Below, in pieces: positions 1 to 64,000 of a DNA stretch of 64,000 bases. Position 1 is the stretch's first letter; each line of letters starts with the position of its first letter. A model generated the notes under the pieces. That model was not told the origin of the DNA. It searched no databases and saw only the letters and a list, made by a program, of their open reading frames with translations. A program made the translations under genes and the position numbers. Origin of the DNA: Ralstonia pickettii (GTDB lineage: Bacteria; Pseudomonadota; Gammaproteobacteria; Burkholderiales; Burkholderiaceae); NCBI RefSeq assembly GCF_001699815.1, contig NZ_MCGB01000057.1:248001-312000 (forward strand), given 5' to 3'.

Positions 1-498
1 CAGCGGCGCATGCCGGATGGCTGGGGATGCCGGCAGCAGAATGTCCGCCGCTGCGTCGATGGTGCCGGCCAGCAACTCGGTTTCGAGCTGGCGGCGGTCT
101 CCGCGCACGGTCGTGACGTCGATGCGCGGCGCCTCCTTGGCGATGGCCGCCATGAGCGGCGGCAGCAACGTCGCTTCCAGCGCATCGCGCATCGACAACG
201 TGAAGCGGCGCTCGCTCGTGGCGGGGTCGAAACGCGTGCCTTCACGCAGGGTGCGCTCGAAGCCCTGCAGCGCCGTGCGGACCTCCGCAATGAGCGTGCG
301 CGCCAGCGGCGTCGGCACCATGCCCTGCCCGCGCCGCTCGAACAGCGGGTCGTCAAACAGTTCGCGCAGCCGCCCCAGGGCGTGGCTGACCGCCGGCTGC
401 GTCAGGTTGAGCGTGCGGGCGGCCGCGGTAATCCCGCCTTCCGTATAGATGGCGTCGAAGACGACGAACAGGTTCAGATCGACGCGCGATATATGCAT
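1..498 (-). CDS. LysR-type transcriptional regulator (partial, C-terminus outside window)
   Basis: The first 166 codons of a LysR-family regulator read leftwards and run off the window at base 1. The start ATG is at 498 and the protein begins MHISRVDLNLFVVFDAIY. It continues into a classic N-terminal winged helix-turn-helix with GGITAAARTLNLTQPAVSHA followed by LRELFDDPLFERRG, typical LTTR recognition-helix and wing sequences. The effector-binding domain is only begun. It is divergent from the thioesterase gene at 592, the usual arrangement for a LysR regulator and its target, but the target and the effector are inference. The intergenic strip holds a 12-bp dyad (522-533, GAAAT-tc-ATTTC) that could be part of its operator. 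Confidence 0.9.
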   Translation of the reverse strand, partial: MHISRVDLNLFVVFDAIYTEGGITAAARTLNLTQPAVSHALGRLRELFDDPLFERRGQGMVPTPLARTLIAEVRTALQGFERTLREGTRFDPATSERRFTLSMRDALEATLLPPLMAAIAKEAPRIDVTTVRGDRRQLETELLAGTIDAAADILLPASPAIRHAPL

Positions 499-591
499 GA
501 CATTGATGGACCGCAATCTACGAAATTCATTTCTCTTATTGTAGGCGAAGGCTTATTCTGCGGACACCACTTGGGAGTTGCGCCACGCGCC

Positions 592-1029
592 ATGACCACA
601 TCCCCCGATCTCGCCGTTCCCCCGGGCTTTGTTCTGCTGAACAAGCCGAGCCCTTTCCTGACGATGCTGGGGCCGGTGTATGCCAAGGGGATGGGCGCGT
701 CGATGGTGATGGGTTTTCACGTGCAGCATCACCACCTGAACCGGCGCGGCATCCTGCACGGCGGCGTGGTGGCATCGCTGGCCGATGCGGCGCTCGGCTA
801 TTGCCTGGCCGAGCCCGGCGAAGGCACCGGCGGCGCCCTGGCCATGTCCACCGCCAGCCTGACTGTGGATTTCATCGCCTCTGCCGGAGAAGGCGACTGG
901 ATCCAGATCACCCCGGAGGGATTGCGCACGGGCAGCAAACTGGCCTTTGCGCAGGCCCTCTTCCATCGCGGCGACCGGCTGATTGCGCGCGCGAGTGCCG
1001 TGTTTGCAGTGCTCGGCGGACATGTTTGA
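592..1029 (+). CDS. PaaI-family hotdog thioesterase
   Basis: A 145-residue single hotdog-domain protein that probably hydrolyses an acyl-CoA or aryl-CoA thioester in the cytoplasm. The diagnostic HGG motif lies at about residues 56-58 (RRGILHGGVVASLADAALG), at the start of the long hotdog helix. The C-terminal strands (VDFIASAGEGDWIQ and RTGSKLAFAQA) fit the PaaI/YdiI family, and the length is normal. I take the ATG at 592 because upstream in-frame sequence overlaps the divergent LysR gene and lacks homology. The substrate is unknown. The acyl-CoA dehydrogenase that follows 76 bases later on the same strand suggests a role in acyl-CoA turnover. Confidence 0.88.
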   Translation: MTTSPDLAVPPGFVLLNKPSPFLTMLGPVYAKGMGASMVMGFHVQHHHLNRRGILHGGVVASLADAALGYCLAEPGEGTGGALAMSTASLTVDFIASAGEGDWIQITPEGLRTGSKLAFAQALFHRGDRLIARASAVFAVLGGHV

Positions 1030-1105
1030 TGCATGGCCGAGCCCGACTGAACTGAGTTGATGGTTGCCCGTTCGGGGCGCTTGTTCGATGTACTGAGGAG
1101 ACACC

Positions 1106-2365
1106 ATGAATTTCGATTACACGCCCAAGGTCAAGGACATGCAGGCACGCCTGCTCGCATTCTTCGACCAGCACATCTACCCGAATGAGCACCGCTTCCA
1201 CGAAGAAATCGAGGCCAACCGCCGCGCCGGCAATGCGTGGATCCCGACCAAGGTGATCGAAGAACTCAAGCCGCTGGCACGCAAGGCCGGGCTGTGGAAC
1301 CTGTTCCTGCCGCGTTCGCCGCGCGCGCCCGAAGGGCTGTCGAACCTCGAATACGCGCCGCTGTGCGAGATCATGGGCCGCGTGCCCTGGGCGCCGGAAG
1401 TGTTCAACTGTTCCGCGCCCGACACCGGCAACATGGAGACGCTTGAGCGCTATGCGTCGGAAGAACTGAAAGACCGCTGGCTGGAGCCGCTGCTGCGCGG
1501 TGAGATCCGCTCGGCCTTCCTGATGACCGAACCGGCCGTGGCTTCGTCGGACGCCACCAACATCGAATGCCGCATCGAACGCCAGGGCGACGAATACGTC
1601 ATCAACGGCCGCAAGTGGTGGTCGTCGGGCGCCGGCGACCCGCGCTGCGCCGTCTACATCGTCATGGGCAAGACCAACCCGGATGCCGGCCGCCACGAGC
1701 AGCAATCGATGATCGTGGTGCCAGCCAATGCGCCGGGCATCACGGTCATGCGCCCGCTGTCGGTGTTCGGTTACGACGATGCGCCGCACGGCCACATGGA
1801 AGTCGACCTGAAAGACGTGCGCGTGCCGGTGGGCAACATCCTCCTGGGTGAAGGCCGCGGTTTCGAGATCGCTCAAGGCCGCCTGGGCCCGGGCCGCATC
1901 CACCACTGCATGCGCAGCATCGGCGTGGCCGAGCGTGCGCTGGAGCTGATGTGCAAGCGCCTGTCGTCGCGCATCGCATTCGGCAAGGCCATTGCGCAGC
2001 ACAGCGTCTGGCACGAACGCATTGCCGAAGCGCGCTGCATGATCGAGCAGGCCCGCCTGCTGACGCTCAAGGCCGCGTACATGATGGACACCGTCGGCAA
2101 CAAGGTCGCCAAGGCCGAGATCGCGATGATCAAGGTCGTGGCACCGAACATCGCCTGCCAGATCGTCGACTGGGCGATCCAGGCACACGGCGGCGGCGGC
2201 GTGTCGGGTGATTTCCCGCTGGCTTCGGCCTACGCCCACCAGCGCACGCTGCGTCTGGCCGACGGCCCGGATGAAGTGCACCGCGCGGCCATCGCCAAGC
2301 TGGAACTGGCCAAGCATCTGCACCTGAAAGACGTTGTCGACATGCCGGTCACACGCGGCGCCTGA
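1106..2365 (+). CDS. acyl-CoA dehydrogenase (ACAD10/11-like)
   Basis: A 419-residue FAD-dependent acyl-CoA dehydrogenase. The N-terminal alpha domain is followed by the FAD/substrate region [20 protein letters not shown] near residue 140, a middle beta domain, and a C-terminal helical domain containing [15 protein letters not shown]. The segment ADGPDEVHR replaces the Glu-Gly-Thr of medium-chain enzymes and is typical of the ACAD10/11-like subfamily, which acts on long or hydroxylated acyl-CoAs in the organisms where it is studied. GAGGAG at 1095-1100 is the ribosome binding site. A strong terminator follows at 2398. The gene is probably cotranscribed with the thioesterase. The exact substrate cannot be told. 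Confidence 0.92.
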
Positions 2366-2397
2366 CCTGCGGCACGGCTGTACCGTTCACTCCTTAA

Positions 2398-2422
2398 CCC
2401 CGCCTTGAGCGGGGATTTTTTT
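2398..2422 (+). terminator. rho-independent terminator after acyl-CoA dehydrogenase
   Basis: A six-base-pair GC stem CCCCGC/GCGGGG (2398-2403 and 2409-2414) with loop cttga is followed by a run of seven T (2416-2422). It lies 33 bases after the acyl-CoA dehydrogenase stop codon. Confidence 0.85.
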
Positions 2423-2534
2423 GCCCGCTGCCCGGCGTCTGCGCGTTTCTCGGTTCTGTGCTGGAATGGAACACTTTGCAGGCTGCTGGTGGCCTGCACC
2501 TCTCTTCCCGGCCAGAAGCCAAGGAGCCAACTCG

Positions 2535-3227
2535 ATGATCGACGTCTATAGCTGGGCCACGCCCAACGGGCACAAAGTGCACATCATGCTGGAAGAATGC
2601 GAGCTGCCTTACCGCGTTCACGGCATCAACATCGGCGCCGGCGACCAGTTCAAGCCCGACTTCCTCAAGATCAGCCCCAACAACAAGATCCCGGCCATCG
2701 TCGATCAGGATGGCCCCGACGGCAAACCGATCTCGCTGTTCGAATCGGGCGCGATCCTGCTGTACCTCGCCGGCAAGACCGGCAAGTTCCTGCCCGACGA
2801 CGTGCGTGGCAAATACGAAGTGCTGCAGTGGCTGATGTTCCAGATGGGCGGCGTCGGCCCGATGCTCGGCCAGGCGCACCACTTCCGCATCTACGCGCCC
2901 GAGAAGATCGAATACGCGATCAACCGCTATACGAACGAAGCCAAGCGACTGTACGGCGTGATCGACAAGCGCCTGGGCGAATCCAAGTACCTCGGCGGCG
3001 CGGAGTACTCCATCGCCGACATCGCCACGTGGCCGTGGCTGCGCAGTTGGAAGAACCAGGGGATCGAACTGTCGGACTACCCCAAGCTGCAGCGCTGGTT
3101 TGAAGCCATTGAAGAACGCCCCGCCGTGCAGCGCGCGGTGAAAGTGCTGGCCAAGGAACGGCCGGCTGTGCAGGACGACAAGGCAAATGAAATCCTGTTT
3201 GGCGCCACGCAGTATCAGCGCCGTTGA
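2535..3227 (+). CDS. glutathione S-transferase, YfcG/YghU-like
   Basis: A 230-residue cytosolic glutathione S-transferase. The N-terminal thioredoxin-fold domain carries TPNGHKVHIMLEE, the cis-proline segment SPNNKIPAIVD and the glutathione-gamma-glutamyl binding FESGAILLYLAG. The C-terminal all-helical domain ends in SIADIATWPWLRSW. The sequence resembles E. coli YfcG/YghU (nu class), enzymes with disulfide-bond reductase activity and an Asn/Thr rather than Tyr or Ser active site, which agrees with TPNG here. The ATG at 2535 is preferred because AAGGAG lies ten bases upstream. The gene stands alone between two terminators. The physiological substrate is unknown. Confidence 0.92.
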   Translation: MIDVYSWATPNGHKVHIMLEECELPYRVHGINIGAGDQFKPDFLKISPNNKIPAIVDQDGPDGKPISLFESGAILLYLAGKTGKFLPDDVRGKYEVLQWLMFQMGGVGPMLGQAHHFRIYAPEKIEYAINRYTNEAKRLYGVIDKRLGESKYLGGAEYSIADIATWPWLRSWKNQGIELSDYPKLQRWFEAIEERPAVQRAVKVLAKERPAVQDDKANEILFGATQYQRR

Positions 3228-3250
3228 GCCGCACACGCATCACGAGACAA

Positions 3251-3273
3251 AAGGCCGCGCATGCGGCCTTTTT
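3251..3273 (+). terminator. rho-independent terminator after GST gene
   Basis: A perfect eight-base stem AAGGCCGC/GCGGCCTT (3251-3258 and 3263-3270) with loop gcat runs into a T tract (3269-3273). It lies 23 bases beyond the glutathione transferase stop. Confidence 0.85.
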
Positions 3274-3343
3274 AATGGCCGTTAGCAGGGCGCACCCCGC
3301 GCCGGTCCTACACTGAGCGCATGCGGATTCTCCTGGAGCAATC

Positions 3344-4003
3344 ATGGCGGCATCAGCCAGGTTTGGTTTTGCAGCGGTGATTTCGGTACTCGGCTATCTC
3401 GCGCTCGCAGCGTGGGGCTGGGGCGGCGTTGGCCCGCTGCTTGCGCATCCGGCACGCGTGGCGCTGGTGGTGGTGACGGCTGCGCTGACGATTGCTGCAA
3501 TGTTCGCAGGCGGCAATCTCAGCGCCGGTGAGCGAGAGGACCGGTCCAACCGGTGGGTGTTGCCCGTGTTTGGCTTGATCGGCCTCGTCAGCGCCTGGCT
3601 GCCGGCGTATACGGACCGGCACGACCTCTTTTGCATCGACGGCGATTTGGTGAGGTGGCTGGGTGTGGTGCTCTATGCCGCGGGCGGCGCCCTGCGGTTG
3701 TGGCCCGTGCATGTGCTGGGCAACCGCTTCAGCGGACTGGTGGCGATTCAGCCGGGCCATACGCTGATGACCAGCGGCATCTACCGCTACGTGCGCAACC
3801 CCAGTTACGTGGGATTACTGGTCAGTACGCTGGGATGGGGCCTGGGATTCCGGGCGGTGGCCGGCGTGGTGCTCACCGCATTGCTGATTCCGCCGCTGGT
3901 GGCACGCATGCACGCTGAGGAAGCCCTGCTGCAATCGCAATTTGGCGCCGAATACGACGCATACCGTGCCCGGACCTGGCGCCTGATTCCTGGCTTGTAC
4001 TAG
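3344..4003 (+). CDS. isoprenylcysteine carboxyl methyltransferase-like membrane protein
   Basis: A 219-residue integral membrane protein with four or five hydrophobic segments. The C-terminal half holds the ICMT/PEMT signature: GHTLMTSGIYRYVRNPSYVG, in which the R-x-P-x-Y core binds S-adenosylmethionine in characterised family members, and a terminal E-x-x-L-x-x-x-F-G-x-x-Y (EALLQSQFGAEYDAY). This supports a membrane methyltransferase acting on a lipid or prenyl-linked group. Bacteria lack CaaX proteins, so the substrate is unknown. GGAG lies ten bases upstream of the ATG. It converges with the lipoprotein gene ending at 4012. Confidence 0.8.
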   Translation: MAASARFGFAAVISVLGYLALAAWGWGGVGPLLAHPARVALVVVTAALTIAAMFAGGNLSAGEREDRSNRWVLPVFGLIGLVSAWLPAYTDRHDLFCIDGDLVRWLGVVLYAAGGALRLWPVHVLGNRFSGLVAIQPGHTLMTSGIYRYVRNPSYVGLLVSTLGWGLGFRAVAGVVLTALLIPPLVARMHAEEALLQSQFGAEYDAYRARTWRLIPGLY

Positions 4004-4011
4004 CGCCTCGT

Positions 4012-4314
4012 TCAAAGCGGCAGCGCAAGACACTGGACATCCGGCGCCGTATAAGGCGTCGGATACGGCGACCTGGGCCCCACCTCCAGCCGCATCGGGG
4101 CAAGCGCAAGCACCTCGGCTTCGTTGCGCTCGCGCGTAGTCAGCGCCGGCCCCGGCGGAGCGGGCCGGACCAGCGGCTCGTTGATGGCGCAGCGCACATG
4201 CTTGCCGTCATGCAGGCGCACCTCCATCGTGTAAGACGGGCCCGAGACGACGGGAGTGCACGCCGCTGCACCCCAGGCGAATGCCACCAGCAGCAGCCAA
4301 CGACGTGTTCCCAT
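4012..4314 (-). CDS. hypothetical small lipoprotein
   Basis: A 100-residue protein with an N-terminal signal sequence, MGTRRWLLLVAFAWGAAAC, ending in a lipobox-like AAAC, so it is probably lipid-anchored after cleavage. The mature part is Pro-rich with two cysteines and contains YTMEVRLHDGKHVRCAI. I do not recognise a named family. The ATG at 4314 is chosen because GGGAGGT lies five bases upstream; longer in-frame starts have no ribosome site. It lies just downstream of ureG on the same strand, 76 bases after its stop, and may be the last gene of the urease transcript, but nothing in its sequence links it to urease. Confidence 0.6.
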   Translation of the reverse strand: MGTRRWLLLVAFAWGAAACTPVVSGPSYTMEVRLHDGKHVRCAINEPLVRPAPPGPALTTRERNEAEVLALAPMRLEVGPRSPYPTPYTAPDVQCLALPL

Positions 4315-4390
4315 CCGGCACCTCCCATCACGCACAGACCACCGTGGATTTGACTTGCCGTGCGATCGGGAGTGCCCCGTATCCGGCTCC

Positions 4391-5011
<621 letters not shown>

Positions 5012-5022
5012 GATGATCAGGT

Positions 5023-5712
5023 TCAGGAACGAAAGAGTCGTGAGTATTGCGTTTCATGCCGGGCGGACAGCACGCCCAGCCCCGGCGAAAACGTAGACAG
5101 TTCAGGCGGATGACAGGCCGCGCGGCGTGTCGCCTCCTCCACCGCACGCGCCACCGCTGCGTGCAGGCCAAAGAGAATCCGTTGCCCCGCAGCCTGCCCG
5201 AGCGGCACGGCCTTGACTGCCGCCGCCATCTGGTTTTCCACCCAGGCAAAGCAGTACGCCGTCACGCCATCGCGCGGGTCGACATTCAGCGCGGCAGCAG
5301 CGGCGGCAAACGCGGTCGGAAACGTCACCGAAGCGCATGCGGCCAAGGCACTGCGCAGTGCGTCATCGCCCCACGCCATCTGCTGGATGAGGCGATTGAG
5401 CGACCAGCCCATCTGAGACGTTTCGAGCCGCAGCTCGCGCGTCTCGCGGGTGGCGAGGAACCACGCATCGCGCTCGGCAACGGCATCGAAGCGGCCTGCC
5501 TGCCAGTCGGCAAACTGCAGCAGCCATAGCGGTGCCTCGCATGCGGCGAGCACGTCGAGCCCCTCGGCAATCCACGCGGCAGCCGACGCTTCGTCCGCCA
5601 CGCGCCGCACATCCACCGCCGCCTCCAGCCCCTGCGAATAGCTGAACGCGCCCACCGGCAGCGCCGGGGACGCGAGATGCAGCAAGGCGGTGAGCTGCGC
5701 CGCGTTAGTCAT
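5023..5712 (-). CDS. ureF: urease accessory protein UreF
   Basis: A 229-residue all-helical UreF, the part of the urease maturation complex that docks UreG and controls its GTPase. The N-terminal [21 protein letters not shown] is the conserved UreF signature, and QMGWSLNRL and FCFAWVENQ-type helices follow. The start ATG at 5712 overlaps the last eight bases of ureE, showing translational coupling. In-frame sequence upstream of that ATG is the His codon tract of ureE read in another frame and is not part of this protein. Confidence 0.96.
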
Positions 5713-6331
5713 GGTGATGGTGGTGATGGCCGCAACCGGGCCCATGGACATGGCCGTCGTCGTGGTCGTGACCATGTGCGTGATCGTGGCCATGCGAGTG
5801 ACCATGATCGTGCCCGTGATGCTCGTGGTACAGCGCCTGCGCGGCCGCGTAGTCCTCTTCGAACGTCGCATCGTGGCCGTGACGATGGCCGCCACCATAG
5901 GCGCCCGCCTCGGGCTCGAACGGCGCCTCCACATGCGCGACGGTCACGCCCAGGCGGACCAGCATGTCTTCGAGCACCGGATCGGCTTCGAGCTGCAGCG
6001 CATCGGCGCTCACCTGCACGGGCGTGTGCCGATTGCCGAGGTGATACGCGGCGCGCATCAGCGCGAGCCGGTTGTCGCTGCTTACGCGCAGCACCTGCTC
6101 GGGCGCGGCCTGCACTTCCACCAGCGTGCCGTCTTCAGCGACCAGCACATCGCCGCCGCGCATGACGGTGCCCCGCGGCAACACGACGGCCACTTCACGG
6201 CCATCGTCGAGGGCGGCGCGCAGGCGGCTGCGGCTGCGCTCCAGGAATGGCAGCACCAGCTTGGGCGCACGCTTGACCAGCACGGAGGCCAGGCCATGCG
6301 GCGCGGGGAGATGTTTGTTGATGGCAAGCAT
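5705..6331 (-). CDS. ureE: urease accessory nickel metallochaperone UreE with His-rich tail
   Basis: A 208-residue UreE that binds nickel and hands it to UreG. The N-terminal peptide-binding domain is followed by the metal-binding domain, with GNRHTPVQV carrying the conserved nickel-ligand His. The final ~60 residues are a nickel sponge with more than 20 histidines in HxH and HDH repeats, ending [12 protein letters not shown]. Such tails occur in Klebsiella-type UreE and store several nickel ions. The gene overlaps ureF by eight bases and is separated from ureC by an unusual 186-base gap. Confidence 0.96.
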
Positions 6332-6348
6332 CTATAGGACCTAATTCG

Positions 6349-6438
6349 TCATCCAACTATGAAGCTCGAAGTTCTGAAATCCAAGCGCCACGTTCTGATC
6401 TCCACGCGTGGAGTTTCGATCTCGGAGCGGCGTGGCAT
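6349..6438 (-). CDS. candidate small ORF in the ureC-ureE gap
   Basis: A possible 29-codon ORF from ATG 6438 to TGA 6349, preceded by AGGAGGTG 17 to 10 bases upstream. It encodes MPRRSEIETPRVEIRTWRLD and nine more residues. The DNA is partly a short imperfect duplication (ATCAGAAC and TTCAGAAC units) and overlaps a perfect 14-bp palindrome, so this may be a spacer repeat rather than a gene. I know no homologue. It is listed because this gap is otherwise unexplained inside the urease operon. Confidence 0.2.
   Translation of the reverse strand: MPRRSEIETPRVEIRTWRLDFRTSSFIVG
6400..6413. repeat. 14-bp perfect palindrome in ureC-ureE spacer
   Basis: CTCCACGCGTGGAG reads identically on both strands. 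It lies inside the 186-base spacer between ureC and ureE. On its own it is too short to be a terminator and no T run follows. Confidence 0.5.
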
Positions 6439-6517
6439 CCCTTGTTTCACCTCCTGCCGGGGACGATACGACGGATGGACCAACAACAAGAAACCCGAGC
6501 CCACCCCGCACCACCAG

Positions 6518-8236
6518 CTAGAACAAGAAATACCGCTGCGCCATCGGCAACACCTCCGCCGGCTCACAAGTCAGCACCGTCCCATCCGCCACCACCTGAT
6601 ACGTCTCCGGATCCACCGAAATATCCGGCTGCCAGTCGTTATGAATCATGTCCGCCTTGCTCACAGTACGCGTGCCCTTGACGACCGCCGTGGTCTTGGC
6701 CAACCCATACTGCTCCGCCACGCCAGCCGCAGCAGCCGATTGCGACAGGAACGTCAACGACGTCCGCCCCAGCGCCCCGCCCGCTGCCCCAAACATCGGC
6801 CGATAGTGCACTGGCTGCGGCGTTGGGATCGACGCATTCGCATCGCCCATCGCCGCAGAGGCAATCATCCCGCCCTTCAGGATCAGGCTCGGCTTCACGC
6901 CAAAGAACGCAGGCTTCCACAGCACGAGGTCTGCCCACTTGCCGACTTCAACCGAGCCGACTTCATGTGCGATGCCGTGCGTGAGCGCGGGGTTGATCGT
7001 GTACTTCGCCACGTACCGCTTGACGCGGAAGTTGTCATGTCCGCCCCGCGCATCGTTCGGATCACCGGCCAGCTTGCCGCGCTGCACCTTCATCTTGTGT
7101 GCGGTCTGCCACGTACGCAGCACGACTTCGCCGACGCGGCCCATGGCCTGCGAATCGCTGGAGATCATCGAGAACGCGCCCAGGTCGTGCAGGATGTCTT
7201 CGGCGGCGATCGTCTCGCGGCGGATGCGGCTTTCGGCAAAGGCGATGTCTTCGGCGATGGACGCATCGAGGTGATGGCACACCATCAACATGTCGAGGTG
7301 CTCGTCCAGCGTGTTGACGGTGAACGGCCGCGTCGGGTTGGTCGATGACGGCAGCACGTTCGATTCACCGCACACACGGATGATGTCCGGTGCATGCCCG
7401 CCGCCCGCGCCTTCCGTGTGATACGTGTGGATCGTGCGGCCCTTGAACGCAGCGACGGTCGCTTCAACGAAGCCCGATTCGTTCAACGTATCGGTGTGGA
7501 TGGCGACCTGCGTATCGGTGTCGTCGGCCACGCCCAAGCAGCAATCGATGGCGGCGGGCGTGGAGCCCCAGTCTTCGTGCAGCTTCAGGCCGATGGCGCC
7601 TGCGTCGATCTGCTCGCGCAGCGCGCCCGGCAGGCTGCCGTTGCCCTTGCCGAGGAAGCCGATGTTCATCGGGTACGCATCCGCGGCCTGCAGCATGCGC
7701 TGCATGTGCCACGGGCCCGGCGTGCAGGTGGTGGCATAGGTGCCGGTGGCGGGGCCAGTGCCGCCGCCAATCATCGTCGTCACGCCGCTGTTGAGCGCCT
7801 CATCGATCTGCTGCGGGCAGATGAAGTGGATGTGCGTGTCGACGCCGCCGGCGGTGACGATCATGCCTTCGCCCGCGATGATCTCGGTGCCGGGGCCGAT
7901 GACGATGGTCACGCCGGGCTGGATGTCCGGATTGCCCGCCTTGCCGATCGCCGAGATGCGCCCGTTCTTCAGGCCGATGTCAGCCTTGACGATGCCCCAG
8001 TGGTCGATGATCAGCGCGTTGGTGATGACGGTGTCGGTGCAGTCTTTCGATTCGCGCTGGCTCTGGCCCATGCCGTCGCGGATGACCTTGCCGCCGCCGA
8101 ATTTCACTTCCTCGCCGTAGACGGTGAAGTCGCGCTCGACTTCGACGATGAGGTCGGTGTCGGCCAGACGCAGGCGGTCGCCCGTCGTGGGGCCGAACAT
8201 TTCCGCATAGGCGCGGCGATTGATCTTCAATGTCAT
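6518..8236 (-). CDS. ureC: urease alpha subunit UreC
   Basis: The 572-residue catalytic subunit of urease, which hydrolyses urea to ammonia and carbamate. All active-site elements are present: nickel ligands H135 and H137 ([12 protein letters not shown]), the carbamylated bridging lysine K218 with [10 protein letters not shown]247, the H270/H273 pair in [15 protein letters not shown], and the mobile flap MVCHHLD with the catalytic His near residue 321. Length matches the family (about 570). It forms the (alpha-beta-gamma) trimer with UreB and UreA encoded just upstream. Confidence 0.98.
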
Positions 8237-8249
8237 GTCCGTGTCTCGC

Positions 8250-8555
8250 TCAAAGCTTGCCCATCACACGGCCGGCGAAGCCGTAGACCACGCGATCACC
8301 CGCCAGCGCCACGAGTTCGACCGTACGCTCCTGCCCCGGCTCGAAGCGCACGGCGGTGCCGGCGGCGATGTTCAGCCGAAAGCCGCGCGCAGCTTCGCGG
8401 TCAAAGCGCAGCGCGTCGTTCACTTCATAGAAGTGGTAGTGCGAGCCGATCTGCACCGGGCGATCGCCCGTGTTGGCCACCGTTACCGTCACCGTGGGGC
8501 GGCCTGCGTTGAGTTCCAGATCGCCGTCTTGCGGCAGGAGTTCGCCGGGGATCAT
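8250..8555 (-). CDS. ureB: urease beta subunit UreB
   Basis: A 101-residue urease beta subunit. It starts [19 protein letters not shown] and contains [17 protein letters not shown], the conserved core of the family. ATG 8555 gives the standard length; the longer in-frame extension overlaps the ureJ stop and is not conserved. It lies 13 bases upstream of ureC and 13 bases after ureJ. Confidence 0.96.
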
Positions 8556-8568
8556 GGTGAAAGCCCCC

Positions 8569-9186
8569 TCAGATCGCCGTAACCAGCAGGCCTGCGCCGT
8601 ACAGCGCCACACCCACACCCGACAGACGCGCCAGCCACGCCATGCGCGGCTTCAGTGCAAAGCCCGCGCCGATGCCGGCGGTATGCAGCAGCGCCGTCGC
8701 CACGGCAAAGCCGCCAACGAAATACGGGAACATGGCCTGCGCGCCTGCGGGGAATTCCGTGCCGTGCGCATAGCCGTGGAACAGCGCGAACGCGCCGCAC
8801 AGCAGTGCACCGCCCCAGGTCGGCAGCTGCGCGCGTGCGGCAATCAGCAGGCCGAACACCAGCAGCGATGCGGCAATCATCGGCTCAGCCATCGGCAGCG
8901 CCCCGCCGCCGGCGCCGAGCAGCGCGCCCAGGATCATCAACGCGACAAAGGCGACCGGCGCCCACAACGCGTCGCGCACCGAGCGCGAGGCCAGTGCGCT
9001 CCACACACCCACGGCCACCATCGCCAGGAGGTGATCTGCACCGGTGAGCGGATGCAGGAACCCCGCGAGCAGGCTGCCCTCGGCGGTATGGCCCGGATGC
9101 CCCGGGTGAGCGAAGGCAACAGAGGCGCCAAACGTGAGCGCAATGGCCGCAGCGGGCCGGACGAAGCGAGACAGGGTAGGCGTCAT
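8569..9186 (-). CDS. ureJ: HupE/UreJ family nickel permease
   Basis: A 205-residue membrane protein with an N-terminal signal-like helix and about six transmembrane helices. The nickel-binding [12 protein letters not shown] (H-x5-D-H) in the first part is the HupE/UreJ signature. It probably brings nickel across the inner membrane for urease assembly. [11 protein letters not shown] after the signal segment may capture metal. It is inserted between ureA and ureB, splitting the three structural genes. Confidence 0.93.
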
Positions 9187-9204
9187 GGCGGGACTCGTAG
9201 TGGT

Positions 9205-9230
9205 GAGTGGCGTGCGGACTTCAGAACGTC
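9205..9230. repeat. short repeat shared with ureC-ureE spacer (imperfect)
   Basis: The plus strand here (GTGGCG then GGACTTCAGAACGTC) resembles the minus strand of 6362-6389 (GTGGCG then GGATTTCAGAACTTC). About four fifths of the bases match across some 24 positions by eye. Both copies sit at gene junctions of the urease cluster. Could be a decayed intergenic repeat family or chance. Confidence 0.3.
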
Positions 9231-9531
9231 AAACAATCGGGTGGTGGACGGTGACGAGCTTCGTGCCGTCCGGAAAGGTGGCCTCGACCTGGATGTCGGG
9301 AATCATCTCGGCCACGCCGTCCATCACGTCATTGCGCGTGAGCAGCGTGGTGCCGTAGTGCATCAGGTCGGCCACGGTCTTGCCGTCGCGCGCGCCTTCC
9401 ATGATGGCAGCGCTGATGAAGGCGACGGCTTCCGGGTAGTTGAGCTTGAGGCCGCGGCCCTTGCGGCGCTCGGCCAGCAAGGCGGCGGTGAAGATCAGCA
9501 ACTTGTCTTTTTCGCGCGGGGTCAGTTCCAC
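9229..9531 (-). CDS. ureA: urease gamma subunit UreA
   Basis: A 100-residue urease gamma subunit, the smallest structural part of the enzyme. It begins [20 protein letters not shown] and ends VTVHHPIV, both characteristic of the family, and has [20 protein letters not shown] in the middle. The start codon is GTG at 9531. It lies downstream of ureD and upstream of ureJ on the same strand. Confidence 0.97.
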
Positions 9532-9610
9532 GTGGGGCTCTCTTCGGTGAGGGTCAATTCAGTACAGTTCAGATCGGGCGATGCGAGGTCACGTTGCCAT
9601 CATGTGGCCG

Positions 9611-10498
9611 TCATGTAGACCAGAGCCGCAGCGGACGGCCCGCTACGCCATGCATCGGTTCGCGCAGCGCCAGCCACGTCTGGGCCAACAAGGCACGTGC
9701 ATCTTCGGGCCGGCGTGCAAGCACGCGCAGCAACAAAACGTTTGGCAGGCCGGGCGCATCTTGCGTGAGGCAGGTGACGCCCGCGCGCAGGTCGTCGTTG
9801 TACGGCAGGTGCTCGGCCATCGATTCGGCCAGGGCTTCGGTGGCGCCCTCGCCCACGGCCCACAGCGTGCCGACAACGTGGAAGCCGGCCATGCCCGTCG
9901 TCGCATTCAGCACGGGCGATTGCGCGTCGAACGCGGCCGATTCAATCCACAGCGGCTGGCCGTTGCAGCGCAATGCGGTGCGCAAGACGATACGGCCTTC
10001 GGCCCACGATTCACCGGCGGCATGGCGGCCGAGCATGGTCGCGTCCCAACCGATGGCGGTGGCGCCCGGTGCCAGATCCAGCGTCAGGTCGATGATCGGG
10101 CAGGCCTGGTTGAAGACGATGTTCTCTTGTGGCACCCAGTCGAGCCGCGCGCCTGTCTCTGCCCGGATGGCAACGCGCTGCGTGGCCGTGCGGCCGAGCG
10201 ACTTGTACCACTTGGTGGCGCCGGGCGTGGTCAGCACGGCATGCGCGTCGGCACCGAGTTCGATGTTGATATCGAGCACATCGCCACCGGCAATGCCTGC
10301 GGGCGGATGCAGCATGACGGCATGGCACACGCCCTCGCCTTCCGGATACAGCGCCTTCTGCACCCGCAGCGGCCCCTGATGCCGGCACGTGGCCAGCACG
10401 GTGCGCTCACCGCGCCGTGCAAACGCCAGGCGCAGCGAGGCTTCCCAGGACGCGAACGAATCGGTCTGCGGCGGCACAGGAAAATCGGGATGGCGCAT
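9611..10498 (-). CDS. ureD: urease accessory protein UreD
   Basis: UreD (UreH) is the scaffold that binds apo-urease and, with UreF and UreG, channels nickel to the active site. Family marks are GGDVLDINIELGADAHAVLTTPG-type sequence with PGATKWYKSLGRTA after it, and LDWVPQENIVFNQA. I start at ATG 10498 (295 residues, beginning MRHPDFPVPP). An in-frame GTG at 10549 would add 17 residues. Neither has a clear ribosome site, so the start is uncertain. It is the first ure gene after urtE. Confidence 0.92.
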   Translation of the reverse strand: MRHPDFPVPPQTDSFASWEASLRLAFARRGERTVLATCRHQGPLRVQKALYPEGEGVCHAVMLHPPAGIAGGDVLDINIELGADAHAVLTTPGATKWYKSLGRTATQRVAIRAETGARLDWVPQENIVFNQACPIIDLTLDLAPGATAIGWDATMLGRHAAGESWAEGRIVLRTALRCNGQPLWIESAAFDAQSPVLNATTGMAGFHVVGTLWAVGEGATEALAESMAEHLPYNDDLRAGVTCLTQDAPGLPNVLLLRVLARRPEDARALLAQTWLALREPMHGVAGRPLRLWST

Positions 10499-10555
10499 CA
10501 GGAAGGCAGCACGGCGGCTAGGAATTTTCTCATCATAGCCAGATGCCACAGATTT

Positions 10556-10582
10556 GGCATTCGACTTTTTCCGTCGAATGCC
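10556..10582. other. 10-bp stem hairpin between urtE and ureD
   Basis: A perfect inverted repeat GGCATTCGAC/GTCGAATGCC (10556-10565, 10573-10582) with a seven-base loop lies between the urtE stop (10601) and ureD. In the direction of transcription no T run follows, so it may be an mRNA-processing or partial attenuation hairpin that sets urt and ure expression apart. Confidence 0.5.
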
Positions 10583-10600
10583 GGGGCATCAGCCGGGGCA

Positions 10601-11293
10601 TCAGACGGCCACCAGATCACGCACGCCATCGGCTTCCATATTGGCGCCGTCGCCCTGGGCGATGACCTCGCCGCGGCTCATGACGACATAGCGGTCGGCA
10701 ATGCTGCGCGCAAAGTCGTAGTACTGCTCGACCAGCAGCACCGACATGCCGAACTCATCGACAAGGCGCCGCAGCGTTCGGCCGATCTCCTGGATGATCG
10801 ACGGCTGGATGCCCTCGGTCGGCTCGTCCAGGATCAGCAGGCGCGGCTCGCTCATCAGCGCGCGGCCGATGGCAAGTTGCTGCTGCTGGCCGCCGGACAG
10901 ATCACCGCCGCGCCGGCCCTTCATCTCCTTGAGCACCGGAAACAGCTCGTAGATGAAATCGGGCACCTTGGACGGCGCACGCTTGGCGGCCGCACCAATC
11001 AGCAGGTTCTCTTCCACCGTCAGGCGCGGGAAGATCTCGCGGCCCTGCGGCACATAGGCGAGCCCCTGCGAGACACGCTCGTACGCGGGCAGTTTCTGGA
11101 TGGTGCGCCCTTCCCAATCGATCGCACCGCTGGCGGTGGGCACCACCCCCATCAAGCATTTGAGCAGCGTCGTCTTGCCCACGCCGTTACGGCCAAGCAG
11201 CGTGGTCAGCTTGCCCGTGGGGACGTCAAAGCTGACGTTGCGCAGGATGTGGCTGCCGCCGTAGAACTGGTTCAGTTGTTGGACCTGCAACAT
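10601..11293 (-). CDS. urtE: urea ABC transporter ATP-binding protein UrtE
   Basis: A 230-residue ABC ATPase of the LivF type, one of the two ATPases powering urea import. Walker A is GRNGVGKTTLLKCLMG, the signature is LSGGQQQQLAIGRAL and Walker B is LLILDEPTEGI. QLNQFYGGSHILRNVSFDVP at the start is typical of UrtE. It begins one base after the urtD stop and is the last urt gene. Confidence 0.95.
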   Translation of the reverse strand: MLQVQQLNQFYGGSHILRNVSFDVPTGKLTTLLGRNGVGKTTLLKCLMGVVPTASGAIDWEGRTIQKLPAYERVSQGLAYVPQGREIFPRLTVEENLLIGAAAKRAPSKVPDFIYELFPVLKEMKGRRGGDLSGGQQQQLAIGRALMSEPRLLILDEPTEGIQPSIIQEIGRTLRRLVDEFGMSVLLVEQYYDFARSIADRYVVMSRGEVIAQGDGANMEADGVRDLVAV

Positions 11294-11294
11294 A

Positions 11295-12146
11295 TCAACG
11301 CCCCAGATAGGATTCGATCACACGCTCATCGCGCTTGACGGCATCGAGCGCGCCTTCGGCCAAGACGCTGCCTTCGGCCAGCACAGTCACGCGTCCTTCT
11401 GCCCCTGCCAGCGCAGCGACGAACTCCATGTCGTGCTCCACGACCATGATGGAGCACGTGCCGCGCAGGCCATTGAGCAACGCTGCGAGCTGCATCGTTT
11501 CTTCGTCCGTCATGCCGGCAACGGGCTCATCGAGCAGCAGAAGTTGCGGTTGCTGCATCAGCAGCATGCCGATCTCCAGCCGCTGCTTCTGGCCGTGCGA
11601 GAGCAGCCCGGCGGGCCGATAGGCCTCCGCTTCCAGATGGATGCGACCGAGCGTTTCTTCGATGCGCTGGCGGCCGTCGTTCAGCAGGCGCGCGCGCAGC
11701 GAGACCCACCAGCGCTTGTCGGCTTTCATGGCCAGTTCCAGGTTTTCCCACACGGTGTGCTGCTCGAACACGGTCGGCTTCTGGAACTTGCGGCCGATGC
11801 CGATCTGCGCGATGCGCGGCTCGGTCAGGCGCAGCAGGTCGATGGTCTGGCCGAGGAAGACACGGCCGGTCACGTCGGCGTTGCGTGGCCCCGTCTTGCC
11901 AGTAATCACGTCCATCATCGTGGTCTTGCCCGCGCCGTTGGGCCCGATGATGCAGCGCAGTTCGCCGTGGTCGATCGACAGCGTGAGCGCGTTCAGTGCG
12001 CGAAAGCCGCCAAAGCGCACCGTCACATCTTCGAGATACAGGATGGCGCCGTGCGAGACGTCGATGGTGTCCGGCTCGACCAGATGGCCCATGCCGGTGG
12101 CGGTGCCGGTCTCCGCGCGGTCGGGGAGTTCGGTGAAGGTGCTCAT
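11295..12146 (-). CDS. urtD: urea ABC transporter ATP-binding protein UrtD
   Basis: A 283-residue LivG-type ABC ATPase. Walker A is GPNGAGKTTMMDVITG, the signature LSHGQKQRLEIGMLL and Walker B LLLLDEPVAGM. An N-terminal extension of about 35 residues precedes the ATPase fold, as is usual in UrtD. The start ATG overlaps the 3' end of urtC by four bases. Confidence 0.95.
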   Translation of the reverse strand: MSTFTELPDRAETGTATGMGHLVEPDTIDVSHGAILYLEDVTVRFGGFRALNALTLSIDHGELRCIIGPNGAGKTTMMDVITGKTGPRNADVTGRVFLGQTIDLLRLTEPRIAQIGIGRKFQKPTVFEQHTVWENLELAMKADKRWWVSLRARLLNDGRQRIEETLGRIHLEAEAYRPAGLLSHGQKQRLEIGMLLMQQPQLLLLDEPVAGMTDEETMQLAALLNGLRGTCSIMVVEHDMEFVAALAGAEGRVTVLAEGSVLAEGALDAVKRDERVIESYLGR

Positions 12147-13309
12147 GCGTGGTCTCCGGTGACGGTCGCGGTTTCATGCGCCTTGGCTTGCGTGGGCGTG
12201 CGCCGCTTCATCCGCAGCTTGCCCAGCAGCCCCAGCACGCCGTTCGGCAGATACAGCGTCACCAGCACAAAAATCGCACCGAGCACGAACAGCCAGTACT
12301 CCGGCACCCACGCCGTGAGCAACGTCTTGGCCCCGTTGACGAGGAACGCGCCGATGATCGGGCCGATCAACGTGCCGCGCCCGCCCACGGCCACCCACAC
12401 CGCCATCTCGATGGAATTGCCCGGGGACATCTCGCCCGGGTTGATGATGCCGACCTGCGGTACGTACAGCGCGCCCGCGATGCCGCACAGCACCGCCGAG
12501 AACGTCCAGACGAACAGCTTGTAGCCGAGCGGGTTGTAGCCGGAGAACATCACGCGCGCTTCGGCATCGCGGATGGCCGTGACCACGCGGCCGAACTTGG
12601 ACGTGACGATGGCGCGGCACGCAATGAACGCCAGCACCAGCGCGACGAACGTGGCTACGAAGAGCACGGTGCGCGTAGGCAACGCCGAGATCGGGAATCC
12701 GAGGATGCGCTTGAAATCGGTAAAGCCATTGTTGCCGCCAAAGCCAGTCTCGTTGCGGAAGAACAGCAGCATGGCCGCGTACGTCATCGCTTGCGTGATG
12801 ATCGACAGGTACACGCCCTTGACGCGTGAGCGGAAGGCGAAGAAGCCGAACAGCCACGCCAGCACGCCGGGCACCAGAATCACCAGCAGCATCGCCCACG
12901 CGAAGTGCTCGGTGCCGTGCCAGAACCAGGGCAGCTCTTTCCAGTCGAGGAAGACCATGAAGTCGGGCAGATCGCTCTTGTACACGCCCTCGCGTCCGAT
13001 GGAACGCATCAGGTACATGCCCATCGCGTAGCCGCCCAGCGCAAAGAACACGCCGTGGCCGAGGCTGAGGATGCCGCAGTAGCCCCACACCAGATCGAGC
13101 GCCAGCGCCGCCAGCGCGTAGCACATGATCTTGCCGATGAGCGTGAGCGCATACGCCGACAGATGCAGCGGGCTGCCTTCCGGCACGAGCAACGCGCACA
13201 CGGGCGCGCCAATACACACGATGAGCGACACCAGCACCAGCGCGGACCACCCGCGCCGCGACAGCAACGGCATGCGCGCCGGAATATCGAGTTTGAATTG
13301 AGTCGTCAT
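12143..13309 (-). CDS. urtC: urea ABC transporter permease UrtC
   Basis: A 388-residue LivM-type inner-membrane permease with about ten hydrophobic segments. Conserved stretches include CYALAALALDLVWGYCGILS, LGHGVFFALGGYAMGMYLM and GGRGTLIGPIIGAF. It pairs with UrtB to form the urea channel. It starts one base after the urtB stop. Confidence 0.95.
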   Translation of the reverse strand: MTTQFKLDIPARMPLLSRRGWSALVLVSLIVCIGAPVCALLVPEGSPLHLSAYALTLIGKIMCYALAALALDLVWGYCGILSLGHGVFFALGGYAMGMYLMRSIGREGVYKSDLPDFMVFLDWKELPWFWHGTEHFAWAMLLVILVPGVLAWLFGFFAFRSRVKGVYLSIITQAMTYAAMLLFFRNETGFGGNNGFTDFKRILGFPISALPTRTVLFVATFVALVLAFIACRAIVTSKFGRVVTAIRDAEARVMFSGYNPLGYKLFVWTFSAVLCGIAGALYVPQVGIINPGEMSPGNSIEMAVWVAVGGRGTLIGPIIGAFLVNGAKTLLTAWVPEYWLFVLGAIFVLVTLYLPNGVLGLLGKLRMKRRTPTQAKAHETATVTGDHA

Positions 13310-13310
13310 A

Positions 13311-14942
13311 TCAGGCCTCGGCGCTGCGGCCCTTGAGGGCGAACAGCCCCTGCGGACGCTTCTGGATGAACAGCACGATCAGCACCAGCACGATGATCTT
13401 CGCCAGCACCGCGCCGTAGAAAGGCTCGATGAACTTGTTGATGAGCCCGAGCCCGAACGCGCCGATGATCGTGCCGGCCAGCTGCCCCACTCCGCCCAGC
13501 ACCACGGCCATGAACGAATCGATGATGTAGCTCTGGCCAAGGTCCGGCCCGACGTTGCCGATCTGCGAGAGCGCACAGCCGCCCAGCCCGGCAATGCCCG
13601 CGCCGAACGCAAACGCGTAGCTGTCGACCTTCCACGTGCGCACGCCAACGCAGGCGGCCATCGTGCGGTTCTGCGTGGTGGCGCGCACGAACAGCCCCAG
13701 GCGCGTACGATTGAGCACCGCCCAGGCGATCGCCACCACAGCCAGCGCAAACAGCAGGATGACGAGCCGGTTGTACGGCAGGATCAGCCCGGGATACAGC
13801 GCAATGCCGCCGCTCATCCAGCTCGGGTTCGCCACCTCCACGTTCTGCGCACCGAAGATCGAGCGCACCGCCTGCATGAGCAGCAGGCTGATCCCGAAGG
13901 TGGCGAGCAGCGTTTCCAGCGGACGGCCGTACAGGTGACGCAGCACCAGCCGTTCCAGCGCAAAACCGACGATGGCCGCCGCCAGGAACGCGGCAGGCAG
14001 TGCTGCGGGCAGATACCAGTCGAATGCGCTGGGGAAGTAGGTGCGGAAGATGGTCTGCACCACGTAGGTGGCGTACGCACCGATCATCAGGAACTCACCG
14101 TGCGCCATGTTGATGACGCCGATGAGCCCGTAGGTGATGGCCAGCCCGAGCGCCGCCAGCAGCAGCACCGAACCGAGGCTCAGCCCCGCAAACAGGTTGC
14201 CGACCAGCTCGGCCTTGCGTTGCTGCGCGGCGAGGCCGTCGAGCGCCTGTTGGGCCGCGGCGCGCAGTTCATCGTCGGCGCCGCTGTCCTTGGCAAGCAA
14301 CGGGGCGATGCGCTGGCGCGTCTGCGGATTGGTATCGCCCGCAAGCAGCTTGAGCGCTTCGAGCTTCTCGGCATGCGTGCCGTCGTCCAGTGCCAGGTTG
14401 GCCCACAGCAGGTCGAGCTTGGCGCGCAGAGCAGTGTCAGTTTCGTGCTTGCGAGCGGCATCGACAATCGGCCGCGATGCTGTCTCGAGATGCGCCAGCA
14501 AGGTGTCGACCGCTTGTGCGCGCACGGCACGATCGGGCGATTGCAGCACGAAGCCGCTCGCCGCGCTGTCCACTTGGGCACGCAGGGCATTGTTCAGTGT
14601 GAGGGATTGCAGGTCGTCGGCCTTGACGGTGACGGGCTGGCCAGTGATTGCGTCCAGGTATTTCTCGCCGTCCTGACGCACCATGCCGACGGCGGGCGCG
14701 AAGAACAGCGCGTCATTCTGCAGAGCTTGCAGGATCGGCCCGGCTTGTTCAGCCGGGGCGGCGGTCAGCGCGTTGAGCGTCTTGACCTTAGCGTCGAAGT
14801 CGTCTTCGGCCAGCGGCTTGAGATCGGCCTGGGTCAGGGGTTGTCCGGCAGCCCACGCAGAGGTTTGGGGCATCGCAGCCAGACAGAAGGCGCACAGCAG
14901 TGCGGCAAGGGAATGAAACAACCAGCGGGACAAGCGCATCAT
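13311..14942 (-). CDS. urtB: urea ABC transporter permease UrtB with N-terminal periplasmic extension
   Basis: A 543-residue UrtB. The C-terminal ~290 residues are a LivH-type permease (YGLIGVINMAHGEFLMIGAY, FGAGIAGLGGCALSQIGNVG). The first ~240 residues are a signal peptide (SLAALLCAFCLAAMPQTSAWA) and an alpha-helical, HEAT-like domain rich in Ala, Leu and Gln, absent from amino-acid LivH proteins but common in proteobacterial UrtB. The extension should lie in the periplasm and its job is not known. Two hairpins separate the gene from urtA. Confidence 0.95.
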   Translation of the reverse strand: MMRLSRWLFHSLAALLCAFCLAAMPQTSAWAAGQPLTQADLKPLAEDDFDAKVKTLNALTAAPAEQAGPILQALQNDALFFAPAVGMVRQDGEKYLDAITGQPVTVKADDLQSLTLNNALRAQVDSAASGFVLQSPDRAVRAQAVDTLLAHLETASRPIVDAARKHETDTALRAKLDLLWANLALDDGTHAEKLEALKLLAGDTNPQTRQRIAPLLAKDSGADDELRAAAQQALDGLAAQQRKAELVGNLFAGLSLGSVLLLAALGLAITYGLIGVINMAHGEFLMIGAYATYVVQTIFRTYFPSAFDWYLPAALPAAFLAAAIVGFALERLVLRHLYGRPLETLLATFGISLLLMQAVRSIFGAQNVEVANPSWMSGGIALYPGLILPYNRLVILLFALAVVAIAWAVLNRTRLGLFVRATTQNRTMAACVGVRTWKVDSYAFAFGAGIAGLGGCALSQIGNVGPDLGQSYIIDSFMAVVLGGVGQLAGTIIGAFGLGLINKFIEPFYGAVLAKIIVLVLIVLFIQKRPQGLFALKGRSAEA

Positions 14943-14955
14943 GGCAATCCGATGC

Positions 14956-15037
14956 GTGGCGGCCGGTGTTGGGGCCGTCCGCCACGTCGTGCAGCGTCGT
15001 TCAAAGGACCGGCCGCGCTGTATGCGCCGCCGGTCCG
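14956..15037 (-). promoter_or_regulatory. tandem GC-rich hairpins between urtA and urtB
   Basis: Two stem-loops fill the 100-base urtA-urtB gap. The first after urtA pairs GGACCGGC with GCCGGTCC (15007-15014, 15030-15037) and continues through GCGC/GCGC around a five-base loop. The second pairs GTGGCGG with CCGCCAC (14956-14962, 14979-14985). Only three U residues follow the first. They probably protect urtA mRNA or partly terminate, giving more binding protein than permease. Confidence 0.55.
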
Positions 15038-15042
15038 CCTGA

Positions 15043-16299
15043 TTACTTCACTTCGTCAGGCTTGCCCTCGTTGCCCGAGATGTACGGGCTCCACGGCTTG
15101 GCGCGGATCACCGTCGGCGTCTTCCACACGACGTTGAACTGGCCGTCGCCACGCACCTCGCCGATCATGACCGGCTTGCTCAGGTGATGGTTGTTGTTCA
15201 TCACCAGCGTGAAGCCCGACGGTGCCTTGAACTGCTGGCCGTACATCGCCTTGCGGACCTTGTCCACGTCGGTCGAACCGGCTTTCTCGACAGCCTGCTT
15301 CCACATCATGATGCCGACGTAGGTGGCTTCCATCGGGTCGTTGGTGACGCGCTTGTCGCCGCCGGGCAGGTTGTTGGCCTTGACCCATGCAGCCCACTTC
15401 TTCTTGAAGTCGTCGTTGACCGGGTTCTTGACCGACATGAAGTAGTTCCATGCGGCCAGATGGCCCACCAGGGGCTTGGTGTCGATGCCGCGCAGTTCTT
15501 CTTCACCCACCGAGAAGGCCACCACCGGTACGTCCTTGGCCTTCAGGCCCGCGTTGCCGAGTTCCTTGTAGAACGGCACGTTAGAGTCGCCGTTGATGGT
15601 CGACACCACGGCCGTCTTGCCGCCCTGCGCGAACTTCTTGATGTTGGCGACAATGGTCTGATAGTCGGAGTGGCCGAACGGCGTGTAGACCTCTTCGATG
15701 TCGCTGTCCTTCACGCCCTTGCTGTGCAGGAACGCACGCAGGATCTTGTTGGTCGTGCGCGGGTAGACGTAATCGGTACCGAGCAGGAAGAAGCGCTTGG
15801 CGCCGCCGCCTTCCTTGCTCATCAGGTATTCCACGGCCGGAATGGCCTGCTGGTTGGGTGCCGCGCCGGTGTAGAAGACGTTCTTCGACATCTCTTCGCC
15901 TTCGTACTGCACCGGGTAGAACAGCAGGCCATTCAGCTCTTCATAGACCGGCAGCACCGACTTGCGCGACACCGACGTCCAGCAGCCGAACGTCACCGCC
16001 ACCTTGTCCTGCGTCAGCAGCCCGCGCGCCTTCTCGGCAAACAGCGGCCAGTTCGATGCCGGATCCACCACCACCGGTTCCAGCTTGCGGCCCAGTACGC
16101 CGCCGCTCTTGTTGATCTCGTCGATCGTCATCAGCGCGACGTCTTTCAGCGACGTCTCGGAGATGGCCATCGTGCCCGACAGCGAATGCAGGACGCCGAC
16201 CTTGATCGGTTCTTTTGCCTGAGCAAACGCGAGGCTTGACACGGACAACAGCGTTGCGGCGGCGACGGCAGACAGCTTCAACAGCTCACGACGTTTCAT
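15043..16299 (-). CDS. urtA: urea ABC transporter substrate-binding protein UrtA
   Basis: A 418-residue periplasmic binding protein of the type-1 fold. It has an N-terminal signal peptide (LLKLSAVAAATLLSVSSLAF-AQA), then KEPIKVGVLHSLSGTMAISE and TFGCWTSVSRKSVLPVYEEL, the hallmark of urea/amide-binding UrtA rather than amino-acid LivJ. It captures urea for UrtBCDE. It is the first gene of the urt-ure cluster and has a sigma-54 promoter upstream. A ribosome site AAGGAG lies seven bases before the ATG. Confidence 0.96.
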   Translation of the reverse strand: MKRRELLKLSAVAAATLLSVSSLAFAQAKEPIKVGVLHSLSGTMAISETSLKDVALMTIDEINKSGGVLGRKLEPVVVDPASNWPLFAEKARGLLTQDKVAVTFGCWTSVSRKSVLPVYEELNGLLFYPVQYEGEEMSKNVFYTGAAPNQQAIPAVEYLMSKEGGGAKRFFLLGTDYVYPRTTNKILRAFLHSKGVKDSDIEEVYTPFGHSDYQTIVANIKKFAQGGKTAVVSTINGDSNVPFYKELGNAGLKAKDVPVVAFSVGEEELRGIDTKPLVGHLAAWNYFMSVKNPVNDDFKKKWAAWVKANNLPGGDKRVTNDPMEATYVGIMMWKQAVEKAGSTDVDKVRKAMYGQQFKAPSGFTLVMNNNHHLSKPVMIGEVRGDGQFNVVWKTPTVIRAKPWSPYISGNEGKPDEVK

Positions 16300-16350
16300 T
16301 GCGGCTCCTTGGGTTTATTGGTGGCGAGAACGACTCCCGGGGCCCAAAAG

Positions 16351-16366
16351 TGCAACTACCGTGCCA
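16351..16366 (-). promoter_or_regulatory. sigma-54 (RpoN) promoter of the urt-ure cluster
   Basis: On the minus strand the sequence is TGGCACGGTAGTTGCA, a full match to the -24/-12 consensus TGGCACG-N4-TTGCA. It points towards urtA, with transcription expected to start near 16339, about 40 bases before the urtA ATG. RpoN promoters need an enhancer-binding activator; an NtrC-like dyad lies just upstream. Confidence 0.85.
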
Positions 16367-16395
16367 TCGCATTTGGCTCATTCGAAGGGAAATAC

Positions 16396-16410
16396 GCGCC
16401 AAAACGGTGC
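16396..16410. promoter_or_regulatory. NtrC-like enhancer dyad upstream of urtA
   Basis: GCGCC-AAAAC-GGTGC closely matches the NtrC site GCACC-N5-GGTGC (one base off in the left arm). Its centre is about 63 bases upstream of the expected start. A weaker second candidate, GCGCC-AACTC-TGCGC (16418-16432), lies 22 bases further, two helical turns away. Activator identity is inferred from motif only. Confidence 0.6.
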
Positions 16411-16510
16411 TGGAACCGCGCCAACTCTGCGCATCTGTTCGTCGGAATGCGCCCGCTTGGGGCGCAGGAAGACAAGCACAAGACAAGCGGAGCGCAAGGA
16501 CGGGCGATAC

Positions 16511-16538
16511 AAAAAGAAAGGCCGGCATCGCGCCGGCC
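16511..16538 (-). terminator. terminator after the MaoC gene
   Basis: On the minus strand GGCCGGC/GCCGGCC (16532-16538, 16520-16526, loop of five) is followed by TTTCTTTTT (16519-16511). It ends the acyl-CoA dehydrogenase/MaoC transcript and insulates the urtA promoter region. Confidence 0.85.
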
Positions 16539-16562
16539 TCGGGAACTTGAAAAAAGCCAGAC

Positions 16563-17042
16563 TCAGGAATAGCGGCGCGAAATCGATTCGGCGACACACA
16601 CCGGGCGCTCCTGCCCCTCGCGCTCGATGGTGACGGCCCAGGTCATCTGCGCGCCGGTCAACGTGGGTGCATTCGGCAACGGCGGCAGCGCTTCCATCTC
16701 CAACAGCTTGACTCGCGCGCGTACACGGCTGCCCACCGGCACGGGCGCCGTAAAGCGAACCTTGTTCAGGCCGTAGTTCACGCCCATTTTCACGTCGGAC
16801 ATCTCGATCGCGTTGGCCATCAGCATCGGCAGCAGCGACAGCGTCAGAAAACCGTGTGCCACCGGTGCGCCAAACGGCGACTCGCGCCTGGCGCGCTCCA
16901 CGTCCACGTGAATCCACTGGTGATCGCCCGTGGCCTCGGCAAAGAGGTTCACCTGTTGCTGCGTGATCTCGGTCCAGTCACTCACGGCAACTTCCTGGCC
17001 GATCAAACCTTTCAGCTCGTCGAGCGATTCGATGATGCGCAT
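16563..17042 (-). CDS. MaoC-like enoyl-CoA hydratase
   Basis: A 159-residue single-hotdog MaoC/R-hydratase. The catalytic segment FAEATGDHQWIHVDVERAR holds the Asp and His that add water across an enoyl-CoA double bond, followed by SPFGAPVAHGFLTLSLLP. The ATG at 17042 has AAGGAG upstream. It is the last gene of a run with another MaoC protein and two acyl-CoA dehydrogenases, so it probably hydrates the product of that dehydrogenase pair. Confidence 0.9.
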   Translation of the reverse strand: MRIIESLDELKGLIGQEVAVSDWTEITQQQVNLFAEATGDHQWIHVDVERARRESPFGAPVAHGFLTLSLLPMLMANAIEMSDVKMGVNYGLNKVRFTAPVPVGSRVRARVKLLEMEALPPLPNAPTLTGAQMTWAVTIEREGQERPVCVAESISRRYS

Positions 17043-17079
17043 CTGCGTTGTCTCCTTGTTGTGATGCGATGACGTGTCA

Positions 17080-17565
17080 TCAAGCCTTCGGGCGGCGGCC
17101 AAACAAGCCCATGCCCGTGACCGTGCACACAAGTTCTCCGCGCTGGTTGCGAGCCTCCCAGCGGTTGACGGCCACGCCGCGGTCCGGCTTTGACTGCGAC
17201 GGACGCACTTCCATGCAGGTGCTCGACACCGACAGCGTATCGCCCGGATACACCGGCTTCATCCAGCGGATTTCATCCACGCCTGGGGAACCCATGCTGG
17301 CTGCCTTGCCGAGGAAGCCGGTGACCATCAGCCGCATCATGATCGAGCAGGTCATCCAGCCGCTCGAAATAATGCCGCCGTAGATGCTGTGCTTGGCGGC
17401 CTCTGCATCGATGTGGAATGGCTGCGGATCGTACTGCCGCGCGAAGGTCAGAATCTCGTCTTCGGTGACGGTGTAGGAACCCATCTGCAGCGTGCGCCCG
17501 ACTTCAAAATCGTCGAAGTAGAACTCGTACGATCGTGTGGCCTCTGCCCTTTCGTTCTCTGCCAT
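17080..17565 (-). CDS. MaoC family dehydratase
   Basis: A 161-residue hotdog protein with [20 protein letters not shown], the MaoC hydratase motif with Asp and His, and [21 protein letters not shown] 17565 follows GGAGGAG. It is distinct in sequence from the neighbouring MaoC protein; adjacent single-domain MaoC genes sometimes encode heterodimeric hydratases for bulky acyl-CoAs. Heterodimer formation here is inference. Confidence 0.88.
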
Positions 17566-17584
17566 GTCGTCTCCTCCAAATGAC

Positions 17585-17610
17585 AACGCCCCGCACGAAT
17601 GCGGGGCGTT
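17585..17610. other. 10-bp stem hairpin between acyl-CoA dehydrogenase and MaoC genes
   Basis: AACGCCCCGC/GCGGGGCGTT (17585-17594, 17601-17610) with loop acgaat, directly after the dehydrogenase stop codon. Neither strand has a good T run, so it is more likely an mRNA-stabilising or partial-termination hairpin than a full terminator. Confidence 0.5.
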
Positions 17611-17621
17611 CAGGTTTGCCG

Positions 17622-18752
17622 TTACGCCGCCTGCTGGAAGCCGGGCAGCGATGTGAAGCGTGCGAGGTGATGATCCACGTCGCCCAGCGTCGTGTTGATC
17701 ATCGTCAGCCGCTTGAACATGTGCGCGGCGGGCAGTTCGTTCGTCACGCCCATGCCGCCGTGCAGTTGCACCGCTTCCTGGCCAACGTCACGCGCCGCCT
17801 GGCCGACACGTGCCTTGGCAGCAGACACATAGCGGCGGCGCGCCTCGACATCGCCATCTTCAAAATGCGCAGCGGCAAGATACGTGATCGAACGCGCCTG
17901 CTCGCCATGGATGAACATGTCGACCATGCGATGCTGCAGCGCCTGGAAGCGCGCGATGGGCACGCCAAACTGCTGGCGGGTCTTGGTGTACTCCAGCGTT
18001 GCGGCGTTCAGCGCATCGATCAGGCCGATCGCTTCTGCGCACAACAGCACGCAGCCAAGATCGGCTACGGCGTCGATGGTCTCCCACGCTTCGCCGGCCT
18101 TGCCCAGCAGCGTTGCCGGCGCGTTGTCGAAGCGGATATCCGCAGCGTGCAGGTTGTCGATCGTGCGGTAATCCTTGACCGTCACGCCGGCGGCATCACG
18201 GTCGACCACGAACAGCGACAGGCCCGACGTATCACGCGCTTCGCCGCCCGTGCGCGCCGAGACGATCAGCTTGTCTGCCTGCGCGCCATGCACCACAACC
18301 GCCTTCTCGCCGGTGAGCGTCCAGCCGCTGCCCTGCTGCGCAGCACGCGTGGTGACATTGAAAAGCTCGTAACGCGATTGGCGCTCGCCAAAGGCAATGG
18401 CCAGCTTCACGGCGCCGCCAGCGACTTCTTCCAGCAACCCTTCCTGGCCGCCCGCGAGCTTCAGCGCCTGGGCACCCAGCACGGTGGCCTGATACGGCTC
18501 CACGACCAGGCCGCGGCCCAGTTCCTGCATCACCACCAGCAAGTCCATCGCACGGCCGTCAAAACCGCCTTGTGCTTCGGGCACTGGCAGCGCGGTCAGG
18601 CCCAGTTCTGCCAGTGCATCCCAATGGCTCTGCGACACACCTTCCGGCGAATACACCACCTTGTTGCGCGCTTCAAAGCCGTAATCCTTCTCAATGAAGC
18701 GGCGCACCGCATCGGCAAGTTGCTTCTGTTCGTCGGTGAACGAGAAATCCAT
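17622..18752 (-). CDS. acyl-CoA dehydrogenase, PimD-like subunit
   Basis: A 376-residue acyl-CoA dehydrogenase-fold protein resembling the small subunit (PimD) of pimeloyl-CoA dehydrogenase. It starts [20 protein letters not shown] and ends [20 protein letters not shown]. The C-terminal region has no Glu at the usual catalytic-base position. The partner subunit gene lies 35 bases upstream. Such pairs form alpha2-beta2 enzymes in studied cases. The chain type oxidised is unknown; dicarboxylic or ring-derived acyl-CoAs are candidates. Confidence 0.85.
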
Positions 18753-18787
18753 GTTTGTCTCCGCTATGTGTTCTGTCGCCGTTCTGG

Positions 18788-19984
18788 TCAGACGCCAAGG
18801 ATCATCTGCGAGATGATGTTGCGCTGGATCTCGTTCGACCCGCCGTAGATCGAGGTCTTGCGATAGTTGAAGTAGTACGGCGCGAGCGGTGCGGCGTCGT
18901 TGTCGCCCGTCACGGCCTGCAAGGTGTCGCCTTCGAGGTAGCTCGGATCGAACGGCTGGGCGTACGGCCCCGCGGCCTCGACCATCAACTCGGTCAGCAT
19001 CTGCTGGATCTGCGTGCCCTTGATCTTGAGCAGCGACGCCTCGGGGCCCGGGCCCTTGCCGGCGTTCTCGCTCGACACCACACGCAGCACCGTCATCTCC
19101 AGCGCCAGCAGTTCGATTTCCAGCGAGGCTACCTTGGCACCGAATACCGGATCCTGCAGCAGCGGCTTGCCGTTCTTCTGGTGTTGCTGGGCGACACGCT
19201 TGAGAAACGCCAGTTCGCGCTTGGAATTGCCCACACGCGCAATGCCCGTGCGCTCGTGGCCGAGCAGGTACTTGGCGTACGTCCAGCCGCGGTTCTCATC
19301 ACCGATCAGGTTTTGAACCGGCACCTTCACGTTGTCGAAGAAGACTTCGTTCACCTCGTGCTCTTCGTCGAGCATGATGATCGGGCGCACGGTGATTCCT
19401 GGCGTCTTCATATCGATCAACAGGAACGAAATACCCTCTTGCTTCTTCGCGTCCGGATCCGTGCGGACCAGACAGAAGATCATGTCGGCGTGTTGGCCGA
19501 GCGTGGTCCACGTCTTCTGGCCGTTGACGATGTAGTGATCGCCTTCGCGCACGGCACGCGTCTTCACCGAGGCCAGATCGGAACCGGACCCCGGCTCCGA
19601 ATAGCCCTGGCACCACCAATCGGTGCAATCAACGATGCGCGGCAGGAAGTAGCGCTTCTGCGCTTCATTGCCGTACTTCATGATGACGGGCGCGACCATG
19701 CTGACGCCGAACGGCAGAACGCCGGGCGCGCCGACCCGCGCGCACTCTTCGTCCCAGATGTGCTTTTGGATGGGGGACCAGCCGGTACCGCCCCACTCGA
19801 CCGGCCAATGCGGCACCGACCAGCCCTTGCCCGCGAGCGCCTTGTGCCAGCGAACGAAATCTTCGCGGTTCAGGCGCCGGTGGTTCAACACCTTGTCCTG
19901 GATGTCCTTGGGCAGATTGGCTTCCAGCCAGCTGCGGACTTCCTGGCGGAACGCATCATCGGCCGCCGAGTAGTTCAGATCCAT
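18788..19984 (-). CDS. acyl-CoA dehydrogenase, PimC-like subunit
   Basis: A 398-residue acyl-CoA dehydrogenase of the PimC/large-subunit type. The FAD region is CQGYSEPGSGSDLASVKTRA with KTWTTLGQHADM after it, and the C-terminus is KTSIYGGSNEIQRNIISQ. In homomeric enzymes this last motif reads IYEGTNEIQR, so the catalytic Glu is replaced by Gly, consistent with working as part of a heteromer with the gene downstream. ATG 19984 follows AGGAG. DUF1178 lies 84 bases upstream. Confidence 0.87.
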   Translation of the reverse strand: MDLNYSAADDAFRQEVRSWLEANLPKDIQDKVLNHRRLNREDFVRWHKALAGKGWSVPHWPVEWGGTGWSPIQKHIWDEECARVGAPGVLPFGVSMVAPVIMKYGNEAQKRYFLPRIVDCTDWWCQGYSEPGSGSDLASVKTRAVREGDHYIVNGQKTWTTLGQHADMIFCLVRTDPDAKKQEGISFLLIDMKTPGITVRPIIMLDEEHEVNEVFFDNVKVPVQNLIGDENRGWTYAKYLLGHERTGIARVGNSKRELAFLKRVAQQHQKNGKPLLQDPVFGAKVASLEIELLALEMTVLRVVSSENAGKGPGPEASLLKIKGTQIQQMLTELMVEAAGPYAQPFDPSYLEGDTLQAVTGDNDAAPLAPYYFNYRKTSIYGGSNEIQRNIISQMILGV

Positions 19985-20068
19985 GCCTGTCTCCTGTGGT
20001 TGGCTCCCCACCGTGGCAAATCGGTGGAGAACGTTCTGTCGGACCGGCGCGGACCTGAATCGGGGCTG

Positions 20069-20530
20069 CTAGTGCACGGGCTGCTTGAGCGCGTCGGGCA
20101 CCAGCAGCGGCATCACGTCGATGCCTTCCTCCGCCAGTTCCTGCGCTTCCTCCCGAGATGTCGTCCCGCGAATGCCCCGCTCCGGCGCCTCGTTGTAATG
20201 CATGCGGCGCGCCTCTTCTGCAAACCGCTCGCCGACGTCCTCGGTATTGGCAAGGACATGGCGCACGGCTTTCAGGTAGAGCTGTTGCAGGGCTGCGGGC
20301 GAACCGCCCTCGCCCTCGACCGCCTTGCCGGCCCCGCCCTTCTGGGCGGTCTCCGCACGAGACGACGACAGGTTCAGGCGCGGCGCACTCGGCAAGCGCT
20401 CAACCTCGTTGTGACCGCAAACTGGGCACGTCAATAGCCCGCGCTTTTGCTGCGATTGCAAGTCGGCATCGGAGCCGAACCAGCCTTCGAAGCGGTGGTC
20501 ATTGGCACAACGGAGGTCCAGCACTTTCAT
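20069..20530 (-). CDS. DUF1178 family protein
   Basis: A 153-residue protein of the DUF1178 family. The N-terminus MKVLDLRCANDHRFEGWFGS and CPVCGHNEVERLPSAPRLN provide three conserved cysteines (C8, C35, C38 or nearby) that could hold zinc in a small ribbon. A low-complexity middle is followed by a helical C-terminus with GERFAEEARRMHYNEAPERG. Function unknown. It is commonly found near complex I and Nudix genes in beta-proteobacteria, as here. Confidence 0.88.
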   Translation of the reverse strand: MKVLDLRCANDHRFEGWFGSDADLQSQQKRGLLTCPVCGHNEVERLPSAPRLNLSSSRAETAQKGGAGKAVEGEGGSPAALQQLYLKAVRHVLANTEDVGERFAEEARRMHYNEAPERGIRGTTSREEAQELAEEGIDVMPLLVPDALKQPVH

Positions 20531-20579
20531 GATCGGTCCAGCGCATGGGGACGAGTGTATCCCCGATTCGAAAATTTGT

Positions 20580-20613
20580 GAACGGTCGTGCTAATTTTTT
20601 CGCACGACCGTTC
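20580..20613. promoter_or_regulatory. paired operator-like inverted repeat upstream of DUF1178
   Basis: GAACGGTCGTGC (20580-20591) and GCACGACCGTTC (20602-20613) are a perfect 12-base inverted repeat around a ten-base AT-rich core. Each arm is itself nearly palindromic (ACGGTCGT), and the two arm centres are 22 bp apart, two turns on one face. This looks like two tandem repressor sites (TetR-type half-sites are of this kind) rather than a terminator: no T run follows on the transcribed strand. Confidence 0.5.
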
Positions 20614-20667
20614 GCCATGATAGCGGCAATAGGAAAACGGTCTGATCAAGCGAGGATCACAAGCGGC

Positions 20668-21279
20668 TCAGACGGCACCTGGCGTCCATGCTCCGGACAG
20701 AATCTTCTCGAGCCAGAACGTGCCGATGATGGTCTTCACGTCGGAAATCTTGCCTTCGCGCACCCAATCGATCAGTTGGCCGGCCGGCGTGACGAAGGTC
20801 TCGAGAAATTCGCCTTCATCCAGCATTGCCGCGCCCTGCTTGAGATCGCGCGCGAGATAGATGTCGATGAACTCGGTGGAATACGAAATGACGGGGTGAA
20901 TGCGCGTGAGGTACTCCCAGCGCTCGGCCGTGTAGCCGGTTTCCTCGCGCAGTTCGCGCTTGCCGCATGTGAGCGCGCCTTCCTGCGGATCCAGCTTGCC
21001 GGCGGGGAATTCAATCATCACCTTGCCAACCGGGTAGCGGAACTGACGCTCCATCAGCACCGTACCGTCGTCGAACAACGGGATCATCATTACCGCGCCT
21101 GGGTGGATGAGATATTCGCGGCTGGCGTTGCGGCCGTCCGGCAGGCGGACGATGTCGTGCTTGAGCGTGAGAAATTTACCCTGGTGCATCAGCGCGGATG
21201 CAACTTGCGTCTCGCGCAGACCGGCGTCGGGGTCCTGCGTCGCATCAGGGGCTTCGTTCAGAGGGGTGTGATCGGACAT
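20668..21279 (-). CDS. nudF: Nudix hydrolase, ADP-ribose pyrophosphatase type
   Basis: A 203-residue Nudix hydrolase. The Nudix box G-x5-E-x7-R-E-x2-E-E-x-G is intact (start GKLDPQEG, end RELREETGY). The flanking MIPLFDDGTVLMERQFRYPV and the Ile/Pro residues 15 or so after the box fit ADP-ribose pyrophosphatase (NudF). It should cleave ADP-ribose to AMP and ribose 5-phosphate. It follows the DUF2818 gene downstream of nuoN on the same strand. Confidence 0.88.
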   Translation of the reverse strand: MSDHTPLNEAPDATQDPDAGLRETQVASALMHQGKFLTLKHDIVRLPDGRNASREYLIHPGAVMMIPLFDDGTVLMERQFRYPVGKVMIEFPAGKLDPQEGALTCGKRELREETGYTAERWEYLTRIHPVISYSTEFIDIYLARDLKQGAAMLDEGEFLETFVTPAGQLIDWVREGKISDVKTIIGTFWLEKILSGAWTPGAV

Positions 21280-21323
21280 GGCGCTCTCTCATGCCGAGAC
21301 AGCGGGAACCTGCCCGGCGGGAA

Positions 21324-21638
21324 TTAACGGGAATCGCGGGGATGGCGAACCAGGTATTGCCACGTAAAGCCCGGAAACGCGAACACCAGCATCAGGCAAG
21401 CGGTGATCGCGTAGAACTGCCAACCCTGGGGAAACGCATTACCCTGGCTCGATTCGATACCGAAGCCGATGAGCCCCACCACAACATACATGGCAACCAG
21501 CTCGGCGCCGCGCAGCCAGAACGGCTTGCGCGGCCAGCGTGCCGGCACCAGCGCCAGCACGCGTTGATTGACGAACGGCAGGTTGGCACAAATCAGTGCC
21601 AACACGATGACAAATAGACCGCCCGTCGATGTGTTCAT
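21324..21638 (-). CDS. DUF2818 membrane protein
   Basis: A 104-residue membrane protein with three hydrophobic segments (GLFVIVLALICANLPFV, LVAMYVVVGLIGFGI, ITACLMLVFAFPGF), matching the DUF2818 family. It starts 13 bases after the nuoN stop, so it is in the complex I transcript. The function is unknown; the position suggests a link to complex I assembly or membrane integration, but that is inference from context only. Confidence 0.85.
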   Translation of the reverse strand: MNTSTGGLFVIVLALICANLPFVNQRVLALVPARWPRKPFWLRGAELVAMYVVVGLIGFGIESSQGNAFPQGWQFYAITACLMLVFAFPGFTWQYLVRHPRDSR

Positions 21639-21651
21639 GGCGCTCCGCGTT

Positions 21652-23127
21652 TTACGAAGCCAGCGTCAGGCGGATGGCCTGATAGCACACGGCCATCAGG
21701 CCAGCCGGGAAGATACCCAGCAACAGCACCAGCAAGCCATTGACCGACAGCAGCGAGCGCAGGCCGAAGGAGGCTTCAACGGGGCCTTCGTCAGCCGGCA
21801 CATCGAAGTACATGACCTTGATGACACGCAGGTAGTAGAACGCACCCACCAACGAAAACAGCACCGCCACAACGGCCAGCCACGGCATACCGGCATCGAC
21901 CACCGCACCCAGGACCGACAGCTTGGCGTAGAAGCCAACCGTCGGCGGCAGGCCTGCCAGCGACATCATGATGAACAGCATCAGCAGGGCAAACCACGGG
22001 CTCTTCTTCGACAAGCCCTTGAGGTCGGCAATCTCTTCCGCCTCGTAGCCTTTGCGCGCCAGCAGCAGGATGATGCCGAACGCGCCCAGCGCAGTCAGTA
22101 CGTAGGTGATGGCGTAGAACATCGACGCACTGTAGGCCTGTGCCGTCAGATCCGGCTTGCCGGAACTGACGCCCGACACGAGGCCCAGCAGCAGGAAGCC
22201 CATATGCGAGACGGTCGAGTAGCCCAGCAGACGCTTGAAGTTGGTTTGCACAACGCCGGTGATATTGCCGATGGCCAGCGACACAACGGCCAGCACAATC
22301 AGCATGTTCTGCCAGTCGAACGCCAGCGGCAGCAGGCCTTCAACCAGAATGCGCAGCGTCATCGCGAACGCAGCAACCTTCGGGGCGCCGGCAATCAGCA
22401 ACGTCACGGCCGTCGGCGAGCCTTGGTACACGTCCGGCACCCACATGTGGAACGGTGCCACACCCAGCTTGAAGCCGAGCCCGGCAACGATGAACACTAC
22501 GCCGAACACGAGAATCGTCTTGTTGATCTCGCCGTTCTTGATGGCGTCAAACACCTTGCCCAGTTCCAGCGAGCCGGTGGCGCCATACAGCATCGACATG
22601 CCATACAGCAGCAGGCCCGAGGCCAGCGCACCCAGGATGAAATACTTCATGGCCGATTCGGACGACACGTTCGAACGGCGACGCAGCGCAACCAGTGTGT
22701 ACGACGCCAGCGACAACAATTCAAGGCCCAGATAGAGCACGAGGAAGTTGTTGCCGGTGATCATCACCACCTGGCCGCCCAGTGTGAACAGGGCGAACAT
22801 GTAGAACTCACCCGCATACATGTCACGGTCGGCCAGATAGCGGCGCGTGTACACCAGCGTGGCAAACAGCGTCAGCGCACAGAACGACGCCAGCACGTTG
22901 GCCATCGGATCGATCACCGCCATGTTGCCGAAGACGTAGTGCGTCTCACCGTTCGCAGCGTTCAGCGCAAACCACACCGCCAGCACCAGCGTAATCACCA
23001 ACGAAACCGGATAGGCCACGCTGCTTCGTTTCTGGCCGCGTGCCAAGTCAATCCAGTTGACGGCACCAATGCCCAGCGCGAGAAAAACGATTGGGGCAAA
23101 AGCCGCAATAGAGGAGGACGATTGCAT
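21652..23127 (-). CDS. nuoN: NADH-quinone oxidoreductase subunit N
   Basis: A 491-residue antiporter-like membrane subunit with about 14 transmembrane helices. It contains FNMLVLYLGLELLSLAS-type sequence (NNFLVLYLGLELLSLASYTL), LGFKLGVAPFHMWVPDVYQG with the channel Lys and His, and AYSTVSHMGF-like LLGYSTVSHMGF. It is the last structural gene of the nuoA-N operon and forms one of three proton channels. Confidence 0.97.
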   Translation of the reverse strand: MQSSSSIAAFAPIVFLALGIGAVNWIDLARGQKRSSVAYPVSLVITLVLAVWFALNAANGETHYVFGNMAVIDPMANVLASFCALTLFATLVYTRRYLADRDMYAGEFYMFALFTLGGQVVMITGNNFLVLYLGLELLSLASYTLVALRRRSNVSSESAMKYFILGALASGLLLYGMSMLYGATGSLELGKVFDAIKNGEINKTILVFGVVFIVAGLGFKLGVAPFHMWVPDVYQGSPTAVTLLIAGAPKVAAFAMTLRILVEGLLPLAFDWQNMLIVLAVVSLAIGNITGVVQTNFKRLLGYSTVSHMGFLLLGLVSGVSSGKPDLTAQAYSASMFYAITYVLTALGAFGIILLLARKGYEAEEIADLKGLSKKSPWFALLMLFIMMSLAGLPPTVGFYAKLSVLGAVVDAGMPWLAVVAVLFSLVGAFYYLRVIKVMYFDVPADEGPVEASFGLRSLLSVNGLLVLLLGIFPAGLMAVCYQAIRLTLAS

Positions 23128-23143
23128 AGTTTCTTCTCGCTGC

Positions 23144-24610
23144 TTACAGCTTCGACTGAGCCACGTGGGTCAGCAGATTGACCACGGACGCATGCATGAC
23201 ATCGGTGAAGGGCTTCGGATACAGGCCCATGTACAGGGTGGCGATCGCGAGCACGCCCAGCATGAAGAACTCGCGGCAATTCAGGTCCTTCAGCTCGGCC
23301 ACATGCTTGTGCGTCACATCACCGAAGATCACGCGCTTGACCATCCACAGCGAATACGCTGCGCCAAAGATCAGCGCCGTGGCGGCCAACAAGCCAATCC
23401 AGAAGTTGAACTTGACGGAACCCAGGATCACCATGAATTCGCCGACGAAACCGGAGGTTGCCGGCAGGCCGCAGTTGGCCATCGCAAAGAAGACCGACAG
23501 CGCCGCAAACTTCGGCATCGTGTTCACCACACCGCCGTAATCGGCAATCTGACGCGAATGCACGCGGTCATACAACACGCCAATACACAGGAACATTGCG
23601 CCTGAGATGAAGCCGTGCGAGATCATCTGGACGATACCGCCCTCCACACCGATCTCGTTGAAGATGAAGAAGCCCAGCGTGACGAAGCCCATGTGCGCGA
23701 TCGACGAATACGCGACCAGCTTCTTCATGTCGGCCTGCACCAGCGCCACCAGACCGATGTAGATCACGGCAACCAGCGAGATCGCGATGATGAACGCGGA
23801 CAGGCTGTGGCTGGCGTCCGGCGCGATCGGCAGGGAGAACCGCAGGAAACCGTAGGCGCCCAGCTTCAGCATGATGGCAGCCAGCACAACGGAGCCGCCG
23901 GTCGGGGCTTCCACGTGGGCGTCCGGCAGCCAGGTGTGCACCGGCCACATCGGCACTTTCACGGCAAAGGCCATGAAAAACGCGAGGAAGATCAGGACCT
24001 GCTCGTTCATCGACAGCTTGACCTGATGCCACTGCAGGATTTCGAACGTGCCGCTGTGGAAATACAGATACAACAGCGCAACCAGCGTCAGCAACGAACC
24101 AAGCAGCGTGTACAGGAAGAACTTGAATGCCGCGTAGACGCGGTTCGGGCCGCCCCACACACCGATGATGATGTACATCGGGATCAGCGTGGCTTCGAAG
24201 AACACGTAGAACAGCAGACCGTCGAGCGACGCAAACACGCCGATCATCAGACCGGACAGGATCAGGAACGCGGCCATGTATTGCGCCACGCGCTCGGTGA
24301 TGACTTCCCAGGCGGCAATGACGACGATGACGGTGATGAACGCGGTCAGCACCACGAACCACATCGAAATGCCGTCGACTCCAAGGTAGTAGCTGATGTG
24401 GAAGCGCTCGATCCACGACGATTTCTCAACGAACTGCATCGCAGCCGTCGTCTTGTCGAAACGCGTGATGAGCGGGAGCGTCATCACGAAGCTGATTACG
24501 GAGCCGATCAGCGACATCCAGCGGACATAACCGGGATTGCGGTCTGAGCCCGAGGCCAGCACCAGCACGCCGAAGAAGATCGGCAGCCAGATCGCAAAAG
24601 ACAGAACCAT
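23144..24610 (-). CDS. nuoM: NADH-quinone oxidoreductase subunit M
   Basis: A 488-residue antiporter-like subunit. Marks include DGISMWFVVLTAFI, VFASLDGLLFYVFFEATLIP with the key Glu, KVPMWPVHTWLPDAHVEAPT with channel Lys, and AYSSIAHMGFVTLG. About 14 membrane helices. It lies 16 bases upstream of nuoN and 12 bases downstream of nuoL. Confidence 0.97.
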   Translation of the reverse strand: MVLSFAIWLPIFFGVLVLASGSDRNPGYVRWMSLIGSVISFVMTLPLITRFDKTTAAMQFVEKSSWIERFHISYYLGVDGISMWFVVLTAFITVIVVIAAWEVITERVAQYMAAFLILSGLMIGVFASLDGLLFYVFFEATLIPMYIIIGVWGGPNRVYAAFKFFLYTLLGSLLTLVALLYLYFHSGTFEILQWHQVKLSMNEQVLIFLAFFMAFAVKVPMWPVHTWLPDAHVEAPTGGSVVLAAIMLKLGAYGFLRFSLPIAPDASHSLSAFIIAISLVAVIYIGLVALVQADMKKLVAYSSIAHMGFVTLGFFIFNEIGVEGGIVQMISHGFISGAMFLCIGVLYDRVHSRQIADYGGVVNTMPKFAALSVFFAMANCGLPATSGFVGEFMVILGSVKFNFWIGLLAATALIFGAAYSLWMVKRVIFGDVTHKHVAELKDLNCREFFMLGVLAIATLYMGLYPKPFTDVMHASVVNLLTHVAQSKL

Positions 24611-24622
24611 TTTTGTAATCCC

Positions 24623-26683
<2,061 letters not shown>

Positions 26684-26712
26684 GGAACGCTTCTTTTAGG
26701 TGGATGCGGAGG

Positions 26713-27024
26713 TCAGCCCTTGAGGCTGTCCAGATCGTCGACGTTGATGGTGTCCAGATTACGGAACAGCACCACCAGGATGGCGAGACCGATCGCGGAT
26801 TCCGCCGCGGCCACCGTCAGGATGAAAAACACGAACACCTGCCCCGCCAGATCGCCCAGGTAATGGGAGAACGCGACGAAGTTCAGGTTGACCGCCAGCA
26901 GCATCAGTTCGATCGCCATCAGCAGCACGATGACGTTCTTGCGGTTCAGGAAGATGCCGACGATGCTGATGGCAAACAGCACCGCGCCGAGCACGAGGTA
27001 ATGGGCAAGGGATAGCGAAGACAT
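26713..27024 (-). CDS. nuoK: NADH-quinone oxidoreductase subunit K
   Basis: A 103-residue subunit with three transmembrane helices. It contains [20 protein letters not shown], which has the conserved membrane Glu of the E-channel, and [17 protein letters not shown] with the second. Normal length. Forms the proton-input module with NuoA, H and J. Confidence 0.97.
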
Positions 27025-27041
27025 ATGGGTTCTCCCGGGGC

Positions 27042-27674
27042 TCAGCTGTTGGATTCAGCCGAAGCTGCGCCAGCCGATTTTTCCGCCGGCATCGAGACCA
27101 GACGCACGCGGTCCTTGCGCTTCACGCGGATTTGATCAGACACGTTCTGTGCCTTGGTGTCCTTGCGGCGGCGAGCGGTCAGAGCCACGGCCGCGACAAT
27201 CGCCAGCAGCAGCACCGCGCCAGCCACTTCAAAGGCGTAGATGTAATCGGTATAGATGAGCTTCCCGAGCGCCTGTGTGTTCGGGCCGGTGAAGCCCTTC
27301 GGCAGCTCCTGCACGGGCTGTACGCGCCCCATGAAGGTCTTGGTCAGCACGACAGCCATTTCCAGGATGATGACCACGCCCACGAAGGCTGCCATCGGTA
27401 CGTAGGTCCAGAAATCGCGTCGCAGGTGTTCGATGTCGATATCGATCATCATCACCACGAACAGGAACAGCACCATCACTGCCCCAACGTAGACCAGCAC
27501 CAGCGTGATGGCGAGAAACTCCGCCTTGAGCAGCATCCAGATCGCCGCCGCGGTGAAGAACGAGAGCACGAGGAACAGCGCCGCGTGCACCGGGTTCTTC
27601 GCGGTGATGACCTTCAGCGCTGCGAGCACCAGCACGAGCGCGAAACAGTAGAAGATGATCGTCGTGATTTCCAT
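27042..27674 (-). CDS. nuoJ: NADH-quinone oxidoreductase subunit J
   Basis: A 210-residue membrane subunit with five hydrophobic segments, including the pi-bulge helix region [20 protein letters not shown] (conserved Tyr-Val-Gly-Ala) and [15 protein letters not shown]. The C-terminal ~40 residues are hydrophilic and Lys/Arg/Ser rich. Stop 17 bases before the nuoK start. Confidence 0.96.
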
Positions 27675-27820
27675 GATCCTGGCACGGGCCGTTTTGCGGC
27701 ACGCGCTTATCCAAAGCCGCGATGGCGTGACGCCACCGCAACTGGTTGGCTCTCGAGGAGCCGTTGTCCAACCGGGATGTCAACTGCACCGCCCGCCAAC
27801 TGCACGGCGGACGTCCTGAC
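27675..27820. other. 146-bp non-coding gap inside the nuo operon (nuoI-nuoJ)
   Basis: No convincing ORF is present. It holds a 13-bp dyad TGGCGTGACGCCA (27723-27735), a hairpin GGCTC-tcgag-GAGCC (27746-27760) and a direct repeat of CAACTGCAC spaced 16 bases apart. All other nuo junctions but nuoE-nuoD are under 30 bases. It may shape mRNA processing between nuoI and nuoJ. Confidence 0.4.
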
Positions 27821-28312
27821 TCAGCGGTACTTCGCGTCGGCCGCCTTGTTGGCCGCAATTTCCGGCTCGAAGCGATCACCCACGGCCAGCAGCATGTCTT
27901 TGGTGAAATACAGGTCGCCGCGCTTTTCACCGTGGTATTCCAGGATGTGCGTCTCGACGATGGCGTCCACCGGGCAAGCCTCTTCACAGAAGCCGCAGAA
28001 AATACACTTGGTCAGGTCGATGTCGTAGCGCGTGGTGCGGCGAGTGCCGTCGTCGCGCTGATCCGATTCGATCGTGATGGCCAGGGCCGGGCACACGGCT
28101 TCACACAGCTTGCAAGCGATGCAGCGTTCTTCGCCATTCGGATAGCGACGCAGTGCATGCAGGCCGCGGAAGCGCGGCGACAGCGGCGTCTTCTCTTCCG
28201 GAAAGAGAACAGTGATCTTGCGCGCAAACAGATAGCGCCCGGTCAGAGCCAGCCCCTTGAAGAGTTCCTTCAGGAGCAGGCTGTTAAAGAATTCCTTGAT
28301 GGCAAGCAACAT
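27821..28312 (-). CDS. nuoI: NADH-quinone oxidoreductase subunit I
   Basis: A 163-residue ferredoxin-like subunit carrying clusters N6a and N6b. Two C-x2-C-x2-C-x3-CP motifs are present at residues 64-74 ([12 protein letters not shown]) and 103-113 ([12 protein letters not shown]). It passes electrons from NuoG towards NuoB. An N-terminal amphipathic segment binds the membrane. Confidence 0.97.
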
Positions 28313-28332
28313 GGTGCCTTCCTATTGTCCCG

Positions 28333-29397
28333 TTACTTCCAGATGTTCCACGGCGACACCAACCAGATGGCGACGACGACAAGCCAGCCCACAGTGAGCG
28401 GAATGAAGATCTTCCAGCCCAGACGCATGATCTGGTCATAGCGATAACGCGGGAACGATGCACGCAGCCAGATGAAGACCGACAGCAGCAGGAAAACCTT
28501 GATCAGCAGCCAGAAGAAGCCCGGAATCCAGTTGAGGACCGGTGCGTCGATCGGCGAAGCCCAGCCGCCCAGGAACAGCGTCGCCGTCAGCGCCGAGATC
28601 ACGATCATGTTGATGTACTCGGCCAGGAAGAACAGCGCGAACGCCATGCCCGAGTATTCGATCATGTGGCCGGCCACGATTTCGGATTCACCTTCCACCA
28701 CGTCAAACGGATGGCGGTTCGTTTCAGCTACACCCGAGATGAAGTAGACGCCGAACATCGGCAGCAGCGGCAGCCAGTTCCACGACAGGATGTTGATACC
28801 GTGACCTGCAAAGAAACCGCGGTTCTGCGAGTTGACGATGTCCGACAGGTTCAGGCTGCCCGTTACCATCAGCACGGTCACGAGCGCGAAGCCCATGGCG
28901 ATTTCGTACGAAATCATTTGTGCCGAAGCACGCATCGCACCCAGGAACGCGTACTTCGAGTTCGAAGCCCAGCCCGCCAGAATCACGCCGTATACGCCCA
29001 CCGAGCTGATCGCCATCACGTACAGCAGGCCAGCGTTGATGTTCGACACCATCGCCTCGGCCTGGAACGGAATCACCGCCCAGATCGCCACGGCGGGCAT
29101 CAGCACCATCAGCGGCGCGATGATGTACATGCCACGGCTGACCGCGCTCGGCACCATGACTTCCTTGAGCAGCAGCTTGAGCACGTCGGCAATCGGCTGC
29201 AGCAGGCCCATCGGGCCCACGCGGTTCGGGCCCAGACGCACGTGCATCCAGCCGATGAGCTTGCGCTCCCACAGGATCAGGTAAGCCACGCACAGCAGCA
29301 GCGGCAGAATGATGCAGACCGCACGGACCAGCGTCCAGACCAGCGGCCACCAGCCACCGAAGGTGGCGGTACCGAAAGAAGTAATCGACTCGATCAT
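28333..29397 (-). CDS. nuoH: NADH-quinone oxidoreductase subunit H
   Basis: A 354-residue membrane subunit with about eight helices that forms much of the quinone chamber. It has [20 protein letters not shown], the conserved NuoH loop, and [20 protein letters not shown] with the charged residues of the E-channel. It lies eight bases downstream of nuoG. Confidence 0.97.
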
Positions 29398-29405
29398 GTT
29401 GACCC

Positions 29406-31757
29406 TTACACCGTAGCCGCCAGCGCGGACGATTCAACCTTCTCAACGCTTACCGCCCCGAACATGGCACCCAGCTGAGCCGACGCCTCGGTAGCGGCGG
29501 GCACACGGATCACGCCGGAAGCCAGCGACTTGTCCAGCACGGCCGGCAGCACCACGCTGCGCTGCCCTTGCGTCACGCGCACGGCGTCACCATTGGCCAA
29601 GCCCAGTTGTGCGTAGAGATCGGCCGGCACGCCAGCGCGCACGGCCGCGCGTGCCGCAGCCGTCAGTTGCAGAGAACCAGCGCGGCGCACGATCGGATCA
29701 GCGTGGTAGATCGGCACATCGGCCAGACGTTCGAGGCCTGCTGCGGCGGCGGCCGGAGCAGCGGTCAGCGCCGTCGTCGTGTTCGACAAACGGGCGGTGA
29801 CCGGCTTGGCCAGTACTTCGTCGCGCACCACTTCGGAGCTGTCGTATTCGAAGCCCGACACGTTCAGCAGGTTGCCCAGCACGCGCAGGACCTTCCACGC
29901 CGGACGCGAATCGCCCAGGCTGCGCACAACGCCGTTGAAGCTTTGCGGCAGACCTTCGCAGTTCACAAAGGTGCCCGAGGTTTCCGTGAACGGCGCCGTC
30001 GGCAGCAGCACGTCGGCGTACTCGAGTGCAGCGCGGGAGGCAAACGGCGCCAGCACGATCACCGTGTCAGCCTGGTCCAGTGCCGCACGGGCCTGCCCAG
30101 GGTTCGCGGTATCGAATTCCGGCTCGGCACCCAGCAGCACGTAAGCACGACGCGGTTGCGCCAGCATGGCGGCGGCGTCCAGACCATTGCCTTGCGGCAA
30201 CGCACCGGCAACGTAGCCGCCCACGGTGTTGGCCGCTTCCGTCAGGAAACCCAGCGTCGCGCCGGTCTGCTGCGCCACCCACTGGGCCAGCGCATGCAGT
30301 TGCGAGAACTGCGGATGCGCCACAGCAGCGTTACCGAGGAACACAGCCTTACGCTCTCCCGACGCAAGGCTCGCAGCGATGCGCTTGGCAACGTCACCGG
30401 CTTCGATGCTATCGGTGCCACCCGGGCGGGCAACGTTGTTGGCAGCCGCCACCGCCACCGCAACTTGCGACAGCAGCGACAGCCATTGCGACGGCGCGCC
30501 CAGCAACTGCGTAGCAGGCATCAGCAAATCTTCGCCACCTGCGCCGATCACGCTCAGTTGCGCACCCTTCTTGCCTGCCTGACGCAGACGCGCGGCCAGC
30601 AGCGGGTGATCCTTGCGCAGGAAAGAGCCTACGACCAGCGTACGCTGCAGCAGCGACACGTCGGCGATCGGCATGCCGAGCCACGGAGCGCCCGTCGGCT
30701 TGACCGAGAAATCGGACTGACGCAGACGGAAGTCGACGTTGTCGCTGCCAATGCCGCGCACCAGTTTTTGCAACAGGAACAGCTCTTCCAGCGTGCTGTG
30801 CGGGCTGGCCAATGCACCAATCTGCTCTGCGCCGTGATCACGCTTGATTTCGTTGAGGCCGTTGGCCACGTATTCCAGCGCGGTGGTCCAGTCGACCGCC
30901 TTCCACTGACCGCCTTGCTTGAGCATCGGCTGGGTCAGGCGGTCGTCGCTATTCACGCCTTCATAGGCGAAACGGTCCTTATCGGACAGCCAGCATTCGT
31001 TGATGGCTTCGTTGTCCAGCGGCAGAACGCGCATCACACGCTGATTCTTCGTCTGGACGATCACGTTGGCGCCCAGGCCATCGTGCGGCGACACCGACTT
31101 GCGGCGTGCCAGTTCCCACGTACGGGCCGAATAGCGGAACGGCTTGCTGGTCAGCGCACCAACGGGGCACAGGTCGATCATGTTGCCCGACAACTCGGAG
31201 TCAACGGTCTGACCGACGAACGTCGTGATCTCGGAATGCTCGCCGCGGTTGAGCATGCCCAGTTCCATCACGCCGGCAATTTCCTGGCCGAAACGGACGC
31301 AGCGCGTACAGTGAATGCAGCGCGTCATTTCTTCCATAGAGATCAGCGGGCCCACATTCTTGTGGAACACCACACGCTTCTCTTCCTGGTAGCGCGATTC
31401 AGACTTGCCGTAGCCCACGGCCAAGTCCTGCAACTGGCACTCGCCGCCCTGGTCACAGATCGGGCAATCCAGCGGGTGGTTGATCAGCAGGAACTCCATC
31501 ACGGACTTCTGCGCCTTCACTGCCTTCTCGGAATTTGTGAAGACCTTCATGCCCGCGGTGACGGGCGTGGCGCAGGCCGGCAGCGCCTTGGGCGCCTTCT
31601 CGACCTCGACCAGGCACATCCGGCAGTTGGCCGCGACCGACAGTTTGCGGTGATAGCAGAAGTGAGGAATGTAGGTGCCCGTCTGGCGAGCCGCCTCCAT
31701 CACCAGGCTGCCTTCGGCAACCTCGACCTTCTTGCCATCGATTTCGATTTCAACCAT
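29406..31757 (-). CDS. nuoG: NADH-quinone oxidoreductase subunit G
   Basis: A 783-residue iron-sulfur subunit. The N-terminal ferredoxin domain binds a 2Fe-2S cluster through C34, C45, C48 and C62. Next comes [15 protein letters not shown] and the 4Fe-4S ligands in [17 protein letters not shown], then a long molybdopterin-oxidoreductase-like domain without a cofactor. The long ORF on the other strand (29568-32633) is a codon-bias shadow of this and nuoF. Confidence 0.97.
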
Positions 31758-31769
31758 GTTCTGCCACGC

Positions 31770-33065
31770 TTAAATGTAGGTGGGCACCATGCACTGCTTG
31801 TGTTCGACGTGATACGCGAACTCATCCCAGTAGTGCTTGAGCATGCCGCGGACCGGCATCGCAGCGGCATCGCCGAGTGCGCAGATGGTCCGGCCCATGA
31901 TGTTTTCGGCCACGTTGTTCAGCAGGTCCAGGTCTTCCTGGCGGCCCTTGCCGTGCTCGATGCGGTCGACCACGCGGTACAGCCAGCCCGTGCCTTCGCG
32001 GCACGGTGTGCACTGGCCGCACGACTCTTCGAAATAGAAGTACGACAGGCGCAGCAGCGACTTCACCATGCAACGCGTTTCGTCCATCACGATCACTGCA
32101 CCCGAGCCCAGCATCGAACCAGCCTTGGCGATCGAGTCGTAGTCCATGTCGGAGGCCATCATCAGGTCGGCCGGCACCACGGGCGCCGACGAACCACCCG
32201 GGATGACCGCCTTGAGTTTCTTGCCACCGCGCATGCCACCGGCCAGCTCCAGCAGCTTGGAGAACGGCGTGCCGAGCGGAATCTCGTAGTTGCCCGGACG
32301 CTCCACGTCGCCGGACACAGAGAAGATCTTCGAGCCACCGTTGTTCGGCTTGCCCATCTTCAGGTAGTTGTCCGGACCGATCGCGAGCAGGAACGGCACC
32401 GCGGCAAAGGTTTCGGTGTTGTTGATGGTGGTCGGCTTGCCGTACAGGCCAAAGCTTGCCGGGAACGGCGGCTTGAAGCGCGGCTGGCCCTTCTTGCCTT
32501 CCAGCGACTCGAGCAGCGCGGTCTCTTCGCCGCAGATGTACGCGCCATAGCCATGGTGCGCATGCAGCTGGAAGTTGAAGCCGGACCCCAGGATGTTGTC
32601 ACCGAGGAAGCCTGCAGCGCGCGCCTCTTCTAGGGCCTGCTCGAAGATCTTGTATTCGTTCCAGATCTCGCCGTGGATGTAGTTGTAGCCAACGGTGATG
32701 CCCATCGCGTAGCCGCCGATGGCCATGCCTTCGATCAGCGCGTGCGGGTTGTAACGGATGATGTCGCGATCCTTGAACGTCCCCGGCTCGCCTTCGTCCG
32801 TGTTGCAGACTAGATACTTCTGGCCCGGGAACTGGCGCGGCATGAAACTCCACTTCAGACCGGTCGGGAAGCCCGCACCGCCCCGGCCACGCAGGCCCGA
32901 CGCCTTCACGTCGGCAATGACCTGCTCTGGGGTGATCTTCTCGGTGAGGATGCGCTTGAGCTGTTGATAGCCGCCACGCTTGACGTAATCTTCGAGGTGC
33001 CAGTTGTCGCCGTTCAGGCCGGCAAGAATCAACGGCTGGATATGTCGATCGTGCAGAGAGGTCAT
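31770..33065 (-). CDS. nuoF: NADH-quinone oxidoreductase subunit F
   Basis: A 431-residue subunit that binds NADH, FMN and cluster N3. The FMN/NADH glycine-rich motif is [13 protein letters not shown] (residues 60-72), and [15 protein letters not shown] follows. The 4Fe-4S ligands are C349, C352 and C355 ([12 protein letters not shown]) plus C395. Starts one base after the nuoE stop. Confidence 0.97.
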
Positions 33066-33569
33066 TTACTTGCCTGCTCCGTTGGTCGGCGCCTTCGACT
33101 GGAGGTCGGCGATCAGCGCGTCGAGCTTCTCGTTGCTCATGAAGCTGCACATGTGGGTGTTGTTGACGATCATGACCGGCGCATCACCGCACGCGCCCAT
33201 GCACTCGCCTTCCTTCAGCGTGAAGGTGCCGTCGGCGGTGGTCTCGTTGAAACCGATGCCCAGCTTCTTCTTCAGGTAGTCGGCAGCACGCTCGCCGCCC
33301 GACAGCGCGCACGGCAGATTCGTGCACACCGACAGCTTGAAGCGGCCCACCGGCTTGGTGTCGTACATGTTGTAGAACGTCGCCACTTCCTCGACCCACA
33401 CCGGCGGCATTTCGAGGTACTCGGCCACGAACTGCATGACTTCGGGCGAGACCCAGCCTTTCTCGCTCTGCGCGACCGCCAGCGCCGCCATCACGGCGGA
33501 CTGCTTCTGGTCGGCGGGATATTTCGCGACCGCCCGGTCGATTTCCTTGAGAGCTTCTGCTGATAGCAT
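33066..33569 (-). CDS. nuoE: NADH-quinone oxidoreductase subunit E
   Basis: A 167-residue thioredoxin-like subunit holding a 2Fe-2S cluster (N1a) through C82, C87, C123 and C127 (VCTNLPCALSG and GECMGACGDAP). It is separated from nuoD by 115 bases with no ORF or clear signal. Confidence 0.97.
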   Translation of the reverse strand: MLSAEALKEIDRAVAKYPADQKQSAVMAALAVAQSEKGWVSPEVMQFVAEYLEMPPVWVEEVATFYNMYDTKPVGRFKLSVCTNLPCALSGGERAADYLKKKLGIGFNETTADGTFTLKEGECMGACGDAPVMIVNNTHMCSFMSNEKLDALIADLQSKAPTNGAGK

Positions 33570-33684
33570 GTTCGTTGCGATTGGTGCGGGACGCGGGGCG
33601 TGTTACCTAACTACCTTACCCCGGCGTGCGTCCTCGTTTCACAGCCGCGCTTGCCTGCGCGTCAAACCGTTGTTTCCTGCGGGT

Positions 33685-34938
33685 TCAGCGATCGATCTCG
33701 CCAAACACGATGTCTTGCGTACCGATGATCGTCACCGCATCGGCAATCATGTGACCCTTCGCCATTTCGTCAAGCGCGGCCAGATGAACGAAGCCCGGTG
33801 CGCGGATCTTCAAGCGGTACGGCTTGTTGGCGCCGTCGGAGATTGCATAGATGCCGAACTCGCCCTTCGGGTGCTCAACAGCGGCATACGCCTCGCCTTC
33901 GGGCACATGCATACCTTCCGTGAAGAGCTTGAAGTGGTGAATCAGCTCTTCCATGTTGGTCTTCATGTCCACACGCGACGGCGGCGCCACCTTGTGGTTA
34001 TCGGTGATCACAGGGCCCGGGTTTTTGCGCAGCCACTCGATGCACTGGCGAATGATGCGATTGCTCTGGCGCATTTCTTCCACGCGCACCAGATAACGGT
34101 CGTAGCAATCGCCGTTCACGCCAACCGGGATGTCGAAATCGATGCGGTCGTACACCTCATACGGCTGCTTCTTGCGCACATCCCATTCGATGCCCGAACC
34201 ACGCAGCATCGCACCGGAGAAACCTTTGTTAAGCGCACGCTCCGGGCTCACCACGCCGATACCAACGAGACGTTGCTTCCAAATCCGGTTGTCGGTCAGC
34301 AGCGTCTCGTACTCGTCAACGTACTTCGGGAAGCGGTTGGTGAAGTCTTCAATGAAATCAAGCAGCGAACCCGAACGCGTTTGGTTCAGGGCGGCCAGCG
34401 CCTTCTCGTTGCGCACCTTGGACGCCTTGTATTGCGGCATCGTGTCAGGCAGGTCGCGATAGACGCCGCCCGGACGGTAGTAGGCGGCGTGCATGCGCGC
34501 GCCCGACACCGCCTCATACATATCGAACAGGTCTTCACGCTCGCGGAAGGCGTACAGGAACACCGCCATGGCGCCAACGTCCAGCGCGTGCGAACCAATC
34601 CACATCAGGTGGTTCATGATCCGCGTGATTTCGTCGAACATGACGCGGATGTACTGCGCACGCAGCGGCACTTCGAGACCCAGCAGCCGCTCGATTGCCA
34701 TCACGTAGGCGTGCTCGTTGACCATCATCGACACGTAGTCGAGGCGGTCCATGTACGGCACGCTCTGAATCCACGTCTTCTGCTCAGCGAGCTTTTCAGT
34801 CGCGCGGTGCAGCAGCCCGATGTGCGGGTCGGCACGTTGAATGACTTCACCGTCCAACTCAAGCACCAGGCGCAGCACGCCGTGTGCTGCCGGGTGTTGC
34901 GGACCGAAGTTCAGGGTGTAGTTCTTGATATCTGCCAT
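33685..34938 (-). CDS. nuoD: NADH-quinone oxidoreductase subunit D
   Basis: A 417-residue 49-kDa-type subunit that lines the quinone site. It opens [20 protein letters not shown] with the conserved quinone-site His, and includes [16 protein letters not shown] and [16 protein letters not shown]. NuoC is a separate gene here, unlike the fused NuoCD of enteric bacteria. Confidence 0.97.
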
Positions 34939-34951
34939 GTTCGGGCGCCCT

Positions 34952-35554
34952 TCAGTGCTTCAGACCACCGTATTGATCCTCACGGATCACACGCGGCGTA
35001 ATCTCGCGCGGCTCGATGGTGACCGGCTGGTAGACCACGCGGCGCTGCACCGGGTCGTAACGCATTTCAACGTAACCCGACACGGGGAAGTCCTTGCGGA
35101 ACGGGTGGCCAATGAAGCCGTAGTCGGTCAGGATGCGGCGCAGGTCCGGATGGCCTTCGAACACAAGACCGTAAAGGTCGAACGCTTCGCGCTCGAACCA
35201 GTCAGCGGAATTCCAGATCGTGGTCACCGACGACACCACGGGCAGGTCATCGTCCGGCGCAAACACGCGCACGCGAACGCGCCAGTTGTGCGTGATCGAC
35301 AGCAGATGCGACACCGCAGCGAAACGCGGGCCGTTCCAGGCACCGTCGCCGTAGTCGGCGTAGTCGACGCCGCACAAGTCCATCAGCTGTTCAAATTTGA
35401 GCGAAGCGTCGTCGCGCAGCGTGCGCATGGCGTCGAGGTAATCGGCAGCCTTCACCACGAGGGTGAGTTCACCGACCGACTCGGTCAGGCTTTGAACGCG
35501 ATTGCCCAGCGCCTTTTCCAGCGCGGCCTTCAGGGTGGCAAGCTTGTCGGTCAT
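34952..35554 (-). CDS. nuoC: NADH-quinone oxidoreductase subunit C
   Basis: A 200-residue 30-kDa-type subunit. The signature [20 protein letters not shown] (residues about 128-148) and [20 protein letters not shown] near it are diagnostic. One base separates it from nuoB. It is structural, without cofactor. Confidence 0.96.
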
Positions 35555-35555
35555 G

Positions 35556-36038
35556 TCAGGCCTTGCGCGCGATGGTGTTGGTGCGACGGATCTTGGCCTG
35601 CAGCTGAATGATGCCGTAGATCAGTGCTTCGGCCGTCGGCGGGCAGCCCGGCACGTACACGTCGACCGGCACGATGCGATCGCAGCCGCGCACGACAGAA
35701 TACGAGTAGTGGTAGTAACCGCCGCCGTTCGCGCACGAACCCATCGAGATGACCCAGCGAGGCTCGGCCATCTGGTCGTACACCTTGCGCAGCGCGGGCG
35801 CCATCTTGTTGCACAGCGTGCCGGCCACGATCATCACGTCAGACTGACGCGGCGACGGGCGGAACACCACGCCGAAACGGTCCAGGTCATAACGCGATGC
35901 GCCCGCATGCATCATTTCCACAGCACAGCAGGCCAGGCCGAACGTCATCGGCCAGAGTGACCCGGTACGGGTCCAGTTGATCAGCTTGTCAGCGGTTGTC
36001 GTGACAAAGCCTTCGTTGAGTACGCCTTCGATCGCCAT
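35556..36038 (-). CDS. nuoB: NADH-quinone oxidoreductase subunit B
   Basis: A 160-residue PSST subunit that binds the terminal 4Fe-4S cluster N2 next to quinone. Ligands are the adjacent pair C37-C38, C102 ([15 protein letters not shown]) and C132 ([13 protein letters not shown]). Six bases downstream of nuoA. Confidence 0.97.
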
Positions 36039-36044
36039 TTCACA

Positions 36045-36404
36045 TCACTCCCAATCGAGCGCGCCTTTTTTCCAGATGTAGACGAAGCCCACGAGAAACT
36101 CGAGAAGAAACACGCCCATCGCAAAGAACCCCGGCCAGCCGATCTCACGCAGCGCCACGCCCCAGGGGAAGAGGAACGCGGTCTCCAGATCGAACAGAAT
36201 GAACAGGATGGCGATGAGGTAATAGCGCACGTCGAACTTCATGCGCGCGTCTTCGAATGCCTCGAAGCCGCACTCGTACGGCGAGAGCTTGTCAGGATCG
36301 GGATTGTTCGGACCGAGGACTCGGCCGATGGTCATCAGAGCAAGGCCGAGGCCAACACCGACAACGATGAACAACAGTACGGGGAAATAGGCTTCGAGGT
36401 TCAA
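36045..36404 (-). CDS. nuoA: NADH-quinone oxidoreductase subunit A
   Basis: A 119-residue membrane subunit with three helices. [20 protein letters not shown] and the second helix [14 protein letters not shown] are typical. The protein begins [13 protein letters not shown], the usual beta-proteobacterial start, but the codon at 36404-36402 is TTG. No strong ribosome site is seen. It begins 164 bases downstream of the tRNA-Leu 3' end. Confidence 0.95.
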
Positions 36405-36567
36405 GGGACGCCCGCCTTTTTGAATGGTTGCAACAGCACTGCCCGCAGGCGGCGCCTTGTCGCCCCATCGAAGGCGCCGGGTCCGCAGCCTTACGACGCC
36501 TCGACTGCACGTCGTCTTGCGGAGGGGCCTGCGCGGAACATCCCGTTGAACAGACCCCGAATTTGAT

Positions 36568-36652
36568 TGGTGCCGACGGCGAGACTCGAACTCGCACAGC
36601 TTTCGCCACTACCCCCTCAAGATAGCGTGTCTACCAATTTCACCACGTCGGC
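36568..36652 (-). tRNA. tRNA-Leu (anticodon GAG)
   Basis: The minus strand folds into an 85-base class II tRNA. Acceptor stem GCCGACG/CGTCGGC with discriminator A and encoded CCA, D-loop GTGGTGAAATTGGTAGACAC, anticodon stem CTATC/GGTAG with loop TTGAGGG (anticodon GAG), long variable arm TGGCGAAAGCTGT and T arm GCGAG-TTCGAGT-CTCGC. It reads CUC/CUU leucine codons. Confidence 0.95.
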
Positions 36653-36728
36653 TGGGGGAAGAAACTCTATCAGGAACGCGGTTAAGACTTAACGCCCTTG
36701 CCGTTTCCCGTATTGTTCCAAGCCTTGC

Positions 36729-36758
36729 ATTCTACCGCAAAGCAACGCTTTTGTTCAA
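36729..36758 (-). promoter_or_regulatory. sigma-70 promoter of tRNA-Leu (and possibly nuo)
   Basis: TTGAAC (36758-36753), an 18-base spacer and TAGAAT (36734-36729) on the minus strand. The tRNA begins about 70 bases downstream. The bases GCGGTAGAATGC around the -10 are identical to those of the tpiA promoter at 38037. Confidence 0.6.
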
Positions 36759-36831
36759 TGCACAAACAAAAATCTTATCCCTCGCAACGCGCCGAAAAAC
36801 CTCAACGGCACGCCACGATCGTTGCATCAAA

Positions 36832-37194
36832 TTACTTCGGCACAGCGGGCGCGGAAGCTGCGCCCGAAGCAGCGGCAGGAGCCGAGGCCGCGGGTGCCGA
36901 TGCCGTGGACGCAACAGGCGCGACCGAACCCATCACACCCGCCGACACGCCGCCCTTGTTGGTGCCGATCAGCGTCAGCGCAAGCGTGGCAACGAAGAAC
37001 ACGGTGGCCAGCACGGCCGTCGTACGCGACAGGAAGTTGGCCGAACCGGTGGCACCAAACAAGCTGCCCGACGCGCCCGACCCAAATGCCGCCCCAACGT
37101 CCGCGCCCTTGCCGTGTTGCAGCAGCACCAGGCCGATCACGCCGAGCGCGCTCAGAATTTGCGCCACCAGCAGCAGAGTCTTCAGAATTGCCAT
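36832..37194 (-). CDS. secG: preprotein translocase subunit SecG
   Basis: A 120-residue SecG with two transmembrane helices (LLLVAQILSALGVIGLVLL and TAVLATVFFVATLALTLIG) flanking a Gly/Ser/Ala loop (GKGADVGAAFGSGASGSLFG). The C-terminal tail is an Ala/Pro/Ser low-complexity stretch. It assists SecYE in protein export. ATG 37194 gives normal length; longer in-frame sequence is noncoding. The order tpiA-secG-tRNA-Leu is conserved in proteobacteria. Confidence 0.95.
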   Translation of the reverse strand: MAILKTLLLVAQILSALGVIGLVLLQHGKGADVGAAFGSGASGSLFGATGSANFLSRTTAVLATVFFVATLALTLIGTNKGGVSAGVMGSVAPVASTASAPAASAPAAASGAASAPAVPK

Positions 37195-37256
37195 TTCGTT
37201 TCTCTCAATAATATGTTGCAGCCGCACATGGGTGACATCGCGACTCGATCGGTTGT

Positions 37257-38003
37257 TTATGCGCGCCCGATCGCCAGGAAATCTTCTGCCTTCAACGATG
37301 CGCCGCCGATCAGGCCGCCATCGATGTCCGCCATTGCAAACAATTCGCCGGCATTGTCGGGCTTGACGCTGCCACCGTACAGAATTGACAGACGCTGCGC
37401 CACGCCAGCGTCGCGGGCAGCAACACGTGCGCGCAGAAACGCGTGCACAGCCTGCGCCTGCTCGCTCGTCGCGGTCTTGCCCGTGCCAATGGCCCAAACC
37501 GGCTCATACGCCACGACGATACGACCAAGTTGCTCGACCGACAGCGCTTCGAGAACTGCATCGAGTTGGCGGGCGACCACCTGCTCGGTCTCACCTGCTT
37601 CACGTTGCGCGAGCGTTTCGCCCACACAGACGATCGGGGTAATGCCATGTTCCAGTGCACGCAGCGCCTTGGTCGCCACTTGCGCATCGGTTTCGCCATG
37701 GTACGAGCGACGCTCGGAGTGACCGACGATCGCGTAGCCGCAGCCAAACTCCGACAGCATCGACGCCGCCACTTCGCCGGTAAAGGCGCCCCGCGTTTCA
37801 GCCGACACATCCTGCGCGCCCCAGCCGACTGCAGAACCGGCGAGCAAGGACTGGCACTGGGCCAGGTACGGGAACGGCACACACACGGCCAGCGTGGCGT
37901 TGGTTTTGCCTGCCGCTTTGATCTGTTCAAGCAGCGCGGCGTTCGTGCTCAGACTGCCATGCAGCTTCCAGTTGCCCACCACCAGCTTCGGTCTTGCGTT
38001 CAC
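37257..38003 (-). CDS. tpiA: triosephosphate isomerase
   Basis: A 248-residue TIM barrel interconverting dihydroxyacetone phosphate and glyceraldehyde 3-phosphate. Catalytic residues are visible: Asn-Lys in VVGNWKLHG, His in [10 protein letters not shown], and Glu in [16 protein letters not shown]. The phosphate-binding [10 protein letters not shown] follows. The start codon is GTG (38003) with no clear ribosome site. Confidence 0.97.
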
Positions 38004-38036
38004 GTTTTGCCCGGTCGACTGTCAAATAAACCCAGC

Positions 38037-38066
38037 ATTCTACCGCGGCGTCAAAAACGGGGTCAA
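38037..38066 (-). promoter_or_regulatory. sigma-70 promoter of tpiA
   Basis: TTGACC (38066-38061), 18-base spacer, TAGAAT (38042-38037) on the minus strand, both hexamers five of six to consensus. About 30 bases separate the expected start of transcription from the tpiA GTG. Confidence 0.7.
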
Positions 38067-38082
38067 TTTTGGCGTCCTGGCG

Positions 38083-39087
38083 TCAATCCCAAACCAACAT
38101 GATCTTGCCGATATGCGCGCTCGATTCCATCAAAGCATGCGCCTGCGCGGCCTGTGCGGCCGGCATGACCTCATGGACGACCGGCTTGATGCGCACAGAC
38201 GCAAGCAACGGCCAGACCGTTTCATACAGATTGGCCGCGATGGCCGCCTTGAATGCAACCGGACGCGGGCGCAGCGTCGAGCCCGTCAAGGTAATGCGCC
38301 GACGCAGGATGTCGCCCAGCGGCACCTCGGCCTTGGCGCCGCCCAGCAACGCGATCAGGACGATGCGGCCATCGTCGGCGGTGCAGGCGATTTCGCGCGC
38401 GACATAACTGCCGCCGACCATGTCGAGCACCACATCGGCGCCGCGCCCTGTCTCGGCCTTGACGATTTCAACGAAATCCTCGGTCTTGTAGTTGATGGCG
38501 CGCGTGGCCCCGAGCTCGACGCAGGCGTCACACTTTTCGGCGCTACCGGCCGTGGCGAACACGCGGTGACCCAATGCAGACGCGATCTGAATCGCCGTCG
38601 TGCCGATGCCGCTGGAGCCGCCCTGCACGAGCAGCGTTTCATCGGCGCCGTGCGCGCCCCGCCCCAGCAGGCCTCGGTCGAACACGTTCGACCACACGGT
38701 GAAATAGTTTTCTGGCAATGCAGCGGCTTCGACATCGGACAAGCCGGCCGGCACAGGCAGCACCTGGCCCAACGGCGCCGTGCAGAACTCCGCATAACCG
38801 CCGCCTTGCACCAGCGCGCAGACGCGATCGCCTACCTTCAGGCCGTAGCGATTGTCGGCGTGCGCCAGATCACCGCTGACTATCTCGCCTGCAACTTCGA
38901 GCCCCGGAATATCCGAGGCACCGGGCGGCACCGGATAGTTGCCCGTGCGCTGGAACACATCGGGCCGGTTCACGCCCGCTGCACGCACGCGGATCAGAAC
39001 CTCGCCGGCCTTGGCCTCCGGCATCGGGCGCTCGCCAAGCTTCAAGACTTCAGGGCCACCGTACTGGGTGATTTCAATCGCTTTCAT
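38083..39087 (-). CDS. NAD(P)H quinone oxidoreductase, PIG3/QorA-like
   Basis: A 334-residue zinc-free medium-chain dehydrogenase. It starts MKAIEITQYGGPEVLKLGE and has the cofactor motif VQGGSSGIGTTAIQIASALG near residue 150, and KCDACVELGATRAINYKTED for NADPH ribose. It matches the PIG3/TP53I3-type family of quinone reductases (TIGR02824 type). It probably reduces quinones or alpha,beta-unsaturated carbonyls in the cytosol. Confidence 0.92.
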   Translation of the reverse strand: MKAIEITQYGGPEVLKLGERPMPEAKAGEVLIRVRAAGVNRPDVFQRTGNYPVPPGASDIPGLEVAGEIVSGDLAHADNRYGLKVGDRVCALVQGGGYAEFCTAPLGQVLPVPAGLSDVEAAALPENYFTVWSNVFDRGLLGRGAHGADETLLVQGGSSGIGTTAIQIASALGHRVFATAGSAEKCDACVELGATRAINYKTEDFVEIVKAETGRGADVVLDMVGGSYVAREIACTADDGRIVLIALLGGAKAEVPLGDILRRRITLTGSTLRPRPVAFKAAIAANLYETVWPLLASVRIKPVVHEVMPAAQAAQAHALMESSAHIGKIMLVWD

Positions 39088-39125
39088 GAGAATCGGATCG
39101 AGAGGGTTACGGCGCAGTGCGCGGG

Positions 39126-40079
39126 TTACGAGACGCTACGCCTCGGTTCAACAAAGTGCTGCGGAATGCCGCGCGTGGTTTCGCGCATGATTTCTTGTTT
39201 GCCGTGGACGATGCCGTCGGCGATCTTGCCGATATGCAACTTGAGCCACATCTCCGTCGGCGAGCCGGCGCGATAGTCGGCCGGGCCGAGCATGTCGACG
39301 CGATCATCGGCACGCAAGTTGTCAGCCTGCTCGAATGAGCGAGGGCTCTCCGGGTTGTAGACCGCATAGGTGCGGCCGCCGCCCTTGCGGGCGACCGAAA
39401 ACGCCGGAATATCACTCGGCCCATCGGCGACGTAGATCATGTTGGCGAAGGGCACGCGGCGCTCGTCCTCGGCAATCGACGAGTTCACACTTACCGCTTC
39501 CGGGTGCTTATTGACGCCCTTGTTGATCTCAAACAGCGCACGCGTCTTGGTGGTGTTATCGATGGCGTAGATGACTTCCGCAATGACCGGCCGGCCATCC
39601 GCGTTCGAGTCGGACGCCTCCAGAAATTCGCAGCCCCACACGCCGTCGATGTACGGGGCGATGGGCGAGCCCTTGATCATCTCTGTCAGGCCCGTGCTGA
39701 CGATGTAGTGTTCGAGCTTGATGTCGAACGCCTGGTAGGTTGCGTTGTCGCGCACCCACGCCTTGCTGCGCTCGAAGAAATCAGTCACGCCGGGGAAGAA
39801 TTCGAGTTCGGCGCCCAGTTCGCGCAGCGTTGCATTGTCGAGCCCGCCCATGCGGCCGTCGCGCACATGGCGCAGCAGCACATTGAGGTAGAACGTTTCC
39901 TGGTTGACCTTCTGACCGCGCGATTCAATTTCGCGCGAGCCTGCAGCCACTTCGTCCCAGAAACCCTGCTCGGCGATATTGAAGCGATCGAACAGCGGCA
40001 CTTGCATGTAGCGCGGGATCAGTGTCTTGTCGAAATCCCAGACGATGGCGATGCGGTTTTGCTCGAACAGGCGGCTCAT
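39126..40079 (-). CDS. HAD-superfamily hydrolase
   Basis: A 317-residue HAD hydrolase. Motif I is VWDFDKTLIP near the N-terminus (nucleophile and acid Asp), motif II is IVSTGLTEM, and motif III is YVADGPSDIPAFSVA. A helical cap lies between motifs I and II (about residues 40-130). It resembles phosphoserine-phosphatase-like HADs but the substrate is unknown. It is downstream of pnp after a terminator. Confidence 0.85.
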   Translation of the reverse strand: MSRLFEQNRIAIVWDFDKTLIPRYMQVPLFDRFNIAEQGFWDEVAAGSREIESRGQKVNQETFYLNVLLRHVRDGRMGGLDNATLRELGAELEFFPGVTDFFERSKAWVRDNATYQAFDIKLEHYIVSTGLTEMIKGSPIAPYIDGVWGCEFLEASDSNADGRPVIAEVIYAIDNTTKTRALFEINKGVNKHPEAVSVNSSIAEDERRVPFANMIYVADGPSDIPAFSVARKGGGRTYAVYNPESPRSFEQADNLRADDRVDMLGPADYRAGSPTEMWLKLHIGKIADGIVHGKQEIMRETTRGIPQHFVEPRRSVS

Positions 40080-40127
40080 GATGGGGCGCGAAGGGACAAC
40101 AGGAAGAACTCGCGACGCAGTGTAAAC

Positions 40128-40157
40128 AAAAAAACGGCTGGACATCGTCCAGCCGTT
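40128..40157 (-). terminator. rho-independent terminator after pnp
   Basis: AACGGCTGGAC/GTCCAGCCGTT (40133-40143, 40147-40157) with a three-base loop and seven T on the minus strand (40134-40128). A short T run on the plus side could make it bidirectional. Confidence 0.9.
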
Positions 40158-40179
40158 TTTCTTGGCGAAAATCGCTCGC

Positions 40180-42354
40180 TTACTGCTGTTGTTGCTGCTG
40201 TTGTTGCGAGGCAGCGTCGCCAGCACCCGGTGCTTGCGGTGCAGCGACCGGCACGTCGCCCTCTTCGGCCTTGGCGGCCTTGATCGACAGGCGCATGCGA
40301 CCCTTTTCATCGGTGCTCAGCAGCTTCACGCGCACAGCCTGGCCTTCCTTCACATAGTCGGAAACCTGGTTCACGCGCTCGTTGGCGATTTCCGAGATGT
40401 GCAGCAGACCGTCCTTGCCCGGCAGGATGTTCACGATCGCGCCGAAGTCCAGCAGTTTGAGCACGGTACCGTTGTAGATCTTGCCCACTTCGGCTTCTGC
40501 CGTGATGCCTTCGATGCGGCGCTTGGCTTCTGCCATGCCTTCCGACGAGGTCGACGCGATGGTGATCGTGCCGTCTTCCCCGATGTCGATCGTGCAGCCG
40601 GTTTCCTTGGTCAGCGCCTGGATGGTCGAACCACCCTTGCCAATCACGTCGCGGATCTTCTCCGGGTTGATCTTGACCGTGATCATGCGCGGTGCGTGCT
40701 CCGACAGCTCGGTGCGTGCGCCGCCCATGGCAGCCTGCATCTTGCCCAGGATGTGCAGACGGCCTTCCTTGGCTTGCGCCAGTGCCACCTGCATGATTTC
40801 CTTGGTGATGCCCTGCACCTTGATGTCCATCTGCAGTGCGGTGATACCAGCGTCGGTACCAGCGACCTTGAAGTCCATGTCACCCAGGTGATCTTCGTCA
40901 CCCAGGATGTCGGTCAGCACGGCGAACTTGTTGTCTTCCAGGATCAGGCCCATGGCCACGCCAGCAACGTGCGCTTTGATGGGCACGCCAGCGTCCATCA
41001 GTGCCAGCGAGCCGCCGCACACCGAAGCCATCGACGACGAGCCATTCGACTCGGTGATTTCCGACACCAGACGGATCGTGTAGCCGAATTCGTCGGCGGG
41101 CGGCAGCACCGGAATCAGTGCGCGCTTGGCCAAACGGCCATGGCCGACTTCGCGGCGCTTCGGGCTGCCCACGCGGCCAGTTTCGCCCGTGGCGAACGGC
41201 GGCATGTTGTAGTGGAGCATGAAGCGATCACGGTACTCGCCTTGCAGCGCGTCGATGATCTGCTCGTCGCTCTTGGTGCCCAGAGCGGCCACCACCAGCG
41301 CTTGCGTTTCACCACGCGTGAACAGCGACGAGCCGTGCGCACGCGGCAGCACCGACGAACGGATCTCGATCGGGCGCACCGTGCGGGTGTCGCGGCCGTC
41401 GATACGCGGTTCGCCATTCAGGATCTGGCCGCGCACGATCTTCGATTCGAGCTCGAACAGGATGTTGTCGACTTCCACGCCATCGGCTTCCACGCCGGCT
41501 TCGGCCAGCTTGGCCGCAACCGACTTGTAGACTTCCTTCAACTTCTGGCTGCGGGCCGACTTCTGGCGCAGCTGGTAAGCAGCTTGCAGATCGGCCAGGC
41601 CCAGTTCGGACACCTTTGCGACCAACGCTTCGTTCTTCGGCGCAGCTTGCCAATCCCACTCAGGCTTGCCGCCGTCGCGCACCAGGTCGTGGATCGCGTT
41701 GATGGCGATCTGCATCTGCTCATGGCCGTACACCACGGCACCCAGCATGATCTCTTCCGACAGCTGCTGCGCTTCGGATTCGACCATCAGCACGGCACGC
41801 TCGGTACCGGCAACAACCAGGTCCAGATCCGAGTGCGCCAGTTGTGCGCGGTTCGGGTTCAGCAGGTACTGGCCATCCTTGTAACCCACGCGGGCAGCGC
41901 CCACCGGGCCGTTGAACGGCAGACCCGACACAGCCAGTGCAGCCGAAGCAGCAACCAGCGCCGGGATGTCAGCCGGCACTTCCGGGTTGATCGACAGCAC
42001 GTGGATAACGACCTGGACTTCGTTGTAGAAGCCTTCCGGGAACAGCGGACGCAGCGGGCGATCGATCAGGCGCGAGGTCAGCGTTTCGTTTTCCGACGGA
42101 CGGCCTTCGCGCTTGAAGAAGCCACCCGGGATCTTGCCAGCGGCGTAGGTCTTCTCGAGGTAATCGACAGTCAGCGGGAAGAAGTCCTGACCCGGCTTCG
42201 GGTTCTTGGCGCCCACCACGGTAGCGAGCACGACGGTGTCGTCCATGTCGAGCAGCACAGCGCCGCTCGCCTGGCGGGCGATCTCACCCGTTTCCATGCG
42301 GACCTTGTGGCCGCCCCATTGGAATTCTTTGACGACCTTATTGAACATGGTCAT
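40180..42354 (-). CDS. pnp: polyribonucleotide nucleotidyltransferase (PNPase)
   Basis: A 724-residue PNPase, the phosphorolytic 3'-5' exoribonuclease of the degradosome. Two RNase PH-like halves (first with [18 protein letters not shown], second with [14 protein letters not shown]), an alpha linker, then a KH domain ([20 protein letters not shown]) and S1 domain ([20 protein letters not shown]) are in normal order. It ends in an unusual run of eight Gln. I use ATG 42354 because AGGAG lies six bases before it; a second ATG at 42348 is possible. rpsO is upstream, the conserved pairing. Confidence 0.97.
40183..40206 (-). repeat. 12-bp tandem repeat encoding poly-Gln at the PNPase C-terminus
   Basis: Two perfect copies of CAACAACAGCAG (minus strand) form the last eight sense codons of pnp. 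Such a repeat can change length by slippage without breaking the frame. The Gln run follows an Ala/Pro-rich tail after the S1 domain. Confidence 0.8.
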
Positions 42355-42451
42355 AGCATCTCCTGTTCGGTATTCGCGGCGCGCTTCATTGCGCTTCACC
42401 GCGACAAATACGTTCCGTAAGACGGTGCGGTTGCAGAGGTGTGTTTTATGC

Positions 42452-42491
42452 CATTCCAGCGCAGCGCTGGCATCAATGCCGCGCTGGAATG
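42452..42491 (-). promoter_or_regulatory. long hairpin in the rpsO-pnp spacer
   Basis: A perfect 11-bp inverted repeat CATTCCAGCGC/GCGCTGGAATG (42452-42462, 42481-42491) closed by an inner GGCAT/ATGCC stem (42469-42473, 42476-42480), with a six-base bulge. It is about 100 bases upstream of pnp. In E. coli a stem-loop at this place is cut by RNase III to let PNPase repress itself; the same role here is inferred from position and shape. Confidence 0.55.
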
Positions 42492-42601
42492 ACACAAGGC
42501 CCTGCTTCCTGCCGCCCCCGGTCCTTGGCAGCCGCTTCATCTTGAACTGGCCGACTGCCATCACTCACCGGTTGCCCGGCGCGGCCACAAACGCAGCCGC
42601 C

Positions 42602-42639
42602 AAAAACAAAATGCCTGCATCAGCACGCTGACGCAGGCA
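42602..42639 (-). terminator. terminator between rpsO and pnp
   Basis: On the minus strand TGCCTGC-g-TCAGC/GCTGA-t-GCAGGCA (42639-42612) is followed by TTTTGTTTTT (42611-42602). About 30 bases after rpsO. Read-through would join rpsO and pnp as in other proteobacteria. Confidence 0.8.
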
Positions 42640-42672
42640 CTTTTCATCACGCGCAGTGCGTGATACCCACCA

Positions 42673-42942
42673 TTACTTACGCAGACCCAGCTTCGCAACC
42701 AGGGCGGTGTAACGGTCAGCGTCCTTGCTCTTGAGGTAGTCCAGCAGGCGGCGACGACGGCTCACCATGCGGAGCAGGCCGCGACGGCTGTGGTGATCCT
42801 TCATGTGCGCCTTGAAGTGCGGCTGCAGTTCGTTGATGCGAGCAGTCAGCAGTGCAACTTGCACTTCCGGGCTACCCGTATCGTTGGCGCTGCGGCCGTT
42901 ATCTTTGACGATGTCTTGCTTTTTGATGTCAGCGACGGACAT
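42673..42942 (-). CDS. rpsO: 30S ribosomal protein S15
   Basis: An 89-residue S15. It begins [20 protein letters not shown] and contains the 16S rRNA-binding [20 protein letters not shown] with [10 protein letters not shown]-like [17 protein letters not shown] 42942 gives the standard length. A leader of about 100 bases precedes it, room for S15 autoregulation. Confidence 0.97.
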
Positions 42943-43053
42943 TTTGATTCCTTTGACTTGCGGACACTGCAGCGCCTGAATCGCCGCCGTTGGTGCCGTG
43001 TTGAACAATGATCTTGCTGCCCATCCAAAATCGGTCTGGACAGCAAGACCGCG

Positions 43054-43081
43054 ATTATAGCGCAGAACCGCGCCATGACGA
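43054..43081 (-). promoter_or_regulatory. sigma-70 promoter of rpsO
   Basis: A perfect TATAAT (43059-43054) on the minus strand with TCGTCA (43081-43076, four of six) 16 bases upstream. Transcription should start near 43047, about 105 bases before rpsO. Confidence 0.6.
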
Positions 43082-43100
43082 CAGTGCTGTGCCGCCCTGC

Positions 43101-44360
43101 TTAATAGCGCACCATTTTGCAGGTCGTGGGCAATGCGGTTTGCGCCCCTTGAATCACTTTTAGCGTACGAAAACCATAGCCCGAGCCCTCGATATCAAAC
43201 AGCGCACCGGGCATGCCCGCCCGCTCCATCTGCGCGACGACGAGCGGCTGAATGGCTTGATGGTCCTCCGCTCGCAGCGTAATGCGGTGGAAGCCGTTGT
43301 CGAACGATGCGCGTTCTAGCGCACGCGCCACGGCGGCAGCTTCCGTGGTCTCGGCACGCTCGATGGCGGCGGCCAGCATGTCGATCAACATCTGGTCGCG
43401 CAGCAATGGGTAATCGTCGGCGGGTGCCGGATAACGCGCACGGAAGGCCTTGTAGAACGCATCGGACTTGGCACCGCCCAGGTTCGGATGCCACTCCGCC
43501 ACGGCCACCACACGGCCGACGCCGGCTTCGCCCATCGCGCCTGGTGCACCAAGCGAGTTGCCATAAAAGGTAAAGAAGCGCGCCTTGAGCCCGGCATCTC
43601 GCGCGGCCTTGACGAGCAGCGTCAGATCGTTCCCCCAGTTGCCGGTGATGACCGTATCCGCACCCGACGCGGCAATACGCGCCACATACGGCGCAAAGTC
43701 CTTCACCTTGCCGATCGGGTGCAGCACCTCGCCAACGATCGCGATGTCCGGTCGCTTTTCGCGCAACTGCTGGCGCGCCGATTGCGCCACCTGGCGGCCG
43801 AACGTGTAGTCCTGCCCAATCAGGTAGACCCTTTTGATCGCCTTGTCATCGCGGATCACTTCCGTCAGCGCGTGCATGCGCATGTCGGCCGACGCATCGA
43901 AGCGGAAATGCCAGAAGCTGCATCCCTCATTGGTCAGCGCCGGATCGACGGCAGCGTAGTTCAGGAACAGCACGCGCGCATCCGGATGGCGGTCGTTGTA
44001 GCGCGAGATCGACGTCGACAATGCAGCCGCTGCCGCAGAACTGTTGCCCTGCAGCACGAAGCGGATACCCGCATCCGTGGCGGCCTGCAGTTGCAGCAAC
44101 GATTCGTCGACGGTGTTCTTGCTATCGAAGCGCACAAGCGCAAGCGGATGGTGGCCATCAGGCAGCTTCACACCACCGCGTGCATTTACGCCTTCGATGG
44201 CCATGCGCAGATTGCGCTCCACTGCCTCGCCCGCATTGGCAAACGGGCCCGAAAGCCCTTCAATCAGGGCCAGCCGGATCGGCGCGCCTTCGGGCTGGGC
44301 ACTTGCCGCGCCGCACAACCCCACAGCCGCCAGCGCGGTCACAAACCAACGAAACACCAT
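43101..44360 (-). CDS. orphan branched-chain-type ABC substrate-binding protein
   Basis: A 419-residue periplasmic protein with a signal peptide ([17 protein letters not shown]) and a type-1 binding fold: [38 protein letters not shown] and [20 protein letters not shown]. It resembles LivJ-like binding proteins, but no permease or ATPase gene is near. The ligand is unknown. The stop lies just upstream of the rpsO promoter. GGAG precedes ATG 44360. Confidence 0.85.
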
Positions 44361-44471
44361 GGCAAATCTCCGTGAAGCGCGGATGGTAAAGCGCCGCCGC
44401 ATGTCGGCACAAGCCCACAAGCCGGCAGAGACCGCACGGCCTCCTACACTGAAGGCATCGGGAGACTATTT

Positions 44472-44996
44472 GTGAACATTCGATCGACATGGCAGTGCGC
44501 GGCACTGCTCGCCGCAGCGCTGACATCAACGTGCGCGTGTACCATGCTGGCGCCCTTACAAACGGGCGAAGCGCTGATCGGCCAACCCGCTTCTGCCGTG
44601 GAAGCACGCTTTGGCAAACCACCCGAGCGGTATCCGCGAGCCGATGGCGGCATGCGCTGGCTATATCCGACGCAGCCCTATGGGCAATTCACCTATGCCG
44701 CTGATTTCGACGCGAGCGGCAAGCTCGTCTCGTTCCGGCAGATTCTGACCACGATGGATTTTGCGCAGATCCGTGTCGGCACGGCGACGCAGAATGATGT
44801 GCTGCAGACGTTCGGCAAGCCCGAGGAGACCGCCTATTTCCGGCTGATGGATCGACAGGTGTGGTCCTATCGCTTTAGGCACGAAGGCGTCTGGCCCTCG
44901 CTGATGAACTTCTATTTTGACCGCGACGGCGTCGTGCGGCTCACGCAGGTCAGCCCCGACCCGATGTACGACCACGATCACGATTCAAGCCGGTGA
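44472..44996 (+). CDS. OmlA/SmpA-like putative lipoprotein with two repeats
   Basis: A 174-residue exported protein starting with GTG (44472), GGAG ten bases upstream. The N-terminus (WQCAALLAAALTSTCAC) is a signal with a non-canonical lipobox. The mature part holds two related BamE/SmpA-like units, LIGQPASAVEARFGKPPERY and IRVGTATQNDVLQTFGKPEE, each ending in an aromatic beta strand. Such proteins sit in the cell envelope. Function is unknown. Divergent from the binding-protein gene. Confidence 0.75.
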   Translation: MNIRSTWQCAALLAAALTSTCACTMLAPLQTGEALIGQPASAVEARFGKPPERYPRADGGMRWLYPTQPYGQFTYAADFDASGKLVSFRQILTTMDFAQIRVGTATQNDVLQTFGKPEETAYFRLMDRQVWSYRFRHEGVWPSLMNFYFDRDGVVRLTQVSPDPMYDHDHDSSR

Positions 44997-45025
44997 ACCA
45001 GCGTTAACCGCCAGAACGGCAACTT

Positions 45026-45052
45026 CCACGCGAGGCGCATCGCCTGGCGTGG
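45026..45052. other. hairpin downstream of the OmlA-like gene
   Basis: CCACGC-g-AGGCG/CGCCT-g-GCGTGG around a three-base loop (45026-45052), 30 bases after the stop. No T run on the plus strand. The remaining bases to 45231 show nothing I can name. Confidence 0.4.
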
Positions 45053-45231
45053 ACGTTCGGGTCGGCCATGTCGTGGATCGCACAGACATCGCTCTCAAAG
45101 ACGGCCGGCATGGTGCACGCTCCTGACGTGTCCGGTGCCGCCGCACCCGCTTCGCGTTCCGGTGGATAGCCGGGTGCGCGCTCAGTGGTGATCGTGTTGG
45201 GGTCTGGGCTGACTCCTGCCTGTGTTCATGA

Positions 45232-45255
45232 AACCCGCGATCAGATCTGCGGGTT
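45232..45255 (-). terminator. terminator-like hairpin overlapping the leuA stop
   Basis: AACCCGC/GCGGGTT (45249-45255, 45232-45238 on the minus strand) flanks the leuA TGA at 45243-45241. Only a few T follow, so termination may be partial. Confidence 0.45.
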
Positions 45256-46782
45256 GAGTTTTTCGCTGCTCTTGTCCTGCAGCTTGTTCAGAGCGGCAAG
45301 GTAAGCCTTGGCCGAAGCCGCAACGATGTCCGGGTCAGTACCCACACCGTTGACGATACGGCCCGACTTGGACAGGCGCACCGTCACTTCGCCCTGCGCC
45401 TGCGTGCCCGTCGTGATGGCGTTGACCGAATACAGCAGTTGCTCGGCGCCGCTGGCGACCTTGCTCTCAATCGCATTGAGCGTGGCGTCAACCGGGCCAT
45501 TGCCCTCCGCTTCACCCGTCACTTCCTTGCCATCCGCGACGAAGACGATGCGCGCGTGCGGACGCTCGCCGGTTTCCGAACGCTGGGCCAGCGACACGAA
45601 ACGGAAGTGCTCGCCCTCGCTGTGCTGCGCTTCGTTCGAGACGATGGCGACGATGTCTTCGTCGAAGATCTCAGCCTTCTGATCGGCCAGCTCCTTGAAG
45701 CGGGTGAAGGCAGCGTTCAGTTCGGCTTCCGAATCCAGTTCAATGCCCAGTTCCTGCAGACGCTGCTTGAACGCGTTGCGGCCCGAGAGTTTGCCCAGGA
45801 CGATCTTGTTGGCCGTCCAGCCCACGTCTTCGGCACGCATGATTTCGTACGTGTCGCGCGCCTTGAGCACGCCATCCTGGTGGATGCCCGAAGCGTGCGC
45901 GAAAGCGTTGGCGCCCACGACAGCCTTGTTCGGCTGCACAACGAAACCGGTGATCTGCGAGACCAGCTTGGAAGCCGGCACGATCTGCGTGGTATCGACA
46001 CCCACGTCGAGATTGAAGTAGTCGCGGCGCGTCTTCACGGCCATCACCACCTCTTCGAGGCTGGTGTTGCCGGCGCGCTCGCCCAGGCCGTTGATCGTGC
46101 ATTCAATCTGGCGTGCGCCGCCCAGTTTGACAGCGGCCAGGGAGTTGGCGACCGCCATGCCCAGGTCGTTATGGCAATGCACCGACCAGACCGCCTTGTC
46201 GGAATTCGGGATGCGCTCGCGCACCGAGCGGATCAGGGCGGCATAACCTTCCGGCACCGCGTAGCCCACCGTATCCGGCAGGTTGATGGTGGTGGCGCCC
46301 TCGGCGATCACGCCTTCCAGCACGCGGCAGAGGAAATCCATATCGGAGCGGCTGCCATCTTCCGGCGAGAACTCGATGTCATCGGTGAACTGGCGCGCGA
46401 AACGCACCGCCAGGCGCGCCTGCTCGTACACCTGATCCGGCGACATGCGCAGCTTCTTTTCCATGTGCAGCGCCGATGTGGCGATGAACGTGTGGATGCG
46501 GAACTGCCCCGCCGGCTTGAGCGCCTCGGCAGCGCGGGAAATATCACGGTCGTTCGCACGGGCCAGCGAGCAAATGCGCGAATCCTTGACCGACTGCGCA
46601 ATCGCGCGGATCGCCTCGAAGTCACCATTGGAGCTGGCCGCAAAACCGGCCTCGATCACGTCCACCTTGAGCCGCTCCAGCTGCTTGGCGATGCGGATCT
46701 TCTCTTCCTTGGTCATCGACGCCCCGGGGGACTGCTCGCCGTCGCGCAAGGTGGTATCGAAAATGATCAGTTTGTCGCTCAT
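45241..46782 (-). CDS. leuA: 2-isopropylmalate synthase
   Basis: A 513-residue LeuA that condenses acetyl-CoA with 2-oxoisovalerate, the first committed leucine step. The TIM barrel opens with [20 protein letters not shown] (metal and substrate) and includes [19 protein letters not shown]. The C-terminal ~130 residues are the leucine-feedback LeuA dimer domain. AAGGAG lies six bases before the ATG. A Leu-codon leader with attenuator lies upstream (46861-47074). Confidence 0.97.
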
Positions 46783-46860
46783 GGCGGCTCCTTGGTGGGG
46801 TGACGTTTTTGGCGTCGGTCTTAGTGGGTGTCTCGAATGGTTTTTTGCGGCGCAGAATGC

Positions 46861-46896
46861 AAAACGCCCCGGCGTGCATGGTTGCAGGCCGGGGCG
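46861..46896 (-). terminator. attenuator terminator in the leuA leader
   Basis: CGCCCCGGC/GCCGGGGCG (46896-46888, 46873-46865) with a 14-base loop, then TTTT (46864-46861), about 80 bases before leuA and after the leader ORF. The 5' arm plus three bases (CGCCCCGGCCTG, 46896-46885) also pairs with CAGGTCGGGAC (46975-46965) inside the leader ORF, which would block the terminator. Confidence 0.75.
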
Positions 46897-46954
46897 CTGT
46901 GAATTCTGGTTCGCGAAAACTTGGCGGTTTTTGCTTGCCTTGTCTTGCGATTTC

Positions 46955-47038
46955 CTATGCGCGTGTCCCGACCTGACGACCTAGTAGGCCATCAATCGAG
47001 ACTAGCGTAATCAGAATGGAAATCGGGCGCGAAAGCAT
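46955..47038 (-). CDS. leuL: leucine-rich leader peptide of leuA (leuL-like)
   Basis: A 27-codon ORF from ATG 47038 to TAG 46955, in the leuA leader. The peptide starts [20 protein letters not shown]. Five of 27 codons are Leu (CTT, CTG and three CTA, rare in this GC-rich genome), four Ile and two Val; 11 of 27 are branched-chain. CTA-CTA (codons 18-19) lies in the loop between arm 1 (GTCTCGATT, 47002-46994) and arm 2 (46975-46965), so a stalled ribosome would free arm 2. The ATG lies at the expected transcription start, so translation would be leaderless. Function is inferred from layout. Confidence 0.75.
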
Positions 47039-47045
47039 ACGAATG

Positions 47046-47074
47046 ACTATAGACGAATTCAAAAATTGACGCAA
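47046..47074 (-). promoter_or_regulatory. promoter of the leuL-leuA transcript
   Basis: TTGCGT (47074-47069), 17-base spacer, TATAGT (47051-47046) on the minus strand. Transcription should begin at 47039 or 47038, which is the leader-peptide ATG. It lies between the pssA stop and the leader, so leuA need not depend on the upstream operon. Confidence 0.65.
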
Positions 47075-47098
47075 GCGCACAATGGTGCAGCGCATGGG

Positions 47099-47971
47099 TC
47101 ACTCATGTGCTTCGTCCGATGCCTGCTTTGGCAAACGGGGGCTACCTTGTTGCCCATGCAGCGCGCGCCACCCCCACAGCAGGTAGCCCGACACCGCGTA
47201 GCCAACAAACAGGCCGAACAACGCCACCGGCGGATCGCTGGATATCACGACGAATAACACAAGCACGAGCACCATCACGCCGAACGGTACGCGGTGGCGA
47301 ACATCGAGCGCCTTGCCGCTGTAAAACGGCGCGTTCGACACCATCGACAGCCCTGCATACAGCGTCAGCCCGAAGGCTACCCACGGCATCCACAGCTCTT
47401 TGACCGGCAGCTTGTTGTCGATCGCCAGCCAGACAAAACCTGCGATGAGCGCAGCGGCGGCCGGGCTAGGCATGCCCTGGAAGAAGCGCTTGTCGACCGA
47501 TCCGATGTTCGTGTTGAAGCGCGCGAGACGCAATGCAGCGCCGGCGCAATACACGAACGCAGCGAGCCAGCCCCACTTGCCCAGATCGCGCAGGATCCAT
47601 TCATACATGACCAACGCCGGCGCTACGCCGAAGGACACCATGTCCGACAGCGAGTCGTATTGCTCGCCGAACGCGCTCTGGGTATTGGTGATGCGGGCGA
47701 CGCGGCCGTCCATGCCATCGAGCACCATCGCCGCAAAGATGGCGATCGCGGCCGTCTCAAAGTTCAGGTTCATCGCCTGCACGATGGCGAAGAAGCCGGC
47801 GAACAGCGCGGCCGTCGTGAACGCGTTGGGTAGCAGATAGATGCCTCTGCGGCGCGGACGCACGATCTCCAGATCGTCGTCATCCGAGCGCGGCTGGTTG
47901 TGCCGCAGCGGACGCAGGTGCGTCACGTTGCCGGCGGTAAAACGCTTCTTGCGTCGGTTGAACGCGGGCAT
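47099..47971 (-). CDS. pssA: CDP-diacylglycerol-serine O-phosphatidyltransferase
   Basis: A 290-residue membrane enzyme making phosphatidylserine. The CDP-alcohol phosphotransferase signature D-G-x2-A-R-x8-G-x3-D-x3-D is complete (DGMDGRVARI then GEQYDSLSD). About eight hydrophobic segments follow a charged N-terminus. ATG 47971 has GGAGGT upstream. Stop is close to the leuL promoter. Works with Psd encoded just upstream. Confidence 0.95.
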   Translation of the reverse strand: MPAFNRRKKRFTAGNVTHLRPLRHNQPRSDDDDLEIVRPRRRGIYLLPNAFTTAALFAGFFAIVQAMNLNFETAAIAIFAAMVLDGMDGRVARITNTQSAFGEQYDSLSDMVSFGVAPALVMYEWILRDLGKWGWLAAFVYCAGAALRLARFNTNIGSVDKRFFQGMPSPAAAALIAGFVWLAIDNKLPVKELWMPWVAFGLTLYAGLSMVSNAPFYSGKALDVRHRVPFGVMVLVLVLFVVISSDPPVALFGLFVGYAVSGYLLWGWRALHGQQGSPRLPKQASDEAHE

Positions 47972-47984
47972 GGCGACCTCCGGA

Positions 47985-48632
47985 TCAGTCCAGCTCAGCA
48001 AGCACCGTAAGCGTGGCGGATACCTTCTCGCCGATGGTCACGCGTGGACGCGCCGTCAGCGGCAGGTACACGTCAACGCGCGAGCCAAAGCGGATGAAAC
48101 CGTAGCGCTGGCCACGCGTGAGTACTTCGCCTGCCTTGGTATAGCAAAGGATGCGCCGCGCGATCAATCCTGCCACCTGCACTGAAGTGACGAGCTGACC
48201 ATCAGCGCGGCGCAGCACGATGGCGTTGCGCTCGTTTTCCAGCGACGCCTTATCCAGGTCCGCATTGACGAACTTGCCCGGGAAGTACTGCACCTGCTGC
48301 ACCGTGCCATCGACCGGCGCGCGGTTCGAGTGCACATTGAACACGTTCATGAACACGCTGATCTTCAGCGAGTCGCGATCAGCGTACGGGTCGCGCACCT
48401 GCTCGACGGCGACGATGCGACCATCGGCCGGCGACAAAATCGCATTGGCCTGCGTTGGCACAGCGCGCGCGGGATCGCGGAAAAACTGCAGCACAAACAG
48501 CGTCAGCACCCAGAACGGCCATGCCCAGCCAAAGCCGGCGGCAGCCTGCACAATGAGCGTGACGATGAAAATCCCGCCCAGGTACGGCCAACCCTCGCGG
48601 GCGATGATGGGATGCGGATACGTGTTGTTCAA
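47985..48632 (-). CDS. psd: phosphatidylserine decarboxylase proenzyme (short type)
   Basis: A 215-residue pyruvoyl enzyme converting phosphatidylserine to phosphatidylethanolamine. [10 protein letters not shown] near the C-terminus is the self-cleavage site that makes the pyruvoyl group, and [13 protein letters not shown] and [13 protein letters not shown] are conserved. The start is TTG at 48632 ([19 protein letters not shown] follows), preceded by GAGGT. The longer in-frame N-terminus is not homologous and crosses the ilvC terminator. Confidence 0.93.
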
Positions 48633-48730
48633 ATCAGACCTCGACAGCGTCTTGAAGGAAATGCGGCATTCTAGCCGACACGGGGCCGCGCCATCACTTG
48701 AAACACTGTTTGCCTCCCTGGAAACAGCAT

Positions 48731-48756
48731 AAAAAAAGCCAGCCCGAAGGCTGGCT
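48731..48756 (-). terminator. rho-independent terminator after ilvC
   Basis: AGCCAGCC-ttcg-GGCTGGCT followed by seven T on the minus strand (48756-48731), 23 bases after ilvC. The UUCG tetraloop makes it very stable. It separates ilvBHC from psd-pssA. Confidence 0.92.
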
Positions 48757-48778
48757 TTCTCGCACAAGATGCGCTCGA

Positions 48779-49804
<1,026 letters not shown>

Positions 49805-49870
49805 CTAATTTTCAAATACTTCAATATCGATGGGGTCCGGCCGCTGTTACACGCTGGTGCACGCGCCGGT

Positions 49871-50362
49871 TCAAACCTTCAGAATGCGCTCGCCGCGGCC
49901 GATGCCCGAGCCGCCCGTACGAACGGTCTCAAGAATTGCAGTGCGATCGATGGCATCGAGAAACGCGTCGAGCTTGCTGCCGTTGCCGGTCAGCTCGATC
50001 GTGTAGGTCTTCTCGGTCACGTCGATGATGCGGCCGCGGAAGATGTCCGCGGTACGCTTCATCTCCTCACGCTCCTTGCCGACCGCGCGCACCTTCACAA
50101 GCATCAGCTCGCGCTCGATGTGCGCACCTTCGGTCAGGTCGACGACCTTGACGACTTCCACCAGGCGGTTCAGGTGCTTGGTGATCTGCTCGATGATGTC
50201 GTCCGAACCGGTCGTGACGATCGTCATGCGCGACAGCGAGGCGTCTTCAGTCGGGGCGACCGTCAGCGTCTCGATGTTGTAGCCGCGCGCCGAGAACAGG
50301 CCCACCACGCGCGACAGCGCGCCCGGTTCGTTTTCCAGCAGGACGGAAATGATGTGGCGCAT
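49871..50362 (-). CDS. ilvH: acetolactate synthase small (regulatory) subunit
   Basis: A 163-residue regulatory subunit. The N-terminal ACT domain starts MRHIISVLLENEPGALSRVV and binds valine in studied homologues. A second ferredoxin-like domain follows. Its ATG overlaps the ilvB stop (TAATG), showing translational coupling to the large subunit. Confidence 0.96.
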   Translation of the reverse strand: MRHIISVLLENEPGALSRVVGLFSARGYNIETLTVAPTEDASLSRMTIVTTGSDDIIEQITKHLNRLVEVVKVVDLTEGAHIERELMLVKVRAVGKEREEMKRTADIFRGRIIDVTEKTYTIELTGNGSKLDAFLDAIDRTAILETVRTGGSGIGRGERILKV

Positions 50363-52118
50363 TAGAGGTCCTCCGCGCCGAGCAGCATTTCAGAAATACC
50401 CTTGCCTGCCTGAACCATCGGCCAGACGTTTTCTGTCGGGTCGGTCTGGAAGTCGAGGAACACGGTGCGATCCTTGAGTCGGAAGGCTTCGCGCAGCGCG
50501 GGCTCGACGTCAGACGTCTTCTCGATGCGCATGCCGACGTGGCCATACGATTCAGCCAACTTCACGAAGTCCGGCAGCGCCTGCATGTAGGAATGCGAGT
50601 AGCGGTTGTCGTATTCGATTTCCTGCCACTGGCGCACCATGCCCAGATAACCGTTGTTGAGCGAGCAGATCTTCACCGGCGTGTCGTACTGCAGGCACGT
50701 CGACAGTTCCTGGATACACATCTGGATCGAGCCTTCACCGGTGATGGTGACGACCTCCTTGTCCGGGAACGCTTTCTTGATGCCCATCGCGTACGGCAGC
50801 CCCACGCCCATCGTGCCCAGGCCGCCAGAGTTGATCCAGCGACGCGGCTCGTTGAACTTGTAGAACTGCGCAGCCCACATCTGATGCTGACCGACGTCGA
50901 GCAGATGAATGCATCGCCATTGGTCAGTTCCCAGATCTTCTCGACCACATACTGCGGCTTGATGATCTCGGAGGTGCGGTCGTATTTCAGGCAATCGACA
51001 CTGCGCCACTGCTCGATCTGCTCCCACCACTTGGCCAGCGCCGTCTTGTTCGGCTTGGCTTCGCCAGACTGGATCTGGGCAATCATCTCCTGCAGCACGT
51101 CCTTGACGTTGCCGACGATGGGGATGTCGACCTTCACCCGCTTCGAAATGGAGGACGGATCGATGTCGATGTGGATGATCTTGCGCGGCTGCGAGGTGAA
51201 GTGCGCCGGGCTGCCGATCACGCGATCATCGAATCGCGCGCCGATGGCAATCAGAACGTCGCAGTTCTGCATCGCCATGTTGGCTTCGTACGTGCCGTGC
51301 ATGCCGAGCATGCCCACGAACTGCTTGCTGGTGCCGGGGAACGCACCCAGGCCCATCAGCGTGTTCGTCACGGGGTAGCCCGTCAGCGCAGCCAGCTGGC
51401 GCAGCTCTTCGCTGGCCTCGGCAAGCACCACGCCGCCACCCGAATAGATGTACGGACGCTCGGCCTGCAGCAGCAGGCTCACTGCCTTCCGAATCTGCCC
51501 CGAATGCCCCTTGTTGACCGGGCTGTACGAGCGCATCTCGATGGTCTTCGGGTACTCGTACTTGCAGAGTTCGCGCGAGACGTCCTTGGGGATATCCACC
51601 ACCACCGGACCCGGACGGCCCGTTGCGGCGATGTAGAACGCCTTCTTGATGGTCGAGGCGAGGTTGCGCACGTCCTTGACCAGGAAGTTGTGCTTGACGA
51701 TCGGGCGGGTAATGCCGACGGTATCGCACTCCTGGAAGGCGTCCTGGCCGATGGCGTGCGTCGGCACGTTGCCGGTGATGATCACCATCGGGATCGAATC
51801 CAGGTAAGCAGTGGCGATGCCTGTCACGGCATTGGTCACGCCCGGGCCGGACGTCACAAGGGCGACACCGACCTTGCCCGTGGCACGCGCATAGCCGTCA
51901 GCCGCATGGACTGCCGCCTGTTCATGGCGCACCAGGATGTGTTCGATCTTGTTTTGCTTGTAGAACGCGTCGTAGATATAGAGCACCGCGCCGCCGGGGT
52001 AACCCCAGACGAACTCGACGCCCTCTGCCGCGAGCGCATTGACGAGGATGTCAGCCCCCATCATGTCGGCAGGTGAACCGCTATTGGCGTGGGAAAATTC
52101 CGCGCTTGGCATATTCAT
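50362..52118 (-). pseudogene. ilvB: acetolactate synthase large subunit, broken by a one-base deletion
   Basis: The gene codes for a ~586-residue ThDP-dependent AHAS if one base is restored. The N-terminal part (from ATG 52118) has GADILVNALAAEGVEFVWGY, catalytic Glu in LVRHEQAAVHAADGYARA and continues to LTNGDAFICS. There the frame is lost at 50895-50900: homologues read CSDVGQHQMWAAQ, but here TC-GAC lacks one base, so DVGQHQMWAAQFYKFN lies in another frame, which runs intact to the stop at 50362 with the ThDP site (GEGSIQM and LNNGYLGM). Nothing else is damaged. Sequencing error or recent mutation. Confidence 0.88.
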
Positions 52119-52477
52119 GTCAGTCCTTTGCAATTTTCGGCAAAAAATTGTTTGGATGCTCTCTACCGGGCTTGTGGCGCGGATTTGAGCGGTGCGCGTC
52201 TGCATGGATGGTCCGCCTGATGGGCGGCCAGATGAGACAAACCACAGATGTTGTGAACCAAGGATGATACTGCAATGCCGCATGACGGTCCAGCGCCGGC
52301 GCGATTCCCCACTCCCGGCGGCCCGCCCCCCAGTCGGACTGTCCGCGGGGCCGCATTTTTGCTAGCATCGCAACATTTTTTACGGCCAAGGCCGTTGACG
52401 CCACGCGGCGTGATCATCACTTCTTGAGAATGTGAATTTTCGCGCGGCTGCCTCACAGGATTCGCACCCGCCGTTGT
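52119..52477. other. divergent intergenic region between ilvB and the sigma-factor gene
   Basis: 359 bases without a convincing gene. It holds the ilvB promoter (52264-52292), a hairpin CCGCC-tgatg-GGCGG (plus strand 52214-52228 region) in the ilvB leader and GC-rich dyads near 52320-52350. I looked for a leader peptide with Ile/Leu/Val codons and terminator before ilvB and found none with the form seen at leuA. Confidence 0.5.
52264..52292 (-). promoter_or_regulatory. probable sigma-70 promoter of ilvB
   Basis: TGGACC (52292-52287), 17-base spacer, TATCAT (52269-52264) on the minus strand. Leader of about 140 bases to the ilvB ATG. Confidence 0.5.
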
Positions 52478-53044
52478 ATGGCCTCTGAACAGGAACTGTC
52501 GGCCTTTCTCCTAAGCGTCGAGAAACGCGCCTTCAAGCAGGCGGTCTTCGCGGTGCGCGACGACGATGCCGCGCTCGATATCGTGCAGGACGCCATGATC
52601 AAGCTGGCCGAGAAATACGGCGACAAGCCCGGGGCTGAACTGCCCCTGCTGTTTCAGCGCATTCTGCAGAACACGATTCACGACTGGTTTCGCCGCACCA
52701 AGGTGCGCAACACGTGGGTCAGCCTGTTCTCCAGCTTCCGCTCGGACGCCGAAGGCGACGACACCGATCCGCTTGAACTGATTGAAAGCGAAGCCGGCAC
52801 CACAGCGGCGGAAAGCAGCGCCGACAAGGTCGAGCGTTCGCAGATGCTCGAGATTCTGGAACGCGAAATCGAGAAACTCCCCACACGTCAACGGGAGGCC
52901 TTCCTGATGCGTTATTGGGAGGACATGGATGTTGCCGAGACAGCCCAGGCGATGGGCTGTTCCGAGGGCAGTGTAAAGACACACTGCTCGCGGGCAACAC
53001 ACGCCCTGGCCCAAGCGCTGCGGGCGCGAGGGATCCGACTATGA
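52478..53044 (+). CDS. ECF-like RNA polymerase sigma factor
   Basis: A 188-residue sigma-70 family protein. Region 2 covers LSAFLLSVEKRAFKQAVFAV through NTIHDWFRRTKVRN. A loosely structured acidic linker (SDAEGDDTDPLELIE) follows, then region 4 with LPTRQREAFLMRYWEDMD and the helix-turn-helix VAETAQAMGCSEGSVKTHCS. Its stop overlaps the next start (ATGA), the layout of sigma/anti-sigma pairs. The signal and regulon are unknown. Confidence 0.85.
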   Translation: MASEQELSAFLLSVEKRAFKQAVFAVRDDDAALDIVQDAMIKLAEKYGDKPGAELPLLFQRILQNTIHDWFRRTKVRNTWVSLFSSFRSDAEGDDTDPLELIESEAGTTAAESSADKVERSQMLEILEREIEKLPTRQREAFLMRYWEDMDVAETAQAMGCSEGSVKTHCSRATHALAQALRARGIRL

Positions 53045-53481
53045 ACAAGGTAGAACTCCGAGAACGCCGTTTTGTGCATGCCGTCCGAACCGCTCTGAAC
53101 GAGTCGGCCGGACAGTTGCCGCCCGACGTGCGCGACCGCCTCGCAGCGGCGCGCCGGATGGCGCTTGCGCAAAAAAAAGCGGAAGCGCCGAGCACGGTGC
53201 ACTCGCCTGCCTTGGCGATGCCGGGAGGCGGCTCGGTGTCCTTCGAGATGGAAGGCGAAGCACCGTCTCCGCTGCAACGTGCCGCTGCAATCCTGCGTCG
53301 CCTTGGCCTGCTGTGGCCGACCATCGCGCTGGTGGCGGGGCTCGCGGGCATCTATCAGTGGCAACAGCAGCAACGCGTGGACGAACTCGCGGAGGTCGAT
53401 GCCGCAATGCTGCTCGACGATCTCCCGCTGGCTGCTTACGCCGATCAAGGCTTTCATCAGTACCTCAAGCACGATCAGTGA
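53041..53481 (+). CDS. DUF3619 protein, candidate anti-sigma factor
   Basis: A 146-residue protein with a charged cytoplasmic N-terminus of about 85 residues, one transmembrane helix (LGLLWPTIALVAGLAGIYQW) and a short periplasmic tail. It belongs to DUF3619 by its N-terminal RERRFVHAVRTALNESAGQL and WQQQQRVDELAEVDAAMLLD after the helix. It overlaps the sigma gene by four bases. The single-pass topology and coupling suggest an anti-sigma role, which is inference. Confidence 0.8.
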   Translation: MNKVELRERRFVHAVRTALNESAGQLPPDVRDRLAAARRMALAQKKAEAPSTVHSPALAMPGGGSVSFEMEGEAPSPLQRAAAILRRLGLLWPTIALVAGLAGIYQWQQQQRVDELAEVDAAMLLDDLPLAAYADQGFHQYLKHDQ

Positions 53482-53492
53482 AAGGCTGATCG

Positions 53493-54347
53493 ATGAGCAA
53501 CTTCCAGCACACCCACGGCCAACCACCGCGAGGCGCAAGGACCGTGCGCCTGCGCGCCGGCATCGTCGCGTTGATCGGCGCTGCCGGCCTGATGGCGGGA
53601 CTTGCGGCGGGGCAGGTTCCGGCCGCTTCGGCATCCGCAGCGGCGCCTGGCGTGACAGTCAATGCGCCGGTGGATCTGCCGACGCCGCCGGCGACCAACC
53701 CGCTGCCCGCCGTCCATCCGAACTGGGCCGAGCTGACCATTGTTCAGCAGCGCATCTTCGCGCCGCTGGCACCAGAGTGGAACGGCATGCCGGAATTGGC
53801 CCGCAAGAAGTGGCTGCAGATCGCCCAGGCGTATCCGAAGTACACGCCGGTTCAGCAGCAGCGCCTGCAAACGCGCATGGCGGATTGGGTCAAGCTCACG
53901 CCGGAGCAACGCCACCGCGCGCGTGAGAATTTCCAGACCACCAAGTCGCTGCCAGTGCAGAAGAAGAGCGAGGCCTGGCAGAGCTACCAGCAACTGACCG
54001 AAGAGCAGAAGAAGGCGCTGGTTGCCGCGGCCAAGGCGCAAAAGCACCCTTCCGCAGTGACGGCACTGCCGGGCGGCGCGGGCCTGGCGAAGGACGCGGC
54101 CAAATCGATTCATCACGGTGCGCGCACCAAGCCTGGTACGACCAAATCCGCGCCGACGTACAAGACGACCGCCACGGCATCCACGCCGGCCGCAACCCCT
54201 GCGCCCGAACCTGCCGCTGCCGCACCTGCCGCTGCCGCACCTGCCCCTGCCAGCGCACCGCTCACGCCGGTGCACCCTGTTGCACCACCCGCGACCACCG
54301 GTGGAGAATCGGGCAACCCGCCGCCCTCGACGGTGCTGGGCGGCTGA
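53493..54347 (+). CDS. DUF3106 exported protein
   Basis: A 284-residue protein with an N-terminal membrane/signal segment (AGIVALIGAAGLMAGLAAG), then a helical DUF3106 domain with repeated Trp-Leu-Pro-Gln units: WAELTIVQQRIFAPLAPEW, RMADWVKLTPEQRHRARENF and SYQQLTEEQKKALV. The C-terminal third is Ala/Pro/Thr low-complexity with an AAAPA-type repeat. It is 11 bases after the DUF3619 gene. Function unknown; could sense envelope state for the sigma system. Confidence 0.8.
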   Translation: MSNFQHTHGQPPRGARTVRLRAGIVALIGAAGLMAGLAAGQVPAASASAAAPGVTVNAPVDLPTPPATNPLPAVHPNWAELTIVQQRIFAPLAPEWNGMPELARKKWLQIAQAYPKYTPVQQQRLQTRMADWVKLTPEQRHRARENFQTTKSLPVQKKSEAWQSYQQLTEEQKKALVAAAKAQKHPSAVTALPGGAGLAKDAAKSIHHGARTKPGTTKSAPTYKTTATASTPAATPAPEPAAAAPAAAAPAPASAPLTPVHPVAPPATTGGESGNPPPSTVLGG

Positions 54348-54443
54348 GGCCGGCAAACCCTTTGGCATAATCCGAACCACGTGCCGCTCGACCTCCGCGC
54401 CGGCACATGATGGATTGCGCTCACGGCGCTCACACTCTGTTCG

Positions 54444-54968
54444 ATGGCCACCTCCGTTTCCACGTCTTCACCCGTTGCGGCGCCTGATCCGCTCGCCGCG
54501 CCCACGCTGCGCCGCCGTCTTGCCGCGATGCTGTACGAAGGCCTGCTGCTGTTTGGTGTGATGTTTGGCGCCACGGCTGTCTTTCTGTTGCTGCGCCTGA
54601 TCGCGCCGCCGCTGGCGCGCACCGGCGATGTAGGGCTGCAGGTGTGGGGCTTTCTGTCGCTCGGTCTGTACTTCGTGTGGTTCTGGCGCAAGCGTGGCCA
54701 GACACTGGCGATGCAGACGTGGCGCATGCGCGTGGTCAACGCCGATGGATCGCGTATTTCGCTCGGCCGCGCCGTTGCGCGCTATCTGCTGGCGTGGGTA
54801 TGGGTGGCTGCGGCAGTCGGCATGATCCACCTGAGTGGAGCGTCCCGCTGGGCCGGCGCCGGTGTCGCTCTGGCGTGCCTGCTGGCCTGGGTTGCGCTGG
54901 CGTGGCTCGATCCGCAGCGCCAGTTCCTGCACGATCGCCTGGCCGGCACGCGGCTGGTGCGCGACTGA
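54444..54968 (+). CDS. RDD family membrane protein
   Basis: A 174-residue membrane protein with four hydrophobic segments. The RDD features are LRRRLAAMLYEGLLLFGVMF, KRGQTLAMQTWRMRVVNADG and WLDPQRQFLHDRLAGTRLV. Family members may transport small ions or stress compounds, but the role is not clear. Likely in the same unit as the sigma, DUF3619 and DUF3106 genes. Confidence 0.85.
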   Translation: MATSVSTSSPVAAPDPLAAPTLRRRLAAMLYEGLLLFGVMFGATAVFLLLRLIAPPLARTGDVGLQVWGFLSLGLYFVWFWRKRGQTLAMQTWRMRVVNADGSRISLGRAVARYLLAWVWVAAAVGMIHLSGASRWAGAGVALACLLAWVALAWLDPQRQFLHDRLAGTRLVRD

Positions 54969-54998
54969 TTGACTTCACGCTCGGCGGCCACCTCCTCC

Positions 54999-56015
54999 AT
55001 GACGCGCGCCGATCTGCCCACCTCCCCTGTTCCCCTCGCCTTCCTGACCGCGGCTACCGCGCGCCGCATTGCCGTGGCGCTGCAATGTGCGGCGACGCTG
55101 GCGGTTGGCTGGGCGGCACATCGCTGGGGCGGATGGAGTTGGCCGGCTGCAAGTTTGCTCGCGGGCGCGGCGCTGGTGCTGGGATATCTCCTTTCGGTCG
55201 GGTGGGCGTTCCTGGTGTCACTGAAGAGCCTGGGCACCGCGATACCGGACGACCCCGTATGGGACCGCATACCCGTGCCGCGCGAACACCGCATCGGCAT
55301 CACCGGCTTCATCGCATGTTGGTTGCGCGAATGTGTATCCGTGGCGTGGATGTTCAACGTGCTGCAACCGTTCCGAGCGCGCGCCGCGTTCGATACACCG
55401 GCGGGTGATGGCAAGCGCGTGCCCGTGCTGATGATCCATGGCTATGGCTGCAATCGCGCGGTATGGTTGCCGATGCAGCAGCATGTAGCGGCAGCCGGAT
55501 ACCCGACCGACGCCATCGATCTCATGCCGCTGCTGGGTGACATCGACGACTACGCCCGGGACATGGCGGCCGCCGTCGCGCGCCTGACGCGCATGCACGG
55601 CCGTGCGCCCGTTCTGCTCTGCCACAGTATGGGCGGGCTTGCCGCACGTGCTCTGCTGCGCCAGTCGCAGCCCTGCCCTGTCGCCCACGTCATCACGCTC
55701 GGCACGCCGCATCGGGGCACGGCAATGGCGCGTACGGGACGCGGCCACAATGTGCGCCAGATGGCTTGGGCGAGCCCTTGGCTGCGCCAGCTTGCGGCAT
55801 CCGAAATGCCGGCCTCCCGAGCACGCATCACGTCGATTTTCTCGTGGCACGACTCCATCGTCGGCCCGGCTGGTGCATCCTGGCTGGAAGGCGCGCGGCA
55901 CATCCCATTCGCGGGCATCGGCCATGTGTCGCTGTTATGCGACGCACGCGTGCGTGATGCCGTGCTGGCAGAACTCGCCCGCGTCGAAGGCGTCTCTGCT
56001 ACCCCTTCTGCTTGA
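54999..56015 (+). CDS. membrane-anchored alpha/beta hydrolase (lipase-like)
   Basis: A 338-residue protein with two N-terminal hydrophobic segments (residues about 25-70), then an alpha/beta hydrolase domain. The oxyanion segment is MIHGYGCNRAVW, the nucleophile elbow LCHSMGGLAARAL, acid Asp in FSWHDSIVGPA and His in GIGHVSLL. It resembles triacylglycerol lipase or PGAP1-like esterases. ATG 54999 is chosen over an in-frame TTG at 54969. Precedes the plcP-like gene. Confidence 0.82.
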   Translation: MTRADLPTSPVPLAFLTAATARRIAVALQCAATLAVGWAAHRWGGWSWPAASLLAGAALVLGYLLSVGWAFLVSLKSLGTAIPDDPVWDRIPVPREHRIGITGFIACWLRECVSVAWMFNVLQPFRARAAFDTPAGDGKRVPVLMIHGYGCNRAVWLPMQQHVAAAGYPTDAIDLMPLLGDIDDYARDMAAAVARLTRMHGRAPVLLCHSMGGLAARALLRQSQPCPVAHVITLGTPHRGTAMARTGRGHNVRQMAWASPWLRQLAASEMPASRARITSIFSWHDSIVGPAGASWLEGARHIPFAGIGHVSLLCDARVRDAVLAELARVEGVSATPSA

Positions 56016-56067
56016 AACGCCCGCCCGGCGCGCTTCTTGGGCGCATCCCCTTCCCTTACCGGCAATC

Positions 56068-56096
56068 ACGTCATGTGACGGTCATGTTTCTGACAC
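56068..56096 (+). promoter_or_regulatory. Pho box (three 11-bp direct repeats) upstream of plcP-like gene
   Basis: ACGTCAT-gtga-CGGTCAT-gttt-CTGACAC (56068-56096). The seven-base units repeat every 11 bases and match the PhoB consensus CTGTCAT/CTGTCAC at five, six and six of seven positions. PhoB binding here would place transcription at or after ~56115. A clear -10 hexamer is not obvious. Confidence 0.72.
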
Positions 56097-56150
56097 GGCT
56101 TTTTCATGCAGCGATGGCGAAATCCGTCCAACGCAGCCTCTGTTGCCGAC

Positions 56151-57209
56151 ATGGTCCTGCCAAATCTGCCATCGCGCCCTGGTTTCCTCCGCCGCCTCGC
56201 GCAACGCTTTCGCGCTGCTCCCCTCACCGGTTCCGACTGGAACGCTCCACCGCCACTGATGCAAATGGCCGCCGGACTCACCGCCGCGGGTGCGCTGGGC
56301 TCCGCTGTACCAGCAGGTCGGGGCGATGTCCGCGAGCATGAAGCACCGGTCGCCACGCCGGCTTCGACCTCGGCGCCCGATCGATCGGCTGACACCGACA
56401 CTGACCCGCCCGCCGAGAAAATCCAGCACTACCGCACGATCTGGCTGTCGGACATCCACCTCGGCACGCCGGGCTGCCAGGCCGACTATCTGCTCGACTT
56501 TCTCAAGCACCACAAATCGGACACGCTGTACCTGGTGGGCGACATCGTCGACGGCTGGCAACTGCGCAAGGGCTGGTACTGGCCGCAGGCACACAACGAT
56601 GTGGTGCAGAAGGTCCTGCGCCGCGCGCGCAAAGGCACACGCGTCGTCTTCATCCCAGGCAACCACGACGAGATGGCGCGCCAGTTCCACGGCCTGAACT
56701 TTGGCGACATCGAAGTCGCTGAAGACGCTGTGCACGTGACCGCCACGGGCAAGCGCCTGTGGGTCGTGCACGGCGACCTGTTCGACGGCGTGATGCAGCA
56801 CGCGCGCTGGCTGGCCTACGTCGGCGACTCGCTCTACACCTTCATCCTCGCGATGAACCGGCACTTCAACCGCATCCGCGTGCGGTTCGGTTTTCCGTAC
56901 TGGTCGCTGTCGCAATATCTCAAGCACCAGGTCAAGAACGCGGTCAACTTCATCAATTCGTTCGAGCGTGTGATGACGGACGAAGCGCGCCGCCGCGGCT
57001 GCGACGGCGTGGTCTGCGGGCATATCCACAAGGCCGAGATCCGCGAGATCGACGGCCAGCTCTACTGCAATGACGGCGACTGGGTGGAGAGCCTCTCTGC
57101 CTTGGTCGAAACCATGGAAGGCGAACTGCAGATCGTCTACTGGACGCATCTGCTCGATGCGCCGCGCACTTCCCGCCGCGCACGCCGTGCCGCTGCGGCC
57201 GCCGCCTGA
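56151..57209 (+). CDS. plcP: PlcP-like metallophosphoesterase (phospholipase C type)
   Basis: A calcineurin-fold phosphoesterase with motifs WLSDIHLGTPGCQADYLLDF, YLVGDIVDGWQLRKGWYWPQ, FIPGNHDE, VVHGDLFD and VCGHIHKAEI in order. This matches PlcP of Sinorhizobium and marine bacteria, which strips phosphate headgroups from phospholipids under phosphate limitation, and is related to LpxH. The first ~90 residues are low complexity and poorly conserved. An upstream ATG at 56106 is only nine bases after the Pho box, so I prefer ATG 56151. Stop overlaps the next gene (TGATG). PlcP over LpxH-like role is inferred from motif, neighbour and Pho box. Confidence 0.8.
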   Translation: MVLPNLPSRPGFLRRLAQRFRAAPLTGSDWNAPPPLMQMAAGLTAAGALGSAVPAGRGDVREHEAPVATPASTSAPDRSADTDTDPPAEKIQHYRTIWLSDIHLGTPGCQADYLLDFLKHHKSDTLYLVGDIVDGWQLRKGWYWPQAHNDVVQKVLRRARKGTRVVFIPGNHDEMARQFHGLNFGDIEVAEDAVHVTATGKRLWVVHGDLFDGVMQHARWLAYVGDSLYTFILAMNRHFNRIRVRFGFPYWSLSQYLKHQVKNAVNFINSFERVMTDEARRRGCDGVVCGHIHKAEIREIDGQLYCNDGDWVESLSALVETMEGELQIVYWTHLLDAPRTSRRARRAAAAAA

Positions 57210-58339
57210 TGGAAGCCCATATGACCCACACCAGCATCGACCTCGTGCAACCCGTCGCCGTCCAACCTACCCCCCAAGGAGAGCCCGTGAAAGTCATGAT
57301 CGTCACCGATGCCTGGGAACCGCAGGTCAACGGCGTCGTCCGCACCCTCACCCAGACGCGCCGCGAGCTGGAGGCCATGGGGCACATCGTCGACATGATC
57401 ACGCCGCTGGAATTCAAGACGGTGCCGTGCCCGACGTATCCGGAAATCCGCCTGTCGATCCTGCCCTCCAAGCGCGTGCGCGAGCGCATCGAAAAGTTCG
57501 CCCCGCAGGCCTTGCACATCGCCACCGAAGGCCCGCTGGGCCTGGCTGCACGCGCCTACGCGCTGCGCCATAAGCTGCCCTACACGACGGCATACCACAC
57601 GCGCTTTCCGGAGTACGTGCAGGCGCGCTTCGGCATTCCGCTGGCGTGGACGTATCGCTTTCTGCGCTGGTTCCACAGCCCCGCGCAGGCCGTGATGGCG
57701 CCGACGCCCGTGGTGCTGAAAGACCTTGCTGACTACGGCATCACCAACGGCGTGCTGTGGACGCGCGGCGTGGATCTGGACATCTTCACCGCCCAGCGCA
57801 GCAACGTGCTCAACACCGCCCATCCGATCTTCCTGTACGTCGGCCGAGTGGCGGTGGAAAAGAACGTCGAAGCCTTCCTGGAACTCGATCTGCCGGGCTC
57901 CAAATGGGTGGTGGGCGAAGGCCCCGCTCTGGCCGGTCTGAAGACGAAGTACCCGAACGTCAGCTACCTCGGCGTGCTCAAGCAACCGGAGCTGGCCAAG
58001 GTGTACGCCTCGGCCGATGTGTTCGTCTTCCCGAGCCGCACCGACACGTTCGGCCTGGTCCTGCTGGAAGCGCTGGCCAGCGGCCTGCCGGTGGCCGCGT
58101 ATCCGGTGACGGGGCCGATCGACGTGCTGGGCGATTCGCCGGCCGGCGCGCTGCGCGAAGACCTGCGCGAAGCCTGCCTGGAAGCGCTGCGCATCGACCG
58201 CGTCACCGCACGTTCTCATGCCGAGAAGTTTTCGTGGCGTGCCGCCTCGGAGCAATTCCTTGCGCACCTGCGGCCAATGCCCGCTGCACCCGCCGGCAAT
58301 ACCAAGGCCGCCGAGCCAACTACCGCCGCGGGTGCCTGA
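57209..58339 (+). CDS. agt: Agt-like glycosyltransferase (GT4), probable glycolipid synthase
   Basis: A 376-residue GT-B glycosyltransferase. The core starts VKVMIVTDAWEPQVNGVVRT at about residue 28, followed by YTTAYHTRFPEYVQARFGIP and the C-terminal sugar-nucleotide motif FVFPSRTDTFGLVLLEALAS with E-x7-E pattern. It resembles the GT4 Agt that glycosylates diacylglycerol in Agrobacterium and marine bacteria and SqdX. Its ATG overlaps the plcP stop. With PlcP supplying diacylglycerol, it would make phosphate-free glycolipids. The sugar is unknown. Confidence 0.8.
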   Translation: MEAHMTHTSIDLVQPVAVQPTPQGEPVKVMIVTDAWEPQVNGVVRTLTQTRRELEAMGHIVDMITPLEFKTVPCPTYPEIRLSILPSKRVRERIEKFAPQALHIATEGPLGLAARAYALRHKLPYTTAYHTRFPEYVQARFGIPLAWTYRFLRWFHSPAQAVMAPTPVVLKDLADYGITNGVLWTRGVDLDIFTAQRSNVLNTAHPIFLYVGRVAVEKNVEAFLELDLPGSKWVVGEGPALAGLKTKYPNVSYLGVLKQPELAKVYASADVFVFPSRTDTFGLVLLEALASGLPVAAYPVTGPIDVLGDSPAGALREDLREACLEALRIDRVTARSHAEKFSWRAASEQFLAHLRPMPAAPAGNTKAAEPTTAAGA

Positions 58340-58351
58340 GCCTTGCATTCC

Positions 58352-58816
58352 ATGAAGCCCACCACCCCGCCGGACAAGCGACTGGAAAATCCGCCCGCAC
58401 CGCCCGCGGCCGGTGCGTACTCGCCGGCCGACAACCCGCATAAGGGCAATCGCGGCATCACGCGGGCGTGGTTTGCGCTCAAGAATTCCATCAGCGGCAT
58501 CCGCTTCGCCATCGACGAGGAAAGCGCGTTCCGCCAGGAGTTGACGCTGTGCGCCATCCTGCTGCCATGCGCGTTCGTGATTCCCGCCACGGTGGTCGAG
58601 CGCATTCTGATGCTCGGCACGCTGGTGCTGGTGCTCATTGTCGAACTGCTCAATTCGAGCGTGGAAGCGGCCGTTGACCGCATCTCGCTGGAGCAGCACG
58701 GGCTGTCCAAGCGCGCCAAGGATTTCGGCAGCGCGGCCGTCATGCTCGCCCTGCTGCTGTGCGTGGGGACTTGGGTGGCGATCGCCTGGCCGTGGGTGGC
58801 GTCGCTGTTGCATTAG
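58352..58816 (+). CDS. dgkA: diacylglycerol kinase (DgkA, prokaryotic)
   Basis: A 154-residue membrane kinase with three helices, phosphorylating diacylglycerol to phosphatidate. NSISGIRFAIDEESAFRQEL and IVELLNSSVEAAVDRISLE with the catalytic Glu and the conserved Asn-Ser-Ser are present. A ~35-residue Pro-rich N-terminus is extra. ATG 58352 is preferred over TTG 58343. It follows agt by 12 bases, so may recycle diacylglycerol made by PlcP. Confidence 0.9.
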   Translation: MKPTTPPDKRLENPPAPPAAGAYSPADNPHKGNRGITRAWFALKNSISGIRFAIDEESAFRQELTLCAILLPCAFVIPATVVERILMLGTLVLVLIVELLNSSVEAAVDRISLEQHGLSKRAKDFGSAAVMLALLLCVGTWVAIAWPWVASLLH

Positions 58817-58858
58817 GAACACCAGCGAAAAGCCGGCGACAACGTTTGGTAATGCCTG

Positions 58859-58875
58859 CCCCACAGCATGTGGGG
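58859..58875. promoter_or_regulatory. candidate operator upstream of the tetR gene
   Basis: CCCCACA-gca-TGTGGGG, a perfect seven-base inverted repeat. It lies 23 bases upstream of the TATAAT at 58899, where a repressor would block the -35. It might instead be a weak terminator of dgkA, but no T run follows. Confidence 0.4.
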
Positions 58876-58898
58876 GTCGTTGCACAAGCACGATCTCT

Positions 58899-58904
58899 TA
58901 TAAT
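58899..58904 (+). promoter_or_regulatory. -10 element of the tetR-LOG transcript
   Basis: A perfect TATAAT, 49 bases before the tetR ATG. No good -35 hexamer at 16-18 bases, so it may need an activator or extended contacts. Confidence 0.5.
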
Positions 58905-58953
58905 CCGGGCACCAATACGCCACGGAGACAGGGCCACCGGCCTTGGCAGTTCA

Positions 58954-59664
58954 ATGGAAACCAAGCAGCATTCCACCGGCCCGCGCCGCACGCGCGATCG
59001 CATTCTCGAAGTGTCGCTGCGCCTGTTCAACGAACTGGGCGAGCCCAACGTCACCACCACGACGATCGCCGAAGAGCTGGAGATCAGCCCGGGCAACCTG
59101 TACTACCACTTCCGCAACAAGGACGACATCATCAACTCGATCTTCGTGCAGTTCGAGCAGGAGATCGCCCGTCGCCTGAAGCTGCCGGATGACCACAAGG
59201 CCACACTCGACGAAACGTGGGGCTACCTGCAGTACATGTCGGAGTTTCTATGGAACTACCGCTTCCTGTACCGCGACATCAACGATCTGCTCGCGCGCAA
59301 CCGCATGCTCGAGCTGAACTTCAAGCGCATCGTCGAGCAGAAGCGCCACTTCGCCATGGACATCTGCCACCAGTTCATCGAAGACGGCGAGATGGAAGCC
59401 ACGGCCGAGCAAGTCGACGTCATCTGTACCAACATCGTCGTGATCGCCACCTACTGGCTGTCGTTCCAGTTCGTACAGCACCCGCGCCAGTACAACGACC
59501 CGAACGCTATCCGTGACCACCTGCACGGCGTGAGCTACCACATCCTGTCGATCCTCGCGCCTTACCTGCGCGGCAAGCCGCGGCGAGCGTTTGATTTGCT
59601 GGCGGTCAGCCGCAGCAACGATCCGCCCATTGGCAACCCCGGCACCACCACTCCTGCTCAATGA
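58954..59664 (+). CDS. TetR/AcrR-family transcriptional regulator
   Basis: A 236-residue TetR-type repressor. The N-terminal helix-turn-helix covers RRTRDRILEVSLRLFNELGE, TTTTIAEELEISPGNLYYHF and RNKDDI. The ligand domain has YMSEFLWNYRFLYRDINDLL. Start ATG 58954 follows a TATAAT promoter. The stop overlaps the LOG gene (ATGA), so both are made together. Effector unknown. Confidence 0.9.
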   Translation: METKQHSTGPRRTRDRILEVSLRLFNELGEPNVTTTTIAEELEISPGNLYYHFRNKDDIINSIFVQFEQEIARRLKLPDDHKATLDETWGYLQYMSEFLWNYRFLYRDINDLLARNRMLELNFKRIVEQKRHFAMDICHQFIEDGEMEATAEQVDVICTNIVVIATYWLSFQFVQHPRQYNDPNAIRDHLHGVSYHILSILAPYLRGKPRRAFDLLAVSRSNDPPIGNPGTTTPAQ

Positions 59665-60245
59665 AATCGATCTGCGTCTATTGCGGTTCCAGCCCGGGTG
59701 AGCGCCCGGAATACAAAGCCAACGCCATCGCGCTCGGCAATGAGATGGTCAAGCGCGACCTCACGCTCGTCTACGGCGGCGGCAACGTCGGCCTGATGGG
59801 CGTGGTGGCCGACGCGGTGCTGCACGGCGGCAGCCCGGTCATCGGCATCATCCCGAAATCGCTGGTGCGCAAGGAGGTCGGGCATAAGGAGTTGACCGAA
59901 CTGCACATCGTCGACAGCATGCACCAGCGCAAACAGATGATGGCCGACCGTGCAGACGCCTTCATCGCCATGCCCGGCGGCGTCGGCACCTACGAAGAGC
60001 TGTTCGAGACGTTCACGTGGCTGCAGCTCGGCTATCACAACAAGCCAATCGGCCTGCTGAACGTGGCGGGTTTTTACGACAAGCTGCTCGCCTTCATCGA
60101 CCATGCCGTGCAGGAAGGCTTCCTCAAGCGCCACCACGCTGATCTGCTGCACGTGAGCAACGATCCTGCCGCGTTGATCGACATGCTGGCGCGTGCGCCG
60201 CGCGAGACGGTCGACAAGTGGTCTGAACGTCGCGAGCGCACGTAG
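59661..60245 (+). CDS. LOG-family protein (cytokinin riboside 5'-monophosphate phosphoribohydrolase-like)
   Basis: A 194-residue Rossmann-fold LOG protein. The signature PGGVGTYEELFETFTWLQLG is intact, and SICVYCGSSPGERPEY and LVYGGGNVGLMGVVADAVL precede it. Family members hydrolyse N6-substituted AMP to free cytokinin plus ribose 5-phosphate, or AMP itself. Overlap with a TetR gene implies local control. Confidence 0.92.
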   Translation: MKSICVYCGSSPGERPEYKANAIALGNEMVKRDLTLVYGGGNVGLMGVVADAVLHGGSPVIGIIPKSLVRKEVGHKELTELHIVDSMHQRKQMMADRADAFIAMPGGVGTYEELFETFTWLQLGYHNKPIGLLNVAGFYDKLLAFIDHAVQEGFLKRHHADLLHVSNDPAALIDMLARAPRETVDKWSERRERT

Positions 60246-60251
60246 GGCTTC

Positions 60252-60848
60252 ATGCAGGATCCGTTGCTGACGATGGCGCTGTATGTGGCCCTGGTGCTGA
60301 TCATGCCGGGGCCCACGAACACGCTGCTGCTCTCGTCCGGCCTCAAAGTGGGCGTGCGGCAGACGAGCCCGCTCATTGCCGCCGAGGCGCTGGGCTATGT
60401 CACGTCAATCTCGCTGTGGGGATTCTTCCTGAGCGCCCTGTCGGTCAGCCGGCCGTCGCTACCGGCCATCGTTAAGCTGCTGAGTTCTGCTTACATCCTC
60501 TACCTGGCCGCAAGGATCTGGCGACAAAGCGGTGCGCTGCAGCACGTTGCGGCAAATCCGGTGGGCTTGCGCGACATGTTCGTCACCACGCTGATGAACC
60601 CGAAAGCGCTGCTGTTTGGAAGCACGTTCTTTCCACTTGCGGCATTCCAGACCGCAGCCGATTTTGGGCGGACCATGGCCACGTTCCTGGTCGTGCTGGT
60701 GCCCATTGCCATCGGCTGGTCGTATCTGGGTATGCTCCTCACGGCGCGGCGCTCATGGGCGTCTCATACGCCTAAACTGTTGCGCGGCGCAGCACTGGTC
60801 CTGCTCACTTTCTCGGGAACGCTGATGTATTCGGTGCTGAGCCGCTAA
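60252..60848 (+). CDS. LysE/RhtB family exporter
   Basis: A 198-residue membrane protein with about six hydrophobic helices. YVALVLIMPGPTNTLLLSSG is the N-terminal LysE/RhtB motif and TTLMNPKALLFGSTFFPL the second. It likely exports an amino acid or related compound. Six bases after the LOG stop. Confidence 0.88.
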   Translation: MQDPLLTMALYVALVLIMPGPTNTLLLSSGLKVGVRQTSPLIAAEALGYVTSISLWGFFLSALSVSRPSLPAIVKLLSSAYILYLAARIWRQSGALQHVAANPVGLRDMFVTTLMNPKALLFGSTFFPLAAFQTAADFGRTMATFLVVLVPIAIGWSYLGMLLTARRSWASHTPKLLRGAALVLLTFSGTLMYSVLSR

Positions 60849-60868
60849 GCGGGAAAAGCGCCGTCAGC

Positions 60869-61447
60869 CTAGAACGACGACCCCGGCTGCATCAGAAACA
60901 CAACTTCCTCGGGCGTGGAAACGCGCCCGAGCGCTTCGTTGCGATGCGGAAAGCGCCCGAAGCGCGCGACGATCTCGCGGTGCTTCTGCGCCCAGATGAG
61001 CGAGTCCGCGTCGCCTTCCTGATCATGCAGGCGCGTATAGAGGCGAATCGACTCGTCCTGCGCAGACAGCGCCTCGCTGTGCTCGAACGGCAGGTAGCAG
61101 AACACGCGGTGATGGCGCGTTGGCAATTGCGCGTCCCATCCTGCGGCCACGACGATCTGCGCGGTGTGCAACGCAGCCGCATCGCTGGCAAACGCGCGGG
61201 CGGTGCCGCGAAACATGTTGCGCGAGAACTGGTCGAGCACGACGATGCGCGCGATGGCTTCGAGCGGCGTGTCCATCCAGGTGTCGGCGTCGCCCGTGGA
61301 AAGCGCCTCCCACAGCGGCAGGAAGCGCGCGCGGATCTCGGCATCGAACGCGTCGGATTTGGTGAACCATTCCGGCCTTGCGTCGAGCAGCGGCGCGTTG
61401 CCGAACCAGAACGCGAGCACATCGTCGGCGGTGGGCAAACCGATCAT
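60869..61447 (-). CDS. DUF924 family protein
   Basis: A 192-residue helical, TPR-like protein of DUF924. VLAFWFGNAPLLDARPEWFT and IVVLDQFSRNMFRGTARAFA are the conserved motifs, followed by FCYLPFEHSEALSAQDESI. Function is unknown. Convergent with the lysE-like gene. Confidence 0.88.
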   Translation of the reverse strand: MIGLPTADDVLAFWFGNAPLLDARPEWFTKSDAFDAEIRARFLPLWEALSTGDADTWMDTPLEAIARIVVLDQFSRNMFRGTARAFASDAAALHTAQIVVAAGWDAQLPTRHHRVFCYLPFEHSEALSAQDESIRLYTRLHDQEGDADSLIWAQKHREIVARFGRFPHRNEALGRVSTPEEVVFLMQPGSSF

Positions 61448-61496
61448 CGGGGTCTCCTTGAATGTGTTCTTGTGAGGTGCGGTTTAGCGCGCCACC

Positions 61497-61901
61497 CTAG
61501 CGCTGCACGTTGCGCATCCAGTCGGCGGTCTGCCAGAACGCCTGCATCAGGCGCATCTGCAGGGCTTCGTCCAGGCCAATGTCCTGCATGGCGAGCGCCA
61601 TGCAGCGCATCCATTGATCGCGCTCCTGCGTGCCGATCTCGAACGGCAGATGGCGCGCGCGCAAGCGCGGGTGACCAAACCGCTCGATGAAATGATTCGG
61701 GCCGCCCAGCCAGCCGCACAGGAACCAGAACAGCTTGTCGCGCGAACCATCCAGGCTTTGCGGATGCAGCGCGCGCAGCACGGCAAACTCGGGCTCCAGG
61801 TCCATCAGGTCGTAGAAGCGGTCAACGAGTTCGCGCACACGCGCTTCGCCGCCAATGAGGTCGAACGCCAGGGATTCCTGGCCGGAAGTTGCGTCAGTCA
61901 T
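61497..61901 (-). CDS. group II truncated haemoglobin
   Basis: A 134-residue globin. FDLIGGEARVRELVDRFYDL starts the fold and LRARHLPFEIGTQERDQWMR gives the proximal His and group II Trp (WM). LFWFLCGWLGGPNHFIE is typical. It may bind O2 or NO. It lies between DUF924 and the permease gene on the same strand. Confidence 0.9.
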   Translation of the reverse strand: MTDATSGQESLAFDLIGGEARVRELVDRFYDLMDLEPEFAVLRALHPQSLDGSRDKLFWFLCGWLGGPNHFIERFGHPRLRARHLPFEIGTQERDQWMRCMALAMQDIGLDEALQMRLMQAFWQTADWMRNVQR

Positions 61902-61937
61902 ACAGCGTCAGTCACATCAAGAAAAATCCAGGCGTCG

Positions 61938-64000
61938 TCACGCGTCACGAAGCGTTGCCATGGCCGGGCGACGCAGCACGTCGCGCAAGCCCAACCAGCC
62001 GCCAACAAAGGCGCACGCCATGCCGCTCACGATGCCCACCGGCAGGATTGCCGGGTTGAAACGATACGGAAAATCGAACACATACGCCGACAGCACCCAG
62101 CCGATGGCGATCGCGCCCACGCCGGCCATCAGCCCAGCGAGGCCGCCAACGATCAGCACTTCTGCGTACTGCGTCTGCCGCACCACGCTGGAGCCCGCAC
62201 CCAGCGCGCGCAGCACGCCGGCATCGCGCAAGCGCTCGTCGCGCGAGCCGGAGAGCGCTGCATACAACACGAGCACACCCGCCGCCAGCGTAAAGACGAA
62301 GAGGAATTCCACCGCCGCCGTCACCTGGTCCAGCACGCCCTGCACCTGCTGCAGGATCAGTTCGGTATCGACCACCGTGAGGTTCGGAAACTCGCGCACA
62401 AGCTTTGCCGGCAGATCGGCCTGCCCGGCGGGAATGCGGAACGCGGTCACGTACGTCTGCGGCATATCGTGCAGCGCCACGGGCGGCAGGATCACGAAGA
62501 AATTCACGCGCATCGAACTCCAGTCGAGCTTGCGCAATGACGTGATGGGCGCATCCACGGTCTGCCCGGCGACGTCGAAGCGCAGCACGTCACCCAGATG
62601 GAGATTGAGCGTCTTGGCAATGCCCTCTTCCACCGAGGCCTCGGGCTTTTGTCCACTGAACCATTGGCCGGAAACGATGCGATTTTCAGGCGGCTGCGTG
62701 GTCGCGTACGACAGGTTGAATTCGCGTTCGACCAAATTGCGGGCGCGCGATTCGGCATAGGTCTGGCGGTCGATCACCTGACCATTCACCTGCGTCAGGC
62801 GCCCGCGCACCATCGGGTAGAGCGTTGGGTCCGCCACGCCGGCTTGGGCGAGGGCCTGGGCCACCGCCTGCATCTGATCGGGCTGGATATTGATGATGAA
62901 CCGGTTGGGCGCATCGGCCGGGGTGGCGTTGTGCCACGAGCGGATCAGATCATTGCGCGTCATGGCAAGCAATAGCAGCGCCATCAAACCGACCGCAAGT
63001 GCCACGGTCTGCAGCACGCTCACGCCACGACGGCGCTCCAGCACGGCGAGCGCAAAGCGCCAACCCACACTGAGCGCTCGACCACGCCCCAAAGACACCG
63101 CCAGCGCGCGCAACCCGCCTGCAGCCAGCAGCGCAAAGACGACGATGGCGCCGGCAAACCCGGCAGCGGTCAGCGCGCCAAGCTTCACGTCGCGCGCAGA
63201 CACGACCAGCAGCGCAAAGAACGCCGCCGCACCCAGCGCATAGCCGATCCATGCGGCAACCGCGCGCTCCGCCACATCGCGCCGGAGCACGCGCAGCGGC
63301 GCCACGCGCACAAGGCCCAGCAACGGCGGCACCGCAAAGCCGATGAGCAGCACCAGCCCCGCCGTCACGCCCACGATCGCAGGCCAGGCGGATGGCGCGG
63401 GCAATGGCACCGTGACCAGGTCGCCGAGCGACGCCAGTAATAACCAGTGCGCGCCATAACCCAGCGCCACGCCCACCGCCGAACCCATCACGCCGATCAG
63501 CAAGAACTCCAGTGCGAACGTGCCGAGAATCTGCCGTTGCTTGAGTCCAAGGCATTTGATGACGGCCACCGCATCGGTATGGCGCGCGGTGTAGCGGCGC
63601 GCGGCCATCGTAATCGCCACTGCGGCAATCATGGCCGCCAGCAAGGCGACGAGAGAGAGGAAGCGCTCGGCGCGGTCCAGCGTTTCGCGCATCTGCGGCT
63701 GGCCGTTCTGCAACGATTCAACGCGCACGCCACGCAACTGGCGCGTCTTCGCTTCGTTCTCGGCCCAGGTGTGGAACGTGCCGGCAGCGGCATCCGGACC
63801 CGCCACCAGCAGGCGATACGTGACACGGCTGCCGTAGGTGACGAGGCCCGTCGAACCGAGGTCCGACATCGGCAGCATCACCCGAGGCGCGAAATTCATG
63901 AAGCCCGCGCCGCGATCGAGTTCCTGGGTAATGACATGCGCGATCTTGAAGGTGCGCGTGCCGAGACGTATCGCATCGCCCACGCGAATGCCGAGCGCTT
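61938..64000 (-). CDS. YbbP-like ABC transporter permease (partial, N-terminus outside window)
   Basis: At least 687 residues of an FtsX-family permease with ten or so membrane helices in two MacB-like halves. The visible part opens LGIRVGDAIRLGTRTFKIAH, then PRVMLPMSDLGSTGLVTYGS and AVIKCLGLKQRQILGTFALE. It ends in VLRALGAGSSVVRQTQYAEV and helices before the stop at 61938. The frame is open to base 64000; an in-frame GTG at 63983 is internal. Its ATPase partner would be beyond the window. Confidence 0.9.
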   Translation of the reverse strand, partial: ALGIRVGDAIRLGTRTFKIAHVITQELDRGAGFMNFAPRVMLPMSDLGSTGLVTYGSRVTYRLLVAGPDAAAGTFHTWAENEAKTRQLRGVRVESLQNGQPQMRETLDRAERFLSLVALLAAMIAAVAITMAARRYTARHTDAVAVIKCLGLKQRQILGTFALEFLLIGVMGSAVGVALGYGAHWLLLASLGDLVTVPLPAPSAWPAIVGVTAGLVLLIGFAVPPLLGLVRVAPLRVLRRDVAERAVAAWIGYALGAAAFFALLVVSARDVKLGALTAAGFAGAIVVFALLAAGGLRALAVSLGRGRALSVGWRFALAVLERRRGVSVLQTVALAVGLMALLLLAMTRNDLIRSWHNATPADAPNRFIINIQPDQMQAVAQALAQAGVADPTLYPMVRGRLTQVNGQVIDRQTYAESRARNLVEREFNLSYATTQPPENRIVSGQWFSGQKPEASVEEGIAKTLNLHLGDVLRFDVAGQTVDAPITSLRKLDWSSMRVNFFVILPPVALHDMPQTYVTAFRIPAGQADLPAKLVREFPNLTVVDTELILQQVQGVLDQVTAAVEFLFVFTLAAGVLVLYAALSGSRDERLRDAGVLRALGAGSSVVRQTQYAEVLIVGGLAGLMAGVGAIAIGWVLSAYVFDFPYRFNPAILPVGIVSGMACAFVGGWLGLRDVLRRPAMATLRDA

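Follow-up and report, generated by a model that had tools for sequence, protein, structure and literature searches.

We identify in the window (the whole 64,000-nucleotide stretch of Ralstonia pickettii DNA that was analysed) a three-gene group, plcP-agt-dgkA, which very probably constitutes a Pho-activated membrane lipid renovation unit, a reading to which we assign a probability of roughly 0.85. The basis for this is the family membership of the products, the presence of a separate LpxH in the genome, Pho sites that recur in relatives, the promoter spacing and the three-gene order. The features of the locus are as follows.

56068-56107, + strand: Pho array of four 7-base units (ACGTCAT, CGGTCAT, CTGACAC, TTTTCAT) at 11-bp spacing, the fourth weak
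56118-56123, + strand: -10-like element CGAAAT, 10 bases 3' of the fourth unit, 3/6 to TATAAT and weak as a single site
56151-57209, + strand: plcP, putative phospholipase C-type metallophosphoesterase; start 56151 preferred, ORF called from 56106 (56106-57209)
57276-57281, + strand: Shine-Dalgarno-like AAGGAG for agt, from sequence inspection
57287-58339, + strand: agt, GT4 glycosyltransferase, probable diacylglycerol glycosyltransferase; GTG 57287 preferred, ORF called from 57209 (57209-58339)
58352-58816, + strand: dgkA, prokaryotic diacylglycerol kinase, from ATG 58352; PF01219 match, the sole one in the genome

The phosphoesterase is most likely a PlcP, which would release diacylglycerol from phospholipids. 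It is 51% identical over 262 aa to PlcP from S. meliloti and 53% identical over 242 aa to PlcP from P. aeruginosa (98% to the protein of Ralstonia sp. TCR112 and 97% to that of R. pickettii SSH4), and both PlcP sequence motifs quoted for it in the preliminary description are present. That description had also named a phylogeny against PlcP and LpxH as a check, with grouping with LpxH as the refuting outcome. In a 119-row tree, composed mostly of the best-scoring matches listed and with intermediates thinly sampled, 88 PlcP and 31 LpxH rows are split by one branch (100/100), and the window protein lies on the PlcP side, grouping with the S. meliloti and P. aeruginosa enzymes. On the PlcP side the most distant row, L185, comes from Thioclava and has a long branch. 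Residues D101, H103, D131, N171, H207, H291 and H293, which we take to be metal ligands, are invariant in 31 rows, as in the calcineurin-like phosphoesterase pattern. Against the curated LpxH model the phosphoesterase scores 35-36 bits (36.1), below the cut-off of 190.35; a separate LpxH, at C25, reaches 238.8 bits. Among relatives from plasmid records, 24 of 30 are annotated as UDP-2,3-diacylglucosamine diphosphatase.

The two reference proteins were identified by their surroundings. The S. meliloti plcP adjoins genes for a LuxR-type regulator and an acyl-homoserine-lactone synthase, and by locus numbering it is presumably the characterised copy. The P. aeruginosa reference plcP (L183) overlaps a glycosyltransferase gene and lies near a cyclase gene; we take these to be the neighbours of PA3219-PA3218, and equated the two pairs on these neighbours and on an identity between the S. 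meliloti and P. aeruginosa proteins of 46.6%, against a published 46%. The published figure, with which ours agrees, is that in the accessible text of PMC8528852.

Agt is 49% identical over 327 residues to P. aeruginosa Agt1 in a pairwise comparison, and its gene adjoins plcP. A match to agt lies just 3' of plcP in 76 of 80 related loci. The curated models score far below cut-off on this protein and its sugar donor is not readable from sequence; it is probably a diacylglycerol glycosyltransferase using glucose, glucuronate or both. The next GT4 in the genome (C84) shows 36% identity. Its cluster (L088) was considered as a second Pho-controlled Agt and rejected: the best site there scores 11.1 on the weighted scale, and none of at least 10 precedes the Agt-like glycosyltransferase on its strand.

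The translation starts of both genes were re-evaluated. ATG 56106 lies inside the fourth Pho unit and 5' of the -10-like element, and so cannot head a message from the array promoter, which makes 56151 the better and most likely plcP start. ATG 56151 lines up by eye with the Cupriavidus start region, and 3' of it the differences from related loci fall mostly at third codon positions. For agt, GTG 57287 marks the beginning of homology to P. aeruginosa Agt1 and pairs with the first residue of that protein, and AAGGAG stands five bases 5' of this codon. Between 57207 and 57286, differences from related loci are distributed over the codon positions as 1/3/3 and 1/4/3, unlike those in coding stretches. 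Translation of agt most likely begins at GTG 57287. The preliminary description had the plcP stop overlapping agt; a one-base overlap of the ORFs does exist, but it is probably an artefact of ORF calling, since changes in 57207-57286 ignore codon position and both the Agt1 homology and the AAGGAG point to 57287. Its placement of dgkA 12 bases behind agt was accurate, the gap running from the agt stop (58339) to ATG 58352.

We consider the array a candidate PhoB-responsive site. The three PhoB-type repeats at 11-base spacing described earlier are all present, spanning 56068-56096; to these we add a weaker fourth unit, TTTTCAT, at 56101-56107, with which the array overlaps the called ATG 56106. 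A single Pho pair carries little weight here: the 64-kb window holds seven pair matches against 4.05 expected, and 16 of 100 shuffles give as many; seven sites in it score at least 11/14; and a pair inside a coding ORF (25507-25524) has an equal weighted score. We therefore dropped the single-pair box as evidence. Among 1448 control windows, 4 contain a three-unit array as good as this one and 2 a four-unit array as good. A strict three-unit pattern, composed after the window site had been seen, occurs twice in the 5.24 Mb genome (backward control, 0), and its other occurrence precedes an ORF for a 2',3'-cyclic-nucleotide 2'-phosphodiesterase (620.7 bits, cut-off 486). Gapped alignment against L008 and L009, two further Ralstonia loci, shows a single difference per locus in the 40 bases of the array and none in the 43 bases of 56108-56150; the 52 bases 5' of the array (56016-56067, a stretch with an indel, hence the gapped counting) carry 15 differences plus 1 unaligned base, and 12, respectively. 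Two 12/14 sites found 27-82 bases 5' of a PstS-like ORF in the same genome serve as a positive control. This ORF heads a pst-phoU-phoB-phoR order in which PhoB and PhoR, both over their model cut-offs, were assigned by model and the other names by our own reading.

Pho sites recur at related plcP loci. When the 420 bases leading up to the SDxHLG motif were scanned, 59 of 79 plcP upstreams had a site of at least 11/14. Control windows drawn from these loci had one in 19 of 1448 cases and dinucleotide shuffles in 13 of 790; given the relatedness of the loci, the counts are not independent trials. The 79 upstreams comprise the window and 78 loci, two (L018 and L084) being too short to include. 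CTGTCAY-like pairs recur across genera, and the distance from box to gene varies between them. When the 58 loci with a box are averaged, the match to TATAAT peaks (3.05 of 6) at a spacing of 10 from the best box, the spacing seen in the window. The window's box thus has the right spacing to its -10 and recurs in relatives; the -10 is weak, and 20 of the 79 upstreams contain no 11/14 site. None at this threshold precedes plcP in S. meliloti, nor in P. aeruginosa, where a Pho box is reported in the accessible text of PMC8528852. By eye, the P. aeruginosa locus has CTGTCAC, CGGTCGC and CTGTCAC at 11-bp spacing, and the 11/14 threshold therefore misses sites.

The third product belongs to the DgkA family, matching PF01219 with 106.4 bits (cut-off 22.3) over profile positions 2-101 of 102, nearly its full length. 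It also matches a solved diacylglycerol kinase, presumably the E. coli enzyme, with an E value of 4e-23, the chains aligning over about 115 aa. To evaluate its linkage to plcP we searched one set of 80 genomes from the window's family for both genes. plcP is present in 58 and dgkA in 64, and all 58 plcP genomes also carry dgkA; this co-occurrence partly reflects genome size, as several genomes with neither gene are very small. In 51 of the 58, dgkA lies on the same strand no more than 2.5 kb 3' of plcP (this includes G574, where the distance is 2440 bases and the plcP match is broken). No second dgkA exists in 40 of these 51; the other seven plcP genomes carry the gene elsewhere. At the level of loci, plcP-agt-dgkA runs along a single strand in 60 of the 80 related ones; 5 are cut off too early, 11 show agt but no dgkA within the stretch, and 4 lack an agt match. 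The C. necator A5-1 locus (L014) carries plcP-agt-dgkA. A further 57 loci, 8 from the window's family and 49 from outside it (L097 and L167 being the same place), include 45 with an agt match in their flanks by our own count. Outside the family, dgkA occurs near plcP in other arrangements at L094, L095, L099 and L119.

These data allow us to propose a mechanism, drawn from sequence and family knowledge. At low phosphate, phosphorylated PhoB would bind the 11-bp array and recruit RNA polymerase to the -10 about 10 bases 3' of it. PlcP would then cleave the phosphate headgroup from phospholipids to yield diacylglycerol, to which Agt would add a sugar, giving a phosphate-free glycolipid. DgkA would convert diacylglycerol unused by Agt to phosphatidate, limiting its build-up and feeding phospholipid synthesis. 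The lipid-remodelling interpretation offered by the preliminary description is supported by the grouping of PlcP, the identities of PlcP and Agt to their P. aeruginosa counterparts (53% and 49%), the recurring Pho sites and the recurring linkage of dgkA. DgkA spends ATP on phosphatidate, which seems at odds with phosphate saving; on the simplest reading it would serve as a relief valve for diacylglycerol beyond what Agt can use. A bolder possibility, which we advance tentatively and regard as rather doubtful, is that in this family the Pho switch controls not a one-way lipid swap but a three-way junction for diacylglycerol, the net loss of phospholipid being set by the ratio of Agt to DgkA activity and not by PlcP alone. 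Starvation would then also drive diacylglycerol to phosphatidate, since the sole DgkA-type kinase sits behind PlcP-Agt in 40 of the 58 plcP genomes. If this is true, PlcP and DgkA together would form a headgroup-exchange cycle.

Three other explanations of the locus were weighed. A role for the phosphoesterase as a second lipid A enzyme of the LpxH type would fit the annotation of 24 of the 30 plasmid-record relatives, the 9 LpxH sequences among the 10 PDB sequences matched, and a metal-binding pattern common to both families. We nevertheless consider it highly improbable: the 100/100 split from the 31 LpxH rows and the presence in the genome of a different protein that passes the LpxH cut-off led us to reject an LpxH identity, and the linkage to agt and to Pho sites also stands against it. 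It is only a little less improbable that a different regulator of the OmpR type binds the array and that the unit answers another envelope stress. Sites of related regulators can resemble one another, and the genome holds 58 matches to the PhoB model, 1 of them over the cut-off. This is opposed by the recurrence of CTGTCAY-like pairs across genera, by the second strict match preceding the cyclic-nucleotide phosphodiesterase ORF and by the similar sites before the PstS-like ORF.

The alternative that we take more seriously, while still thinking it unlikely, leaves plcP-agt under Pho control and makes dgkA a mere neighbour with its own promoter, serving other sources of diacylglycerol such as periplasmic glucan or lipid A decoration. 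In Burkholderia and Paraburkholderia loci about 90-460 bases separate the agt stop from the point where the dgkA match begins, which leaves room for a separate dgkA promoter; dgkA occurs without plcP in 6 of the 64 dgkA genomes; and as the only copy in the window's genome it likely has a housekeeping duty. Set against these are the 12-base gap in Ralstonia, the adjacency in 51 of 58 genomes, and, outside the family, the differently arranged neighbourhoods of dgkA and plcP at L094/L095, L099 and L119.

Lipid renovation as a response to phosphate stress has already been elucidated in alphaproteobacteria, SAR11 and Pseudomonas. With plcP in 58 of the 80 sampled genomes and recurring Pho sites, its likely reach widens to a large family with Ralstonia, Cupriavidus, Burkholderia and Polynucleobacter among its members. 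The pathway is obscured by the frequent naming of PlcP relatives as a lipid A enzyme, as in 24 of the 30 plasmid records. Linkage of the kinase further makes it possible to ask whether PlcP-derived diacylglycerol is committed to glycolipid or partly recycled. Shropshire 2021, on phosphorus stress in B. cenocepacia, may contain PlcP data from that species. In a search of titles and abstract openings, with subscription journals mostly outside it, the three-gene unit was not found described for Ralstonia or any other beta-proteobacterium.

The window's DgkA is a PF01219 membrane kinase like that of E. coli, where, to our knowledge, dgkA is not linked to plcP-agt. S. meliloti PlcP belongs to the same phosphoesterase family as the window's (51% identity), but its gene is apart from agt, beside the LuxR-type regulator and acyl-homoserine-lactone synthase genes. 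Marine bacteria have plcP-agt neighbourhoods with Pho boxes, of which type 2 places agt 3' of plcP, as in the window; in its accessible portion, the main text of that study mentions no diacylglycerol kinase (PMC4796936). In P. putida BIRD-1, PlcP and a diacylglycerol kinase, DagK, are both phosphate-responsive, being enriched under phosphate depletion. The discussion terms PlcP, DagK, OlsA and OlsB PHO-dependent, and the passage on the phoBR mutant names PlcP and OlsAB but not DagK; the accessible text mentions no shared plcP-DagK operon, and it does not state the kinase family of DagK (PMC5082522). The closest parallel is the P. aeruginosa PlcP-Agt1 pair (PA3219-PA3218), reported in the accessible text of PMC8528852 to be Pho-controlled, with a second, unlinked Agt, Agt2. 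The L183 pair has the same gene order as the window and identities of 53% and 49%, but is without dgkA; where P. aeruginosa has Agt2, the next GT4 of the window's genome (C84, 36%) has no clear Pho site upstream. The unit is less of a novelty than the preliminary description supposed: Pho-controlled PlcP-Agt and a PHO-dependent DagK are already published for Pseudomonas (PMC8528852, PMC5082522, as far as their accessible text goes), and no account of the three-gene unit turned up in the titles and abstract openings searched. The PlcP and Agt steps have precedents in other bacteria; what is newer is the conserved third gene, the kinase.

An alpha/beta hydrolase gene occupies positions 54969-56015 of the window and ends 52 bases upstream of the Pho array. 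Matches were likewise found upstream of plcP in six Cupriavidus loci (L010-L015), as well as in Pandoraea (L034) and Pigmentiphaga (L067, L083).

In Mitsuaria sp. 7 (NZ_CP011515.1; locus L184, 3866-8691), plcP is followed not by agt but by ppk1 and, on the opposite strand, a Ppx/GppA gene. Pho-type sites were observed upstream of both plcP (12 of 14 matches) and ppk1 (11 of 14). Together, this neighbourhood and these sites raise the possibility that Mitsuaria sp. 7 directs lipid-derived phosphate into polyphosphate.

In Caballeronia sp. BR6202001591004 (L044, 4870-7172), agt and tetR were each matched in two pieces, which suggests that the unit is decaying or that the assembly contains errors. 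Given that the PlcP of L086, titled as a Klebsiella pneumoniae MAG, sits among beta-proteobacteria-like rows of the tree, that label is probably wrong.

Elsewhere in the genome of the window, a PF13444 match (6023-6328 of L195, G000:C57:62000-80000) lies close to ppk1, phoR and phoB. This piece resembles OlsB-type ornithine acyltransferases, scoring as a fragment below the cut-off; its likeness and location suggest that the genome may also provide for the synthesis of phosphate-free ornithine lipids. A separate cluster (3803-9393 of L088, G000:C84:54000-68000) contains two GT4 genes with putative PAP2-like and polysaccharide-deacetylase-like ORFs, and adjoins a putative RpoN-like ORF; apart from the glycosyltransferases, these names reflect our own reading of the ORFs. 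One of its glycosyltransferases shares 36% identity with the Agt of the window and 39% with Agt1 of P. aeruginosa.
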